Below, in pieces: positions 1 to 52,375 of a stretch of DNA of 52,375 bases (the first letter of the stretch is position 1; each line of letters begins with the position of its first letter). Source of the stretch: Candidatus Poseidonia sp. (lineage in GTDB: Archaea; Thermoplasmatota; Poseidoniia; Poseidoniales; Poseidoniaceae); NCBI GenBank assembly GCA_030827745.1, contig JAURDW010000005.1, positions 1-52,375 on the forward strand. Direction: 5' to 3'. Both the position numbers and the translations under genes were made by a program. The notes under the pieces were generated by a model. It worked only from the letters and a program-made list of their open reading frames with translations, made no database searches and had not been told where the DNA came from.

Positions 1-101
1 CCGCTCATCGATTCAGCCTCGTCTTCTGGAACCAACATGACTGCGAGCAAACTGCCACCAAGAAGAAGAGCGAGCACGAACCAAGCGGCATCTTTGTTCA
101 C
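1..101 (-). CDS. N-terminus of a membrane or secreted protein (partial)
   Basis: An open frame runs off the left edge of the window. It starts with GTG at 99-101, read on the minus strand, and encodes about 33 residues. After a short charged start (MNKDAAW) comes a hydrophobic stretch of roughly 18 residues rich in Leu, Gly and Val, then an acidic segment (PEDEAES). This looks like a signal peptide or N-terminal membrane anchor. It faces away from msrA. The rest of the gene lies outside the window, so no function can be given. Confidence 0.5.
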   Translation of the reverse strand, partial: MNKDAAWFVLALLLGGSLLAVMLVPEDEAESMS

Positions 102-181
102 AGGTCGACATCGGCCTGCAAAAGCACTTGAAGTTAATCTGTAGCCGTATCGTTGAATCTTGCGTTCAATCAAACCTTGAT

Positions 182-727
182 ATGGACGAAGCAGCAGCGG
201 ACTTCATGGAACGCATGATCGTCGGCGGAGGATGCTTTTGGTGCGTTGAAGGCGCCTACAAACACATCCACGGCGTGGAGTCTGCCCTTCCCGCTTATGC
301 AGGCGGCCATGACCCCCACCCGACGTACGAAGCCGTGTGCAGTGGAATGACGGGCCACGCTGAGGTGGTTGAAGTGGTGTTTGACCCGTCCATCGTCTCG
401 TTTGAGACCCTGCTCGAGGTGTTCTTCACCGTCCACGACCCGACCCAACTCAACCGCCAGGGCAACGACGTTGGGACGCAATACCGTTCGTGCATCATGC
501 CGCTTTCCGAAGAGCAGCGAGCCGTGGCCGAGGCCATGATCGCCGACATGGGCAACGTCTACGACGACCCCATAGTAACCACGCTCGAGGAACCGATTCA
601 CTTCCTGATCGCCGAGAAAAAGCATCACGACTACTATGCACGAAATCCCTATCAGGGCTACTGCGCGGCCGTTGTTGGACCAAAAATTGCGAAAGTTCGC
701 GCCAAGCACGCTCATCTCTACCGGTGA
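182..727 (+). CDS. msrA: Peptide-methionine (S)-S-oxide reductase MsrA
   Basis: MsrA reduces methionine S-sulfoxide in proteins and free methionine, a cytosolic repair of oxidative damage. The catalytic motif GGGCFWC lies about 15 residues from the chosen start, followed by the family's AGG, GHAEVVEVVFDP and DPTQLNRQGNDVGTQYRS segments. The NPYQGYC...PKIAKVR ending is also typical. The frame is open from 128, but family members begin shortly before the GGGCFWC motif, so the ATG at 182 (181 aa) is preferred; ATG 206 is also possible. The gene is monocistronic, with about 120 bases to the next gene. Family assignment is very secure, and its presence suits an aerobic cell. Confidence 0.95.
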   Translation: MDEAAADFMERMIVGGGCFWCVEGAYKHIHGVESALPAYAGGHDPHPTYEAVCSGMTGHAEVVEVVFDPSIVSFETLLEVFFTVHDPTQLNRQGNDVGTQYRSCIMPLSEEQRAVAEAMIADMGNVYDDPIVTTLEEPIHFLIAEKKHHDYYARNPYQGYCAAVVGPKIAKVRAKHAHLYR

Positions 728-846
728 AGCATGCCAACTCCTTGCGCTTTTTGTCCAAAGAGGAGAAAATTGTCCCAGTTTACCGCCCGAACGCACCATG
801 GACGCGATGGGTGAGGTTCAAGAATCGCCAACGAAGCCCTCAATTC

Positions 847-2478
847 ATGCCCAACAGCATTCCCAAGCCGCCCACCCCCGTCAACGAACCCATCCTCGGC
901 TACCTGCCGGGCAGCAAGGAGCGCGCTGACCTCGAGGCTGAGCTCATGCGTCAGTCGGCCGAAGTCCTCGAAATCCCGTGCATCATCAACGGTGAAGAGG
1001 TCTTCACCGGCGATGTGGTCGAGCAGGTCATGCCTCACAACCACGGCCATGTCATCGCTCGCGTCCACATGGCCGGCGAGAAAGAAGTGAACGCCGCCAT
1101 CGACGCCGCCCTGAACGCTCACGAAATGTGGTCGACGATGCCTTGGCAGGCACGTGCCGCCATTTTCCTCAAGGCCAGCGAACTGCTCAAGGGTCCACGG
1201 CGAGCGGAGATCAACGCATCCACCATGCTGAACCAGTCGAAAACCTGCCACCAGGCTGAAATCGACTCGGCCTGCGAACTCATCGATTTCTGGCGATTCA
1301 ACTCCGATTATGCTCGTCAAATCTATGAGGACATGCAACCGCCTGTCTCGCCCTCGTCCATGTGGAACTCCAGCGAGGTGCGACCGCTCGAAGGTTTTGT
1401 GTTCTCCGTCACACCCTTCAACTTCTCAAGCATCGCCGCCAACCTCCCTTCTTGCGCCGCCATCATGGGCAATGTGGGCGTGTGGAAACCATCCCGCAAT
1501 TCCTACGTCTCCAACTACCGTTTGATGCGCCTCATGATGGATGCAGGCCTTCCCGGCGGCGTCATTAATTTCATCCCCGGCCGAGCCGCTGTGGTCGGCG
1601 ACATATGCTTGAAGCACCGCGAGTTAGCAGGTATTCACTTCACCGGATCTACCAGCGTCTTCCGACAGATGTGGCGGGATGTTGCCAACAACCTCGAGAA
1701 CCTGAAGTCCTATCCACGCATCGTTGGAGAAACCGGCGGCAAGGACTTCATCGTCGCTCACCCCGATTGCGACCGACAAGCCCTGCTGGTCGCCATGCTC
1801 CGAGGTGGATTTGAGTTTCAGGGCCAGAAGTGCAGCGCTGCAAGCAGAGTTTACGTAGCCCGCTCGGTATGGGACGCCATCAAAGACGACTACGTCGCCG
1901 AAGTCAACAAGATCACTGTTGGCGACGTCTCGGATTTCACCAATTTCCTCGGCGCTGTCATCGACAAGAAAGCCTTCGACAGCATCACGGGCTACATCGA
2001 CCGTGCTGCTGCCAACCCAGACTGCGACATCATCACCGGCGGCACCTACGACGACAGCACGGGCTACTTCATCCAGCCAACGACGATTGTTTGCAACGAC
2101 CCTCGCAGCGAGACCATGGCCGAGGAAATCTTCGGCCCCGTCCTTTCGGTACACGTCTACGAAGACGACGCCTTCGAAGCCACCCTTGAGCTGTGCGACA
2201 CCACGTCCGAGTACGCCCTGACCGGTTCCATCTTCGCCACCGACCGCCGCCACATCGAAACCGCCGTCAAGGCCCTTCGCTACAGCGCTGGAAACTTCTA
2301 CATCAACGACAAGCCGACCGGCGCCGTGGTCGGCCAGCAACCCTTCGGTGGGGCTCGTGGCAGCGGAACCAACGACAAGGCAGGGAGCCCGCTCAACCTG
2401 CTGCGCTGGGTCAGCCCACGTTCCATCAAGGAGACCTTTGCGCCGCCACACGACTGGACATACGGCTTCCTCGAGTAA
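847..2478 (+). CDS. L-glutamate gamma-semialdehyde (1-pyrroline-5-carboxylate) dehydrogenase, ALDH4A1 type
   Basis: This enzyme oxidises glutamate semialdehyde to glutamate with NAD, the second step of proline degradation. The 543-residue product matches animal/eukaryal P5C dehydrogenase along its length: NEPILGYLPGS near the start, PHNHGHVIARVH, GPRRAEI, EIDSACELIDFWRFN, SVTPFNFSSI, the nucleotide-binding FTGST, the catalytic Glu in GETGGKDF, the catalytic Cys in GQKCSAASR, EEIFGPVLSVHVY and NDKPTGAVVGQQPFGG. The open frame extends upstream to 490, but that part overlaps msrA and is shadow sequence; ATG 847 fits the family start. No proline dehydrogenase gene is seen nearby. The resemblance is to the single-domain ALDH4 type rather than to bifunctional PutA. 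Confidence 0.93.
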   Translation: MPNSIPKPPTPVNEPILGYLPGSKERADLEAELMRQSAEVLEIPCIINGEEVFTGDVVEQVMPHNHGHVIARVHMAGEKEVNAAIDAALNAHEMWSTMPWQARAAIFLKASELLKGPRRAEINASTMLNQSKTCHQAEIDSACELIDFWRFNSDYARQIYEDMQPPVSPSSMWNSSEVRPLEGFVFSVTPFNFSSIAANLPSCAAIMGNVGVWKPSRNSYVSNYRLMRLMMDAGLPGGVINFIPGRAAVVGDICLKHRELAGIHFTGSTSVFRQMWRDVANNLENLKSYPRIVGETGGKDFIVAHPDCDRQALLVAMLRGGFEFQGQKCSAASRVYVARSVWDAIKDDYVAEVNKITVGDVSDFTNFLGAVIDKKAFDSITGYIDRAAANPDCDIITGGTYDDSTGYFIQPTTIVCNDPRSETMAEEIFGPVLSVHVYEDDAFEATLELCDTTSEYALTGSIFATDRRHIETAVKALRYSAGNFYINDKPTGAVVGQQPFGGARGSGTNDKAGSPLNLLRWVSPRSIKETFAPPHDWTYGFLE

Positions 2479-2796
2479 TCACACCGAGTCTTGCTGGGCT
2501 GCCTTGGCCTTTCGCTCAAGGCGAGATTGGTGAGCATGCTCAGCCTGCGGGATGATGTAGCGCGCCGGCACACGGACCGAAACAAGGCCAATGAGGTACC
2601 AACCGAGCGTCAAGAGCGGTGTGGCCAGCATGACCGTAAGCGCTGCGGCCATCACCGGGAAGCCGTCGGTTGCCTCCCAAGACCAGACAGCGCAAAGTGC
2701 CGTGCACAGGGGCAACCACCAGCGAGCGGCATAACTCGGCGTGGACATGCCCTTGTGGTCTCGCCGGGGTGCAAAGGCAGCATGGAACCAAGACAT
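2479..2796 (-). CDS. Small two-helix membrane protein, unknown function
   Basis: A 105-residue protein with a basic N-terminus (FAPRRDHKG), two hydrophobic segments (about residues 26-42 and 47-72), and a charged C-terminal tail (EHAHQSRLERKAKAAQQ) that is probably cytoplasmic. Its stop codon directly abuts that of the aldehyde dehydrogenase on the other strand, giving tight convergent packing, which supports it as a real gene. I do not recognise a family. Confidence 0.6.
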   Translation of the reverse strand: MSWFHAAFAPRRDHKGMSTPSYAARWWLPLCTALCAVWSWEATDGFPVMAAALTVMLATPLLTLGWYLIGLVSVRVPARYIIPQAEHAHQSRLERKAKAAQQDSV

Positions 2797-2821
2797 TGTG
2801 CTTTTCTACTGGCCTGTGTAT

Positions 2822-2846
2822 TTGAACGGCCGTTTTTTTCTTCAAA
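2822..2846. other. Short palindrome followed by a T-run
   Basis: The sequence holds the perfect 10-base palindrome AACGGCCGTT running into a T-run, flanked by TTTGAA and TTCAAA. It lies between the small minus-strand membrane protein and the plus-strand PrsW gene. It could terminate plus-strand read-through from the aldehyde dehydrogenase or be part of a promoter region. Only the symmetry is directly seen. Confidence 0.25.
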
Positions 2847-2926
2847 CCGTTGATGAAGGAGAACCCCGTAGCCTTCCCTACCTGCAATGATGAAGGCCTC
2901 TGCCGAATGCTGTTTTTCAGTGACGA

Positions 2927-4432
2927 ATGATGGGCGAACTGAGCGGGTACAAGTTCAATCCGGTGGGAACAATGCAAGGGGTGCTCCAACCGCAGCAACC
3001 CAACTTGATTCCGCTGAGCCCCGCTCCAAACAATTTGACCGTTTGGCGGGCCTCAACCCCCTGGCAGACGGTTCGTTCCATGCTTGGTCTCGTGCTGGTG
3101 TGCTTTTTCATTGCACAAATCGCTGTCTTCATCGCAGCCGGTTTCATTGACGGCGACCTTAACGGCACCTTGGGGCCGATGGAGCCTGCCTACACCTTCG
3201 TCGGAGGTCTCTGCCTCTCGCCGCTCCTCGCCCTGTTTTTCTACCTCCGTCGACCGAGTTTAACCCACACCGTCCACGCGTACCCGCAAGCAGGCGGAGG
3301 CCAACTGCATGCACTCGCCGGCGGGAACGTGGTTCGTTCACCTGTCCCGACCGTCATCCAACATCACCTCTTTCGTTCCACAGCCCCGCTTGAAATGCCG
3401 CGCCCAAAGCACCTCTGGTTGCTCTTTGTGGTCGGCGTGGGTGGTTCAACGGTGTGTTTGCTTCCGCTGATGCTTGCTGGCCCGACCCTTGGTTCGGTCC
3501 TCCTTGCTTTGCTTGTGGTGCTGCCTGCATGGCTGATTGGTTTCGCAACTCCCGTCTTTGCTTGGTGGTCCATCACCAGCCGCCACATGGGCATCAACAT
3601 CGCCCGCAGAGACGCTGAATGGATGCTGGTTGCTGGCATGCTCTCCACCGTCCCTGCCATCATCATCAACTCCGTCTTGACGCCGGTCCTGATCACCCCG
3701 TTCGGCCTCGATGCCACCGCCGTGGGAACCTTGGGAGAGGGCATCGTCTTGTTCGTTTCGGCTCCTGTTGGCGAAGAATTGTGCAAAGGCCTAGCCGTGC
3801 TGGCGTTGAGCCGCCTCATCCTCTCCCCAAAACACGGGTTCTATGTGGGATCCACCGTCGGCCTGGGTTTTGCTTTGCTTGAAAACGCCCAATACATCTT
3901 CATGGCCTTGTTGGGCGAATACAGCAGCGTGACTTACCTGTTCACGGCCGTGCTTCGGGGCATCAGTTCCATCCCAGGCCACGCCATGTGGACCGGGCTC
4001 ACGGGTTACGCTCTTGGATGCTGGTTGCAGCGCAAGAAAGGGCAAAACGCTGCAGGTGAACGCTCCTACCTCTCTGAAAAAGCGAATGCGAACTGGATCC
4101 TTTACGACAAAAACGGAACCCCCGTTTCGATGTCGTCGTGGTCCACGGTCCCCTCCGACCGCATGGTCCGTCTGTTGATGCGCCATCAGGGGCATGCATG
4201 GCCGATGCCCACAAACTTGGGCGTGGGATTGGGCCTGGCCATGCTCGGTCATGCCCTTTGGAACGGTTCTTCGTGGGGAGTGAGCATGTTGCTTTCCGAC
4301 AGCGAAAGCGGGTTGGCCATCGCTTTGCAACTCGCATGGTTGATCGTGATGGTGGTCGCCTTGTGGGTGTGTATCCTGCGATGTCTCCCCACCATTGTGT
4401 TGGGCTCAGCAACAGGGAAATCACGGTCATAA
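2927..4432 (+). CDS. PrsW-family intramembrane protease-like protein
   Basis: A 501-residue polytopic membrane protein. The motifs of the PrsW/CPBP-like membrane protease superfamily are visible in consecutive helices: E283-E284-x-x-K (VGEELCKGLAVL), ExxxY at about 319 (ENAQYI), His 352 (GHAMWTG) and a further His (MLGHALWNG) near 440. Bacterial PrsW makes the first cut in anti-sigma factors; archaeal members have no assigned substrate. The N-terminal 45 residues are Pro/Gln/Asn-rich and probably cytosolic. A soluble insert of about 60 residues separates the last two His-containing regions. Start ATG 2927 or the next codon, ATG 2930, are both possible. It is not obviously coupled to a neighbour. 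Confidence 0.8.
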   Translation: MMGELSGYKFNPVGTMQGVLQPQQPNLIPLSPAPNNLTVWRASTPWQTVRSMLGLVLVCFFIAQIAVFIAAGFIDGDLNGTLGPMEPAYTFVGGLCLSPLLALFFYLRRPSLTHTVHAYPQAGGGQLHALAGGNVVRSPVPTVIQHHLFRSTAPLEMPRPKHLWLLFVVGVGGSTVCLLPLMLAGPTLGSVLLALLVVLPAWLIGFATPVFAWWSITSRHMGINIARRDAEWMLVAGMLSTVPAIIINSVLTPVLITPFGLDATAVGTLGEGIVLFVSAPVGEELCKGLAVLALSRLILSPKHGFYVGSTVGLGFALLENAQYIFMALLGEYSSVTYLFTAVLRGISSIPGHAMWTGLTGYALGCWLQRKKGQNAAGERSYLSEKANANWILYDKNGTPVSMSSWSTVPSDRMVRLLMRHQGHAWPMPTNLGVGLGLAMLGHALWNGSSWGVSMLLSDSESGLAIALQLAWLIVMVVALWVCILRCLPTIVLGSATGKSRS

Positions 4433-4509
4433 TCGGGTCATGCCTTCAAAAACCCAAGGCGGTTGGGAGGGTTAGGGCATGTTGACTTGCTCACCAGAGG
4501 TGCCTTGGC

Positions 4510-5268
4510 ATGGACGTGTTTGTCAGCGGCCCAAATGCAGGGAACCTGATGGTGACCGTTGGTTTGGTTGCGCTCCTCCTCGTCCTTTCAACCCGAGCAC
4601 GCATGCTCGACGCCACCGGTTCCAAGGCGGCTGCCATCCTCGGCCTTATCGTGGGGGGTTTGGGCCATTGGACATGGTTGCTCATTCTGCTTGGCTTCTT
4701 GTTGAGTTCCCACAAAGCCACAAAATGGCGGTTTGAAGAAAAGACGGCCCTCGGCTTGTGCGAATCAAGTGACGGCCATCGAGGTTGGACCAACGTCGTC
4801 GCCAACGGAGCCATTCCCGGTTTAATTTGCATCTACGCCTACCTCTCCGAGGACTGGACCAACGTGGTATGGATTTTCGGAGCGGCCGTGGCCGTGGCAG
4901 CATCGGACACCTTCGCAAGCGAAATTGGGTGTTTGGACCCGAGGGTTCGGATGATCACAACCTTCAAACCGTGCCAGCAGGGTGAGAACGGTGGCTTTTC
5001 ACCCAACGGGCAAATGGCGGCCGTTGCGGGTTCAAGCGTCGTTGCAGTCTTGACAGCGCTGGCTTGGTGGTTCACCGTTGAGGGAAGCGATGTTGAAGTT
5101 CTCCAACTCACGGCGGTCTTGGCGCTCGTGGGTTGGTTGGGTTGCCAAATCGACAGTTACCTTGGTGCGTTGCTTGAAAACCGTGGCTACCTCACCAAAG
5201 GTTCGGTCAATGCTCTCGCCATCACGGGCGGCGTCCTCATCATGGGCGCGTCGCTGAGTTTGCTTTGA
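4510..5268 (+). CDS. DUF92/TIGR00297 membrane protein, phytyl-phosphate kinase (VTE6)-like
   Basis: A 252-residue protein with six to seven hydrophobic helices. Family signatures are present: GSKAAAILG near residue 35, SSHKATKWRFEEK, GWTNVVANG, AASDTFASEIG, GENGGFS and GCQIDSYLGALLENRG. The plant and cyanobacterial homologue VTE6 phosphorylates phytyl phosphate using CTP. In an archaeon, a role in salvage of prenyl (geranylgeranyl or phytyl) phosphates for membrane lipids is a reasonable inference but not shown. The stop overlaps the open frame of the next gene, although that gene's likely start is at 5319. Confidence 0.82.
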   Translation: MDVFVSGPNAGNLMVTVGLVALLLVLSTRARMLDATGSKAAAILGLIVGGLGHWTWLLILLGFLLSSHKATKWRFEEKTALGLCESSDGHRGWTNVVANGAIPGLICIYAYLSEDWTNVVWIFGAAVAVAASDTFASEIGCLDPRVRMITTFKPCQQGENGGFSPNGQMAAVAGSSVVAVLTALAWWFTVEGSDVEVLQLTAVLALVGWLGCQIDSYLGALLENRGYLTKGSVNALAITGGVLIMGASLSLL

Positions 5269-5318
5269 GCAGTTCATCGGGGCATTGGCTTCTTGAAGAG
5301 GAACGCTTTCGTTGCCTC

Positions 5319-7628
5319 ATGGGGCGTCGGTCATGGGCCATCGGCACGCTCTGCCTTCTTCTTCTGGTCGGCATTTCAACGGCGGTGACTGCCAACACCA
5401 GCCCGACGTACGAACCCGGCTTTGTTGAATGGAACATCGCCCCGCACGAGCGCCTTTTCGTTGAAGGGGCCGATGTTGAAGAAGCCGTTTTGCAGCGCGG
5501 TCAAACCGATTCCGCCGTCGGTGGCTTCACCACCGGTGTCACGCCAAACGGCCCGGTCCCGGTCTTCACGCTCCAAAGCCCGCCCGTTGAACAACCGGTT
5601 GAAGCCGATGTCCTGATGAGCGTGTTTTTCTCCGCCATTCTTGAAGGCGGTGCAGGTCCCCAAACCTGCACGCGTCAAACCCTCGTAGACTCGAGCACAA
5701 CCCTCTCCTACACCGTGAGTGTTGGTGGAAGTGAAATCTACACTTCATCCGTGAACCAAGTCCTCGACACCACCGCCGAAAACGACGCGATGAATTTTTC
5801 CGGAGAAGTCCAGAACGTCACCCTCAGCCTCGCCCCGGGGGATTCCATCACGCTGAGCGTCTCGGTCGAACACCAATGCTTTGGCACCCAGGCTCGCGTG
5901 CAGTGGGGCGGTTTTGAGCACAACAGCGGTGGCATCGTCATGCAGGGCGTGTTGTACCAACCCGAAGCACGCATTCACGTCGATGCTTCTCGCTTTGCCC
6001 ACGTTGAACTGGAGCACAAACTGCCGTGGGGCATGGAAGACCTTCGCGACGAGAAATGGGAGATTTGGGGGCCGCTGTTGCCGACCGACAAAACGATTCG
6101 TGACGGGGAGTATTTGGTTGAGACCAGCGCAGGGCGTATCCGCATGACTCGCGATTTGGGAGGAAACACCACGGTGTACACATGGTCGGGAGCCAAAGCC
6201 TTGCCCGTCGGCGAACTGAACCTTCAGTTCTGCTTGCGCACCGTTGCGGGAAACCTCAACAGCGACTGCCATGCTCAGGGCATCTTGCGTTTTGAGGTGA
6301 CCGAGGGCGACGAAGGATTCGCCAGCGCGCCGCTGTGGCTCACGCTCACCACCTTGGTGGCGCTGCTTGGCTATGTCGTCAACGCCTTCAGGAGCGGTTT
6401 GATGCTGCCGATTCCAATCCTCGGGGCATTGCTGGTCCTCGCTCTGTTAACCCTCCCCACCGTTTTTGACCAGCCCAACCTTGGCGCAGATGCCATCATT
6501 CTTGACAACACCAAAGCGGTTGATGCTGAACTCACCGCCCTTGACGGGTCAACCGTTTCGGTGACGGAATTGCTCGACGGCTACGAGGCTCTCATCATCG
6601 GAACCGTCCTTCCGGGTTCGGAGCAAAGCCTCACCCAAGCCAACGAGTTTAACCGAAGCATCGACCAACTCGGCGAGCGAGTGAACGTCGTGCACATCGT
6701 CACGGGCGACGATGCACGGCCAACCGATGCAGCCGCCCTCGCAGCGGCCACCAACGCCACATGGAACACCTACCTCGATACGGAAAACGCCTTTTCAAAG
6801 AGCTTGCCGACCGGGCCCTCCGATGCTGTGGTGGTCGTGGACCCGGGCATGCACGTCACGTTCTTCCAACCCTCCTCCGCTGCGATGTTGGACATCGTTG
6901 AATCCGTTGACGGTATCGCTTCCGGCGGCCCCACATCAGTAGGTGCTTACTTCTCGCTCTTCTTCGGGCCTGGCCTCTTCCTCCTCTTTTTGGCCTTGCC
7001 TCGAGAAGAATGGACGGCCCCAGAAGAGCCGCTGCCTCCCGGCTTGCTCTGGGCATCGATCATCGTCGCTGCCGGTGCAGGCATCGCTATGGTCAATATG
7101 CCTGCACTGTTGATGGCGCTTTTCCCCGTTGGTCTAACGGCCCGCTTCGTTCTTGACATTGCGATGATGGTTTGGATGGTGGAAATGTGTTTGGTCACGG
7201 CAAAACGAGGCGCTCCCTACGAGGCTGAAGCCCTCGGAAAAGTGATTCACGGTCGCTTTCCCAAAGGCTTCCAAGTCTGGCGTGACACCGTTGACATGAA
7301 CCGTGATGTCCTCCTTGGTGTGTGGCTCGGATGGTTCGGCTGGTTGGCCTTCCCGCATCTTTTCCCACAAGCCGTGGCTTCCACCGCCCTGCTGGGAGGC
7401 ACGGGCTGGGTTTGGTCGGTGCTCTTCTTTATGCTCTTGACCTTCAGTGGAGGGTTTGTGGTGCTCATGCTCCGCATCGTTGCTTCGTGGGGTGGGCCCT
7501 TTTCACGCTTGTTTGGAAAGTTCGGAGGCGAAGTCTTTGCGCAATTTGTCGGATGGGTGCTCACGCCCATCGCCCTTTGGATGGCGTTCAACGTCACCCT
7601 GAACGTGTTGGAACTCGGGATCTTCTGA
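5319..7628 (+). CDS. Large membrane protein with an extracellular beta-rich region and a redoxin-like domain
   Basis: A 769-residue protein. The ATG at 5319 gives a clean signal peptide (MGRRSWAIGTLCLLLLVGIS); the frame also opens upstream at 5265. About 330 residues of Ser/Thr/Asn-rich, beta-type sequence with few cysteines follow, apparently outside the cell. Two hydrophobic segments come next, then a region near residues 390-520 (LTALDGSTVSVTELLDGY...VNVVHIVTG...DAVVVVDPGMHVTFF) that resembles the thioredoxin/redoxin fold but lacks the Cys pair. The C-terminal 230 residues carry about six transmembrane helices. I recognise no characterised family. It follows the DUF92 gene closely and may be co-transcribed. 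Confidence 0.7.
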   Translation: MGRRSWAIGTLCLLLLVGISTAVTANTSPTYEPGFVEWNIAPHERLFVEGADVEEAVLQRGQTDSAVGGFTTGVTPNGPVPVFTLQSPPVEQPVEADVLMSVFFSAILEGGAGPQTCTRQTLVDSSTTLSYTVSVGGSEIYTSSVNQVLDTTAENDAMNFSGEVQNVTLSLAPGDSITLSVSVEHQCFGTQARVQWGGFEHNSGGIVMQGVLYQPEARIHVDASRFAHVELEHKLPWGMEDLRDEKWEIWGPLLPTDKTIRDGEYLVETSAGRIRMTRDLGGNTTVYTWSGAKALPVGELNLQFCLRTVAGNLNSDCHAQGILRFEVTEGDEGFASAPLWLTLTTLVALLGYVVNAFRSGLMLPIPILGALLVLALLTLPTVFDQPNLGADAIILDNTKAVDAELTALDGSTVSVTELLDGYEALIIGTVLPGSEQSLTQANEFNRSIDQLGERVNVVHIVTGDDARPTDAAALAAATNATWNTYLDTENAFSKSLPTGPSDAVVVVDPGMHVTFFQPSSAAMLDIVESVDGIASGGPTSVGAYFSLFFGPGLFLLFLALPREEWTAPEEPLPPGLLWASIIVAAGAGIAMVNMPALLMALFPVGLTARFVLDIAMMVWMVEMCLVTAKRGAPYEAEALGKVIHGRFPKGFQVWRDTVDMNRDVLLGVWLGWFGWLAFPHLFPQAVASTALLGGTGWVWSVLFFMLLTFSGGFVVLMLRIVASWGGPFSRLFGKFGGEVFAQFVGWVLTPIALWMAFNVTLNVLELGIF

Positions 7629-7667
7629 CCATGACCGTTATGTGCATGGGCGTGATTCTGCAGAGGC

Positions 7668-8600
7668 ATGAAGCCAATCCTTCACTGGAGCCAAACCAAC
7701 GCTCGATTGTTGAACGCCTGCCCACGAGCATGGGTCAACACCTACGCAGCAAACCTCATGACGGGTTCAAGAGGGCCAGGTGCGCCCCGCAGCGGAACGC
7801 AACGTCGGCCCCAAATTGACGATGCTGTGGTCTCTGCCTTGCGGTCAACATGGACCGACCGGATGGAGGACCTCTTCGTCGGCACCGAATGGTCAAGTCC
7901 CTTCCGAGAACATCGTTTGAAGCGGCGGTTCACCGATGCGATGGACGCAAGCGGCCTCAAGGCTCCTGAAACCAATTTGACCCTGCATCTCAAACGTGGC
8001 GTCAACCAACTTGAGGCCCTCGAACGCACCGTTGGCCTGCGTCCATTGATGCGAGGTTCTGGTTCAAGGTGGGCCTATTTTGAGCGGTTGGACGGGGTCC
8101 ATGTTGACGGCGTCACGCTGTACACCGCCCCAGATTTGGCGTTTTATCATCAGCACAAGTGGACGTTGATACGGCTCCAATTCCGTTCCTCAGCGCACCA
8201 AACATTAGCCCAACAGTTGGAGCACTTGTTGATGGTGAAGTGGGCCATGGCTCAACCGGGTTTTCCAAACGAGGCGAACGCCTACCGGGTGAAGGTGATT
8301 CGGTGGCACCGCCACCGTTGGATTGAGCACCATCTTGACGTCAGCGAAACCCTGTTGGAACAAGCCGATGCCTTGGTTCAGCACGATGTTCAAGAGATGA
8401 AGTGGCTGCTTCGTTGTTGGAACAGCGATGCGGACCTCACAGCCGTCCCCTATGCCAGAGATGTGAAAACCTGCGAGTCATGTGCTTATCGGAAACGTTG
8501 TCCAGCAGGCCAAAATCTGGCCCAAGCCAAGGCGATGCAAGAACGGTTCGTGCTGAACTTGCATCAAAGAGAGGAAACCAAGTCACTGAGAACTTCGTGA
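7668..8600 (+). CDS. Degenerate RecB/Cas4-like PD-(D/E)XK family protein with Fe-S cysteines
   Basis: A 310-residue protein with the layout of Cas4/AddB-type nucleases. An early WSQTNARLLNACPRAW helix carries Cys18, a central strand has Asp156 (TAPDLAFY), and a C-terminal CESCAYRKRCP carries Cys269, Cys272 and Cys278. The four cysteines match the 4Fe-4S clasp of that family. The (D/E)xK active-site strand, however, reads IRLQFRS where active members have something like IVDIKS, so Asp becomes Gln and Lys becomes Arg, and catalysis is doubtful. It may bind DNA without cutting. Two paralogous proteins with intact motifs lie at 44856-48466. The 3' end overlaps the convergent tpiA by 37 bases. Confidence 0.65.
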   Translation: MKPILHWSQTNARLLNACPRAWVNTYAANLMTGSRGPGAPRSGTQRRPQIDDAVVSALRSTWTDRMEDLFVGTEWSSPFREHRLKRRFTDAMDASGLKAPETNLTLHLKRGVNQLEALERTVGLRPLMRGSGSRWAYFERLDGVHVDGVTLYTAPDLAFYHQHKWTLIRLQFRSSAHQTLAQQLEHLLMVKWAMAQPGFPNEANAYRVKVIRWHRHRWIEHHLDVSETLLEQADALVQHDVQEMKWLLRCWNSDADLTAVPYARDVKTCESCAYRKRCPAGQNLAQAKAMQERFVLNLHQREETKSLRTS

Positions 8601-9229
8601 ACATTTTCGGCTTTTGTCACACCGCTGGCCAAAAGAACGCCTTCAGCCCCCAATTCAATGGCTTTTGCAACATCTGCTCCGTTCTTGACACCTGCACCGC
8701 ACAAGACGCGAACGGCTGGATTAACGGCCTTGACCGCCGCAACCGTTTCGGTCACAATGGAAGGGTCGGCCGTGGTCACAGAGATGTCGCCTCCGATGAG
8801 TTCAGGTGGTTCAACAGCGATGTAGGTGGGATTGAGCTCGGCGAGGGCCCGAGCCTCTTCAACATCGGCTGCGCAAGCGCAGACGGGAAAGCCATCGGGC
8901 AACATGTCGAGGAGACGTCGAACATGGTCAAGTTCCACCTTGTGCTCAGCGTGATTGATGAGTGAACCGGCTGCACCTCGAGCAAGCGCCGTTTGAGGCT
9001 CAAGCCAACCGGTGAAGCCTCCAAGCCCCACCGGATCCAAATGTTGCGACCACACGTGAACACCGGCTGCGCGGTGCGCCAGGAGGGGCAGGTCAAAGGC
9101 AGAGACGGCAGCAACCAACTTGGCGCGACCACCGGCGACTCGCTCCATCGCCGAAAGCAAGGCTTCGGCGGCTTCCCCTGATGCGGTGGCGTAAGTTTTG
9201 AAATTGACAACAATCAGCGGCTGGTCCAT
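8564..9229 (-). CDS. tpiA: Triosephosphate isomerase, archaeal type
   Basis: Interconverts dihydroxyacetone phosphate and glyceraldehyde 3-phosphate. The 221-residue length is that of the short archaeal TIMs. Visible landmarks are VVNFKTY at the start (substrate Asn and Lys), VHVWSQHLDP, the catalytic His region LINHAEHK, the catalytic Glu in YIAVEPPELIG, and the phosphate-binding CGAGVKNGAD and AEGVLLASG. The frame remains open to 9307, overlapping the upstream gene, but ATG 9229 places the NFK strand at the family position. It is probably co-transcribed with the nucleotidyltransferase upstream on the minus strand. Confidence 0.95.
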   Translation of the reverse strand: MDQPLIVVNFKTYATASGEAAEALLSAMERVAGGRAKLVAAVSAFDLPLLAHRAAGVHVWSQHLDPVGLGGFTGWLEPQTALARGAAGSLINHAEHKVELDHVRRLLDMLPDGFPVCACAADVEEARALAELNPTYIAVEPPELIGGDISVTTADPSIVTETVAAVKAVNPAVRVLCGAGVKNGADVAKAIELGAEGVLLASGVTKAENVHEVLSDLVSSL

Positions 9230-9294
9230 GAACTGACGAGAGGGGGCGTCTTTTTGCGTGTTTCCCAGACAGGCGTGCAAAACCGGGGTATTCT

Positions 9295-10305
9295 TCATCT
9301 CGGCCATGCACCGCCGTGAAGTTCAGTCAAGGGCGGAACCACGCTGCCGTGGTCAACCATCACATCTCGCAAGGTGCAACCGTCCCCGATGGTCGCTCCT
9401 TGCCCAACAAGGCAACCCTCCAAGAGGCACGAATCGCCAACCTTGGCGCCGGAAAGAAGCGTGGAGGAACGGAGTTCAGAGGACCCAACCGAGCAGGCTG
9501 TTGAGACCATGCTCTTGGTGATGTGCGACGTTGGGTGGACGCGTTTCGCCGTTGCTTCATCCCCGTACCATGAGGGTGGGGAGCCGTGCAGCATGCCTTT
9601 GTCAAACCGGCGATGAAGAATGGAAGCTTCGACGGCTTGGTTCCAGGCAGAAGGCGTGCCCGCATCGATGAAGTAACCCTCGAAAGGCGAGCCGCTTAAC
9701 AAACCCTCGGAAGCAAGTTTCGGGAAGACATCCCTCTCTATAGAATGGCGTCCTAAGGGCATCCAATCAAAGATATCATCCTCAAAGATGTACGACCCCG
9801 CATTGATAAGATTTGAAAAAACCTCTTCGGGTGATGGTTTTTCCTTGAACCGAGTAATTCGGTTGGAAGCGTTGAGCCCCACAATCCCAAACCGAGTTGG
9901 GTCTTCAACTTCCCACAAACCAAGCGTCCCCACCGAGCGGTTCGCTCGATGCAAGTCCAGCAGTTGCGATGCGTCCAGTGACGAGACGATGTCCCCGTTG
10001 AAGCAAGCAAACGTCCCGCTGACGACATCCCTGCAATTCCCCAGCGCACCGCCCGTCCCCAAGGGTTCGTCTTCAGGGACGATGCGGACGTCAAAAGGAG
10101 CATCGCTGGCTTTGAAATGGCGTTCAATTTGATCCACTTTGTAACCACCGGCGACGACGACTTCGTCGACCAAGTTCTCTGGAAGACAGCGAACCACGTG
10201 CTCAAGCAGGGTTTTGTCCAAAACGGGGAGGAGAGGTTTGGGGACGGTGGATGTCCACGGACGCAGGCGAGACCCCACGCCACCCGCCAGCACCACGACC
10301 TGCAT
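9295..10305 (-). CDS. Sugar-phosphate nucleotidyltransferase (glucose/mannose-1-phosphate type)
   Basis: Makes an NDP-sugar from a sugar 1-phosphate and NTP, feeding glycan or S-layer/lipid glycosylation. At the N-terminus, [16 protein letters not shown] is followed by the substrate-binding [11 protein letters not shown]; further on come GTGGALGNC, the metal-binding CFNGDIV, FKEKP and INAGSYIF. The C-terminal 90 residues show the hexapeptide-like left-handed helix pattern ([21 protein letters not shown] and so on). ATG 10305 (336 aa) places the LAGG loop right at the start; ATG 10344 would add 13 residues. Substrate specificity cannot be read from sequence. It is transcribed divergently from sucC. 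Confidence 0.88.
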
Positions 10306-10415
10306 GGGATGGCCTTGGGACCCTCCAATATGAAAACGACGCATGGCTTCTTCGGCAAATGCGAACATCAAAGTATTCAAAGACGGGGTTCCATTGGTTG
10401 GGTTTGGAGAGCATC

Positions 10416-11623
10416 ATGAACATCCACGAGTACCAAGGAAAAGCCTTGCTCAAAGCCAACGGTGTGCCGGTTCTTGAAGGCGTTCACTGCACAAATGTTG
10501 AGGCTGCTGTTGCAGCCTACGACCATCTCGGGAGCAAAGTGGTCGCTGTCAAATCACAAATCCACGCAGGTGGGCGTGGAAAAGGGACGCTCTACCATCC
10601 CGAAACCCGGGCGCATGTGATGGACGGCGGCGTCAAAATCGCCTTTTCGAAAGAGGAAGTGACGACCTACGCCGAGAACATCTTGGGAAATCTTCTGGTG
10701 ACCATCCAAACGGGCGAAGAAGGAAAAATCGTCAACAACCTCTACGTTGAAGCCGGTTGCGACATCGCCCACGAGTACTACCTCGCCATTTTGGTGGACC
10801 GCGAAAACAAGTCGGTGCTCATTATGGCCTCCACGGAAGGCGGCATGGACATTGAGCATGTGGCTGAAACCACCCCCGAAAAAATCCACAAGATTTCCGT
10901 TGACCCCAACGCTGGGCTCTTGGGCTACCAAAAGCGTGACCTGGGCCTTGCCCTTGGTTTAACCGGGGCCGCCCACAAGGCCTTCGCCAAGGCGTTGACC
11001 TCGATGTACGGCATGTTTGTCTCGAGCGATTGCGCCATGCTGGAGATCAACCCACTCGTCCGCACCGCTGACGACGAAATCGTGGCCTTGGACGCCAAGG
11101 TCTCGTTTGATGAGAACGCTGAATTCCGTCACAAGACTTGGGACGACCTTCGCGACTTGTCGGAGGAGGAGGACGTGGAGATCCGTGCGAAAGAAACCGG
11201 CCTCTCCTACGTCAAACTCGACGGCAACATCGGCTGTTTGGTCAACGGAGCTGGCCTCGCCATGGCCACCATGGACGTCATCAAGTTGTACGGAGGGGAA
11301 CCCGCCAATTTCCTCGACGTGGGCGGCGGTGCCAACGAAGAACAGGTCAAGACCGCCTTTTCCATTATCCTTGAAGACCCCAACGTGAAAGGTATCCTCG
11401 TCAACATCTTCGGAGGCATCATGCGCTGTGACATCATCGCTCGAGGCGTGATTGCGGCGACCGAAGCCCTCTCGCTCGACGTGCCCCTCGTGGTGCGACT
11501 GGCGGGGACCAACGTGGACGAAGGCAAGGCCATCCTCGCCCAGTCCACCCTCAACATTCACCCCGCCGACGACCTCGCCGACGGGGCACAGAAAATTGTG
11601 GAACTCATTGGAGGTGGAAACTG

Positions 11624-11624
<1 letters not shown>
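10416..11624 (+). CDS. sucC: Succinyl-CoA synthetase (ADP/GDP-forming) beta subunit
   Basis: Forms the nucleotide-binding subunit of the TCA-cycle enzyme that makes ATP or GTP from succinyl-CoA. The ATP-grasp signature is visible: [19 protein letters not shown] at the start, [64 protein letters not shown] and [10 protein letters not shown]. It is 402 residues, slightly longer than the usual 385-390. The frame opens upstream at 10251, overlapping the divergent gene, so ATG 10416 is chosen. The stop overlaps the start of sucD by one base (TGATG), a coupled operon. Confidence 0.97.
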
Positions 11625-12543
<919 letters not shown>

Positions 12544-12547
<4 letters not shown>

Positions 12548-13836
12548 GTGGAAACATGGCGCTTGACGACCAAGCGCTCAACGAGCATTACCGGCAACAT
12601 GCCATCGATTTGGCGTGGCTCAAGAAACCGAGTCAACACGTATTCCGTTGGCGAACCAACGACAACCGCTGGCTGACGGCCAAGCGACGCATTCGGGACC
12701 ACGCTACCTTCCTGAAAGCGATTGGGAAAAGTGCACCTCGCGACGTCTACGTCTCAACGGCCTCCTGGCTGAACCCGATTGACCTCCCCCGATTGAGGGA
12801 CAACCCCGAACATTACCCCGTTCTCCTGGACCATTTTGTTGTCTTTGACATTGACGTTGCGCCCTTTTCTATCGAGAATTTGACGAAGGCCCAATCCATC
12901 GCCCGTGGATTGATTGAGTGGCTTGAGGAGCACGAGAACCTCCTCCATCGAAGCGTTTCGTTCTCGGGCTCTAAGGGCTTCCACCTCATCTACGACGACC
13001 CTGACCGTGAGGCCTTTGCCCTGCCCAACCTCAAAGAGCGTGAGATGGTGGTCAAAGCGCGGCGGAAGGCGTTGTTGGACCGCGTGGTGGAAGCTGGGTT
13101 TGAGGTGGACACCAAGGTGACCGCCGACACACGTCGAATCCTCCGTCTCCCTGGGAGCTTGCACGGCAGCACCGGTTTTGCCTGCACCCGAATCACGGTT
13201 GAGGCACTGAACGGTCCGTTGGAGGACCTGTTGGAGACGCTCTACAGGCACCCGTCAGCGCCCGACATTCCACAACAGGTTGACCCTCCCCCGGCCCAAC
13301 CGATCATCAATCCGGAGCCAACGCCTGCAAACGAACCCGCAGAACCGTGGCTCAAACTTCGCGTCAACACCCACGTGCAGGGCACAAAGAACCGCCATGT
13401 GTTGATGATGTGGCTGCCGAAATCGTGGGGCACCCCGCTCGAAGCCATGGAGCGTGCCCTCGAATGGGTCGAAGACGACAACCTCGGCCCCTGCAGTTTT
13501 TGGCGACATGACGAGCGTGTGTTCATGCTCTGCCCGCTGGCGATTCCTCGTCCAAAACTCGTGAAGATGTACAAGCGCCGTGGCCTCCCGCTGTCCCAAT
13601 CAAAGTTGAAGCAACGTGAACACCAGTGGGCGTCCCTCACACCACCGGACGTGAACGGCCTTGAGAGCAACGAGCCTGAATTGATGGGCATCTACGGCGT
13701 GGCGTATGACGGTGTACCGCTGTATTCACGCCAGCATTTGGAGCTTGAACGACGGCTCGGTGTTCATCGAGAACTCCCGCCTCACGAACTGTGTGGCCAG
13801 GCCGAACCGACCTTTGACATCGTGTCCATGTCGTGA
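12544..13836 (+). CDS. Archaeo-eukaryotic primase, PriS-like small subunit
   Basis: A 430-residue protein of the AEP (archaeo-eukaryotic primase) superfamily. The three core motifs are visible: an acidic pair VVFDIDV (residues 99-105), [10 protein letters not shown] (139-148, the S-G-x-x-G-x-H nucleotide-binding motif), and [21 protein letters not shown] (191-212), the last containing the third catalytic Asp. It probably makes primers for replication or takes part in repair. About 210 residues follow the core, beginning with a Pro-rich linker, and do not resemble the usual PriS end. The GTG start overlaps the sucD stop; ATG 12556 is the alternative. Whether this is the cell's replicative PriS or a paralogue is not decidable here, because no PriL is present in the window. 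Confidence 0.8.
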
Positions 13837-13929
13837 ACCTTTATCAACCGCCAATGCTGACATTTTTGTGTCCTCGATGGAGTCTCCGGACAATGACACC
13901 TGCGTACCGCAACGGGCCATGACATGCTC

Positions 13930-13960
13930 GGCCATGGCGCCTGAGGACGGCGCCATGGCC
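13930..13960. terminator. Perfect 12-base inverted repeat hairpin followed by T5
   Basis: Left arm GGCCATGGCGCC (13930-13941), seven-base loop TGAGGAC, right arm GGCGCCATGGCC (13949-13960), then AC and five T residues. It lies between the primase gene and the next plus-strand gene. The form is that of an intrinsic terminator for the sucCD-primase operon, although archaeal termination usually depends on T-tracts without hairpins. The same bases also lie in a possible 35-codon open frame that ends in an ATGA overlap with the next gene, so an attenuator role is possible. Confidence 0.45.
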
Positions 13961-13980
13961 ACTTTTTCCAGGTGGATTCC

Positions 13981-14670
13981 ATGAGAGAGTTCTTGTCCGT
14001 CATCTTCTACTTCTTTTTCTTCCAAGCACTCGTTCTTGCTGCGTTTGGCACGCTTGGGGGGGATGCAACCATGATGTGCACGGGTTGGGTAGGGTCGGCT
14101 GTTTGCCTGTCGATCGCCTTGCGAAATCGGCAGAACATGAGTGAAGGAACGGTTCAACCCCTTGGCGCTCACGTTCCGGAGACCTCACCACACAATGCGT
14201 CGGCAGGCGCCATGTGGACAGGAGGCGCCGCCCCTCTCGACCGTTACCAGTCGGTGATGGCTCGACTCCGGCTGGCTCCATCGACCAGCCAAACGGCGGC
14301 GTCCCTTGTGAAGCAGCACAAGCGTTGGTTCAATGGCGGCGAACAGGCCGCTCAGGCCTTCTTCAACCACCCCCAAGTCGTCAAAGCGCTTGATTTGGGA
14401 GGTGCCAATCCCACACCCAAACCACAGGCCAAGGCACCCTCATCGACGCAAAAACCAGGCAAGGTAACGGCCGATTTGCGCAAAGACTCCTTCTGGGGAA
14501 ACCTTGAGCAAACGGCCGCTGAATCCGTCCCCGCAGCCGATGGCGTTTGCGGCATGGCCAACTGTTCAAACGACGTGAACGCCTTCAGTTTCCAATGCTT
14601 TCAGTGCCGTCGTCGCGTTTGCAGTTCGTGTGGCAACAGCGGCGTCCTGTGCCTCACCTGCGCCTCATAG
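13981..14670 (+). CDS. Membrane-anchored protein with a C-terminal zinc-finger-like domain
   Basis: A 229-residue protein. One or two N-terminal hydrophobic segments (FLSVIFYFFFFQALVLAAFG, then about 15 residues around WVGSAVCLSIAL) are followed by a roughly 140-residue polar, Pro/Ala/Lys-rich stretch. The end is a Cys-rich domain of about 40 residues (CGMANC, CFQCRRRVCSSCGNSGVLCLTC) whose spacing resembles B-box or FYVE-like treble-clef zinc fingers. The frame opens at 13972, but ATG 13981 gives the cleaner start. The stop overlaps the convergent helicase gene by six bases. Family unknown; a membrane-tethered binding or assembly role is only a guess. Confidence 0.62.
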   Translation: MREFLSVIFYFFFFQALVLAAFGTLGGDATMMCTGWVGSAVCLSIALRNRQNMSEGTVQPLGAHVPETSPHNASAGAMWTGGAAPLDRYQSVMARLRLAPSTSQTAASLVKQHKRWFNGGEQAAQAFFNHPQVVKALDLGGANPTPKPQAKAPSSTQKPGKVTADLRKDSFWGNLEQTAAESVPAADGVCGMANCSNDVNAFSFQCFQCRRRVCSSCGNSGVLCLTCAS

Positions 14671-17454
14671 ATAGAGGCTCTTTCGCTGCACGGTCGCTTG
14701 AGGCGTCATGCCGCTGGCTTGAACCTGTTCAAGGCGGAAACGGCCGGCGTTGCTGTGGACATAGAAGAGTTCACTCTCGCCAAATTTCGCATCCCACTGT
14801 TGTTTGAAAACATCGGCGTTCTGCTTCGTGTTGGCGAGGGCCGAAGGCACGTTGTGGAACATCACCAAATGATGGTGATGAGGGCGAACATACTTCGCCA
14901 ACACCTCGGGAAGCAAGCGTGTCAGCCAGGTCTCGAGCGGGAACACCGCCGCCCGAGAAATCACGTACCTCGGTTTTTCCAGGGGCGAAAGCACCTCTTC
15001 AAGACACTTCGAAAAGAGGGAAGCCTCGTCCGCCGAGCAGTTTGCCAGGTGCATGCGAACCCAACCACCGCCTCGGTCGCCACCAGCTGCTTGCACGGTC
15101 GGCGGCAGTTGTTGTGTTTGAATGAGAGCGTTGACAATCGCTTCGCTCATCGCCGTCGTGAGGGAGGCATCGCTCCAGGGGACGCCCGGCTTTGAGAAAC
15201 CAAATCCTTGCCCGCCCGCCTTTTGCTTCAACTCCACTGCGTCCTTCGGTTGAGCATTGAACGGTTGACCGATGCCCCAAAGATCACGTGTACGGTCTCG
15301 TAATTTGGAACGTTTGAGCATCTCTTCGTTGAACATCGCCATGCCTTCGTGAATGCCCATCGGCTCGGCGTCCATGAACGCTGGATGGACATGGCCGGGA
15401 CCCTTCTCAATCGCCCCGTCGTCGCCGACACCGTACAGTTCCTTGTGCTTGCGAATGAACCGTTTGTAGTCACTGAAGCCGGTCTGAAATTCATCGGCCA
15501 GGCAAATCACATCCCAGTTGTTGGCGACCTTCTCGGGCCAGTGCTTGTCCAAGCGAATGCTCCGGCCTCGGAGTTGGTTGATGCTCATGTTGGTGGTCAC
15601 GGACGTCAAGTCAATCAGCACGTTGATGCGAGACGCATCCCATCCCTCGCCCATCAAACCACGCGTCCCGATCAGGCATCGAGTGAAACCCTCTTGGAAG
15701 AATTCGGTGATCATTGTCGAATAATACCGTGGTACCCAGTCTTCGCCGGTGCCGGAAATTTCGTGGTAGCGACCCATAACCACATCGTTCAGCACGATCT
15801 TCAGATGTCGCTCACCAATCCATTCTCGTGCTTTTTCAAGAAAAGCCTCGGCGAGGTCGTCGTCCACCAAGACGGTGCTGCCCGTCATCAAAATGGGGTC
15901 GAGCATGTCGCCAGCCGGACACGCCACCAAATGGCGGAAGGCAGCCACCGCCCCCCCTGCCTCGTCGTCGAGCACATCGTCAATGAGCAACGTTGAGGAG
16001 GTTTTCTCAAAATCGGTAATGACCACCGCACGGATGGTGTTGCCGAGGTTTTGCATTTCTTCCTGAAGGATCGTGCTCAACGCCTCGCATTTGCTGTTGC
16101 TGTAGGCAAGGATGCGGTTGATGGGAGATGCACAGGGTTGGCTTCCCGTTTCCGTGATTTGGGTGCCCAGCAACCGGTACTGTTTGGCGGCATGTTCAGC
16201 CTTCTCTTGGTCGTTGGTGTTGGTTGACCGGCGAAGCCCAAGACGAACGTAGCGGGAAACGACGCTCCTCAACATCTCATTACGGTGTTCTCTGGTCAAC
16301 GCAAGCGCCCTTCCATCGCCTTCCTGAACGTCTGTTGGAACACCTGCTGGCATGGGTCGATGTTCGAGGGCGAGGTACATACGACCCTGATGGGAAAAAT
16401 CTGGAATTGCGCGCGTGTACTCATCCCACGACAGGTGACCACCCGAGGGCCCCTTTCGGGCTCTGAGTTCCTCCTCAACCCAAGCGGTGAGCGGGAGAAT
16501 GGCCTCCTCTCCCTCAGAAGGTTCGTTCAGTTGACGGAGGATCCCATCAAACGTCTCGTTGACGTCTCGGATGAACTCCATTTCCATCTGCGCTGGACGA
16601 ACGAAGTAACACAGGTCCTGATAGGGTGCAAGGTTGGCGTCCCGCACCAAGGCTGGCACAGGCACTTCGTAGTCAATGTCGCCAAGGAAGTCAGCATAAC
16701 GCAGGGCGTCTTCGTCATCGGCTTTATCCGCATCAGGAGGTGTGGCCGTGAGTCCAAGGATCACCGGGTCGTCAAAGAAGTCCTTCAGTTGATGCAGCAC
16801 ACGCCCCCAATGATGGAGCAAGTGATGGCACTCGTCAAGGATGATGAGCCCGATGCCCGCTTTCTTCAGTCGAAGCAACGTAGAGCGCGAGGATTCGTGC
16901 AACGTCCAAAGGGCGTTGCCGTTCTTGGCATAGTCGTCCCGGACCGCTTTTCGGTACACCTTTACTCGCTTGGCGTAGTAAGTTGGGTTCTTCTGCTCCA
17001 AGTCGGCGATCCATGCCTCGGCTGAGGTGATGTCCACCGCCTCGCCTTTTTCCACCAATTTCTCCGCCCACAGCATCATGGCGGATTCATCCAAGCCCTC
17101 GCCACCCCGTTTTGGCATGGTCACCGATTGGTAGGTCAGTGAGGTCAGCAAGCCCGGTCGTTCAGGGTCAATGCTGACTTGATCTTCCTTTCCGTCGAGC
17201 TCAAACAAGTCGGTTCGTGCAGCCCATTGCGCCTGAATGGCGGAGTTGGGCGAGAGGACCAAGGCAGGCTTGCGGACCATGTCGGCCCAAACATAGAGCC
17301 CAAGCACAGTTTTCCCTGAGCCGGGTGGGGCGACGATGTGCAGTCGTTTTTCACCTGCTTCAAGTTGGGGTTTGATGACCGAAACAGCTGCGACTTGGGA
17401 TGGACGAAGTGTGCCGCCGAACCGAATGTTTCCGAAATCGGGACCGTCGCTCAC
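14665..17454 (-). CDS. Superfamily 2 DEAH-type helicase with a long C-terminal extension
   Basis: A 929-residue helicase of the XPB/type III restriction subunit-like group. Motifs in order: Q-like LRPSQVAAV, Walker A APPGSGKTVLG (about residues 42-52), LVLSPNSAIQAQW, DECHH (about 207-211), LGLTATPPD, and in the second lobe LIGTRGLMGEGWDASRINVLIDLTS and motif VI QLRGRSIRLD near 625. An insertion of about 250 residues separates the two lobes. About 250 residues follow motif VI, with a conserved-looking PHHHHLVMFH stretch, and match nothing I know. It is 12 bases downstream of the zinc-ribbon gene on the same strand, so the two are probably co-transcribed and may work together. Substrate unknown. 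Confidence 0.82.
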   Translation of the reverse strand: MSDGPDFGNIRFGGTLRPSQVAAVSVIKPQLEAGEKRLHIVAPPGSGKTVLGLYVWADMVRKPALVLSPNSAIQAQWAARTDLFELDGKEDQVSIDPERPGLLTSLTYQSVTMPKRGGEGLDESAMMLWAEKLVEKGEAVDITSAEAWIADLEQKNPTYYAKRVKVYRKAVRDDYAKNGNALWTLHESSRSTLLRLKKAGIGLIILDECHHLLHHWGRVLHQLKDFFDDPVILGLTATPPDADKADDEDALRYADFLGDIDYEVPVPALVRDANLAPYQDLCYFVRPAQMEMEFIRDVNETFDGILRQLNEPSEGEEAILPLTAWVEEELRARKGPSGGHLSWDEYTRAIPDFSHQGRMYLALEHRPMPAGVPTDVQEGDGRALALTREHRNEMLRSVVSRYVRLGLRRSTNTNDQEKAEHAAKQYRLLGTQITETGSQPCASPINRILAYSNSKCEALSTILQEEMQNLGNTIRAVVITDFEKTSSTLLIDDVLDDEAGGAVAAFRHLVACPAGDMLDPILMTGSTVLVDDDLAEAFLEKAREWIGERHLKIVLNDVVMGRYHEISGTGEDWVPRYYSTMITEFFQEGFTRCLIGTRGLMGEGWDASRINVLIDLTSVTTNMSINQLRGRSIRLDKHWPEKVANNWDVICLADEFQTGFSDYKRFIRKHKELYGVGDDGAIEKGPGHVHPAFMDAEPMGIHEGMAMFNEEMLKRSKLRDRTRDLWGIGQPFNAQPKDAVELKQKAGGQGFGFSKPGVPWSDASLTTAMSEAIVNALIQTQQLPPTVQAAGGDRGGGWVRMHLANCSADEASLFSKCLEEVLSPLEKPRYVISRAAVFPLETWLTRLLPEVLAKYVRPHHHHLVMFHNVPSALANTKQNADVFKQQWDAKFGESELFYVHSNAGRFRLEQVQASGMTPQATVQRKSLYL

Positions 17455-17466
17455 GACGCCATCACC

Positions 17467-18909
17467 TCAACGGCCAGGGGGGCCTCGTTTTGGACCCCCG
17501 GGTGGGCCGCCCTTCTTCGGACCGGGGGGACCGCCACCGGGCCCACCCTTCTTCGGGCCAGGAGGTCCGCCGCTCTTGCTCGGACCGGGAGGACCGCCAC
17601 CGGGGCCACCCTTCTTCGGGCCAGGAGGACCGCCCTTCTTTGGGCCGGGAGGACCGCCGGATTTCTTAGGGGCGGGGGGTCCTGAACGTTCTGACGCAGG
17701 GGCGGCGCTTGCGTCCTCCTCTTCGTCCTCAAACATGGCACCGCAGTGAGGACAGGTGGGGTCACTTTCTTTGACCAAACCATCGCAAATTTCGCACGCA
17801 AACATGTCTTCTTGGGGTTCGTCTTCCCCGATTTTCTCTGTGACGCCGTCCTTTGAACGGAACATGGTAACGCTTGGAGTAAGGTCGTAGCCTTTCAGAG
17901 CCATTTCAGTTTGGATGGCTTGTTCAAAAGCTTGGGTCAAATCTTCTGGTGTGTCCAAGACCCGACCGTCGTCGACATAGGTCACGTTGACCTCGAAGAC
18001 ATCTCCGTCCGATTTCGTTTGAGGGGCTTCGACCGCTACGCCTCGCTTTCGTGCAACTCGACGTACAGCCACCTCTGCAAGGCGACGGAGAAGCGCTTCG
18101 TTAGGGGCACCGTTGCTTTGCCCCCCGATGGTACCTGCCATAATGTCCGCTGCTGCATTGCCGGTTTCGTTTGCACCTGTCCGGAGGTGGGCGGGCAACT
18201 CACCGTTTCCGAGATTGGCGAGCACGGAAGAGGCTGGAGATTGGTTCATCGACAACCATTGGCTTCGACGCTCGTCTTTGACGGCCCGCTCGGCCTCAGC
18301 AAGCCGGTTCACCATGGCATCTGTAGGCGAGTTTGACGGATTTTGGGCGACTTTGGTCCCCCCAACTGGGAGGGGGGCAACGTTGCTTGTGTTCGGGACG
18401 GCGCCGCTAGCGATGGATGGTCCCCGATTGATATTGGGCATGTCGGTTAGCGGAGCCACATTGGACGTTGGAACTGCCGTATTGGGAGGTTGATGTGGCG
18501 GGAAGCCTTGTTGGGGTGGAAAGCCTTGCTGCGGTTGATAGGCCCCTGGGGGGATTTGTTGTGGCGGATAGGCTCCTTGCTGTGGTTGTTGGGGGGGGAA
18601 ACCGCCTTGAAGCGGTTGCTGCGGATAAGCACCTGGAGGAAGATTCTGCTGTTGATGAATTCCTTGAGCCATACCTTGGAGCATGTCTTGAGGAATTTGG
18701 CCAATTTGGTTCATGTTGGCTTCTTGCTGCATGCGTTGCTGCGGGTTCGAGACCGGGTCAAACGAACGTTGCTGTTGAGGGAATGGCGGGATATTTTGGG
18801 CAGGGGGCGGGGTAAACCCACCGGCGACTGAAGTGTCTTGCCGTGACCCACATTCGGGACAGAACATGCTGTCGGTTGGAATCAACTCACCGCATGCACC
18901 GCAGTTCAT
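17467..18909 (-). CDS. Zinc-ribbon protein with Gln/Pro-rich and Gly-Pro-Pro-Lys repeat regions
   Basis: A 480-residue protein of unusual make-up. ATG 18909 begins an N-terminal zinc ribbon (MNCGACGELIP...MFCPECGSRQ). Residues about 30-150 are Gln/Pro/Gly-rich (PPQQP, PQQG repeats). A folded middle part contains an alpha/beta segment around ARKRGVAVEAPQ to MFRSKDGVTEK. A second zinc ribbon (CEICDG...CPHCGAMF) follows, then an acidic stretch and a C-terminal tail of about 70 residues built from GPPGPKKGG units. The frame opens upstream at 19044, but the earlier part has no zinc-ribbon start. It precedes the helicase gene by 12 bases, which suggests a nucleic-acid-related role. No catalytic domain is recognised. 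Confidence 0.72.
   Translation of the reverse strand: MNCGACGELIPTDSMFCPECGSRQDTSVAGGFTPPPAQNIPPFPQQQRSFDPVSNPQQRMQQEANMNQIGQIPQDMLQGMAQGIHQQQNLPPGAYPQQPLQGGFPPQQPQQGAYPPQQIPPGAYQPQQGFPPQQGFPPHQPPNTAVPTSNVAPLTDMPNINRGPSIASGAVPNTSNVAPLPVGGTKVAQNPSNSPTDAMVNRLAEAERAVKDERRSQWLSMNQSPASSVLANLGNGELPAHLRTGANETGNAAADIMAGTIGGQSNGAPNEALLRRLAEVAVRRVARKRGVAVEAPQTKSDGDVFEVNVTYVDDGRVLDTPEDLTQAFEQAIQTEMALKGYDLTPSVTMFRSKDGVTEKIGEDEPQEDMFACEICDGLVKESDPTCPHCGAMFEDEEEDASAAPASERSGPPAPKKSGGPPGPKKGGPPGPKKGGPGGGPPGPSKSGGPPGPKKGGPGGGPPGPKKGGPPGGPKRGPPGR
17470..17680 (-). repeat. Imperfect tandem repeat encoding GPPGPKKGG units
   Basis: Read on the coding strand, a unit of about 27-45 bases coding GGPPGPKKGGP recurs at least five times, with GPGGG spacers. 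Copies are nearly identical at DNA level; for instance the bases coding PPGPKKGG recur almost unchanged near 17500, 17540, 17610 and 17640. The repeat is likely to vary in length by slippage. It is translated as the tail of the zinc-ribbon protein and is not a CRISPR array, since there are no spacers. Confidence 0.7.
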
Positions 18910-19070
18910 ATTCACGCCCCCGTAGAATGAGGTGATGCTACCCTTCCTAAAGGATTGCGACAAGATGCCCGCCTTGAGGACCAACAAATGCACGAGGGCC
19001 AACATCGGAACAAAGGGCACACATATCTTGATGCAGGAGGCCACGGTCCACCAACTGGAGGGGAGGCGAG

Positions 19071-20090
19071 GTGCCGGTCTTGGTGAACGAGAAGATCGAT
19101 GCGTTGCTCGAAACGACCTCGCGTTCGTTTTACCCCACCCTCAAGTATCTCCCCAAGAAGACCCGCGGGCAAATTGGCCTGCTGTACCTCCTTGCCCGGG
19201 TGGCTGACACCATCGCCGACACAAAGAACGCAGAGACGGCGGTGCTGCTCGACCACTTGCAGAAGTACAATGACGTGGTGCAAGGCCGTGAAAAAGATCT
19301 TCCAGATTTTGCTGAACTTGCTGCCTTGCAAGGCAACGAGCACGAGGCAGCCTTGCTTCGAAGTGTTTCCGACGTCGTTGAAGGCTTACAGGCCTACACG
19401 GAAGCCGACCAAGAGCGGATGCTCGCTTGCCTTGACATCATCGTCGGCGGGCAAATTTTGGATTTGCAACGCTTCGGCCCTGCCAACGAAGGGGGTGCGA
19501 TTTCTGCCCTTGCTTCAGAGGACGAACTTGAGGATTACACCTTTCGTGTTGCTGGCTGCGTGGGGGTCTTTTGGACATCGATGTCCTTGGCCCACTTAAT
19601 GGAATTGCCCCCCGAAAAAGAAGCACTGTTCATGGAGCGGGGCATCCGATTTGGCAAAGCGCTTCAAATGATCAACATCCTTCGTGACATTCCTGAAGAC
19701 CTTCGCTTTGGACGATGCTACATCCCAGAAAGTGCGCTTCATGAACACGGGCTCGTGGCTACGGATTTGCTCGACGAAACGAACCTTGAGGCGTTTCGAC
19801 CGCTATACGACCGCTACCTTGACCTAACAAACGAGCACCTTGAGGCAGCAACCGCTTACATCAACATGATTCCCGAAACCCAATTTCGGCTCAAAGCCTC
19901 GTGCATGCTCCCCGTCTTGGTGGGGCAACGGACAGTCACGTTGCTTCGTGAGGGGAACATCCTCAATTCGGATGAACGCATCAAGGTTACACGCGACGAA
20001 ATGAAAACCTATGCGAGGAAATTACTTCGTGCTCTCCTCATACCGGGCGGCGTTCGCCGTTTGCTCGAAAAGAACAGAGATGTACATTGA
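19071..20090 (+). CDS. Squalene/phytoene synthase family protein (first of a tandem pair)
   Basis: A 339-residue trans-isoprenyl-diphosphate synthase of the head-to-head type, which joins two farnesyl or geranylgeranyl diphosphates. The first aspartate-rich motif reads ARVADTIADT (Asp46 and Asp50); the second reads INILRDIPEDLRFGRCYIP near 213-231. SRSFYPTLKYLP at the start and ALQMINILRD resemble squalene synthases and HpnC-like proteins. The GTG start at 19071 is preceded by a purine-rich GGAGGGGAGG ribosome-binding site (19058-19067). It is followed 117 bases later by a second family member. Likely roles are squalene or carotenoid synthesis; the exact product cannot be told. Confidence 0.85.
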   Translation: MPVLVNEKIDALLETTSRSFYPTLKYLPKKTRGQIGLLYLLARVADTIADTKNAETAVLLDHLQKYNDVVQGREKDLPDFAELAALQGNEHEAALLRSVSDVVEGLQAYTEADQERMLACLDIIVGGQILDLQRFGPANEGGAISALASEDELEDYTFRVAGCVGVFWTSMSLAHLMELPPEKEALFMERGIRFGKALQMINILRDIPEDLRFGRCYIPESALHEHGLVATDLLDETNLEAFRPLYDRYLDLTNEHLEAATAYINMIPETQFRLKASCMLPVLVGQRTVTLLREGNILNSDERIKVTRDEMKTYARKLLRALLIPGGVRRLLEKNRDVH

Positions 20091-20207
20091 ACTATAGAAG
20101 AAATGCCAAAGTGAGCAAGTAGTCACTTTGCCGCCAGAACAAAACATAAGTTCGCTCCTCAAAGAGGAGGTCTCTTAAACAAGCGATGCGAGGGGCCGCT
20201 GTTTAGG
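20091..20207. other. Intergenic region with two short hairpins between the synthase genes
   Basis: Two inverted repeats are visible: AAAGTGA (20108-20114) with TCACTTT (20123-20129) around an 8-base loop, and CTCCTC (20155-20160) with GAGGAG (20164-20169) around AAA. An A/T-rich TCTTAAAC lies about 33 bases before the ATG at 20208 and could be the TATA box of the second synthase gene. The first hairpin could end transcription of the upstream gene. Confidence 0.35.
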
Positions 20208-21506
20208 ATGCTGGAACGCCGCAAGCCCCTCGATTTGTTGTTCCCTCTCAAGGGCAATGCTTCGAGCCGGGACGACGAAGCAGCATCGAAAGCACCAACA
20301 ACGCTTGACCGTGTTCGAGCGGGCGTCACGCTGGCACGTGATGCGGTCAAAGCCGTCAGCGTGACGGCCATGGAAGCCCTTCGTGAAGGTGCATCCATCA
20401 TCGGCATCGTGAGCGATAAAAACGAACTGGTTGATCCCTTCGCCCACCTGGACGCTCCAATTTGGTCGGAAAAACCTCCCGCAGAACTCTACAAACTCGC
20501 CTACAGGTACTGCGAAGAGTTGACCATGCGAGAAGCTGGCAATTTCTATCATTCATTCAAGTACTTGCCCGATGAGCAGCGAATGGCGATGTGCGCCATC
20601 TATGCGTTTTGTCGACGTGCTGACGACATCGCAGACGGCGATTGGTCCGACCGATTCCCAGGCAGTCAAGGGACGGTCGACCCCGAAGCTGTCGCCTATC
20701 GAGCCCAGTTGGAATCCTTGCAAGAGCAAGGCACCATCCTTGATGAAAACGCCTACCTCAACAAAATCACTCAACTCTTCTTTTTCCGCAAAAAACTCTC
20801 GACATGTTACGGTGATGTCCATTCTACAGACCCTGTTTTCTTGGCCCTCAAGGACACCGTACAACGGTACACCATCCCACGGGAGGTGTTTGACGACCTG
20901 ATCACCGGCATGGAGGACGACCTCTACAACAACCGGTACAGAACGTTTGATGAACTCTACGTCTATTGCTACAGGGTCGCCTCGGTCGTTGGCTTGATGT
21001 GCATTGAAGTCTACGGCTACGACAACCCCATGGCCAAGAAATATGCGGAATCGTGGGGCATTTTCATGCAACTCACCAACGTCTTGCGCGACGTTGGCGA
21101 AGACATTCAGCGGGATAGGGTGTACCTCCCGTTGAACGAACTGGAACGCAACGGCATGACCGAAGATGAACTCAACGGAAAGATCGTTTTGAACAAACAT
21201 TGGGAGCCGTATTGCCGACACTACGCAGCACGGGCACGCACCTACCTCGAAGAGGCGCGTGCTCTGCTCCCCCTTCTTCCTCGGCGCACGAGGTACTCAC
21301 CTGCGGCCATGATTGCCTTTTACGATAAGATTTTGAGGCAAATAGAGAAGCAACAAGGCGACGTCTTCACCCAGCGGGTTAAACTTAACAAATTTCAGAA
21401 AATTTCCCTTGCAGCCGCCGTTTACCTTCGCCACCGTTTCCTTCCTGCCTTCCTCGACCCCGTTTGGGGAGGGCTGGCTCGCATTGGTCTGCTTCCATCG
21501 GTTTGA
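20208..21506 (+). CDS. Phytoene/squalene synthase family protein (second of a tandem pair)
   Basis: A 432-residue protein. After a non-homologous, Ala/Arg-rich N-terminal extension of about 85 residues, the synthase domain begins with LYKLAYRYCEELTMREAGNFYHSFKYLP. The two aspartate motifs are FCRRADDIADGDW and TNVLRDVGEDIQRDRVYLP, both intact and closest to phytoene/dehydrosqualene synthases (CrtB/HpnD type). YYRYCY-like DELYVYCYRVASVVGLM is also typical. The N-terminal extension has a possible amphipathic helix (VRAGVTLARDAVKAVSV) that could attach to membrane. Together with the upstream paralogue it may form a two-enzyme route to squalene or a carotenoid; no desaturase is present in the window. 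Confidence 0.87.
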   Translation: MLERRKPLDLLFPLKGNASSRDDEAASKAPTTLDRVRAGVTLARDAVKAVSVTAMEALREGASIIGIVSDKNELVDPFAHLDAPIWSEKPPAELYKLAYRYCEELTMREAGNFYHSFKYLPDEQRMAMCAIYAFCRRADDIADGDWSDRFPGSQGTVDPEAVAYRAQLESLQEQGTILDENAYLNKITQLFFFRKKLSTCYGDVHSTDPVFLALKDTVQRYTIPREVFDDLITGMEDDLYNNRYRTFDELYVYCYRVASVVGLMCIEVYGYDNPMAKKYAESWGIFMQLTNVLRDVGEDIQRDRVYLPLNELERNGMTEDELNGKIVLNKHWEPYCRHYAARARTYLEEARALLPLLPRRTRYSPAAMIAFYDKILRQIEKQQGDVFTQRVKLNKFQKISLAAAVYLRHRFLPAFLDPVWGGLARIGLLPSV

Positions 21507-21508
21507 CC

Positions 21509-21522
21509 GCCTTCCGGAAGGC
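21509..21522. other. Perfect 14-base palindrome between convergent genes
   Basis: The sequence GCCTTCCGGAAGGC is fully self-complementary. It lies just after the stop of the second synthase gene and about 65 bases past the stop of the molybdopterin oxidoreductase on the other strand. It could form a small hairpin that blocks read-through in both directions, but no T-run follows, so this is only a possibility. Confidence 0.3.
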
Positions 21523-21586
21523 CCGTCCTAAACACCACTTGGCGGATGTGATTCCCCGATAAGGAGATGAGTTTGGCGGGCAATCG

Positions 21587-24328
21587 TCAATCCTCTGAAT
21601 CAACGTACCAGTACTTCTTGTTGGGCGAAAGCGGCCGTTTCATCCAAAGAGGCCGTCGTTCACCGCGGGGATGGTGTTCCCGGTCCTTGGCCCACGAATT
21701 CCACTTTTTGTAATATTCAAACGATTTGTTCGTGTCCACCTCAACATCACCGTACTCTTCGCCCTCCTTCGGAAGCGATATCTTGACTTTTTGCAACCAA
21801 CAGTGCGCACCGCTGATCGGGTCGGGTTGCACGGCGTGAGTGATGTTCTGGTGGACGCCTCCATCTCGCCAAAACAAGCGGTTGGTGTCGGGATCTTCCG
21901 ACTCGAAGGGAACGATGCCTTCGACGGTTCGCATTCGCCACTTTCCTTCACCGCGGTCTTCGATCGAGACGGTGTTCGTCATCATCCGGTTGCCTGCATC
22001 TTGTTGGCGACGCCATCTCCCAATGTGATGAGAACAACCGACGATGCCCGGTTTGATGGCCTCGGTCACCCATACCTTGTCAATGAACCACCCTATCTCG
22101 GTCTCTATTTTCAACAATCCACCCTCCGTGACACCCAATTTTTCTGCATCGCTTGGATGGATCCAAATCGGATTTCGGTGCGCAATTTCCACCAGCCATT
22201 TCGCGTTGGCGGAACGGGAGTGGATGTGCATGGGCAGTCTGAAATTGGGCAGGAGACAGAACTCGTCCTCGCCTTGAAGGTTGTCCGGGTGAACATGCGA
22301 TTTTATTTTGTAATGGGGAATGGCGTGTTCGGGATATCCAAATTCGATCATGGTCGGAGAATAGAATTCTTGCTTCCCTGAGGGCGTCGGCCATCCTTCT
22401 TGTTCGTATTTTTTGTAGGTGCTCTCCTCAATCTGGTAAGCGCCGTGGCGTCGCATGTATTCCAATTCGCTCAAACCTTCTTCATTGGCCGTGTCTTTCA
22501 ATCCTGGAACCCGCTCAAAGATGTACTGATAGTAATCGTCAATGGACATTTTTTCCTCTGGTTTGTACGGCGACATGAAGTATTTCTTGATGCCCATGGA
22601 CCCGTCGGGGTCAATGCGATGGCTCAATTCATTCCAGAATTCGTCCTCCTCCCACACCTCGCCGGGATTGACCTCGTAGGTAAATTCAACCTCGTTGCCT
22701 TGACGGCGTTCGTACTCGCGCAGGACGGGTTGCCGGAAGGCCACCCATTTCCCGGACGATGTCGCGTAGGAATTGATGTCGTGGCGTTCGCTTGCGTGCC
22801 CCATTGGGAGAACGTAATCAGCAAAGAAAGCCGTTTCGTTCCATGTCGGGGTCATGGCGATGTGGCAGCCAACGGCCGCCTCATTTTGGAGCATCTCGAT
22901 CCATGAGAAACCGTCAGGGTAGGTCCAAACAGGGTTGAAAACACGCGTGAAGTAGACATCCATGGTGCCCCGCCCTTCCTTGACAAGGTGGGGTAAAATA
23001 TGGCTCATCTCAAAATGGGCAAGGGTGTACTCCGGAGGGAAATGCAACTCGTTCCAGCCTTCAGGAGCCGGTGGTTCGTTGGGGAGGTCCGGCTTGAACT
23101 TGGACCATGAATTCGGTGCCGTACCCCCCTTGGTCCCGACAGAACCGGTGAGCACATTCAGGAAGTGAAGGGTTCGGCTCACCTGCCAGCCACCGAGGTT
23201 TCCGATGGAGGCGGCCCGCCAAACGTGGCTTGACAATTCCGTTCCCGCATTGGCGACGATGTTCCCTGTTTCAATGACCTGTTCGACGGGAATGCGGCAT
23301 TCTTTTGCTGCAAACTCCGGCGTATACATGGCATATTCGTCTTTCAAGATGCGGATGAACATCTCAAATGTCCGCTCGACCTCGGGGTGAACGGCCTCAA
23401 GGTATTGCTCCCAATTCACTTGGGATTCCATGAATGGACGGTCGTAGAGATCTTGGTCAAGAATCATTTTGGCCCAAGCCAAGAACAAGGCTGGCTCGCT
23501 TCCTGGCCATGTCGGCAACCAGTGGTCTGCCATGGATGCGGTGTTGGACAACCTCGGGTCGACGACGAGAAGTTTGGCTCCGGCCATCATGCCTTCGAGG
23601 ATGCGTTGTGCATGCGGGTTGAAGTAGTGACCCGTTTCAAGATGGGACGAGCAAAGGAGAATCACCTTGGCATTGGTGTGGTCGGGGCTCGGCCGGTCGT
23701 GGTGATGCCAGAGGGCGTACCCTGTACGGGCACCGGCACTGCAGATGTTGGTGTGCGAGTTGTGGCCGTCAACGCCCCATGCCTTCAGCACACGGTTCGT
23801 GTAGCCCTCATGGCCTGGACGTCCGACGTGGTAAACCACTCGGTCGCGAGCACCGGTGTTCAGAGATGCACGGATTTTTCCGGCAATGTCGTCAAGGACT
23901 TCGTCCCATGTCACCTGCTCCCATTGCCCCTCACCACGCTTTCCGACCCGCTTGAGCGGGTGAAGAATGCGTTCAGTGTCGTTGATCTGGTTGATGGTCG
24001 CAGGTCCTTTTGCACAGTTTCGGCCTCTGCTTCCCGGGTGATGTGGGTTCCCCTCGAACCGGGCGACGTTGCCGGTGTCCTTGTCGACATAGGCGAGAAG
24101 ACCGCAAGCGGATTCGCAATTAAAACAGGTCGTTGGGACCAGAGAAAAGTTTCGCTTGACCTGTTTTGGCCAAGCTTGCGCATCAAGTTCGGTATGGTTG
24201 TCCCACTCCTCAATGCTGGGGTACTTTCGCAACGGCGAGGAGGCACCATCATGCCGCTCCTTGTCGATGTTGGGAATGAGGCGGAGTTTCTGGGCGATGT
24301 TTTCAATAAAGGTTCGTGCCATAATCAT
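21587..24328 (-). CDS. Molybdopterin oxidoreductase catalytic subunit, PsrA/PhsA/SoeA-like, no Tat signal
   Basis: A 913-residue member of the DMSO reductase (CISM) superfamily. The N-terminal 4Fe-4S motif is complete: Cys68, Cys71, Cys75 and Cys105 (CFNCESACG...NCAKG). The likely molybdenum ligand is Cys196 (SHTNICSAGAR), as in sulfur-compound and nitrate-type enzymes. Further on come LLVVDPR, HVWRAASIGN, LTGSVGTKGG, MGHASERHD and the C-terminal molydopterin-binding segment SHHIGRWRR. No twin-arginine signal is seen (start MIMARTFIENIAQKL), so it should work in the cytoplasm, like sulfite dehydrogenase SoeA and unlike exported PsrA/PhsA. It is encoded directly after the 4Fe-4S/NrfD fusion, its presumed electron partner. 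The substrate (sulfite, polysulfide or thiosulfate) is inferred only from the neighbours. Confidence 0.88.
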   Translation of the reverse strand: MIMARTFIENIAQKLRLIPNIDKERHDGASSPLRKYPSIEEWDNHTELDAQAWPKQVKRNFSLVPTTCFNCESACGLLAYVDKDTGNVARFEGNPHHPGSRGRNCAKGPATINQINDTERILHPLKRVGKRGEGQWEQVTWDEVLDDIAGKIRASLNTGARDRVVYHVGRPGHEGYTNRVLKAWGVDGHNSHTNICSAGARTGYALWHHHDRPSPDHTNAKVILLCSSHLETGHYFNPHAQRILEGMMAGAKLLVVDPRLSNTASMADHWLPTWPGSEPALFLAWAKMILDQDLYDRPFMESQVNWEQYLEAVHPEVERTFEMFIRILKDEYAMYTPEFAAKECRIPVEQVIETGNIVANAGTELSSHVWRAASIGNLGGWQVSRTLHFLNVLTGSVGTKGGTAPNSWSKFKPDLPNEPPAPEGWNELHFPPEYTLAHFEMSHILPHLVKEGRGTMDVYFTRVFNPVWTYPDGFSWIEMLQNEAAVGCHIAMTPTWNETAFFADYVLPMGHASERHDINSYATSSGKWVAFRQPVLREYERRQGNEVEFTYEVNPGEVWEEDEFWNELSHRIDPDGSMGIKKYFMSPYKPEEKMSIDDYYQYIFERVPGLKDTANEEGLSELEYMRRHGAYQIEESTYKKYEQEGWPTPSGKQEFYSPTMIEFGYPEHAIPHYKIKSHVHPDNLQGEDEFCLLPNFRLPMHIHSRSANAKWLVEIAHRNPIWIHPSDAEKLGVTEGGLLKIETEIGWFIDKVWVTEAIKPGIVGCSHHIGRWRRQQDAGNRMMTNTVSIEDRGEGKWRMRTVEGIVPFESEDPDTNRLFWRDGGVHQNITHAVQPDPISGAHCWLQKVKISLPKEGEEYGDVEVDTNKSFEYYKKWNSWAKDREHHPRGERRPLWMKRPLSPNKKYWYVDSED

Positions 24329-24331
24329 CCC

Positions 24332-25759
24332 TCACAAAAGCGGCTCAAGTTGCGGTTTCTCGATGACGTGGTGACCGTGGCGCAAAATCACCAGCAGGGC
24401 CACAGCCCCGACGAGAATGGGAGCCACGCCGCCGCTTACGAGCAGGCCGTGAAGCACCGCAAGGGTGGCCCCCCCGATGGCAGCGGTCTCAACCAAAAAC
24501 TTCGCAGGAAGCCAACCGTCCCTTGACCACGAGCGCCCTTTCGCTTGTTGGAGAAGCCATGCGGTGTAGACACCGGTCAGGGCGGCGATGGGGATGCCTG
24601 CGTAGGCCATGTATTCGAGGTAGAGGAGGTAATCCGTTGGTTTGAAGAGGACCAAGACCGCACTGAGAAAGAGAATGCCTCCGTAGGCTGCGAGGATGTA
24701 GGCACCCTTCACAAGCCATGAATTCCAATTTGGACGAAGCATCACGTAGAGGAACCGTTCGGGGCGGTCCAAGTCCATGATGAGCAGCACACCGGTGATG
24801 GCGAGAAAGCCCAAGCCGACACCGGTCACGGGCAGCCAGAGGTCCGTCATGTCGAGTTGACCGCTAAGCCACAGCATCATGGCGACCATATAGGTGCCGG
24901 CTGCGATGCCCTTTGTCCATATGTAAGCACTTACTTCCCAACCCCACAGAATGCCCTTCGAAGGTGCATCGTACGCCCGCTTGGCCTCGGATGAGGTGTC
25001 GGCAAGTTTGGCTGCAACGTCGCGGATGATGGCTTGGTCCCGAGGATTCGCTTCCTTGGCTTTGAGGTCGAGTGCAAGTTGGACAATCATGGAATGTTCG
25101 TCAGCTGCGCCGAGGCGTTCTTGGGCGTACTTGGCGTAATGCCCGACGCCCGCCGCCTGTTCGCTCCACATGCCGGCTGCAGGTTTGTCGGTGGCCAAGG
25201 GGTTAAGCATCTCGTCGGAAGTGTCGAGGTAATACACGTTCGGTACGGTTCCAGATTCGGGTTTGCGAACTTTGGTGTCGTGTTCGGCAATCAATTGCGA
25301 CAGGCTGGAGTTGGGGTCGTCCAGATCACCGCTCACGATGGCTTCAACGGGGCATACAATGACGCAGGCTGGCTCGTAAGAATTCTCAATTCGGTGGGCG
25401 CAGTAATTGCATTTTGCAGCCGTACCTGTGTTGGGGTTGATGTAGAGGGCGTCGTAAGGGCAAGCCTGCATGCATGATTTGCATCCAATGCAGCGGTCGT
25501 CGTCGAAATCCACAATGCCGTCGGAGCGGGTGAAAAGAGCGGTTGTTGGGCAAATGGTGGTGCAGGGAGCGTCTTCGCAGTGGTTGCATCGGTGAACACT
25601 GAACTCTCGGTTTGAATCCGGGTAGGTTCCCGTTTCGATGTATTTGACGTGCGTACGGTTCACACCGACCGGAACGTCGTGCTCTGACTTGCACGCCACC
25701 GTGCAGGCATGACACCCAATGCACTTTCTGTTGTCAATTGCAAATCCAAAATTTACCAT
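24332..25759 (-). CDS. Fused 4Fe-4S ferredoxin-type and NrfD-like membrane subunit
   Basis: A 475-residue fusion of the electron-transfer (PsrB/SoeB) and membrane (PsrC/SoeC, NrfD) subunits that are usually separate proteins. The first 185 residues hold four Cys clusters for up to four 4Fe-4S centres: KCIGCHACTVACK, CNHCEDAPCTTICP, RCIGCKSCMQACP and CNYC...ACVIVCP. A polar linker of about 80 residues leads to roughly six transmembrane helices from about residue 268 (GILWGWEVSAYIWTKG onward), ending HGHHVIEKPQLEPLL. It should carry electrons between the molybdoenzyme and membrane quinone. Gene order (upstream of the catalytic gene by three bases) supports a complex. No Tat signal is present, placing the Fe-S part in the cytoplasm. 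Confidence 0.88.
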   Translation of the reverse strand: MVNFGFAIDNRKCIGCHACTVACKSEHDVPVGVNRTHVKYIETGTYPDSNREFSVHRCNHCEDAPCTTICPTTALFTRSDGIVDFDDDRCIGCKSCMQACPYDALYINPNTGTAAKCNYCAHRIENSYEPACVIVCPVEAIVSGDLDDPNSSLSQLIAEHDTKVRKPESGTVPNVYYLDTSDEMLNPLATDKPAAGMWSEQAAGVGHYAKYAQERLGAADEHSMIVQLALDLKAKEANPRDQAIIRDVAAKLADTSSEAKRAYDAPSKGILWGWEVSAYIWTKGIAAGTYMVAMMLWLSGQLDMTDLWLPVTGVGLGFLAITGVLLIMDLDRPERFLYVMLRPNWNSWLVKGAYILAAYGGILFLSAVLVLFKPTDYLLYLEYMAYAGIPIAALTGVYTAWLLQQAKGRSWSRDGWLPAKFLVETAAIGGATLAVLHGLLVSGGVAPILVGAVALLVILRHGHHVIEKPQLEPLL

Positions 25760-25771
25760 ATGTTCACGTCC

Positions 25772-26914
25772 TTATCCTTGAGAAGCTGCGCATTGGTTTT
25801 TGCCGAGGTCCAATTCCTCTGCTGTAGCAGCATCCACCTCATCAAGATGAGCGTTCACCTTGCGAATTCGATCGTATGTTTCCGGCTGAGGCCGCATGTG
25901 TTCCTCAACCCATGAGACAAAGGCTTGCTCTGATTCCAAGCCGTAGATGCTCTCGTTGAGAGCTTTGACGGTGCCGAAATCGTTCATGATGAGGTACGCA
26001 TCATCGGCCTCACGAGCCCAATCCGTGTAATGGCCGGGCAGGACCGCAAGGGATTCAGGGAGAACACAAATGCGCTGTTTGAGAGTGATGTAGAGTTGCT
26101 TGGCCCATTCCACGACCTTTTTTCCGAGGTCAGGCCGACCAACAGAGACGATGAAGACCGTATCGCCAGAGATCATGTAACGGTCGTCCAAGACATAGGT
26201 CGTCGAACCCGGTGTGTGGCCGGGAGAATGGGTGCAGAGAACCGAGGGCCCTGCTGCGCCAGAGAAACCGATTCGCTCACCGTCCACCACGGGCCTGTAG
26301 GTGATGTTTGATGTGGCGAAGTCGCCATCGTGAGCGAGGTAGTCAACGCCGCACGCTTCGGCGAGGGATGGGCCGCCCGAGATGTAATCCGCTTGGAGGT
26401 GGGTTTCAAACACCGACACGATGCGCCATTGACGGTCTTCAGCGAAACGCTGGTAAAACGAAACATCTTTGCTGACGTCAAAGAACATGACTTCGCCGTT
26501 GTATGCGAAGCCGTAAGAGCAGGAGGCTTTTCCAGGCCGATTGAACTGCCACACTTCGTAATGCTCAGGCGAGGGAATTTGTTTCGCCACCAAGAGGTTC
26601 CCCCAAGAGACGATGCCGTTGGCTAACCATTGGACATCCGCGAAGCCAAACTCTTCAAGCATGTCGGAAATGAATTGTGCCGAACCTTCTTTCGCACAAA
26701 TGACCCGTATGGACCGAGAATCGTCCAACTTTTCCGTGGATTCTTCGGGCATTTCCAGAAAATCGAAATACGGAATGTTCAGCATCTCAATGTTGTTTGG
26801 CCCCTCAACGTGGAAACGAGCGAAATCATCCTCGTTTCGGACGTCCAAGTAGAGGTGTCCAATGCCCTCTTCAATCCACCCGTACATGTCGGCGGCAGTG
26901 AAGCTCTTCGACAC
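25772..26914 (-). CDS. Rhodanese-metallo-beta-lactamase fusion, persulfide dioxygenase-like
   Basis: A 380-residue protein. Residues 1-115 form a rhodanese domain (LYLDVRNEDDFARFHVEGP) with Cys73 in the active loop CAKEGSA. Residues about 120-300 are a metallo-beta-lactamase fold related to ETHE1/CstB: THLQADYISGG, THSPGHTPGS, YMISGDTVFIVSVGRPDLG, VLPGHYTDW. The usual HxHxDH motif is changed to H172-x-Q174-x-D176-Y177, yet the three residues matching the mononuclear iron ligands of human ETHE1 (His79, His135, Asp154) are kept as His172, His233 and Asp251. The domain order is the reverse of CstB. The expected role is oxidation of persulfide to sulfite, with the rhodanese moving sulfane sulfur. 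The last 80 residues are helical. Confidence 0.85.
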   Translation of the reverse strand: MSKSFTAADMYGWIEEGIGHLYLDVRNEDDFARFHVEGPNNIEMLNIPYFDFLEMPEESTEKLDDSRSIRVICAKEGSAQFISDMLEEFGFADVQWLANGIVSWGNLLVAKQIPSPEHYEVWQFNRPGKASCSYGFAYNGEVMFFDVSKDVSFYQRFAEDRQWRIVSVFETHLQADYISGGPSLAEACGVDYLAHDGDFATSNITYRPVVDGERIGFSGAAGPSVLCTHSPGHTPGSTTYVLDDRYMISGDTVFIVSVGRPDLGKKVVEWAKQLYITLKQRICVLPESLAVLPGHYTDWAREADDAYLIMNDFGTVKALNESIYGLESEQAFVSWVEEHMRPQPETYDRIRKVNAHLDEVDAATAEELDLGKNQCAASQG

Positions 26915-26923
26915 ACGTCCACC

Positions 26924-27427
26924 TCACATCATGAGTTGGATGTCGGCTTCGGCGGCGAAGTCAAGGAAGGCCGCAGCGCCGGCAAAATTCACGCCCTCGA
27001 TGAAGTCCTTTTCCTCAAAGCCAAACACATCCATGGTCATCTGGCAGGCGATGAGGTCAACACCCAACGCCAAGCACATCTCACGAAGTTCCGTGACCGT
27101 GGCAACGCCTTTGTTCTTGAATTGCTTTTTCATGAGCGAAGTCGCCATGGAGTCAAAACCAGGAATGAATCCACTCACAGCGTGCGGAATGGGCCAATCA
27201 ATGGCTTGGAAGGCCTTCGGACCAAAGGGCATCTTCATCGGCATGGCGGGGTTGGCAGCTGGGGTAACTTTCGCTGAAATCTTGTGTTTCAAGAGCGGAA
27301 GGCCGTAAAAAGTGAAGAAGATTTTGACCTCCATGTCCATGGCTGCCGCCGTCGAGGCGAGGATGAAGGGAGGGTAAGCCCAGTCAAGACTGCCTTGAGC
27401 AGCGATGATCGCCATCTTTTTGCCCAT
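26924..27427 (-). CDS. DsrE/DsrF-like sulfur-relay family protein
   Basis: A 167-residue protein of the DsrE2/DsrE3-like family, cytosolic or membrane-associated sulfur-transfer proteins. The start MGKKMAIIAAQGSLDWAYPPFILASTAAAMDMEV and the segment FFTFYGLPLL are characteristic, and a conserved Cys sits in LIACQMTMDVFG, the position used to hold persulfide in relatives. ATG 27427 falls one base past the tusA stop; the longer open frame (to 27484) overlaps tusA and is discarded. Together with TusA and the rhodanese it makes a persulfide relay. The partner is inferred from gene order. Confidence 0.87.
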   Translation of the reverse strand: MGKKMAIIAAQGSLDWAYPPFILASTAAAMDMEVKIFFTFYGLPLLKHKISAKVTPAANPAMPMKMPFGPKAFQAIDWPIPHAVSGFIPGFDSMATSLMKKQFKNKGVATVTELREMCLALGVDLIACQMTMDVFGFEEKDFIEGVNFAGAAAFLDFAAEADIQLMM

Positions 27428-27428
27428 T

Positions 27429-27659
27429 TCAATCCCCTCGCTTAACGAGGAAGTAGTACTTCCCGTTCTCTTCAGCTTCCTCAATCATCTCGTGACCGAC
27501 GCGATTGGCCCATGCGGGAATGTCCTTGCATGAACCTGGGTCGGTCGTAATGATCTTCAGCACCTCGCCAGGGCTCATCGTGTCAATCTTCATTTTGGAC
27601 TTTACCACCGGCAAAGGGCAACTCATTCCACTGCAGTCAATTTCGTCGTTATGGCTCAT
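27429..27659 (-). CDS. tusA: TusA-family sulfur carrier protein
   Basis: A 76-residue carrier that holds sulfur as a persulfide on the Cys of its CPxP motif: DCSGMSCPLPVVKSKMKI, with Cys14 as the reactive residue and an extra Cys9. GEVLKIITTDPGS and the ENGKYYFLVKR strand complete the family pattern. It is sandwiched between the ArsR regulator (4-base ATGA overlap) and the DsrE-like gene, so it belongs to the sulfur operon and not to a tRNA-thiolation context. Confidence 0.92.
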   Translation of the reverse strand: MSHNDEIDCSGMSCPLPVVKSKMKIDTMSPGEVLKIITTDPGSCKDIPAWANRVGHEMIEEAEENGKYYFLVKRGD

Positions 27660-28015
27660 GTTTTTTCCTCCATTCGCATGCTTTGGGTTTCTTCGAGGCA
27701 GGAAAGCATCTTCATCACCAGCGGGCTTCCCACGCTGTAAATCACGCTTTGACCGTCTCGCTCTGCACGGACGATGCCGAGGTGATACATCTGCCTCAAG
27801 TGTTGTGAAGTCACGGGCTGTGACAAGCCGATTTCTGCTTGAATCGCTTTGACCTTCATCTCACCGCTACGCAACAATTCAACGATGCGAAGCCGGTCAG
27901 GATGGCCCAAGCATTTGATCACCTTCGAGACGTCGCTGACGAACTGAGCGTCAAGGACGAAGGACGGCGCCGGAACCTGCTTCTCCACGGCGAGAAAGTG
28001 ATACAACAAATACAT
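27656..28015 (-). CDS. ArsR-family winged-helix regulator of the sulfur operon
   Basis: A 119-residue ArsR/SmtB-type repressor: helix-turn-helix core IQAEIGLSQPVTSQHLRQMYHLGIV and wing AERDGQSVIYSVGS. It has only two cysteines, Cys35 (VIKCLGHPDR) and Cys105 (MLSCLEE), and lacks metal-site motifs such as ELCVCDL. A two-Cys arrangement is how the persulfide sensors SqrR/BigR work, although Cys35 is not at exactly their first position. It is the first gene of the operon and so probably autoregulated. ATG 28015 lies 26 bases from a TATA-like box, fitting leaderless expression; GTG 27988 is an alternative start. Confidence 0.88.
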   Translation of the reverse strand: MYLLYHFLAVEKQVPAPSFVLDAQFVSDVSKVIKCLGHPDRLRIVELLRSGEMKVKAIQAEIGLSQPVTSQHLRQMYHLGIVRAERDGQSVIYSVGSPLVMKMLSCLEETQSMRMEEKT

Positions 28016-28021
28016 TAACTT

Positions 28022-28045
28022 ATTTGCATAAATGAATGTTTTACC
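28022..28045 (-). promoter_or_regulatory. Probable TATA box and A/T-rich dyad ahead of the sulfur operon
   Basis: On the minus strand, GGTAAAACA (28037-28045) is centred about 26 bases before the ATG at 28015, the distance expected for a leaderless archaeal promoter. Between it and the start lies the dyad ATTT-N4-AAAT (28022-28033). ArsR repressors typically bind such A/T-rich dyads, and a protein bound here would block polymerase loading. Position and symmetry are seen; function is inferred. Confidence 0.45.
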
Positions 28046-28113
28046 GGAGCCTTACCGATTCCCCAAAAAAATGAGGACTTCCAGACCACGACGAAGGCCC
28101 GTTCAGCCTCGCA

Positions 28114-28938
28114 TCACGCAAAGATCGAACCGATGTCCATGAGGTATTTCACGAGCACCACGCCGACCAACAACATAAACACGCGAAGGATGTTTTCCGA
28201 TGAAATGTAGCGCATCCCGAACTGAGCGCCCAACTTTGCTCCAAAGTAGGTCAAGAGCGGCAACGACAACAAAAACACGGCATTGGAACGGAGGGTCTGC
28301 CAGTCGCTGGCCTCAATAAACACAAGATGTGTAAGGATGGCCACGGGCACAACGACCATCATCAGATGAAGACTTGAGCCGATGGCTTTTCGAGTCGGCA
28401 ATTGGGCGTATTGTTGCAAGACGGGGACATAAATGACACCTGCTCCAATGGCTAGGATGGAAGAGAGCATGCCCCCGATTCCGGTACCGATACGCAACGG
28501 AAGATGGTGAAGAGGGAGCGGCTCCGATGCCTCACCGACGGATTTTGCGGCCGCAAGGGCTTTTTTCCCGAGCTTTTTGGCGGTTTTTCTCAACGACCAA
28601 ACCAACATCAGCGCACTCAACGACTTGAAAATCAGGTCGAAATCATCACCCAATTGAATGACGATAGCCACCCCGAGCAGGGCAGCAGGGACGGCGCCGA
28701 CCAAACCCGACTTCACGGCCTCATCGTTGACATGGCCTTCTTTCCTGTGAGCCAGTCCGCTGCCGTAACTCACGACGCAAGTCAGGGTCAAGGACACGGC
28801 AAACAAGGCGCCATCGATTTCCCAACCCCCGACGTAATGCAACAGCGGCACGAAAAGGAGACCCCCTCCCATGCCAACGGGTGCAAACATAAAGGCGATG
28901 AAAAACACACCGAGAGCAAGAAGGATTTGGTCGTACAT
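28114..28938 (-). CDS. TauE/SafE-family anion exporter
   Basis: A 274-residue membrane protein with eight or so helices and the twofold pattern of the TauE/SafE (DUF81) family: FAPVGMGGGLLFVPLLHYVGG in the first half and IGTGIGGMLSSILAIGAGVIYVPVLQ in the second. Members export sulfite, sulfoacetate or related anions. It is upstream of the ArsR gene on the same strand with about 100 bases between, in which the operon promoter lies, so it is probably a separate transcript of the same regulon. Removal of sulfite or sulfate is the likely job here, by context. Confidence 0.85.
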   Translation of the reverse strand: MYDQILLALGVFFIAFMFAPVGMGGGLLFVPLLHYVGGWEIDGALFAVSLTLTCVVSYGSGLAHRKEGHVNDEAVKSGLVGAVPAALLGVAIVIQLGDDFDLIFKSLSALMLVWSLRKTAKKLGKKALAAAKSVGEASEPLPLHHLPLRIGTGIGGMLSSILAIGAGVIYVPVLQQYAQLPTRKAIGSSLHLMMVVVPVAILTHLVFIEASDWQTLRSNAVFLLSLPLLTYFGAKLGAQFGMRYISSENILRVFMLLVGVVLVKYLMDIGSIFA

Positions 28939-29058
28939 GGTGGTGCCTCATCAAAAGGTGCTGTCGCCCTTGTCCTGATTCGCCTGCCGAGGGCAGGGGT
29001 GAAAGTGTTTTCTTCGCCTTGACGGCGAATCGAGGTTTTGGACAAGCAGGGGGCCTCG

Positions 29059-29520
29059 TCAAAGCTTCGTTGATGCATCGTCAAGCGCCAAGGGCCGCAC
29101 CGGATGAGCCAACCACGACGGGTCGTTTTTCCAGTCAAAGGAAGGGACATCAACGTACACCTCAACCTCGTTACCGTCGGGGTCGAGCATGTACACCGAA
29201 TGTGAAATGCCGTGGTCGCTTTGACCGACCACCTTTGCACCAACGGCCATGCAACGGGCCTTCGCAGCCACAAGTTCAGCGTCGTCGCTCCCAATGCACC
29301 AACCGGTGTGGTACAACCCGATTCGGTGGCCAGCCAGGGGACCGGGTGCATCGCCTACTTCGAGAAGGAGGAGTTCGTGATGGGTGCGCCCCCCGCTCAG
29401 AGCGGTGGCTCTTCCTCCGAACGTTGTCCCGACAACTTCCAAACCGACCACGCGTGTATAGAATTCCACCATCGGGGGCATGGAGCGGACATAGAGCACA
29501 TAATGGCCCAATTCAACCAT
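29059..29520 (-). CDS. VOC-superfamily (glyoxalase/extradiol dioxygenase-like) protein
   Basis: A 153-residue vicinal-oxygen-chelate protein. The beta-alpha-beta-beta-beta start LGHYVLYVRSMPPMVEFYTRVVGLEV is followed by a candidate metal His in HHELLLLEV, then SDHGISHSVYMLDPDGNEVEVYVD, which resembles catechol 2,3-dioxygenase-like members. The second metal Glu would be in NEVEVY. ATG 29520 fits the family start; a TTG at 29550 would instead overlap the acyl-CoA dehydrogenase stop. It is on the same strand as and directly downstream of that gene. Substrate unknown. Confidence 0.8.
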   Translation of the reverse strand: MVELGHYVLYVRSMPPMVEFYTRVVGLEVVGTTFGGRATALSGGRTHHELLLLEVGDAPGPLAGHRIGLYHTGWCIGSDDAELVAAKARCMAVGAKVVGQSDHGISHSVYMLDPDGNEVEVYVDVPSFDWKNDPSWLAHPVRPLALDDASTKL

Positions 29521-29546
29521 GTGCACCCCTCTCAAATGAACCCCGT

Positions 29547-30722
29547 TCAAACATTTCGCGTGAAAGCCTGAATGCCGGTGATGTAGCGACCAAGAATCAA
29601 ATTGTGAATGTCGTGGGTGCCTTCGTATGTTTTTACCGACTCAAGGTTGGCCATGTGACGCATGATGGGGTATTCATCGAGTACGCCGTTTGCCCCGTGG
29701 ATGTCGCGAGCAACTCGAGCGATCTCGAGGGCGATGTCGACGTTGTTCATCTTCGCCAAGGAGATTTGCTCGGGGAACCAGGTCCCCTCGTCTTTTTTGC
29801 GCCCCAAATGGTAGGCCAGCAATTGGCCTTTGGTGATTTCTCGCAGCATCCATGCAAGTTTGTTCTGCACCAGTTGGTAGGACGCAATGGGGTGGTCAAA
29901 TTGAATGCGAGAAAGGGCATAGGTCTTGGCGCTGTGGAAACAGGCCATCGCTGAACCTAAGGCACCCCAAGAGATGCCGTACCGTGCGTTGTTCAAGCAG
30001 GAGAACGGTCCGCGAAGCCCCTTGACGCCAGGAAGCATTCGGTCTTTGGGAATCTTGCAGTCTTGGAACACCAACTCGCTGGTCACGCTGGCTTTGAGCG
30101 AGTGCTTGCCCTTCATCTCAGGAGCGGTGAAGCCCTCATCGCCCTTTTCCACAATGAAGCCACGAATAATGCCGTCCAATTTCGCCCAAACCACGGCCAC
30201 ATCGGCGATGGTCCCGTTGGTGATCCACATTTTTGCACCGTTGAGAAGATAGTGGTCGCCCTTGTCCTCTGCTTTGGTGACCATGTCACCAGGATTTGAC
30301 CCATAATCCGGCTCGGTGAGGCCGAAGCAACCCACCCATTCGCCCGAAGCCATTTTCGGAAGGTACGTTTCTTTTTGTTGTTCAGAGCCAAAATCCCAGA
30401 TGGGATACATGGCCAGCGAACCTTGGACCGAGGCGAAGGACCGAAGGCCGCTGTCACCTCGCTCCAATTCTTGACAAATCAAGCCGTAGGCAACATAGGA
30501 AAGTCCGGGGCAGCCGTAGCCTTTCAGAGGCGCACCGAGTACGCCCATTTCCCCGAGGGCCACGCGCCACTCATCGAGAAAAACACCTTCCTCGCAGGCC
30601 TGTTCAATCTTGGGAATTACCGCTTCATCAACCCACTCGCGAACCATGTCCCGTATCATCCGCTCTTCCTCTGTAAGGAGGCTTTCAATGTCGTAAAAGT
30701 CCAGGCCTTCAAACGGTTCCAT
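29547..30722 (-). CDS. gcdH: Glutaryl-CoA dehydrogenase
   Basis: FAD enzyme that oxidises and decarboxylates glutaryl-CoA to crotonyl-CoA in lysine and tryptophan breakdown, passing electrons to ETF. The 391-residue product matches human GCDH closely: GVLGAPLKGYGCPG, YGLICQELERGDSG, then the Arg in SGLRSFASVQGS that contacts the glutaryl carboxylate in GCDH, CFGLTEPDYGSNP, WITNGTIADVAVVWA, GPFSCLNNARYGISWG, and the catalytic Glu367 in KTYEGTHDIHNLILGR. It is followed by the VOC gene and lies about 4 kb from etfBA, its likely electron acceptor. Confidence 0.93.
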   Translation of the reverse strand: MEPFEGLDFYDIESLLTEEERMIRDMVREWVDEAVIPKIEQACEEGVFLDEWRVALGEMGVLGAPLKGYGCPGLSYVAYGLICQELERGDSGLRSFASVQGSLAMYPIWDFGSEQQKETYLPKMASGEWVGCFGLTEPDYGSNPGDMVTKAEDKGDHYLLNGAKMWITNGTIADVAVVWAKLDGIIRGFIVEKGDEGFTAPEMKGKHSLKASVTSELVFQDCKIPKDRMLPGVKGLRGPFSCLNNARYGISWGALGSAMACFHSAKTYALSRIQFDHPIASYQLVQNKLAWMLREITKGQLLAYHLGRKKDEGTWFPEQISLAKMNNVDIALEIARVARDIHGANGVLDEYPIMRHMANLESVKTYEGTHDIHNLILGRYITGIQAFTRNV

Positions 30723-30795
30723 GGGGGTCCCTCATGACACCTGCCTCGCGGGTGCTTCATCAACATAACCCTTCGGCAACGGGAACCAAACGGGT

Positions 30796-31974
30796 TCATT
30801 TCTTTCCGAACCGAACCTCTCGGTACTTCCGTTGGAGGAAGGGGCTGTTCATGTAGATGAGACCGAGGATCACACCGGGCACGGAAATTGCAACGGCGCC
30901 GAGCACGAGGACATCCATGATGGTCGCTTCAACTTCCTCGGTGGCCGGTGTGAACGCAACAACGTTGCCAAACTCGGTGATGAGGAAGCCCCGATGAAGG
31001 CTGTTTTCCCAAACCACGGCGAGACTTCGGCCTGCGATGACTTCGTTCCATTGGGCAGCATCCTCGGGCATCAAAACGGTCTCCGCAGACCCGGTCATGG
31101 TTTCGTGGCGAACGAGCCCAAGAGGGGCAAGGTGAATCAGCCCCGTTCCGCCATGACCAGGGCTGACACCGATGTGTTCGCCCAAGCCGAGGTCCAGTTT
31201 CATGGCAGGGTCAACGCTGCTGAATTTCGGATTGATGACGTTAATTTGAATCACACGACTGAGCAAACCGCTTGCAAAACCAACGCATTCGTTGAGGGCG
31301 GCATTGGTGCAATCAACACCCACCCAAGTTTGGGCGGAAGTGTTCGCCATCCAGGAAAGGCGATGGTCCCCGTCGATGACGGCGATTCCGTCGTCCATCG
31401 AGGCGGCAAAGCAAACGTTCCTGTTCCGGTGGCAGGTCAAGTCCGTAACGGCGCTCGTTCCATGACCATCAAGGCGTTCGAATCCGGTGTGCTCTGCGAA
31501 CTTCCAAACCGAACCATCGCTGGCTCCAACATACGCAAAGTCGCCTGAAGGTCGCCAGGCAACGGCCGTAAGTTCGTATCCCAAAACGCTGAATGTTCCG
31601 TTGACGTACGTCACGCTGAGGTCGTCGGCGGCGTAACGCATGGCGAGACCCTCATCGCCGACCAAAAGGGCGGTGTTGCCCCGGGGATGCCATGCGATGT
31701 CGTGGACCGTGCTGTTTCTCCCCGTGACCAGTTCAACATCTTTGCTCCGGTCACCGGCTTCGTCCGCAGAAATGAGACGAGCGAAGCCTTCCATGCCACC
31801 AAGAAGAACATCGGTGCCGTCCGGTGAGACGGCCCCCACACGTATGCCGAGGTCGGTTTCGCCGATTGTTCCGACATCTTCGAGGGCAACCCGTGTGACC
31901 AAGCCCTCGGCCATCACGCCCGGTTGGAGAACCAAAAACGCAAGGCAAACCACGAGCATCGTCCGACTTCGCAT
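30796..31974 (-). CDS. Secreted, membrane-anchored beta-propeller (WD40-like) protein
   Basis: A 392-residue protein. ATG 31974 begins a signal peptide (MRSRTMLVVCLAFLVLQPGVMA). The body has repeated four-stranded units typical of propellers, e.g. VHDIAWHPRGNTALLVGDEG, ELTAVAWRPSGDFAYVGASDGSVWKF and VTDLTCHRNRNVCFAAS. A C-terminal transmembrane helix (VLVLGAVAISVPGVILGLIYM) ends in a basic cytoplasmic tail (QRKYREVRFGKK). The frame opens upstream at 32031, but the added residues would spoil the signal peptide. It should sit on the outer face of the membrane. Ligand unknown. A similar architecture, with an N-terminal anchor, occurs at 51080. Confidence 0.72.
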   Translation of the reverse strand: MRSRTMLVVCLAFLVLQPGVMAEGLVTRVALEDVGTIGETDLGIRVGAVSPDGTDVLLGGMEGFARLISADEAGDRSKDVELVTGRNSTVHDIAWHPRGNTALLVGDEGLAMRYAADDLSVTYVNGTFSVLGYELTAVAWRPSGDFAYVGASDGSVWKFAEHTGFERLDGHGTSAVTDLTCHRNRNVCFAASMDDGIAVIDGDHRLSWMANTSAQTWVGVDCTNAALNECVGFASGLLSRVIQINVINPKFSSVDPAMKLDLGLGEHIGVSPGHGGTGLIHLAPLGLVRHETMTGSAETVLMPEDAAQWNEVIAGRSLAVVWENSLHRGFLITEFGNVVAFTPATEEVEATIMDVLVLGAVAISVPGVILGLIYMNSPFLQRKYREVRFGKK

Positions 31975-31992
31975 GGCTTCTCCACCAAATCC

Positions 31993-32000
31993 GATATGAA
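31993..32000 (-). promoter_or_regulatory. TATA-like box of the propeller gene
   Basis: On the minus strand TTCATATC is centred about 23 bases before the ATG at 31974, which fits a leaderless transcript. It is back to back with the promoter of the DUF5611-tyrS genes. Confidence 0.35.
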
Positions 32001-32009
32001 AACCCCTCC

Positions 32010-32033
32010 CCTTGGATGGCCTCCCCTCCAAGG
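32010..32033. promoter_or_regulatory. Dyad between two divergent promoters
   Basis: CCTTGGA (32010-32016) and TCCAAGG (32027-32033) form a 7-base inverted repeat around a 10-base spacer. It lies between the TATA-like boxes of the propeller gene (minus strand) and the DUF5611 gene (plus strand), the place expected for a shared operator. It could also form an RNA hairpin. Confidence 0.35.
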
Positions 32034-32048
32034 ACCAGCACGGTGAGC

Positions 32049-32055
32049 CTTATTT
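32049..32055 (+). promoter_or_regulatory. TATA-like box of the DUF5611-tyrS operon
   Basis: CTTATTT is centred 26 bases before the ATG at 32078, as expected for a leaderless archaeal transcript, and supports that start over upstream codons in the same frame. Confidence 0.4.
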
Positions 32056-32077
32056 GACGGGAGCCGGTGCCGTCGCC

Positions 32078-32599
32078 ATGGAGCGATTTTCAGTCAAACG
32101 TGGACTCATCAAAAGCATGGGTGGAAATGCAGGATTGGCCAAACTGGCCACGGGATACTTCGAGAACATCAACGTGGATGCCGAAGGCGTCTTCTCGGGC
32201 TCCTTTGGGTTGTTGGTGAAAGTTGAGGGGTCGTATGACAGCGCTGGGAAATTAGCGGTTGATGTGGAACAGATGAAGGGTGCTGACCTTGCGGCCTTCT
32301 TGGAAAGCGACGACGGCAGGGAACAGGCGATGGAGTCGCGCAGGCGATGGTCGGGTTTTCTCGACGAGGCAACCGGGTACAACGCCAAACAACGAGGTGA
32401 CAAAGCCAAAGAAGACGCTAAAAAACTCTCGAAAGCGAAGTCAGCCATCAAGATGGCTCACAAATCAATGGAGATGATGAACGTCGACCAAACAACGGTC
32501 GACCGAGCCCACGAACTGATTGCTCAACTTGAGGCGACCATGGAAAAAGGCGAATTCCCCACCGAAACCCAGGTCAAGAAACTCAACGATTTGTTTTGA
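32078..32599 (+). CDS. DUF5611-like protein
   Basis: A 173-residue soluble protein. Its first 120 residues resemble the DUF5611 proteins I associate with Thermoplasmatota: MERFSVKRGLIKSM at the start, GVFSGSFGLLVKVEGSYD, and RRRWSGFLDEATGYNAKQR. The C-terminal 50 residues are Lys/Ala/Met-rich and helical. ATG 32078 is preceded by a TATA-like box. It is nine bases upstream of tyrS and so probably co-transcribed. No function is known for the family. Confidence 0.65.
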   Translation: MERFSVKRGLIKSMGGNAGLAKLATGYFENINVDAEGVFSGSFGLLVKVEGSYDSAGKLAVDVEQMKGADLAAFLESDDGREQAMESRRRWSGFLDEATGYNAKQRGDKAKEDAKKLSKAKSAIKMAHKSMEMMNVDQTTVDRAHELIAQLEATMEKGEFPTETQVKKLNDLF

Positions 32600-32608
32600 G
32601 GCAGCACC

Positions 32609-33754
32609 ATGGCCACCGACGGACCGCTTCCCTCCTTGCTCGGGGACCCCGAGGCCGTCGCAGGTATGGACCCTGCTGCCCGGAACCGTTTGGTGACGAT
32701 GGTCGGCAGCGTTGAGGAAGTCGTGGGCGTCGATCACCTCATCGATGTCCTCTCCGGTGGCAAAAGCCATGCGAACGACGAGGTCGTGCGATGCTATGTC
32801 GGTTTCGAGCCAAGCGGCAAAGCTCACATTGGATGGAAGGTCCTTGCGTTGCAATGCAAACGCATGCTCGAGGCTGATGCGAACGTGATGATTTTTCTGG
32901 CCGACTGGCACGCTTGGGTGAACGACAAATTCAACGGTGACATGCAAGCCATCCAAACCACTGCCGCCTACATGGAGGCGACGTTCCGAGCCCTGCTCGA
33001 TCACCCCCCCGAAGGCGAGGGCCCTGGTGAGTTGAGGTTTGTTTGGGCATCCAAAGTCATGGAGTCTCCGGATTATTGGGCGAGGGTGCTGCGCTGCTCC
33101 AAAGGAGCGACCCTCGCCATGGTCAGAAAAACCTTCACGATCATGGGGAGAGATGAAGCCTCCTCAGACCACGATCTTTCGAAATTCTACTACCCTGCCA
33201 TGCAGGCGGCTGATATTTTTGAGATGGATATTGATGTGGCCATTGGCGGCATGGATCAACGAAAGGCCCACATGTTCATGAGGGACGTGGCCTCAAAATA
33301 CGGCTGGCAAAAAGCCACCTGCCTTCACACCCCCATCATCTCCTCGCTCAAGGCATCCGGAGCAAGGATGGAGTCGTTTGACCATAAAATGTCAAAATCC
33401 GACCCAAAGGGAGCCTTGTTAATCCACGACAACGCCGAGCAGATTCGGAAAAAAATGCGCAAAGCCTACATTTCCCCTGAAGACCCGGAATCCCCGGTTT
33501 ACGAGCTTGCTGAACACATCGTCCTTGCGGAATTTGGAGAAATTGTTGTGACCCCTGACCCCCGCTTCGGCGAGCCTTCAACCTGGACTTCTCTCGAAGC
33601 GTTTAGGACGGCAGTCATGGACGGCACGCTGCACCCACTTGACGCGAAATTCGGTGTTGCGGATGGCATTGCACGAGGTTTGTCGGGCGTTCATGCACAC
33701 TTTGAGAGCGACCCCGCCCTTCTCGATGCGGTGACCGAACTCACCAAAGGATGA
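32609..33754 (+). CDS. tyrS: Tyrosyl-tRNA synthetase, archaeal type
   Basis: Charges tRNA-Tyr. The 381-residue class I synthetase shows VGFEPSGKAHIGW with the HIGH-like motif at residues 73-76, LADWHAWVNDKFNGD, SKFYYPAMQAADIFEMDIDVAIGGMDQRKAHM, and the KMSKS loop in FDHKMSKSDPKGAL. The short C-terminal domain is that of archaeal/eukaryal enzymes, without the bacterial S4-like end. A roughly 40-residue N-terminal extension precedes the usual start. It ends four bases before the stop of the convergent MCM-like gene. Confidence 0.95.
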   Translation: MATDGPLPSLLGDPEAVAGMDPAARNRLVTMVGSVEEVVGVDHLIDVLSGGKSHANDEVVRCYVGFEPSGKAHIGWKVLALQCKRMLEADANVMIFLADWHAWVNDKFNGDMQAIQTTAAYMEATFRALLDHPPEGEGPGELRFVWASKVMESPDYWARVLRCSKGATLAMVRKTFTIMGRDEASSDHDLSKFYYPAMQAADIFEMDIDVAIGGMDQRKAHMFMRDVASKYGWQKATCLHTPIISSLKASGARMESFDHKMSKSDPKGALLIHDNAEQIRKKMRKAYISPEDPESPVYELAEHIVLAEFGEIVVTPDPRFGEPSTWTSLEAFRTAVMDGTLHPLDAKFGVADGIARGLSGVHAHFESDPALLDAVTELTKG

Positions 33755-33758
33755 GCGC

Positions 33759-34610
33759 TTAGGCTTCGCCTTCGAGCACTTCAACACTCAGCACTTGCAG
33801 AGAAAGGACACGTCGCGTGTCTTTGGAGAAGGTGCGATTTGGAAACGGCTCAACGCGAACGATTCCGTTCACACGAGCACAGGAACCTTTCTCAAGTTCC
33901 CCCACGAGGTCGTCAGAGACCACGCCCACCATCTCGTCTTCCTGCGAAACATGGAGAAGTTCGCCTTCTTCGCTGAACACCGCTTGGCACATTTGGATGT
34001 CTTGAACGTCTTCGTAGTTGGAGTGTTCGGTTGACATCACAAACTGTGGGCGAGGTGGACGGACGCTGTACGGTTCTTCCTCCATATCGAGGCGTTTGAG
34101 CAAACGGGCGAAGCAGGTCTCGCAGTGGCTTGGACTTTCGCGTTCTCGAGCCCGTCGTTGCTTCATCGTGGTCTGCTCTTTACAGCGTTTGCACTCGTAC
34201 ACCGCTTCTTGAACCCAGCCGTAGGAAGGAGAGATGTCGTTGATTTTTACGGTGATGCTGACCACCTTATTCCTGTCTCGCATTCGAAGGGTGTCAATTC
34301 GGCGATGATAGTCTTCGTCCAGTTCAACCACCCTGATGATGGGGCGCATGCGCACCATGTTCTCGTCAAATTGCTCCCGCATCACCTGGTGGCCCAACTC
34401 ATGAAACCGCGTTGGGTTGAGATGAAATGACATTCGAAGGTCTTCGTAGTCGCAAACCAATCGGTGAGCGATCTCAAAACCGTGAATAATGCCGGGATTT
34501 CCCTGAAGGTGTTGAATGTCTTCGAGGTAATGCTTGCTCACCAGCAGCCGCCAGGCACGGAGGATGGCTTGTTCTTCGGGGTCAAGGTCAATTTCGTGTT
34601 CGGAGGGCAT
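33759..34610 (-). CDS. Stand-alone MCM N-terminal-like OB-fold/zinc protein without ATPase
   Basis: A 283-residue protein that matches the N-terminal half of archaeal MCM helicases. A helical part A (residues about 1-95, with VCDYEDLRMSFHLNP and MVRMRPIIRVVELDEDYHRRI) comes first. An OB-like domain (RDRNKVVSITVKINDISPSYGWVQEAVYECKRC) is interrupted by a zinc finger (Cys140, Cys143, Cys163, Cys166). It continues with NYEDVQDIQMCQ and MVGVVSDDLVGELEKGSCARVNGIVRVEP, which parallels the MCM segment ending in DRVRVTGI. It stops before any Walker A motif, so it has no AAA+ domain. It may bind DNA or regulate full-length MCM. The gene has its own TATA-like box. Confidence 0.75.
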   Translation of the reverse strand: MPSEHEIDLDPEEQAILRAWRLLVSKHYLEDIQHLQGNPGIIHGFEIAHRLVCDYEDLRMSFHLNPTRFHELGHQVMREQFDENMVRMRPIIRVVELDEDYHRRIDTLRMRDRNKVVSITVKINDISPSYGWVQEAVYECKRCKEQTTMKQRRARERESPSHCETCFARLLKRLDMEEEPYSVRPPRPQFVMSTEHSNYEDVQDIQMCQAVFSEEGELLHVSQEDEMVGVVSDDLVGELEKGSCARVNGIVRVEPFPNRTFSKDTRRVLSLQVLSVEVLEGEA

Positions 34611-34636
34611 GGGATTTCTCCGGAGATTGGACGGTC

Positions 34637-34642
34637 TTTAAC
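34637..34642 (-). promoter_or_regulatory. TATA-like box of the MCM N-domain gene
   Basis: On the minus strand GTTAAA is centred about 29 bases before the ATG at 34610, consistent with a leaderless or nearly leaderless transcript. Confidence 0.35.
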
Positions 34643-34750
34643 TCTAACCGGTACGGGAGTGGATGAAACGAGCCGCAAAACAAGCCACATGGCGTAGAGG
34701 CAAGGTTCATGAATTGCTTGTCGGTAGCCAAAATACAGGAGTCATGCAGC

Positions 34751-35488
34751 ATGCCGAACATCATCGTCCTCGTGAAACAAGTTCCCGACACCAACGCCAA
34801 AATTGCGGTTAACGGTGACCGCGTGGACCTCTCTGCCGTGAAGATGGTGATGAGCCCTTACGACGAATTTGCGGTCGAGACCGCCCTTCAGCACCGAGAG
34901 GCCGCAGGGGGCGAGGTCACAGCGCTTACCGTCGGTGGCGCTGGCAGCGACAAGATCCTCAAGGACGCCAAGGCCATCGGAGTTGACCGCATCGTACGGG
35001 TCGCTGCTGAAGGTGAGATGGACTCCAACGCCCTTCAAACCGTCCTCGCACAAGCCGTGACCGAACTCGGCGGTGAAATGGTGTACTGCGGCAAAGCAGC
35101 CGCTGATACCGGCGCAGGTTCTACAGGACCAGGGCTTGCTGAGCGACTGGGCTGGGCTTCGATTTCCAACGCCATCAGCGCCTCCTTTGACGGCGGTCTT
35201 TCCGTCGTGGCCCCAAACGGTGCAGGAAACGCAAACGTGCAAGCACCTTTGCCTGCCGTCGTTTCCTGTGACAAAGGGGCTTTTAAAGTTAGAAAACCCA
35301 ATGTCAAAGGCATCATGCAAGCCAAGAAAGCAAGCGTAGAAGTTCTTTCTATAGAGGTCCCTGCTTCCGCCGTCTCCATCGTCGCTCACGCCCTGCCCCC
35401 TGCGAAACCCGCTGGGAAAACCTACAACGGTGGCGAGGCAGCAGCAGAAGTGGCTCAACTGCTTCGAGACGAAGCCAACGTCCTATGA
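34751..35488 (+). CDS. etfB: Electron transfer flavoprotein beta subunit
   Basis: AMP/FAD-binding small subunit of ETF, which accepts electrons from acyl-CoA dehydrogenases such as the GcdH encoded 4 kb away. It begins MPNIIVLVKQVPDTNAKI, with VMSPYDEFAVETALQHRE, ALTVGGAGSDKILKDAKAIGVDRIVRV and CGKAAADTGAGSTGPGLAERLG. The 245-residue length is normal. The frame is open from 34709, but ATG 34751 fits the family start. etfA follows after nine bases. Confidence 0.95.
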   Translation: MPNIIVLVKQVPDTNAKIAVNGDRVDLSAVKMVMSPYDEFAVETALQHREAAGGEVTALTVGGAGSDKILKDAKAIGVDRIVRVAAEGEMDSNALQTVLAQAVTELGGEMVYCGKAAADTGAGSTGPGLAERLGWASISNAISASFDGGLSVVAPNGAGNANVQAPLPAVVSCDKGAFKVRKPNVKGIMQAKKASVEVLSIEVPASAVSIVAHALPPAKPAGKTYNGGEAAAEVAQLLRDEANVL

Positions 35489-35497
35489 GGTGATACC

Positions 35498-36424
35498 ATG
35501 ACACAAACCATCGTGATTGCAGAAATGAACAACAACGCCGTCCACCCCAGCACCGCTGAACTCATCGCAGCAGCGATGACCTTTGGTGACGCCCCGACCG
35601 TGATTGTACCGTGCACAGAAGCCGCAGCTGCCGACGGCGCCGCCAACATGGGAGCAGGCTCCATCATCGCCGCAAAATCCGCTGCGTTCGCCCATTACGA
35701 TGCCAGCGGTTGGGCCTCGGCGCTCGACGCCGTCACACCCCAGGGCACCTTGATTACCGGGGCCAGCTCCCAATCCAAAGACCTCGCCGCCCGGATTGCA
35801 GCACGTCGGGGCCTTGCCGTGATTCAAGATGCCGTCGCCATCGAGGGCAACAACGTCACGTCACCCGTTTACTCCGGGAAGGCGATGCAAACCGTGGCTT
35901 TGGCCGGACCTGCTGTGATCTCCGTTCGTTCCAACGTGTTTCCACCCGCTTCGGGAGGGGCCTCGGAAGTCAATGTCCTTGACACCGAAGGCAACGTGGC
36001 GACTTCCGTCACGGAATTCATGGCCCGAGCCTCAGAACGCTTGGATGTGGGAGAAGCAAACATTGTGATTTCGGGCGGTCGAGGCATGGGTTCACCCGAC
36101 AATTTCGTCCATCTCGAGGCCATTGCAGACACCATCGGTGCAGCTGTTGGTGCGTCACGGGCAGCCGTTGACACTTGGGAGGCCATTCCGCACGCCATGC
36201 AAGTCGGCCAGACCGGAAAGACGGTCAACCCAAGCCTCTACATTGCCGTTGGTATTTCTGGAGCCATCCAGCATTTGGCCGGCATGCGTTCTTCAAAATA
36301 CATCGTGGCCATCAACAAGGACGCCGATGCACCCATCTTCCAGCACGCAGACTATGGCATCGTAGCGACGTGGGAAGAAGCGCTTCCTGTCCTTCACACC
36401 ACGTTGAAGTCCATGATGGGCTAA
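35498..36424 (+). CDS. etfA: Electron transfer flavoprotein alpha subunit
   Basis: FAD-binding large subunit of ETF. The 308 residues show [29 protein letters not shown] and then the FAD-binding C-terminal domain: [63 protein letters not shown] and [21 protein letters not shown]. It forms an operon with etfB and ends two bases before the stop of the convergent hydrolase. The ETF:quinone oxidoreductase partner is not in the window. Confidence 0.96.
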
Positions 36425-36426
36425 AA

Positions 36427-37191
36427 TCAAGCGTATTTGCCAAATCCAAAAGTGCCGCCCGGGCCCGCAGCATCGCCGACAAAGGGGTTTGTTCGTTTTT
36501 CGTGACCGATGGTGGTCAACGGACCGTGCCCGGGATGGACCACCGTTGAATCATCCAGCGGCCAAAGCTGGGTGTGAATGGAACGGGCAAGCAACTCGAA
36601 ATCCCCACCTGAGTTTGCGATGTCCGTCCGGCCCACGGAACCAGCAAACAACGTGTCCCCAACGAACACATGGTCGGGACCGTCGTCTACGGGGACCACC
36701 AGGCAACATCCTCCAAGCGTGTGCCCCGGAGTGTGAAGAACACGAAGTTCAACGCTCCCAAAGGCGTACTTTTCGCCGCCTTGGAACGGAAGGTCCGCAA
36801 CGGCGGGCTCAGGGAGGGTGAGGCCGTACCGCCTTCCAGATTCTTGTGCCAGCGTCTGCAGAAAACTATCGTCCGGATGCAAGTACCAATCAACACCGTA
36901 GTGTGATTTCAGTTCAGGTATACATCCGCTGTGGTCAAAATGAGCGTGAGTGTTGACCAAGGCGACGACTCGGCGAGGAGGAAAATCCTTTGCAGCACGA
37001 CCGTTTTCAGGTCCCGTGGTCCAATCCGGGCCCCGTCCATCAAACGAATCAATCCAAGCGATGATGCGTGCTGACTCGTCTCCACCGTCGATGATAATCG
37101 TGTCACCGGTCGCGATGTCCGTAACAACCGAGCAACGCATTTGGAGCGGCCCAACAAAGAAGTGCTCAATCCAAGGTTGCTTCAGGCCCAT
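36427..37191 (-). CDS. Metallo-beta-lactamase-fold hydrolase, glyoxalase II-like
   Basis: A 254-residue MBL-fold protein with all metal ligands in place: THAHFDHSG, the His in HTPGHTLGG, the Asp in VFVGDTLFAGSVGRTDIANSGG, and HPGHGPLTTIGHEKRTNPF at the end. The GSVGRTDxxxGG segment and the TTIGHEKRTNPF ending are shared by thioesterase-type hydrolases of the glyoxalase II group. ATG 37191 is chosen because the upstream open frame overlaps the neighbouring propeller gene. Substrate unknown; a thioester such as an acyl-glutathione analogue is plausible. Confidence 0.85.
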   Translation of the reverse strand: MGLKQPWIEHFFVGPLQMRCSVVTDIATGDTIIIDGGDESARIIAWIDSFDGRGPDWTTGPENGRAAKDFPPRRVVALVNTHAHFDHSGCIPELKSHYGVDWYLHPDDSFLQTLAQESGRRYGLTLPEPAVADLPFQGGEKYAFGSVELRVLHTPGHTLGGCCLVVPVDDGPDHVFVGDTLFAGSVGRTDIANSGGDFELLARSIHTQLWPLDDSTVVHPGHGPLTTIGHEKRTNPFVGDAAGPGGTFGFGKYA

Positions 37192-37213
37192 GCTCCTGGG
37201 ACGTGAGCGACCT

Positions 37214-38848
37214 TCATGAGGTTGAGGCTGGAACCACCTCAACAACCAGGCTGTCCGTGGTCCAAGAGCCGTCTCGGTCCACCAGCCGTAGTTCAAAGCG
37301 ATGGCGACCGAGGGGGAGACGCAGTTTCAGTTGCGACCCCACCGCCAGTTCCTCTCCCCGGTCGTTGTGCCATGACCAACGAGCAATCATAGCGTGAGGG
37401 TCGTTCGTTCCCCGTCCATCAAGGTGGACGACGGCCGTTCCATCCTCTCCCGCAACATGATGTTGGTCGTCGCCAGCAACGGCTTGTGGCCTGTGAACCG
37501 AGGAGAGGGGTTCGTTCAAAGCATCGAACAGCGCATCATGACCTTCCATCGCCATATCGTTTAGACCACTCAATTGCTCGAAAAGTGCCTCTTCATCGTC
37601 TTCAGTCATGCCCCTTTCATGAGGTTCTTCACCCGAAGCAACGACTTCACCCATCGCATCGAGCAAAACGGTGAGATCTTCGCGCTCTCCCGCCGTGGCC
37701 AGGTAGTCCTTCCGTTCGTCATGAGTTAAGTGTTCAAGCACATCATCGCTGTCACCGTAAATGACTTCGGCTGACCGCTTGGTGTTGGCTTCGTCAAGCT
37801 GAAACCAAAGATTCAGCTCTGCCCGGTCGACCTCGGAGTATGGACCGTCCAGTGAGAAAAAACCGATGGGTTCGGAAGACGTGTAGTCGTTCTGGTCGTC
37901 ACCAGCAAAGACCACGGCTGTTTTGGAGGGGTGAAGCAGGAGGCACGTAGGCATGCCTTGATGCTCCACCATCCACGACCGGTCTCCGTTTGTACCGTGA
38001 ATGTAAAACCACGAACTGGCAAGGGTATGCTCACCAGTCGCAAAGCAAGCCATTACAGGGTGGTGCGTTTCCATAACTCGTTCAAGAGCACCGTCTTCGC
38101 CAAGGTGCGAAACCGACCCGTCATCAAAACCAACCACTGCACCACCCTGGCGAGGCCCAGAAGTGAGCATTCGCCCACTTCGCTCACTGCGGGAAAGGAG
38201 CGTGCCCTCAACCCAAAATTCGAATTCTATGGCCTCCTCGTCTCCCGCCACCAGAGCATGCCCTTCTCGGGTGAGAAAGAAGCCGCCGTTTTCAGTGACA
38301 CCGAGGGCGGTGATGCGCTCCCCATGTTCGCCTCGGCTCGGCCGCCGCCACGTCACGGTTTCACCTTCGAGACACATCACCTCCCCTTGCTGAGTGGCAA
38401 GGTACACTCGGTTTTGGTGAGACGCCATGCTGAGCACCTCGCCCAAGCCAAATGCCTCGCTCAAGTCCTTCAGACCTTGCTGAGGGTTCCAGCGGAGAAG
38501 GCGCCCCATCCCGCTCAAAAAACACACATCCGCCGGAAGAAACGAAGCATTCACGATGCCCCCGTCAACCTTCACCGCCTCGACAGCGCGGCCCTCAGCA
38601 GTGTAGAGCACGAAGCCGTCAAGGTCGTCACCCACGATCAGATGTTCGTGGAAAAAACCGAGGTACGTCACCGGGTGTTCATGGTTCATGGAACCATGCG
38701 GTACGAGCTGACCTGCTTCATCGAGAGCAGCGAGAAACACCTGTTGTTGGCCCTCCACCCAGGCCAAAATGCCCTCTTCACTGACCGCCATGCAACGGAC
38801 CTTGGCCTCTGATTTGACCAAGACCCGGACTTCAGGGGTCGTTACCAT
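37214..38848 (-). CDS. Cytosolic beta-propeller protein with a C-terminal PKD-like domain
   Basis: A 544-residue protein without signal peptide or membrane helices. The first 340 residues contain repeated short strand units ending in Val/Leu plus Asp/Gly turns (e.g. ILAWVEGQQQVFLAAL, LIVGDDLDGFVLYTAEG, VYLATQQGEVMCLEG, VVGFDDGSVSHLGEDG), consistent with a propeller. An acidic helical region follows (about 370-450). The last 85 residues (AGEDGTAVVHLDGRGTND...LPLGRHRFELRLVDRDGSW) match a PKD/Ig-like fold. PKD domains are usually extracellular, so its lack of a signal is odd. It is 22 bases upstream of the hydrolase gene on the same strand. Function unknown. Confidence 0.65.
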   Translation of the reverse strand: MVTTPEVRVLVKSEAKVRCMAVSEEGILAWVEGQQQVFLAALDEAGQLVPHGSMNHEHPVTYLGFFHEHLIVGDDLDGFVLYTAEGRAVEAVKVDGGIVNASFLPADVCFLSGMGRLLRWNPQQGLKDLSEAFGLGEVLSMASHQNRVYLATQQGEVMCLEGETVTWRRPSRGEHGERITALGVTENGGFFLTREGHALVAGDEEAIEFEFWVEGTLLSRSERSGRMLTSGPRQGGAVVGFDDGSVSHLGEDGALERVMETHHPVMACFATGEHTLASSWFYIHGTNGDRSWMVEHQGMPTCLLLHPSKTAVVFAGDDQNDYTSSEPIGFFSLDGPYSEVDRAELNLWFQLDEANTKRSAEVIYGDSDDVLEHLTHDERKDYLATAGEREDLTVLLDAMGEVVASGEEPHERGMTEDDEEALFEQLSGLNDMAMEGHDALFDALNEPLSSVHRPQAVAGDDQHHVAGEDGTAVVHLDGRGTNDPHAMIARWSWHNDRGEELAVGSQLKLRLPLGRHRFELRLVDRDGSWTTDSLVVEVVPASTS

Positions 38849-38904
38849 GGGGCTGCGTTGAAAACGGTGTACAAAAGCACTCGCACGATGGGAAAAATTG
38901 TGCA

Positions 38905-40449
38905 TCAATCCTCTTCGTCGTCCTCATGGAGTTCAAGCACGGCGTCTCCCAGATGCGAGGTGTCCTTTGCTCCGTCGTTGCGAGCATCGTGGAGCCGTTG
39001 CAAATAGGCCGAATCGATGTCGCCTGTGATGTACTCACCGTTGAAACAGCTGGCGTCAAAGGCAGTGACACTCGAAGATGCTTGTTGGGTGGTCTCCACC
39101 AAGTCTTCCAAGGTTTGGTAAAACAGGCGGTCGCTCCCAATCGTGGCGTTGATTTCTTCGATGCTTCGACCGTTTGCGATAAATTCATTCACAGCCGGCA
39201 TGTCAATTCCGTAAACGTTTGGATGGCGGACAGGAGGGGCTGCGGAAGCAAAGTAGACCTTGTTGGCGCCAACATCACGAGCCATCTCGATGATTTGAGC
39301 ACTCGTTGTGCCCCGGACGATGGAATCGTCCACCAAAAGGACGTTTTTCCCATTGAACTCGTGCTCGATGGCGTTCAACTTACGCCGAACCGATTTTTCA
39401 CGAAGGGCTTGACCAGGCATGATGAATGTTCGCCCAACATACCGGTTTTTTACGAAGCCTTCTCGGTAGGGGAGGTTCAATGTTTTCGCCATTTGCAACG
39501 CAGCAATACGTCCTGAATCTGGAATCGGGATGACGACGTCGATATCATGGTCGCTCCATGTTTCCAAGAGGCGTTCAGCCAAACGTCGGCCTTGATTAAG
39601 GCGAGATTGGTACACCGACATGCCGTCGATCACCGAATCTGGCCGAGCAAAGTAAACGTGTTCGAAAATGCACGGCGTGTAGGGGGCGTCTTCTGCGCAA
39701 TGCCGACTGAACAGATGGCCGGTGGAGCTGATGAAAACCGCCTCGCCCGGAGCGATGTCGCGAACAACATCAAAGCCCAGTGCCGTAATGGCCACCGATT
39801 CGCTGCCTACGACGTACTCGTCGCCTTCGTCGGTGGTCCTTTTTCCGAAGATAAGTGGGCGAATTCCGTTAGGGTCTCGGAAGGCGAGGAGCCCGTATCC
39901 AGAAATGACCGAAACGCAGGCGTAACCGCCACGAACACGGGCGTTGACGGCCGAGACCGCTCCAAAAATTGTGTCGATGTTGATGTGTGGCGTCCCTTCA
40001 ATGCGCAAGGCATGGGCTCGATGCCCCAATTCAACCGCTAAAATGTTGAGCAAGAGTTCAGAATCACTTGAGGTGTTGATGTGTCGCATGCATTCGTCCC
40101 TCAGGTAACGGCCAAGTTCCTCAGCGTTGGTGAGGTTCCCGTTGTGCGCCAGGGCAATGCCGTAGGGTGAATTGACGTAGAACGGCTGGGCTTCGGCGCG
40201 AGAGGACGAGCCTGCTGTTGGGTAGCGGACATGGCCAATACCGACGTTGCCTTCCAATCGAAGCATGTGACGCTTGAAGAAAACATCGGCAACCAGGCCG
40301 TTTGATTTTCGAAGACGAAAATTCCCCTCCATGTCCGTCAGAATCCCTGCGGCGTCTTGCCCACGGTGTTGGAGGACCGTGAGACCGTCATAGAGCAATT
40401 GGTTGACGTGAACACCCTGACGACCAACGATGCCTAGGATTCCACACAT
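38905..40449 (-). CDS. purF: Amidophosphoribosyltransferase
   Basis: First committed step of purine synthesis: PRPP plus glutamine gives phosphoribosylamine. ATG 40449 gives MCGILGIVG, so Cys2 is the N-terminal nucleophile after Met removal, with no propeptide. Glutaminase landmarks are [22 protein letters not shown] and [10 protein letters not shown]. The phosphoribosyltransferase domain has [12 protein letters not shown] and the PRPP loop [13 protein letters not shown]. Near the end, [13 protein letters not shown] resembles the end of class II enzymes. It lies downstream of the L37e gene, an arrangement seen in other archaea. Confidence 0.96.
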
Positions 40450-40506
40450 TCGTTCGCCTCGTTTCAACCAGCGCATGAACGCTTCTTATCGTTGCGATGG
40501 CGGAAT

Positions 40507-40686
40507 TCAGGCCTTGGGTCGGTGCGTCTTCTTCGACCAGTTGAACTTGCGAATGCGAGCCGTCTCTCCATAGCCACACGAAGCACAAACCGATTTCTGC
40601 TTGTGGTAGGCGTTGCGCCCGCATCGTCGGCATCGGATGTGGGTGGTCTTTTGACGGCGACCCATGGACGGTGTACCTTTGGACAT
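40507..40686 (-). CDS. rpl37e: Ribosomal protein L37e
   Basis: A 59-residue large-subunit protein. It starts [20 protein letters not shown] and has the zinc ribbon [22 protein letters not shown] with four cysteines, then [17 protein letters not shown]. The start is the ATG at 40684-40686 on the minus strand; TTATGA-type bases about 50 bases upstream (40733-40738) could be its TATA box. It precedes purF by 57 bases and probably shares its transcript. Confidence 0.95.
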
Positions 40687-40759
40687 ACGCTCACCTGAAC
40701 GACTTGCCCACCGACCTCCCCCTTATGAAATCAACGGCATAGAAATTGAGAGGCTCGCA

Positions 40760-41221
40760 TCACTCTTCTTCGAACAGGATCTGTTTTTGTGGTGTGTTCA
40801 GCAAGGAGGCCAACAGAACGCCACCAACCACCACCGAGGCCACCACGATGGCGGCCGAGGTGGTCGCGAAACGAACGATGTTGGAGAGATATTGGGCCCT
40901 GACCGAAGCGTTGTCCTCCATCAACAACTCCCCTTGCGAGAGGAAAAACATCGTCAGGCCAATCCCTGCCCCGACCACCATCAGCATGCCGGTGAGCGGC
41001 GCAATCGGACGCTTGCGCGCATCGCCGTAAGCGAACAACGTCACGAGGAGCATGAAGGACACCAGAGTAAACGACGTCAACATGGCGTTGACAAATCGCA
41101 CAAAGCCCGCCTCAAACGAGCCCGAAGTGGACCACCAAACACCCAACACAAAAAGCAGACTTGGGAGCGTGAACCAAATCCCTAGCCGTACGAAAGCCCT
41201 ACCGTCGTTGGTTGCTTTCAT
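40760..41221 (-). CDS. Four-helix membrane protein, unknown function
   Basis: A 153-residue membrane protein with about four hydrophobic helices (FTLPSLLFVLGVWW, LTSFTLVSFMLLVTLFAYG, LTGMLMVVGAGIGLTMFFL, TTSAAIVVASVVVGGVLLASLL) and a short acidic tail (ILFEEE). It overlaps the upstream membrane-protein gene by four bases (ATGA), so the two are translationally coupled and may form one complex. No family recognised. Confidence 0.65.
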   Translation of the reverse strand: MKATNDGRAFVRLGIWFTLPSLLFVLGVWWSTSGSFEAGFVRFVNAMLTSFTLVSFMLLVTLFAYGDARKRPIAPLTGMLMVVGAGIGLTMFFLSQGELLMEDNASVRAQYLSNIVRFATTSAAIVVASVVVGGVLLASLLNTPQKQILFEEE

Positions 41222-42009
41222 TCATCTTCACCTCCCGAAAGATTCCGGGCAACGATGGTGCCAGCCTGCTGAAGTTGTTCCTTCGACGGAGGAGGAAGGT
41301 GGACGGGGACATGGGTTGATTCGTAAACGAAAAGCACCACTGCGAACAAGAGCATGGCCAGCAGCATGCCGACGAAAACCCCAAACAAGTCCGCTGCAGC
41401 CAGAAGCAATTCAGTCGCAAAGCGTTCACGGGCCAAACTCGGCCCGTCCATCGTGACACCCAACACCATGAGGGACATCAAGAATCCAGCAACGACGATC
41501 ATGAGGCGTTGCTCCTTCACCCTCCGGTCGCCTATTTGCCCGACCACAGCGTAGGCTCCACAAGCAAACGCAAAACCAACCAACAGCATGGTCGGCCAAA
41601 AAATCAGCCACGAACTGTTGACTTCATCCGGATAGGTCGGTGTCAGCGTCCACCAATGCATGGCCTCAAACCAGACAACACCCACAACGACCATCACCAC
41701 ACCGACCCGGCGCTCGGTGCTCGAAAGGCGACCCACGGGAACATGGCCAGAGAAGGCGATTTGATAGAATCCCACTCCGAGAAGCACGGTTGGCCCCAGG
41801 ATGCTTCCGAGGAGGTGGCCAAAGGCGCTGGAGGGGGACGAACTCGCCGTCCAGGGAGTGGTGACGAGGGACAGAAAGCCCAAACCAACAAACACCATCC
41901 CCACTTTGCGCTGAGCGTTTCCTTTCGAGAAAAAGGCGAGAAGCGAGCCAACAAGGAAAAGAAAACCCGCAAACCAGAAGAAAACGAGGGCTTGCGTCGC
42001 TTCTTCCAT
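41218..42009 (-). CDS. Polytopic membrane protein, unknown function
   Basis: A 263-residue protein with seven or so hydrophobic helices, starting MEEATQALVFFWFAGFLFLVGSL, and a Pro-rich cytoplasmic tail (VPVHLPPPSKEQLQQAG). It is coupled by ATGA overlap to the four-helix protein downstream. A TATAAA box lies about 25 bases ahead of its ATG. The gene pair is divergent from the L44e ribosomal operon. I recognise no family. Confidence 0.65.
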   Translation of the reverse strand: MEEATQALVFFWFAGFLFLVGSLLAFFSKGNAQRKVGMVFVGLGFLSLVTTPWTASSSPSSAFGHLLGSILGPTVLLGVGFYQIAFSGHVPVGRLSSTERRVGVVMVVVGVVWFEAMHWWTLTPTYPDEVNSSWLIFWPTMLLVGFAFACGAYAVVGQIGDRRVKEQRLMIVVAGFLMSLMVLGVTMDGPSLARERFATELLLAAADLFGVFVGMLLAMLLFAVVLFVYESTHVPVHLPPPSKEQLQQAGTIVARNLSGGEDE

Positions 42010-42030
42010 GCATCATGCAGGTTGGAGCGA

Positions 42031-42036
42031 TTTATA
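42031..42036 (-). promoter_or_regulatory. TATA box of the membrane-protein pair
   Basis: TATAAA on the minus strand is centred about 25 bases before the ATG at 42009, fitting a leaderless transcript. Confidence 0.5.
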
Positions 42037-42096
42037 GAGAATCCCGTTCGTGTCCCCGCAGGTCATTGAACGATGTCAAATCGTGTTGCGGAGGGC

Positions 42097-42103
42097 ATAA
42101 ATA
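42097..42103 (+). promoter_or_regulatory. TATA box of the L44e-S27e-aIF2a-Nop10 operon
   Basis: ATAAATA in the context GGCATAAATACCC is centred 39 bases before the ATG at 42139, which would put transcription start about 12 bases ahead of the L44e start codon. It is the clearest A/T box in this 130-base divergent region. Confidence 0.5.
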
Positions 42104-42138
42104 CCCGACCTCTGTGGGCTGAACGCTTAGGTGTTCAC

Positions 42139-42423
42139 ATGGTAAAGCGACCCCGTCAAGTCAAGCGTTACAGCCCCTCGGCTGGGAAGCACACCCTCCA
42201 CACCGTGGAGCGCGTGAAGAAAAGGCGAGCCTCTGAGCTGCGATGGGGGCAACGCCGTTTCCGCCGAGTTATGGCCGGGTACCGCGGTTTTCCCCGTCCC
42301 AAACCCGATGGTCGAGAAAAACCAACAAAGCGAGTGAACATCCTCTACCGCTGTACCGAAACCGGGAAAGCGCATTATGCTCCGTGCAAGCGAGCCAAGA
42401 AATTTGAATTGATCGACCGCTGA
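42139..42423 (+). CDS. rpl44e: Ribosomal protein L44e (zinc finger mostly lost)
   Basis: A 94-residue large-subunit protein: MVKRPRQVKRYSPSAGKHTLHTVE, LRWGQRRFRRVMAGYRGFPRP, REKPTKRVNILYRCTETGKAHYAPCKRAKKFELID. The WGQRRF, GYRGFPRP and KPTK segments are diagnostic. In other archaea the start has YCPYCKKHT and the later loop TECGKAH; here these read YSPSAGKHT and TETGKAH, so three of four zinc ligands are gone. It leads the operon with S27e, aIF2-alpha and Nop10, a well-conserved archaeal order. Confidence 0.95.
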   Translation: MVKRPRQVKRYSPSAGKHTLHTVERVKKRRASELRWGQRRFRRVMAGYRGFPRPKPDGREKPTKRVNILYRCTETGKAHYAPCKRAKKFELIDR

Positions 42424-42433
42424 GGTGACCACC

Positions 42434-42604
42434 ATGACCAACCAATTCCTGAAAGTGAGTTGCCGCGATTGCGGAAACGAATCGACCATCTTCTCCCGAG
42501 CCACCACGTCCATCGCCTGCGATGTTTGCAGTGCGACCTTGACCAAGCCCTCCGGTGGCAAGGCTCAACTCGTCGGTTGCACCGTTGTCGAGACCTTGGA
42601 ATGA
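42434..42604 (+). CDS. rps27e: Ribosomal protein S27e
   Basis: A 56-residue small-subunit protein starting MTNQFLKVSCRDCGNESTIF. The zinc ribbon is intact: CRDCG and CDVCSATL, followed by TKPSGGKAQLVGCTVVETLE. It lies ten bases after L44e and 15 bases before aIF2-alpha, in the usual archaeal order. Confidence 0.95.
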   Translation: MTNQFLKVSCRDCGNESTIFSRATTSIACDVCSATLTKPSGGKAQLVGCTVVETLE

Positions 42605-42619
42605 GGAGGCTGAGCCTCC

Positions 42620-43408
42620 GTGTCCAATCAGAGCACCTCAACTCCCGATGAGGGGGAACTGGTCGTTGCAAGCATCACCAACGTGAAGCAAAACGGCGCC
42701 TACGTCACGCTTGACGAATACCCCGGGATTGAGGGGTTCATCTTCATCGGCGAAATCGCCTCTGGTTGGGTCAAAAACATCCGAGCCTTTGTTCGCGAAG
42801 GCCAACGTGTCATTTGCAAAGTCATGAAGACCCGCCGAGACGGCACCTCCCTCGAGTTGTCGCTCAAATCGGTCTCGGAGGAGCGTCGGCGTGACCGCCT
42901 GCAGGAATGGAAGAACGAACAACGCGCCCATCAGTTGCTGAAAGTCTTGGGAGAAAAGGTGTCGTGGGACCAAAACGCCGTCAGCGAACAGGCATCGGAA
43001 CTCACCGAAGCCTTTGGGACCCTCTACACTGCGTTCGAAGAGGCTGCCCTTCAAGAAGGCGCCTTGCAGAATGCTGGCTTTGAAGGCGATTGGTTGGCCT
43101 CGTTCATTGAATTGGCGGTTGAGAACATCATTCCACCCTTCGTTGAGGTTCGGGGGACACTCAACCTCAGCATCAACGACTCCAACGGCGTGATGATCAT
43201 CCAACAAGCCCTCGAAGCCGCTGAAGCCCTCTCAAACGAAGAAGAGGAGATTGACGTCAAGTGCTACTACGATGGTGCACCGCATTACCGCCTCGAACTC
43301 AAAGCGCCTGATTTCAAGGTCGCCGAATCCATGTGGGAACAGGCCACAGCGGCGGTTTTAGACGCCATGAAAGCGGCCGGCGGTGAAGCCCTGGCCACCC
43401 GGGAGTGA
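42620..43408 (+). CDS. eif2a: Translation initiation factor aIF2 alpha subunit
   Basis: Part of the heterotrimer that delivers initiator tRNA to the small ribosomal subunit. The N-terminal S1 domain reads ASITNVKQNGAYVTLDEYPGIEGFIFIGEIASGWVKNIRAFVREGQRVICKVMKT, followed by a helical domain (EERRRDRLQEWKNEQRAHQLL) and the alpha/beta C-terminal domain (VRGTLNLSIN...EEIDVKCYYDGAPHYRLELKAPDF). The start is GTG. Length 262 residues is normal. It overlaps nothing and is followed four bases later by nop10. Confidence 0.95.
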   Translation: MSNQSTSTPDEGELVVASITNVKQNGAYVTLDEYPGIEGFIFIGEIASGWVKNIRAFVREGQRVICKVMKTRRDGTSLELSLKSVSEERRRDRLQEWKNEQRAHQLLKVLGEKVSWDQNAVSEQASELTEAFGTLYTAFEEAALQEGALQNAGFEGDWLASFIELAVENIIPPFVEVRGTLNLSINDSNGVMIIQQALEAAEALSNEEEEIDVKCYYDGAPHYRLELKAPDFKVAESMWEQATAAVLDAMKAAGGEALATRE

Positions 43409-43412
43409 TGAT

Positions 43413-43652
43413 GTGGCTCGCCAACGTATGCAACAGTGCCTCACCTGCAAGGCGTTCTCTCTCAACACCACGTGCCCAGCGTGCGGTGAGCCTGCCCAGG
43501 CCGCTGCGCCGCTGAAGTGGTCACCCGAGGACCACCGGGCAGCCCTCCGCCGGAAAATGAACGGGGTTGAAAACGAAGATTGGCCCAGCACCATACCCAC
43601 CCTTCCTAACCTCGCAACGATGCGAAGTGAACTGCGGGAAGAAGAGGAGTAA
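43413..43652 (+). CDS. nop10: H/ACA RNP protein Nop10
   Basis: Small core protein of the H/ACA guide RNP that makes pseudouridine in rRNA. The zinc ribbon CLTCKAFSLNTTCPACG is followed by the WSPEDHRAALRRKM helix, matching the FSPEDxYxxYRR of relatives. The GTG at 43413 (79 aa) lies right after the aIF2-alpha stop; ATG 43428 is the alternative. The C-terminal 25 residues extend beyond the usual length of about 60. The gene order aIF2a-nop10-PAC2 is conserved in archaea. Confidence 0.88.
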   Translation: MARQRMQQCLTCKAFSLNTTCPACGEPAQAAAPLKWSPEDHRAALRRKMNGVENEDWPSTIPTLPNLATMRSELREEEE

Positions 43653-43708
43653 CCGCTTCACCCAACGCCTCGGAAAACGCCCTCCCATCGAGCGTTTCAA
43701 TGTCAAAC

Positions 43709-43716
43709 ATTATAAC
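43709..43716 (+). promoter_or_regulatory. TATA-like box of the PAC2-family gene
   Basis: ATTATAAC, in the context ACATTATAACGCG, is centred about 28 bases before the ATG at 43741, which suggests that this gene is also transcribed, leaderless, from its own promoter and not only from the L44e operon. Confidence 0.45.
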
Positions 43717-43740
43717 GCGATTTTCGGGCATTGACCGCTT

Positions 43741-44496
43741 ATGACCCTTCACGTTGAATGGAGAAACGGTGCGGATTCTCTGCCATCCCGTTCGCTTGTC
43801 TTCGTTGCCTTCCCCGGCGTCGGCAATCTCGGCAAAGTTGCTGTTGAATCCATGCGAGAACTCAACGACACCGTGGAACTGGCACGCCTTCATCTTGACG
43901 CCCTCCCTCCACAAGCGAATCTTGACGAGGACGGTCTTCTTGCGCCACCCCACGTGTCGTTGGCTGAAACACGAACCCCCGGTGGACGCAGTTTCCTGAC
44001 GCTTACGGGTGCGGCTCAGCCGGTGGACATGTCGCTCCACGGAGGCATCGCTCGTCAACTCATGACGTTCCTCCAAGACCACGATGTGGAGGCGGTTGTG
44101 GTCTTGGCTGGTTACAAAATAGGGGCTGACCGGAAAGAAACCTTTGCGGTGGCCAGTTCATCAGCCTATCGAATTGACCTCGAAGGCTTGGGCGTTGACG
44201 TCCGTCGAGACGAACCGAAATCTGGGGCGATCGGTCTCGGCGCAATGCTGGCATCCACCGGTCCTCTCTACAACATCAATTCAGCGTGCGTCATAGGAAC
44301 CACGGTCGGCTCAAGCCAAGACATCATGGCATCCCAACGAATCATTGAACACCTTGACCGATGGTTCAGCCTCGGATTGAAACTTCCCGATGACGGGAGT
44401 GCTTGGTTGATCGAACGTTTGACCGAGATGGCTCCCGCATCGACCGAGGACCTCGTGAAAGAACTCACCGCAACCCACGATGCTTCCTACATGTAG
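43741..44496 (+). CDS. PAC2-family (proteasome assembly chaperone-like) protein
   Basis: A 251-residue protein related to PbaB/PAC2-type chaperones that help assemble the archaeal 20S proteasome. Visible family features are FVAFPGVGNLGKVAVESM near residue 20, the VVVLAGYKIG strand, and NSACVIGTTVGSSQDIMASQRIIEHLDRWFSLGL near the end. Neighbourhood with aIF2a and Nop10 supports the assignment. The actual archaeal client could be other than the proteasome. Confidence 0.85.
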   Translation: MTLHVEWRNGADSLPSRSLVFVAFPGVGNLGKVAVESMRELNDTVELARLHLDALPPQANLDEDGLLAPPHVSLAETRTPGGRSFLTLTGAAQPVDMSLHGGIARQLMTFLQDHDVEAVVVLAGYKIGADRKETFAVASSSAYRIDLEGLGVDVRRDEPKSGAIGLGAMLASTGPLYNINSACVIGTTVGSSQDIMASQRIIEHLDRWFSLGLKLPDDGSAWLIERLTEMAPASTEDLVKELTATHDASYM

Positions 44497-44528
44497 ACGC
44501 AGCCGATGGAGAGGTTGAGGTACAAGAG

Positions 44529-44611
44529 CGCCGAGAGAGGGATTTGAACCCCCGCGTCCAAGGGACAGTGGATTTCGAATCCACCGCAATACCGGGCTAT
44601 GCGACCTCGGC
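44529..44611 (-). tRNA. tRNA-Ser (anticodon CGA)
   Basis: Read on the minus strand. The acceptor arm GCCGAGG pairs with TCTCGGC, the D-arm carries a GG in its loop, and the anticodon stem GTGGA/TCCAC closes the loop TTCGAAA (anticodon CGA). A long variable arm (TGTCC-CTT-GGACG) identifies a class II tRNA, and the T-loop is TTCAAAT. The discriminator base is G, as for serine. CCA is not encoded. It starts 56 bases before the ThiS-like gene, which faces the other way. Confidence 0.95.
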
Positions 44612-44638
44612 TCTGTCAAAGGGCTTTGGCGCGACGGT

Positions 44639-44644
44639 CATAAG
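44639..44644. promoter_or_regulatory. Shared TATA-like element of tRNA-Ser and the ThiS-like gene
   Basis: CATAAG on the plus strand is 26 bases before the ATG at 44667. Read on the minus strand as CTTATG it is about 30 bases before the tRNA 5' end at 44611. One A/T box could thus serve both divergent genes. Confidence 0.4.
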
Positions 44645-44666
44645 CATGATGATTCGAGGCTGTGCC

Positions 44667-44867
44667 ATGGACGTGCACTTTCACGGGCGTGAGGGAGAAA
44701 AAGTGGTGTCGGTCGAGCCTGGGACCAGTGTACGAGAGGCGCTCCAACTCACAGAATGGTTGCCGTCGATGGTCATCGTGAGCTACGAAGGGACGGTGCT
44801 CCCTCATTCAACGCCGCTGGCGTCTCCCGTGAGTTTGCTTGTCACGACCATTTCGTCAGGCGGTTGA
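44667..44867 (+). CDS. ThiS/MoaD-like ubiquitin-fold small protein ending in Gly-Gly
   Basis: A 66-residue protein of the beta-grasp type: MDVHFHGREGEKVVSVEPGT, SVREALQLTEWLPSMVIVSYEGTVLP, and the end SLLVTTISSGG. The C-terminal Gly-Gly is what ThiS, MoaD and archaeal SAMP modifiers need for adenylation and thiocarboxylate or isopeptide formation. It could supply sulfur for thiamine, molybdopterin or tRNA thiolation, or act as a protein modifier. ATG 44646 would add seven residues, but a TATA-like box 26 bases before 44667 favours the latter. It overlaps the convergent nuclease gene by 12 bases. No activating E1 enzyme is in the window. Confidence 0.8.
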   Translation: MDVHFHGREGEKVVSVEPGTSVREALQLTEWLPSMVIVSYEGTVLPHSTPLASPVSLLVTTISSGG

Positions 44868-46760
44868 CCCGTTCACACGCTCCATGATGTGCAGCGTCGA
44901 TTGGCGTGTGTAATCCCCTCGAACATCGCTGGCCCATGCGTCCAACCCCAAGTTGGCCAGCGCAACCGTGTCCCCTTCTTGAACGAGGTCGTATTGATGA
45001 TTCCAATCGTCAGCCCAACCCTCAACCTTTGTCGCACCAGTAGCGTCCATGATCATCATGCCTTTGCGTGACCAGCGTTTTCCGGTTTTCCCGATTCCGC
45101 TTTTTTCATACGTATACACCACCATGCCAGCGATGTTGTGTTTTGCTTGCTTATCGAAGAGACTGCTCGATTCCTCGCTCGGGTCAGTGTCATGTTCAAC
45201 CCGAGCCATCGGGTCAATTTTGAGAACGATCTCCCCTTTCCAGTTCACGGAAAAGACGGCATTGCGTACCAAAAGAGGAACACCTCGCTCAAGTTCAACC
45301 TCTACCGTGGACTGACCTTCACTGTCCTCGGTCGCCACAATTTGGATTTGCGCATCGTAGGTGTCTTGTTTGATGTGAACGATGGCGGGGCGCTGACCGT
45401 GCCGTCCACGCACCGAAAACACCTCGCCGCGCACCGTCACCCTTGGGTCTAACGAGCCAATGGGTTCGAGCGGCGTCAAGCTGCTGGCACCGGGCAATTG
45501 GTAGGATGAGGGGATGCTTGGTTGCTCCGGCCCTGAACCACCGGGACAAACTGCCCGCCAATCGCACCGCTCACATCGGACTTCATCCGGTGCCGTTGCA
45601 GGCACGCCCCCAGCAGAAAAACCTCGAACGGGGCGTGGGCTTGGGGGGCAATCTTCCAAGGATGGCGTTTGTTGACGGAGCCGCTTCCAAAGGCCTTCCA
45701 ACTCGCCTTCAATCAATTCAAGTTCCTCGTTTGAAGGAACGGGGACGGACTTAATGCTGGGGTGCTTGAGGTACCAAATTTCCAATCCAGCGACCGATTC
45801 TTTTCGTTCATGCGTCACGTACCACAGCATGGCGTAGTCCCGCATTTGCTCGACATAATCCCCAGAACGGTCGTTGGCTCCTAAACTTGCCTTGATGTCA
45901 ACGATTCGCGCGGTGCCGTCCCAACGGTAAACCAAGTCGTACTCTCCTTGGAACCAATGCTCGGGATGGATGGCGTTCATCGTGAAGCCTGGAGCGTCGG
46001 GGTCAACGAACCAAGGACGGGCAACTTCCCATGCTTCAGCCCATGTTATGCCGGCATCCGTAGCCAGCGGGTGGTTTTCTGCAAAGGAGGGAAAAGGGTA
46101 GCCATCAGGAGCCGGGTGGAGAGGTCGGTCGCCGCATCTCCATGCACTCAGGAGGGGGCCACCACCCTTTTCGAAGCAGCGTTCAACTTCATCGAGGTGA
46201 AAATGGACACCGTTCACGACCATTTCCAAACACATCGCTTCGTCGACTTCGGCCCAATCTCCTGCCCTTCGCTCGTCCTTCTCCCACGCTTCTTTCATAC
46301 GTTCAAGCGCAGGAGGAAGGTGCATAGCGCATCGAGCACGCGCCCATTCGCTCAGTTCGGCTCTGCTTGAAGGGCGTTCATGTGGAAACAAGGGCATGAG
46401 GTTCCGTGCTGGCCAAGCAGGGTGTGTTTCTTCCTCGGGTTGACCGTCCTCGAGAAAAGGACTTGGTCCCAAAGCGTTGGAAGGCGCACTGGCAGACACC
46501 AAACTGGGGGAGTCTCGCAACACTCGGCACAGCGCCTCTTCAACCGCTCGTCCGATGAAGAGCACCGGGATTTGCGGCATCTTGAACCGGTACACCTTCT
46601 CAAAAAACCACAGCCTCGGGCAAGCCAAATACGTGTTTGCTTGGCTTGCAGAGAGACGGTTGTAAGGACCGACCACATCATGTTGAGCATCTGCGCGGTG
46701 GACGGGCATGCACGTGGACTTTCTCCACCCCTTTTGAAGCCTCAGTGAAACCCCCTTCAT
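44856..46760 (-). CDS. Cas4/RecB-like PD-(D/E)XK nuclease fused to OB-like domains (copy B)
   Basis: A 634-residue protein. An LSASQANTYLACPRLWFFEKV helix carries the first Fe-S Cys (47). The nuclease active site is intact (Asp275 in GEYDLVYRWDG and Asp288-Ile-Lys290 in RIVDIKAS), followed by a QMRDYAMLWYV helix. The remaining Fe-S cysteines are in CERCDWRAVCP (396, 399, 405). The C-terminal 200 residues form two OB-like modules, RVTVRGEVFSVRGRHG and NIAGMVVYTYEKSGIG...GMMIMDATGATKVEGWADD. Its ATG overlaps the stop of the adjacent paralogue (ATGA). No CRISPR array or cas1 is nearby, so a DNA repair or end-processing role is more likely than CRISPR adaptation. Confidence 0.8.
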   Translation of the reverse strand: MKGVSLRLQKGWRKSTCMPVHRADAQHDVVGPYNRLSASQANTYLACPRLWFFEKVYRFKMPQIPVLFIGRAVEEALCRVLRDSPSLVSASAPSNALGPSPFLEDGQPEEETHPAWPARNLMPLFPHERPSSRAELSEWARARCAMHLPPALERMKEAWEKDERRAGDWAEVDEAMCLEMVVNGVHFHLDEVERCFEKGGGPLLSAWRCGDRPLHPAPDGYPFPSFAENHPLATDAGITWAEAWEVARPWFVDPDAPGFTMNAIHPEHWFQGEYDLVYRWDGTARIVDIKASLGANDRSGDYVEQMRDYAMLWYVTHERKESVAGLEIWYLKHPSIKSVPVPSNEELELIEGELEGLWKRLRQQTPSLEDCPPSPRPVRGFSAGGVPATAPDEVRCERCDWRAVCPGGSGPEQPSIPSSYQLPGASSLTPLEPIGSLDPRVTVRGEVFSVRGRHGQRPAIVHIKQDTYDAQIQIVATEDSEGQSTVEVELERGVPLLVRNAVFSVNWKGEIVLKIDPMARVEHDTDPSEESSSLFDKQAKHNIAGMVVYTYEKSGIGKTGKRWSRKGMMIMDATGATKVEGWADDWNHQYDLVQEGDTVALANLGLDAWASDVRGDYTRQSTLHIMERVNGSTA

Positions 46761-48466
46761 GCGGAACGAGGAGTTTCTATTCGCGTTTTCCTGTTGTCGA
46801 TTCGAAGTTGCAAAATGCCTCCCCGCCAACCGAGTTCGACCCCCGTCATCGCAACGGCATCTCCGGGTTGAAGGGCGAGGAGCCGCTGAGAGATGCTTTG
46901 CCCAAAAGCAACCACCTCAGCGATATGTGAGCCATCCCAAAGAATCAAAGAAAGCATAGACCATGGCTTTCCATCAATTCGGACGCCCGAACGCTGACCG
47001 ATAGAGAGGACACGCCCCGCAACATTGGCCCGCGTTCTCAAGAGGCCAAGGCGGGTAAAAGGGCCAGGTTCCTCTACCATATCACCTTCGGAGAAAGCCA
47101 TTGAGCGCTGGTCGAGGTAGAGACGTGCTTGGTCCCTCCATACGCCCGGAAGCGCATTGGAAAGCACGACATCCTGGTCGACAAAATTGTGGAGGCCCTG
47201 AAACGCACCGGGTTCGCTCTCCTCAACGGTGATGTGCTGATCGCCGACCACGAGCAACGCCCCCAAGACAGGTTCACCAAAGTGATTTGACATCGGGCCC
47301 CATGCTCCCGTCAGCCGGCCCCTCACCGAGACCCTTCCCTGGATTGATACGAGATTTTGGTAGGGTGAAGAAAGACTTCCTTGAGTTGCTGAGGCAATCC
47401 ATTTCGAAAAATCGGGACCCACCCATGTTCCCGATTCGCTTTGTGAAACCGCACACCACCCGCATCCGGCTTGTTCCCCCGTGCAGGCTTCAAGTTCCGT
47501 TCCGGGGAAGGCGAGCACACCTTCTGCAGCGTTCTGCATGGCTTCGTGAGTGGCTCGGAACGACGTCGTGAGACCCGACATTTCGTCCGTTGTGGGCGGA
47601 GAGTAGATCACTCGTTTGGAATCCGCCAAATACCACCCCTCCATTCCTTGGGCAATCTCCCCACCGTGGGTTTGGTGCCAGAGCCATGCGTAAAATCGGA
47701 GTTGATGTTCCAACGACGAGGCGAAAGGAGACGAGGAACGACCCGATTTGATGTCCACGATTCTGGTTTGACCGTCCCACCTCAACACCAGGTCCAACTC
47801 ACCAGACGCCCATCCATCGGGATGGTAGAGACGTTGGGGCTGGTGCACCCTCGGGTCCTTGAACCAAGGACGTGCGCATTCCCATGCCTCGTTCCAACGG
47901 CACCGCTCGTCTTGTGCTTGCCAGGCCGGAGATGAATCGGCGGACCAGCGTCGCAGGGCTGCATCGGGGAGTTTCTCTGGAAGGGGAAAGACCGGTGCTC
48001 TGCCCCACGATGGGGACGGAACGGAAAAGGGTGATTTCCCTGAGCGGTGAGTTTCAAGAAAAGGGCCGCCGTTTTGTTCAAAACACGCCTTGACTTCTTC
48101 GAGGAATAGGTCGAGCCCCCCGTTGATTCGCTCCACAAGCGAGGCCACTGTCACGTCGTCCCACGAGGCCTTCTCGGCCTTCCACAACGAAGCACCCCAC
48201 GCTTTGCGACCATCTTCCCAAGCTTTTGTAGCGAGTTCATCAACCAAGGGTTGAGCCCATTGCCGCAGACCCTCGGGGCCAACGACCTCTGGCGGAGGGT
48301 GATGCATCATGAGGGCGCAAACAGCCTCTTCGAGCACCACACCAAGAATCTGGGAAGGGCGTTTTGGGCCGGACAAACCGGCTTGGTACGTCAAAAGCCA
48401 TTGCCTTGGACACCGGAGGTAGGTGGTGAGGGCACTTGCCGAGAGCCGTCCGCGGGAACGACCCAT
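46757..48466 (-). CDS. Cas4/RecB-like PD-(D/E)XK nuclease fused to OB-like domains (copy A)
   Basis: A 569-residue paralogue of the downstream gene. It has the same layout: LSASALTTYLRCPRQWLLTY with Cys19, then Asp225 in GELDLVLRWDG and Asp238-Ile-Lys240 in RIVDIKSG, the helix EHQLRFYAWLWH, and a Cys cluster (ACTGEQAGCGWC). Two OB-like modules follow (VSIQGRVSVRGRLTG and ANVAGRVLSIGQRSG...AVAMTGVELGWRGG). ATG 48466 fits the start of the paralogue's conserved part. The two genes are translationally coupled, which suggests a heteromeric nuclease. The Fe-S spacing (C-x6-C-x2-C) differs from copy B (C-x2-C-x5-C). Confidence 0.8.
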   Translation of the reverse strand: MGRSRGRLSASALTTYLRCPRQWLLTYQAGLSGPKRPSQILGVVLEEAVCALMMHHPPPEVVGPEGLRQWAQPLVDELATKAWEDGRKAWGASLWKAEKASWDDVTVASLVERINGGLDLFLEEVKACFEQNGGPFLETHRSGKSPFSVPSPSWGRAPVFPLPEKLPDAALRRWSADSSPAWQAQDERCRWNEAWECARPWFKDPRVHQPQRLYHPDGWASGELDLVLRWDGQTRIVDIKSGRSSSPFASSLEHQLRFYAWLWHQTHGGEIAQGMEGWYLADSKRVIYSPPTTDEMSGLTTSFRATHEAMQNAAEGVLAFPGTELEACTGEQAGCGWCAVSQSESGTWVGPDFSKWIASATQGSLSSPYQNLVSIQGRVSVRGRLTGAWGPMSNHFGEPVLGALLVVGDQHITVEESEPGAFQGLHNFVDQDVVLSNALPGVWRDQARLYLDQRSMAFSEGDMVEEPGPFTRLGLLRTRANVAGRVLSIGQRSGVRIDGKPWSMLSLILWDGSHIAEVVAFGQSISQRLLALQPGDAVAMTGVELGWRGGILQLRIDNRKTRIETPRSA

Positions 48467-48532
48467 GGGCCCTCCACGAGGAGGCAAGCCTACGGGCAAA
48501 GCATCACCCCAGAGGGTTGTCCAACCCCATTT

Positions 48533-50311
48533 TCACGCATCGTAGGAATAGTAGTCACCACTGTTTCGTTGCTCCCTGTCTTTCCGGCTTTCGTTCTTGT
48601 TGATGCGTGGGCGCCGCGAATCGTGGTCCCTTCGGAACGTCACGTTCACCCCAGAGAGGAACCGGTTCATTCCCTCGCGAAGTTTGAACGGTCCTGTCGC
48701 CTTGCCCTTTACACCGCCTTCGCCTTCAAAAACGAGGAGCGAGTCGGACACAATGTCGATGAAGTAGACGTCGTGGTCAATGACGAAGGCTGACTTTTCG
48801 TTGGCTTCCATGGTTCGACGGATGGCCTTCGCAGTCTCCATACGAGCGTTGGCATCAAGGTGGGCCGATGGTTCGTCAAGCAGGTAAAGGTCAGCGTCGC
48901 GCCCGAGGCAGAGGGCGATGGAGACCGCTTGCCGTTCGCCTCCAGACAATTTCTTGACCCGTTTGGGGAGCAATTGGTCAATCCCGAGGGCTTTGATGAC
49001 GTTCACATTGAACTCACCGCTTCGCCAGCGAGGTCCGAGTTCGCTGTCAAGCCACAACTGAACCGACCCGTCAATGTCTACATCGATGTGTTGGGGTTTG
49101 TACGAAATCGTGGCATCCGCTGTGACCCAACCTTCGTCATATTCGTGCTCGCCTGCGAGGATTTTGATCATGGTGGATTTCCCCGTCCCGTTAGCACCGA
49201 CCACGCCGACCACCTCTGAGCGGTGCACAGCACCTTCGCCGGAGGTGAGTTGGAAATCGCCGAGTTTCTTTGAGAGGTCGGCCCAACTGACCACCGGAGA
49301 GCCAAGTTCTGCAACACGGTCTTGATGGCGTTGGAATTTGATGGGCTTGTCCCGAATGCGAACGTTTTCTTCTGGCAGGAAACCATCCAGGTAGCTGTTG
49401 ATGGCTTGCCGAGTTGACCGAGCGGGAGTGAAGATACCGAAGGCTCCCTTTTTCCCGTACACGATGTGGACGAGGTCGGCGAGCACATCCAACACGGCCA
49501 AGTCGTGTTCAATCACGATGACTCGCTTTGTCTCTGAAAGTTTCTGGATGATGCGAACGATGCGCATGCGTTCGTGAATATCGAGGTAGGACGAAGGTTC
49601 GTCAAAGAAGTACACATCAACGTCCCGAAGAATGGTCGCACAGATCGCCATGCGCTGCAACTCACCTCCGGACAACTGGTGAACTTCCCGGTCAAGAAGG
49701 TGGTCGATGCCCAGCGCAGCGGTCATCTCGTCGAACATCTTTCGTTCATCAACGCGTGTCAACAATTGACGAACGCTGCCTTTCACCCGTTTTGGTAAGC
49801 GGTCAACGTTTTGTGGTTTCACGGCGACGCTGATGGCGCCTTCCTGAACAGCGATGAAGAAGTCTCGAAGTTCCCCTTTGGGAACCGAAGCGATGATGTC
49901 TTCCCAAACGGGTTCTTGATTCAACCAATCTCCAAGATTTGGAATGAGCCTGCCCGAGAGGGCACTGATGGCGGTTGATTTCCCCATCCCGTTGGGGCCG
50001 AGGATGCCCACCACGCTTTCTTTTGAGGGGGTTGGGAGGCGGAACAAACGAAAGCCGTTCATGGAAAAACGGTGAACCATGTCGGTTTCCAACTCGCTTG
50101 GTAAATTTTCAATGATCAAAGCATCGTGAGGGCATTTGTTGATGCAGATGCCACATCCAATGCACAGACTTTCAGAGATGTGAGGTTTCCCCGTGTTCTC
50201 GTCCATGATGATGCATTCCTGCCCGTTGCGAACAGGTGGGCAGAAATCGTGACACTCGTCGTTGCACTTCTTCGGTTGACAATTGTCTTCCTTCAGAACC
50301 GCCACGCGCAT
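48533..50311 (-). CDS. abce1: Ribosome recycling ATPase ABCE1 (Rli1)
   Basis: Splits post-termination ribosomes in archaea and eukaryotes. The 592-residue protein has the N-terminal double 4Fe-4S domain (CQPKKCNDECHDFCPPVRNG...C and CIGCGICINKCPHDAL). Two ABC ATPase cassettes follow, with Walker A GPNGMGKSTAI and GANGTGKSTMI, signatures LSGGELQR and LSGGERQA, and Walker B YFFDEPSSYLD and YLLDEPSAHLD. The RTMEANEKSAFVIDHD segment is also characteristic. The C-terminal tail is Arg/Lys/Asp-rich. A TATA-like AAAATAGC (minus strand, near 50344) lies about 33 bases ahead of the ATG. Confidence 0.97.
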   Translation of the reverse strand: MRVAVLKEDNCQPKKCNDECHDFCPPVRNGQECIIMDENTGKPHISESLCIGCGICINKCPHDALIIENLPSELETDMVHRFSMNGFRLFRLPTPSKESVVGILGPNGMGKSTAISALSGRLIPNLGDWLNQEPVWEDIIASVPKGELRDFFIAVQEGAISVAVKPQNVDRLPKRVKGSVRQLLTRVDERKMFDEMTAALGIDHLLDREVHQLSGGELQRMAICATILRDVDVYFFDEPSSYLDIHERMRIVRIIQKLSETKRVIVIEHDLAVLDVLADLVHIVYGKKGAFGIFTPARSTRQAINSYLDGFLPEENVRIRDKPIKFQRHQDRVAELGSPVVSWADLSKKLGDFQLTSGEGAVHRSEVVGVVGANGTGKSTMIKILAGEHEYDEGWVTADATISYKPQHIDVDIDGSVQLWLDSELGPRWRSGEFNVNVIKALGIDQLLPKRVKKLSGGERQAVSIALCLGRDADLYLLDEPSAHLDANARMETAKAIRRTMEANEKSAFVIDHDVYFIDIVSDSLLVFEGEGGVKGKATGPFKLREGMNRFLSGVNVTFRRDHDSRRPRINKNESRKDREQRNSGDYYSYDA

Positions 50312-50404
50312 GGTATCACCGAACCGTCCTTTCGCCTGTGCTATTTTGTTTCACCTGCGCAACGGCAGGTCAAAACCACCGATGCACCCGGTTAGAGGCT
50401 GCCA

Positions 50405-50944
50405 TCAAATGAGTCCCTTGAGGTGCTCGTGGCCGCTGATGAGGCGGATGGTGCACGGGGTGGGGAACTTCATGCTGGCCTTGCGAAGTGCATCTCGGGC
50501 CGTGAGGTAGTGTTGCGGGTGAACCTGGATTGAGAGCACGCGCTGGCCCCGCTTGACACGGGCAGCCGTCCCGACGTTTTTGCCGAAGGCACATCGCATG
50601 CCTTGGGAGACACGGTCTGCACCCGCACCGGTTGCTTGCTTGTTTTCACGAAGCACGTGGTGAGGGAAGGTGTGGACCCGCAAGGCGTAGCCTTGAGCAC
50701 CGGCTTGCTTTCGGATGGTGGAGTTGGAGACCACACGAGCCGCTTCGAGGGCCGTGTGTCGGATTTGGACATCGTTGTCAGCCCGCAATTCAATGCAAAC
50801 AGGAAATTGACCCGTTTCCGCAGCACGTCGGTTCCCGACGTGGAACTGGTGGATACGGTTGTTGGGCACACCACCGATGTACTTACGACGGGTGTAGGCG
50901 GGCCCTTTCAAACGACGGTACATCACTGCTGGTTTTCGTGCCAT
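50405..50944 (-). CDS. rpl10e: Ribosomal protein L10e (uL16)
   Basis: A 179-residue large-subunit protein near the peptidyl transferase centre. It begins MARKPAVMYRRLKGPAYTRRKYIGGVPNNRIHQFH and continues with HTALEAARVVSNSTIRKQAG, YALRVHTFPHHVLRENKQATGAGADRVSQGMRCAFGK and VLSIQVHPQHYLTARDALRKASMKFPTP. A GGAGG ribosome-binding site precedes the ATG by about ten bases, and a TGATAAAG box lies 42 bases upstream. The open frame extends to 51580, but that part overlaps the divergent propeller gene and is not coding. Confidence 0.97.
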   Translation of the reverse strand: MARKPAVMYRRLKGPAYTRRKYIGGVPNNRIHQFHVGNRRAAETGQFPVCIELRADNDVQIRHTALEAARVVSNSTIRKQAGAQGYALRVHTFPHHVLRENKQATGAGADRVSQGMRCAFGKNVGTAARVKRGQRVLSIQVHPQHYLTARDALRKASMKFPTPCTIRLISGHEHLKGLI

Positions 50945-50980
50945 AGATATCCCTCCAAGCATGCTTGCGACCGATGCGCC

Positions 50981-50990
50981 CTTTATCATA
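50981..50990 (-). promoter_or_regulatory. TATA-like box of the L10e gene
   Basis: TATGATAAAG on the minus strand is centred about 42 bases before the ATG at 50944, giving an expected leader of about 15 bases that contains the GGAGG ribosome-binding site. Confidence 0.45.
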
Positions 50991-51079
50991 TCTCCGCTAA
51001 GCGAATTCCGAGCCACTCGCACCCTGTTCTGCAACATTTCGGGCAAAGTCTTCATGATGGCTTGCCTCCAGCAAGTTCC

Positions 51080-52282
51080 ATGGCTGACGGATGGCGGCGC
51101 CTTCTCGAGGAGGAATCCGAGCATCAATGGCTGTCCATGGCTGCCTTTCTTGTGTTTGTTCTCCTCGGAGCGTTCGCCATTGGGGCCACCGAACATTTTG
51201 TCGGTGCAGGCCTCGTTGATGAGGGGGCTGCCCATGCCGGCGGTCTGGTTGTGGACATTGCCTATCACGACGATGGTGCATACACGGCTCTGGTGTACTC
51301 CCCAGAGGCCGGATATCACCTTTTCACCGAAGACAGAGTGACGGGGGAGGTCATCTCCGTCTACAGTCCGCAAACAGATGACCGAGGAGCGGATGTCCGC
51401 TTTTTGAAGACCATGCCAAACGACGAAGTCCTCTTTTCGGTCAAGAACAATCAGGTTGTCGGCATTCTGGGAAACACCATGGTGACGTATGAATATCCAA
51501 CGACCAACGGTAACTTCGGTGTGCTGGACGTTGCTGAACATGAAAGCACCGGAGGGACGCAACGGCTCCTCCTTACCCAAGAAGGGGCCAACACGTCAGT
51601 CCGTGGTGTGGTCGGCATGAACCCCACGCACGCCATGTCAACATCATTGGGCGTTCAGTGGCACGCTGTCGAGGCCTACAGCGAAGGACTCTGGATGGCT
51701 CTTGGAAGCCACCACAGCACCGCAGGAGCCGACGGATCGAGCCCTGCAACGCCCCAGGCACGCCCGGTTTTAGGATGGATTGCGTGGGACGGAACGAACA
51801 CCACCCCCGTTGTGCAAAAGGTCCAAACCTATGACGGAGGCGTTTTCCACAGCCTTGCACCTTCCAACGGGGCCATCATCATCGGCGGGACAACCCAGAG
51901 TTTGGCGGTTCATTCTGCAGAGCGAGTGGAGGTCTTGGACGCCCCATCGTCCCACGTTGTCAGGGACAGCGATGGAACCGTTTGGTTTATTGGAGCGTTG
52001 GGGGACTCGACCGTACACAGCTATGACGGCGTGCTTTCAACCCACGTCCTCGGCCGACCTGTCCCGGTTGATCAAAGCGCGGTTGGCTCTTCTGGAGATT
52101 TCGTTTACGTCCACGGCGTCGATGAAGAAGGAGAACCGATTCAATGGGGCATTGATATCCAGGCAAACGGCTCTATAGAAAGTGGCCGTGGATTCCTGAA
52201 CCTCCTGTACCTCCTTGTTGGAGCGGTGGTTTTGGGAACCATGCTTCGCTATGCTTGGGTTGAACTTCGTCGGCCTACCTAA
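51080..52282 (+). CDS. Membrane-anchored beta-propeller-like protein
   Basis: A 400-residue protein. A short charged N-terminus (MADGWRRLLEEESEHQWLS) leads to a transmembrane helix (AAFLVFVLLGAFAIGA). An extracellular region with propeller-like strand repeats follows (e.g. VVDIAYHDDGAYTALVYSPE, QRLLLTQEGANTSVRGVVG, GAIIIGGTTQSLAVHSAE, VVRDSDGTVWFIGALGDSTVHSYDG). A second transmembrane helix (LLYLLVGAVVLGTMLRYAWV) is near the C-terminus, so both ends are in the cytoplasm. The design resembles the secreted propeller at 30796-31974, though that one has a cleavable signal. The start ATG 51080 was picked because the upstream open frame overlaps the L10e gene. Function unknown. Confidence 0.68.
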   Translation: MADGWRRLLEEESEHQWLSMAAFLVFVLLGAFAIGATEHFVGAGLVDEGAAHAGGLVVDIAYHDDGAYTALVYSPEAGYHLFTEDRVTGEVISVYSPQTDDRGADVRFLKTMPNDEVLFSVKNNQVVGILGNTMVTYEYPTTNGNFGVLDVAEHESTGGTQRLLLTQEGANTSVRGVVGMNPTHAMSTSLGVQWHAVEAYSEGLWMALGSHHSTAGADGSSPATPQARPVLGWIAWDGTNTTPVVQKVQTYDGGVFHSLAPSNGAIIIGGTTQSLAVHSAERVEVLDAPSSHVVRDSDGTVWFIGALGDSTVHSYDGVLSTHVLGRPVPVDQSAVGSSGDFVYVHGVDEEGEPIQWGIDIQANGSIESGRGFLNLLYLLVGAVVLGTMLRYAWVELRRPT

Positions 52283-52337
52283 ATCCCAACCCAAAGCGAA
52301 ACCAAACAAGCCCTGAGGGCAAGTTTTGCGAGAACCT

Positions 52338-52375
52338 TCATGTGCCCTCGTCAACTTCCTCAAACTCCAGCGTAA
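52338..52375 (-). CDS. C-terminal end of a minus-strand gene (partial)
   Basis: Reading leftward from the right edge, 12 codons (ending TLEFEEVDEGT) run to a TGA at 52338-52340. The acidic tail and the convergent arrangement with the propeller gene suggest the end of a real gene lying outside the window. Too short to identify. Confidence 0.35.
   Translation of the reverse strand, partial: TLEFEEVDEGT

What the first reader, a model, noticed from the sequence alone, without database searches (positions are those of the whole stretch)
21587..28938. A compact sulfur-metabolism cassette: ArsR, TusA, DsrE, rhodanese-dioxygenase, FeS-NrfD fusion, Mo enzyme, TauE
Six genes run head to tail with gaps of at most 12 bases or overlaps (28015 down to 21587), with a TauE/SafE exporter just upstream. 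Each gene belongs to a family known in sulfane-sulfur or sulfite handling. Inference: persulfide carried on TusA/DsrE is oxidised to sulfite by the rhodanese-MBL protein. The cytoplasmic molybdoenzyme then oxidises sulfite to sulfate with electrons going to quinone through NrfD, while TauE exports the product and ArsR senses persulfide. The reverse, sulfur-compound reduction, cannot be excluded. The complete set in an apparently aerobic planktonic archaeon would be a little-described lithoheterotrophic trait.
Basis: partly seen in the sequence, partly recalled or inferred. Interest (0 to 1): 0.78.

Follow-up and report, generated by a model that had tools for sequence, protein, structure and literature searches.

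The report
Swappable archaeal sulfur-oxidation gene cassette
Some ocean-dwelling Marine Group II archaea carry an accessory block of genes that looks built to oxidise reduced sulfur, and in close relatives one gene of the block is replaced, in the same place, by a whole other sulfur-oxidising machine, which points to what the block does.

Summary
The six genes and TauE are present as described in a Poseidonia-like Marine Group II (MGII) genome. The oxidative reading is partly supported, with two corrections.

(1) The FeS-NrfD fusion and molybdoenzyme are the core: 52 of 193 sampled order members have the Mo gene, 17 of those 52 also DsrE2. The 18 DsrE2 genomes carry either Rhd-MBL (16) or sHdr (2), never both. 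In MGIIb loci the slot between TraB and FeS-NrfD is empty, or holds ArsR-TusA-DsrE2-RhdMBL, or ArsR-TusA-DsrE2-LbpA-sHdr(type II)-EtfBA. sHdr forms sulfite, so the swap supports sulfane sulfur to sulfite to sulfate.

(2) 'Dioxygenase' is doubtful: MGII copies covering the motif read HLQADY (46 of 46 rows); seven outside relatives read HxHADH.

The Mo subunit forms its own clade, apart from PsrA/PhsA, TtrA, ArrA and formate/nitrate enzymes, without a twin-arginine signal. SoeA could not be tested. At the window's site, 15 of 15 congeners examined lack the block and have its flanking genes as neighbours. All reactions are inferred.

The parts
27656..28015 (-). ArsR/SmtB-family regulator, first gene of the run
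   Evidence: Pfam HTH_5 48.2 bits; NCBIfam metalloregulator subfamily over cut-off, BigR and TsoR models far under theirs; C106 conserved in 9 of 9 aligned copies, C35 in 3 of 9
27429..27659 (-). TusA-like sulfur carrier with CPxP motif
   Evidence: Pfam TusA 87.1 bits; alignment of 7 copies
26924..27484 (-). DsrE2-type sulfur carrier; likely start at 27427
   Evidence: Pfam DrsE_2 162 bits; NCBIfam SulfCarrDsrE2 206.3 bits against a cut-off of 210; start
25772..26914 (-). Rhodanese - metallo-beta-lactamase protein with conserved C-terminal Cys tail (GKNQCAAS); YrkH-like; metal motif altered to HLQADY
   Evidence: Pfam Rhodanese and Lactamase_B; motif table; relatives with HxHADH; Foldseek top rows 3r2u, 3tp9, 5ve4, 4chl
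24332..25759 (-). FeS protein (16 Cys in the first 200 residues) fused to a short NrfD-type membrane anchor
   Evidence: Pfam Fer4_11 and NrfD; Cys count; only NrfD match in the own genome
21587..24328 (-). Molybdopterin oxidoreductase catalytic subunit (Cys in HTNICS, no twin-arginine signal seen)
   Evidence: Pfam three domains; tree and Cys position; N-termini
28114..28938 (-). TauE/SafE family transporter, upstream of ArsR, inside the inserted block
   Evidence: Pfam TauE 91.2 bits; block limits
29059..29550 (-). Glyoxalase-fold gene at the far edge of the inserted block; not known to take part
   Evidence: Pfam Glyoxalase; no match at E 1e-10 in the 15 congener stretches

Best explanation
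An accessory cassette for oxidising sulfane sulfur in the cytoplasm, inserted between a squalene/phytoene-synthase-like gene and an acyl-CoA dehydrogenase gene. SHOWN: gene content and order; linkage across genomes; one operon slot that is empty, Rhd-MBL-filled or sHdr-filled; no twin-arginine signal; a conserved Cys at the Mo-ligand position; an altered MBL metal motif. INFERRED: TusA and DsrE2 carry persulfide sulfur; the Rhd-MBL protein (in relatives, sHdr) turns it towards sulfite; the Mo/FeS/NrfD complex oxidises sulfite to sulfate and passes two electrons to quinone; TauE moves excess sulfite (or sulfate) out; ArsR represses until reactive sulfur appears. In Mo-positive MGII without carriers the Mo complex would handle sulfite from other sources.
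For: DsrE2 occurs in 18 of 193 genomes (one, G034, a fragment); 17 have the Mo gene, against 52 of 193 overall (Fisher p = 3e-10, not corrected for relatedness), and the eighteenth (G035) is cut at a contig end. Strong Rhd-MBL (16; the next match is 1.5e-12) and strong sHdrB1 (2; the next is 7.4e-7) never co-occur and together cover all 18. Same slot in MGIIb; in genus g19, G078 has Rhd-MBL and G046 sHdr, and their Mo genes fall together with support 0.999. The L145 block meets the published definition of a type II sHdr cluster (definition in passages); its HdrA matches PDB 6tjr better than methanogen HdrA. In another family of the class (G195) two radical-SAM genes and a lipoate ligase follow Mo. 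No twin-arginine signal in the clade. The six gene types are together in Rhodococcus jostii RHA1; rhodanese-MBL and TauE lie beside the pair in two haloarchaea. TauE follows Mo in 18 of 51 loci.
Against: No activity, transcript or chemistry was examined. The Rhd-MBL motif change argues against a plain dioxygenase step. 35 of 52 Mo-positive genomes have no DsrE2 match, so the Mo complex is not tied to the carriers. Neomarinimicrobiota L038 has ArsR-TusA-DsrE2 and the pair but no Rhd-MBL and no sHdr core genes in the stretch, only a 38-residue match to the last, membrane gene of the sHdr block. Two other haloarchaeal loci (L089, L094), L047 and Thermomicrobium have the pair with neither Rhd-MBL nor carriers matched in the stretch. 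The sHdr locus L144 does not show folP/traB in the stretch fetched, so its slot is not proven. SoeA was not available. Best PDB matches are to Thermus thiosulfate/polysulfide reductase subunits. No ATP-sulfurylase or sulfite reductase domain was found in the own genome, 81.5% complete, which proves nothing.
Confidence: 0.6

Rival explanations
1. Detoxification rather than energy: the cassette is an archaeal counterpart of the Bacillus yrk and Staphylococcus cst persulfide-stress operons, with a sulfite-disposing Mo complex added; electrons to quinone are incidental.
For: Rhd-MBL relatives sit in two Bacillales plasmid clusters with DsrE/DrsE_2-like genes, TusA, MBL, TusA, TauE. In B. licheniformis the yrkE-ydfQ deletion mutant was more sensitive to cysteine, sulfide and sulfane sulfur (PMC9918477, passages). 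Patchy distribution: 4 of 21 sampled genus members, own genome included.
Against: Swap with the large, lipoate-dependent sHdr-EtfBA module, which looks like an energy pathway. The Mo gene occurs without DsrE2 in 35 of 52 genomes.
Confidence: 0.35
2. The MGII Rhd-MBL protein is not an oxidase: it is a sulfurtransferase or docking hub (rhodanese Cys plus C-terminal Cys arm), and the Mo complex takes sulfane sulfur from the carriers itself or with a thiol intermediate.
For: HLQADY in 46 of 46 rows covering the motif (rows repeat genomes), at 47-100% overall identity; rhodanese Cys and tail Cys unchanged in every row covering them and in the 8-sequence alignment.
Against: The motif is invariant, not decaying, and His/Asp of the other metal positions (PGHTPG, GDT) are kept, so a metal may still bind. 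The protein trades places with sHdr, which makes sulfite.
Confidence: 0.3
3. Reductive direction: a polysulfide, thiosulfate or sulfur reductase used in low oxygen.
For: Best PDB sequence matches are 2vpw_A (thiosulfate reductase; Thermus PsrA by recall) and 2vpw_B; NCBIfam ranks PhsA first, at 182 bits against a cut-off of 694. SAR406 genes have been read as phsA (PMC5596340, passages; whether they are L038-like was not checked).
Against: Outside the PsrA+PhsA clade, no twin-arginine signal, close relatives in hosts recalled as aerobes, and the neighbouring module is sHdr or Rhd-MBL.
Confidence: 0.12
4. The Mo complex acts on a non-sulfur substrate and the carriers are for thiolation or cofactor supply.
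For: 35 of 52 Mo-positive genomes lack DsrE2; function of the clade is unmeasured; Mrp/NBP35 or MobA genes follow Mo in Rhodococcus and haloarchaea.
Against: TauE or sulfur carriers beside it in many MGII loci, two haloarchaea and Rhodococcus; the tree separates it from the arsenate, formate and nitrate enzymes tested.
Confidence: 0.05

Closest known systems
Rhodococcus jostii RHA1 pRHL3 cluster (ArsR, Rhd-MBL, DsrE2, TusA, FeS-NrfD, Mo, Mrp)
   Same: All six gene types together; Mo 53.6% identical; FeS-NrfD fused
   Different: Rhd-MBL and ArsR genes on the opposite strand; metal motif HVHADH; Mrp/NBP35 and two DUF202 genes added; no TauE listed in the 18.8 kb stretch
SoeABC sulfite:quinone oxidoreductase
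   Same: Mo subunit without twin-arginine signal, FeS subunit, membrane anchor (SoeABC features recalled)
   Different: FeS and anchor fused here; no SoeA sequence was available, so kinship is untested
Bacillus yrkEFHIJ and Staphylococcus cst operons
   Same: DsrE-type and TusA carriers, rhodanese-MBL protein, TauE
   Different: CsoR/CstR-type regulator there, ArsR here; no Mo complex in the stretches read; metal motif intact in the two Bacillales copies aligned
Type II sHdr-LbpA system
   Same: Follows the same ArsR-TusA-DsrE2 head and precedes the same FeS-NrfD-Mo pair in L144 and L145
   Different: Absent from the window; the own genome has only a 22% identity match to sHdrB1
Thermus PsrABC / enterobacterial PhsABC
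   Same: Same superfamily and subunit types; best PDB match
   Different: Twin-arginine signal in PhsA, none seen here; separate clades

Membership tests
SoeABC | Mo-bisMGD subunit with N-terminal Fe4S4 domain | tested here: met
   Pfam Molybdop_Fe4S4, Molybdopterin, Molydop_binding; the cofactor itself is inferred
SoeABC | No Tat signal, cytoplasmic | tested here: met
   N-termini of window and clade lack a twin-arginine motif; PhsA, TtrA, DmsA, FdnG, NapA and Azoarcus have it, FdhF lacks it too; read by eye, no signal predictor was run
SoeABC | Groups with characterised SoeA | not testable with these tools
   No named SoeA sequence could be obtained
SoeABC | Sulfite:quinone activity | not testable with these tools
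   needs protein
PsrABC/PhsABC | Mo subunit inside the PsrA+PhsA clade | tested here: not met
   PsrA+PhsA UFBoot 93; the branch that sets the MGII clade apart has 100
PsrABC/PhsABC | Exported by Tat | tested here: not met
   by eye
Persulfide dioxygenase (ETHE1/CstB/YrkH) | MBL fold of the PDO type | tested here: met
   Foldseek top rows 3r2u and 3tp9 (CstB-like by recall), 5ve4, 4chl (model pLDDT 71.5)
Persulfide dioxygenase (ETHE1/CstB/YrkH) | 2-His-1-Asp iron site | tested here: not met
   HLQADY for HxHADH; ETHE1 ligand numbering is recalled, the aligned ETHE1 row is, the motif table. Metal content untested
Type II sHdr (L145, L144, G195 loci, not the window) | shdrC1B1AHB3 and etfAB in one syntenic cluster | tested here: met
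   definition from PMC11582611, passages
Type II sHdr | Present in the window or its genome | tested here: not met
   only a 22% match in G000 (genome 81.5% complete)
cst/yrk operon | CsoR-type regulator (CstR/YrkD) | tested here: not met
   ArsR family instead
BigR/SqrR-type dithiol sensor | Two conserved Cys | tested here: not met
   Cys 106 in 9 of 9, Cys 35 in 3 of 9; the two-Cys rule is recalled

The most novel reading that the evidence does not exclude
The MGII Rhd-MBL protein is a persulfide dioxygenase that has been rebuilt: with HLQADY in place of the iron motif and a conserved C-terminal Cys arm, it makes sulfite (or a sulfonate-type carrier adduct) without the standard non-haem iron site, in effect a one-gene substitute for the ten-kilobase sHdr-LbpA-EtfBA machine that occupies the same slot in sister genomes; and some of the ocean's commonest archaea are facultative sulfur oxidisers.
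Probability: 0.2. Interest if true: 0.82.

Novelty: new variant of a known kind. Interest (0 to 1): 0.63.

Why it matters
MGII archaea are regarded as photo- and chemoheterotrophs; one genome study, read in passages, reports no predicted sulfur respiration genes in its MGII genomes (PMC5596340). If the cassette works as inferred, a widespread planktonic archaeal order would have an accessory sulfane-sulfur and sulfite oxidation trait that comes and goes as a block. The one-gene versus ten-kilobase swap in a single operon slot is a natural experiment: it says two unrelated enzymes may do the same step, which is testable, and it questions automatic 'dioxygenase' and 'polysulfide reductase' labels for these genes.

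Tried and rejected
AlphaFold of the Mo subunit gave pLDDT 52 and was not used further. The Rhd-MBL model has its motif residues 173-178 under pLDDT 50, so site geometry could not be judged. Searching the phyla of L047 and L038 failed because the tool needs a genome handle; plasmid records gave the outside relatives instead. Considered and dropped: an arsenate or formate enzyme (tree); a plain glycine-cleavage H protein for the LbpA of L145 and L144 (both have an N-terminal Cys and a C-terminal ECIHCEG; two such Cys are described for LbpA in PMC6067878, passages; against this, NCBIfam and PDB searches name GcvH first).

Literature: searches of the open-access library (capped listings) and the passages that I read of 13 papers showed no description of this cassette or of sHdr in Poseidoniales. 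No paper was read whole. Supplements were not readable, and the archaeal sHdr table of PMC10332631 was not seen and may hold it.
Full report
WHAT IS THERE. The seven ORFs are real, at the stated places and strand, with Pfam matches above the curated cut-offs and gaps of 98, -4, -56, 9, 12 and 3 bases from TauE to Mo. The DsrE2 ORF probably starts at the internal Met codon at 27427. The window lies in a 1.74 Mb, 117-contig genome, 81.5% complete. Its nearest named Mo relatives are MAGs called Poseidonia sp. (92-93% identity), that is, Marine Group II (MGII).

WHAT IS CONSERVED. The Mo subunit finds 56 loci in one scan of named genomes: 54 carry titles naming Poseidonia, Poseidoniaceae, Poseidoniales, Thalassarchaeum, Thalassarchaeaceae, Marine Group II, Thermoplasmatota or just Euryarchaeota, one is a Neomarinimicrobiota (L038, 67%) and one a Pirellulales (L047, 57%). 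The FeS-NrfD fusion lies before it in 51 of 56; four of the other five start inside Mo at a contig end and one holds a remnant. In a 193-genome sample of the order, 61 have a match at E <= 1e-3: 52 strong (E <= 1e-20, some only fragments at contig ends), G185 with a broken copy, and eight with weak matches that I take for other molybdoenzymes. DsrE2 is in 18, one of them (G034) only as a fragment. Rhd-MBL gives matches in 170 genomes at E <= 1e-3, but only 16 are strong (3.2e-60 or better; the next is 1.5e-12, general MBL proteins). Seventeen of the 18 DsrE2 genomes have Mo; the other, G035, ends its contig inside Rhd-MBL. Fisher p = 3e-10, not corrected for relatedness. In 14 of the 16 Rhd-MBL genomes that gene and Mo share a contig, about 1.5 kb apart; the other two, G116 and G035, are cut by contig ends. 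In 26 of the 56 named loci traB stands directly before FeS-NrfD; of 51 loci with an ORF after Mo, TauE comes next in 18, a DUF2061 gene lies within three ORFs in 27 (both in 4), and neither in 10 (families; two of those ten, L003 and L005, have TauE upstream).

THE SWAP. Two DsrE2 genomes lack Rhd-MBL, G046 and G117. In both, between DsrE2 and FeS-NrfD, lies a block of about 10 kb: a GcvH-like lipoyl protein, HdrC, HdrB, a short HdrA, a protein without family, a fused HdrC/HdrB, EtfB, EtfA and a hydrophobic Fer4-CCG protein. This matches the published definition of a type II sHdr cluster, shdrC1B1AHB3 with etfAB in one cluster (PMC11582611, passages). HdrA of L145 matches PDB 6tjr over residues 4-348 of 353 (E 3.6e-85), ahead of the methanogen enzyme (that 6tjr is the Hyphomicrobium sHdrA is recalled). 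HdrB1 has matches in 38 of the 193 genomes at E <= 1e-3, strong only in those two (the next is 7.4e-7). Rhd-MBL and sHdr are therefore mutually exclusive and jointly cover all 18. After folP-traB the slot holds nothing (L010, L015, L173, L174), the Rhd-MBL set (L008, L014, L151-L154; in L151 and L152 a TauE gene on the other strand lies in between) or the sHdr set (L145), before the same pair; folP-traB is not in the fetched stretch of L144, L149 and L150. G046 (sHdr) and G078 (Rhd-MBL) share a genus, and their Mo genes fall together with support 0.999 in a tree of 61 loci that includes duplicates of the same genomes; on it the carrier set changes state at least 6 times. Of 292 genomes of the phylum sampled, 27 have Mo at E <= 1e-100, 26 of them in the order; the other is G195 (same class, 97% complete). 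Its operon reads TusA, DsrE2, an ArsR match, a second DsrE-like ORF (weak), LbpA, HdrC1, HdrB1, HdrA, Hyp, HdrB3, EtfB, EtfA, Fer4-CCG protein, FeS-NrfD, Mo, two radical-SAM genes and a lipoate ligase fused to DUF116; the last three resemble the lipoate maturation set described beside bacterial sHdr (PMC10332631, passages). sHdr is reported to form sulfite from sulfane sulfur (PMC6067878 and PMC10332631, passages). This is the best evidence for direction. In L038, the gap between DsrE2 and FeS-NrfD holds no Rhd-MBL and no sHdr core gene, only a 38-residue match (55%, E 6e-8) to the Fer4-CCG protein, perhaps a remnant.

THE RHD-MBL PROTEIN. Foldseek on its model (pLDDT 71.5) ranks 3r2u and 3tp9 (MBL and rhodanese proteins; CstB-like by recall), then a persulfide dioxygenase-rhodanese fusion and human ETHE1. 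By sequence (28-38%) it goes with proteins of Bacillales (L177, L178), haloarchaea (L087, L088, L179, L180) and Rhodococcus (L090) that share an N-terminal rhodanese, the MBL domain and a C-terminal G-x-N-x-C-A tail. All seven of these have THxHADH; 348 plasmid records match the protein and only a few were read. Of the MGII rows that cover the motif, 46 of 46 (many repeat a genome) have THLQADY, at overall identities of 47-100%; the other metal positions and the rhodanese and tail Cys are kept wherever covered. ETHE1's first iron ligand (H79, recalled) aligns with the Gln (alignment). Uniform replacement with everything else kept suggests altered chemistry rather than decay, but does not rule out iron or oxygen chemistry.

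THE MO COMPLEX. A tree of 33 sequences over 355 columns (LG+F+R4, model not tested) sets the MGII, L038, L047, haloarchaeal, Rhodococcus and Thermomicrobium proteins apart with UFBoot 100. Azoarcus is next, then TtrA, ArrA, PsrA+PhsA (93), DmsA, formate and nitrate enzymes; branches among these are partly weak. The references include four fragments from PDB alignments; the Sulfurovum fragment did not cover the region and fell out. The clade has the HTN[IV]CS Cys and no twin-arginine signal, whereas PhsA, TtrA, DmsA, FdnG, NapA and Azoarcus have one and FdhF does not. Outside MGII the pair lies beside rhodanese-MBL and TauE in two haloarchaea, with neither Rhd-MBL nor carriers matched in two others (L089, L094), in L047 and in Thermomicrobium, and with DsrE2, TusA, Rhd-MBL and ArsR in Rhodococcus. 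One NrfD match, no ATP-sulfurylase and no sulfite reductase domain were found in the window's own genome.

A MOVING BLOCK. In the genus, 4 of 21 sampled members, own genome included, have the Mo gene. Fifteen congeners were examined at this site, of 24 with the flanking synthase-like gene and no known cassette; ten of the 15 were in the sample and have no strong Mo match, five were not searched for it. In 15 of 15 the synthase-like gene and the acyl-CoA dehydrogenase gene are neighbours, 80 to about 1,620 bases apart, and TauE, the glyoxalase gene and the cassette genes give no match in the stretch (one stretch is cut inside the dehydrogenase gene, and the longer spacers were not read). The inserted block in the window is thus about 8 kb, from Mo to the glyoxalase gene. 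Loss in most of the genus is less simple but not excluded.

VERDICT. The cassette is best read as an accessory sulfane-sulfur and sulfite oxidation unit. Support comes from the swap, the linkage, the missing export signal and the neighbours; all reactions are inferred. The dioxygenase step is the weakest, SoeA kinship is untested, and detoxification versus energy cannot be told apart here.

Noticed in passing
L038 6949-8262: Neomarinimicrobiota locus has ArsR-TusA-DsrE2 and FeS-NrfD-Mo but no Rhd-MBL or sHdr core between them, only a short match to the membrane Fer4-CCG gene at 7908-8021. SAR406 genes called phsA in earlier work may be of this kind (not checked).
   Followed up: partly
L018 12727-12939 and 13013-13276: Small DUF2061 membrane proteins lie within three ORFs after Mo in 27 of 51 MGII and related loci; function unknown.
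   Followed up: partly
window 24332-25759 and relatives: The FeS-NrfD fusion is shorter in MGII (475 aa in the window and L145) than in Rhodococcus, Thermomicrobium, Natrinema, L038 and L047 (506-591 aa), with fewer hydrophobic peaks in a crude plot.
   Followed up: no
L002 3143-4009, L004 5319-6185, L009 1653-3140: A lipoprotein-like gene sits between Mo and the synthase-like gene in two Poseidonia loci; a BNR-repeat lipoprotein precedes FeS-NrfD in L009 and some others.
   Followed up: no
L008/L153 (G034) 7278-7346 in L008: DsrE2 appears truncated in an otherwise complete cassette.
   Followed up: no
L142, L143: MGII genomes carry other molybdoenzymes (open frames of 909 and 777 aa); the first groups with FdhF in the tree.
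   Followed up: partly
L093 (Azoarcus KH32C): Neighbouring Mo family with a twin-arginine signal, TorD, a phosphonate-type binding protein and a sensor kinase beside it; substrate unknown.
   Followed up: no
L181 (Acidithiobacillus ferrooxidans plasmid): A lone protein 50.5% identical to the MGII HdrB1 sits near a GcvH-like gene without other hdr genes in the stretch.
   Followed up: no
window genome G000: No sulfite reductase domain (PF01077) was found, although assimilatory sulfite reduction is reported as core in MGII (PMC6336850, passages); the genome is 81.5% complete.
   Followed up: partly
window 17467-19044: Zinc-ribbon-like protein with a long Pro/Gly/Lys repeat tail (read by eye).
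   Followed up: no
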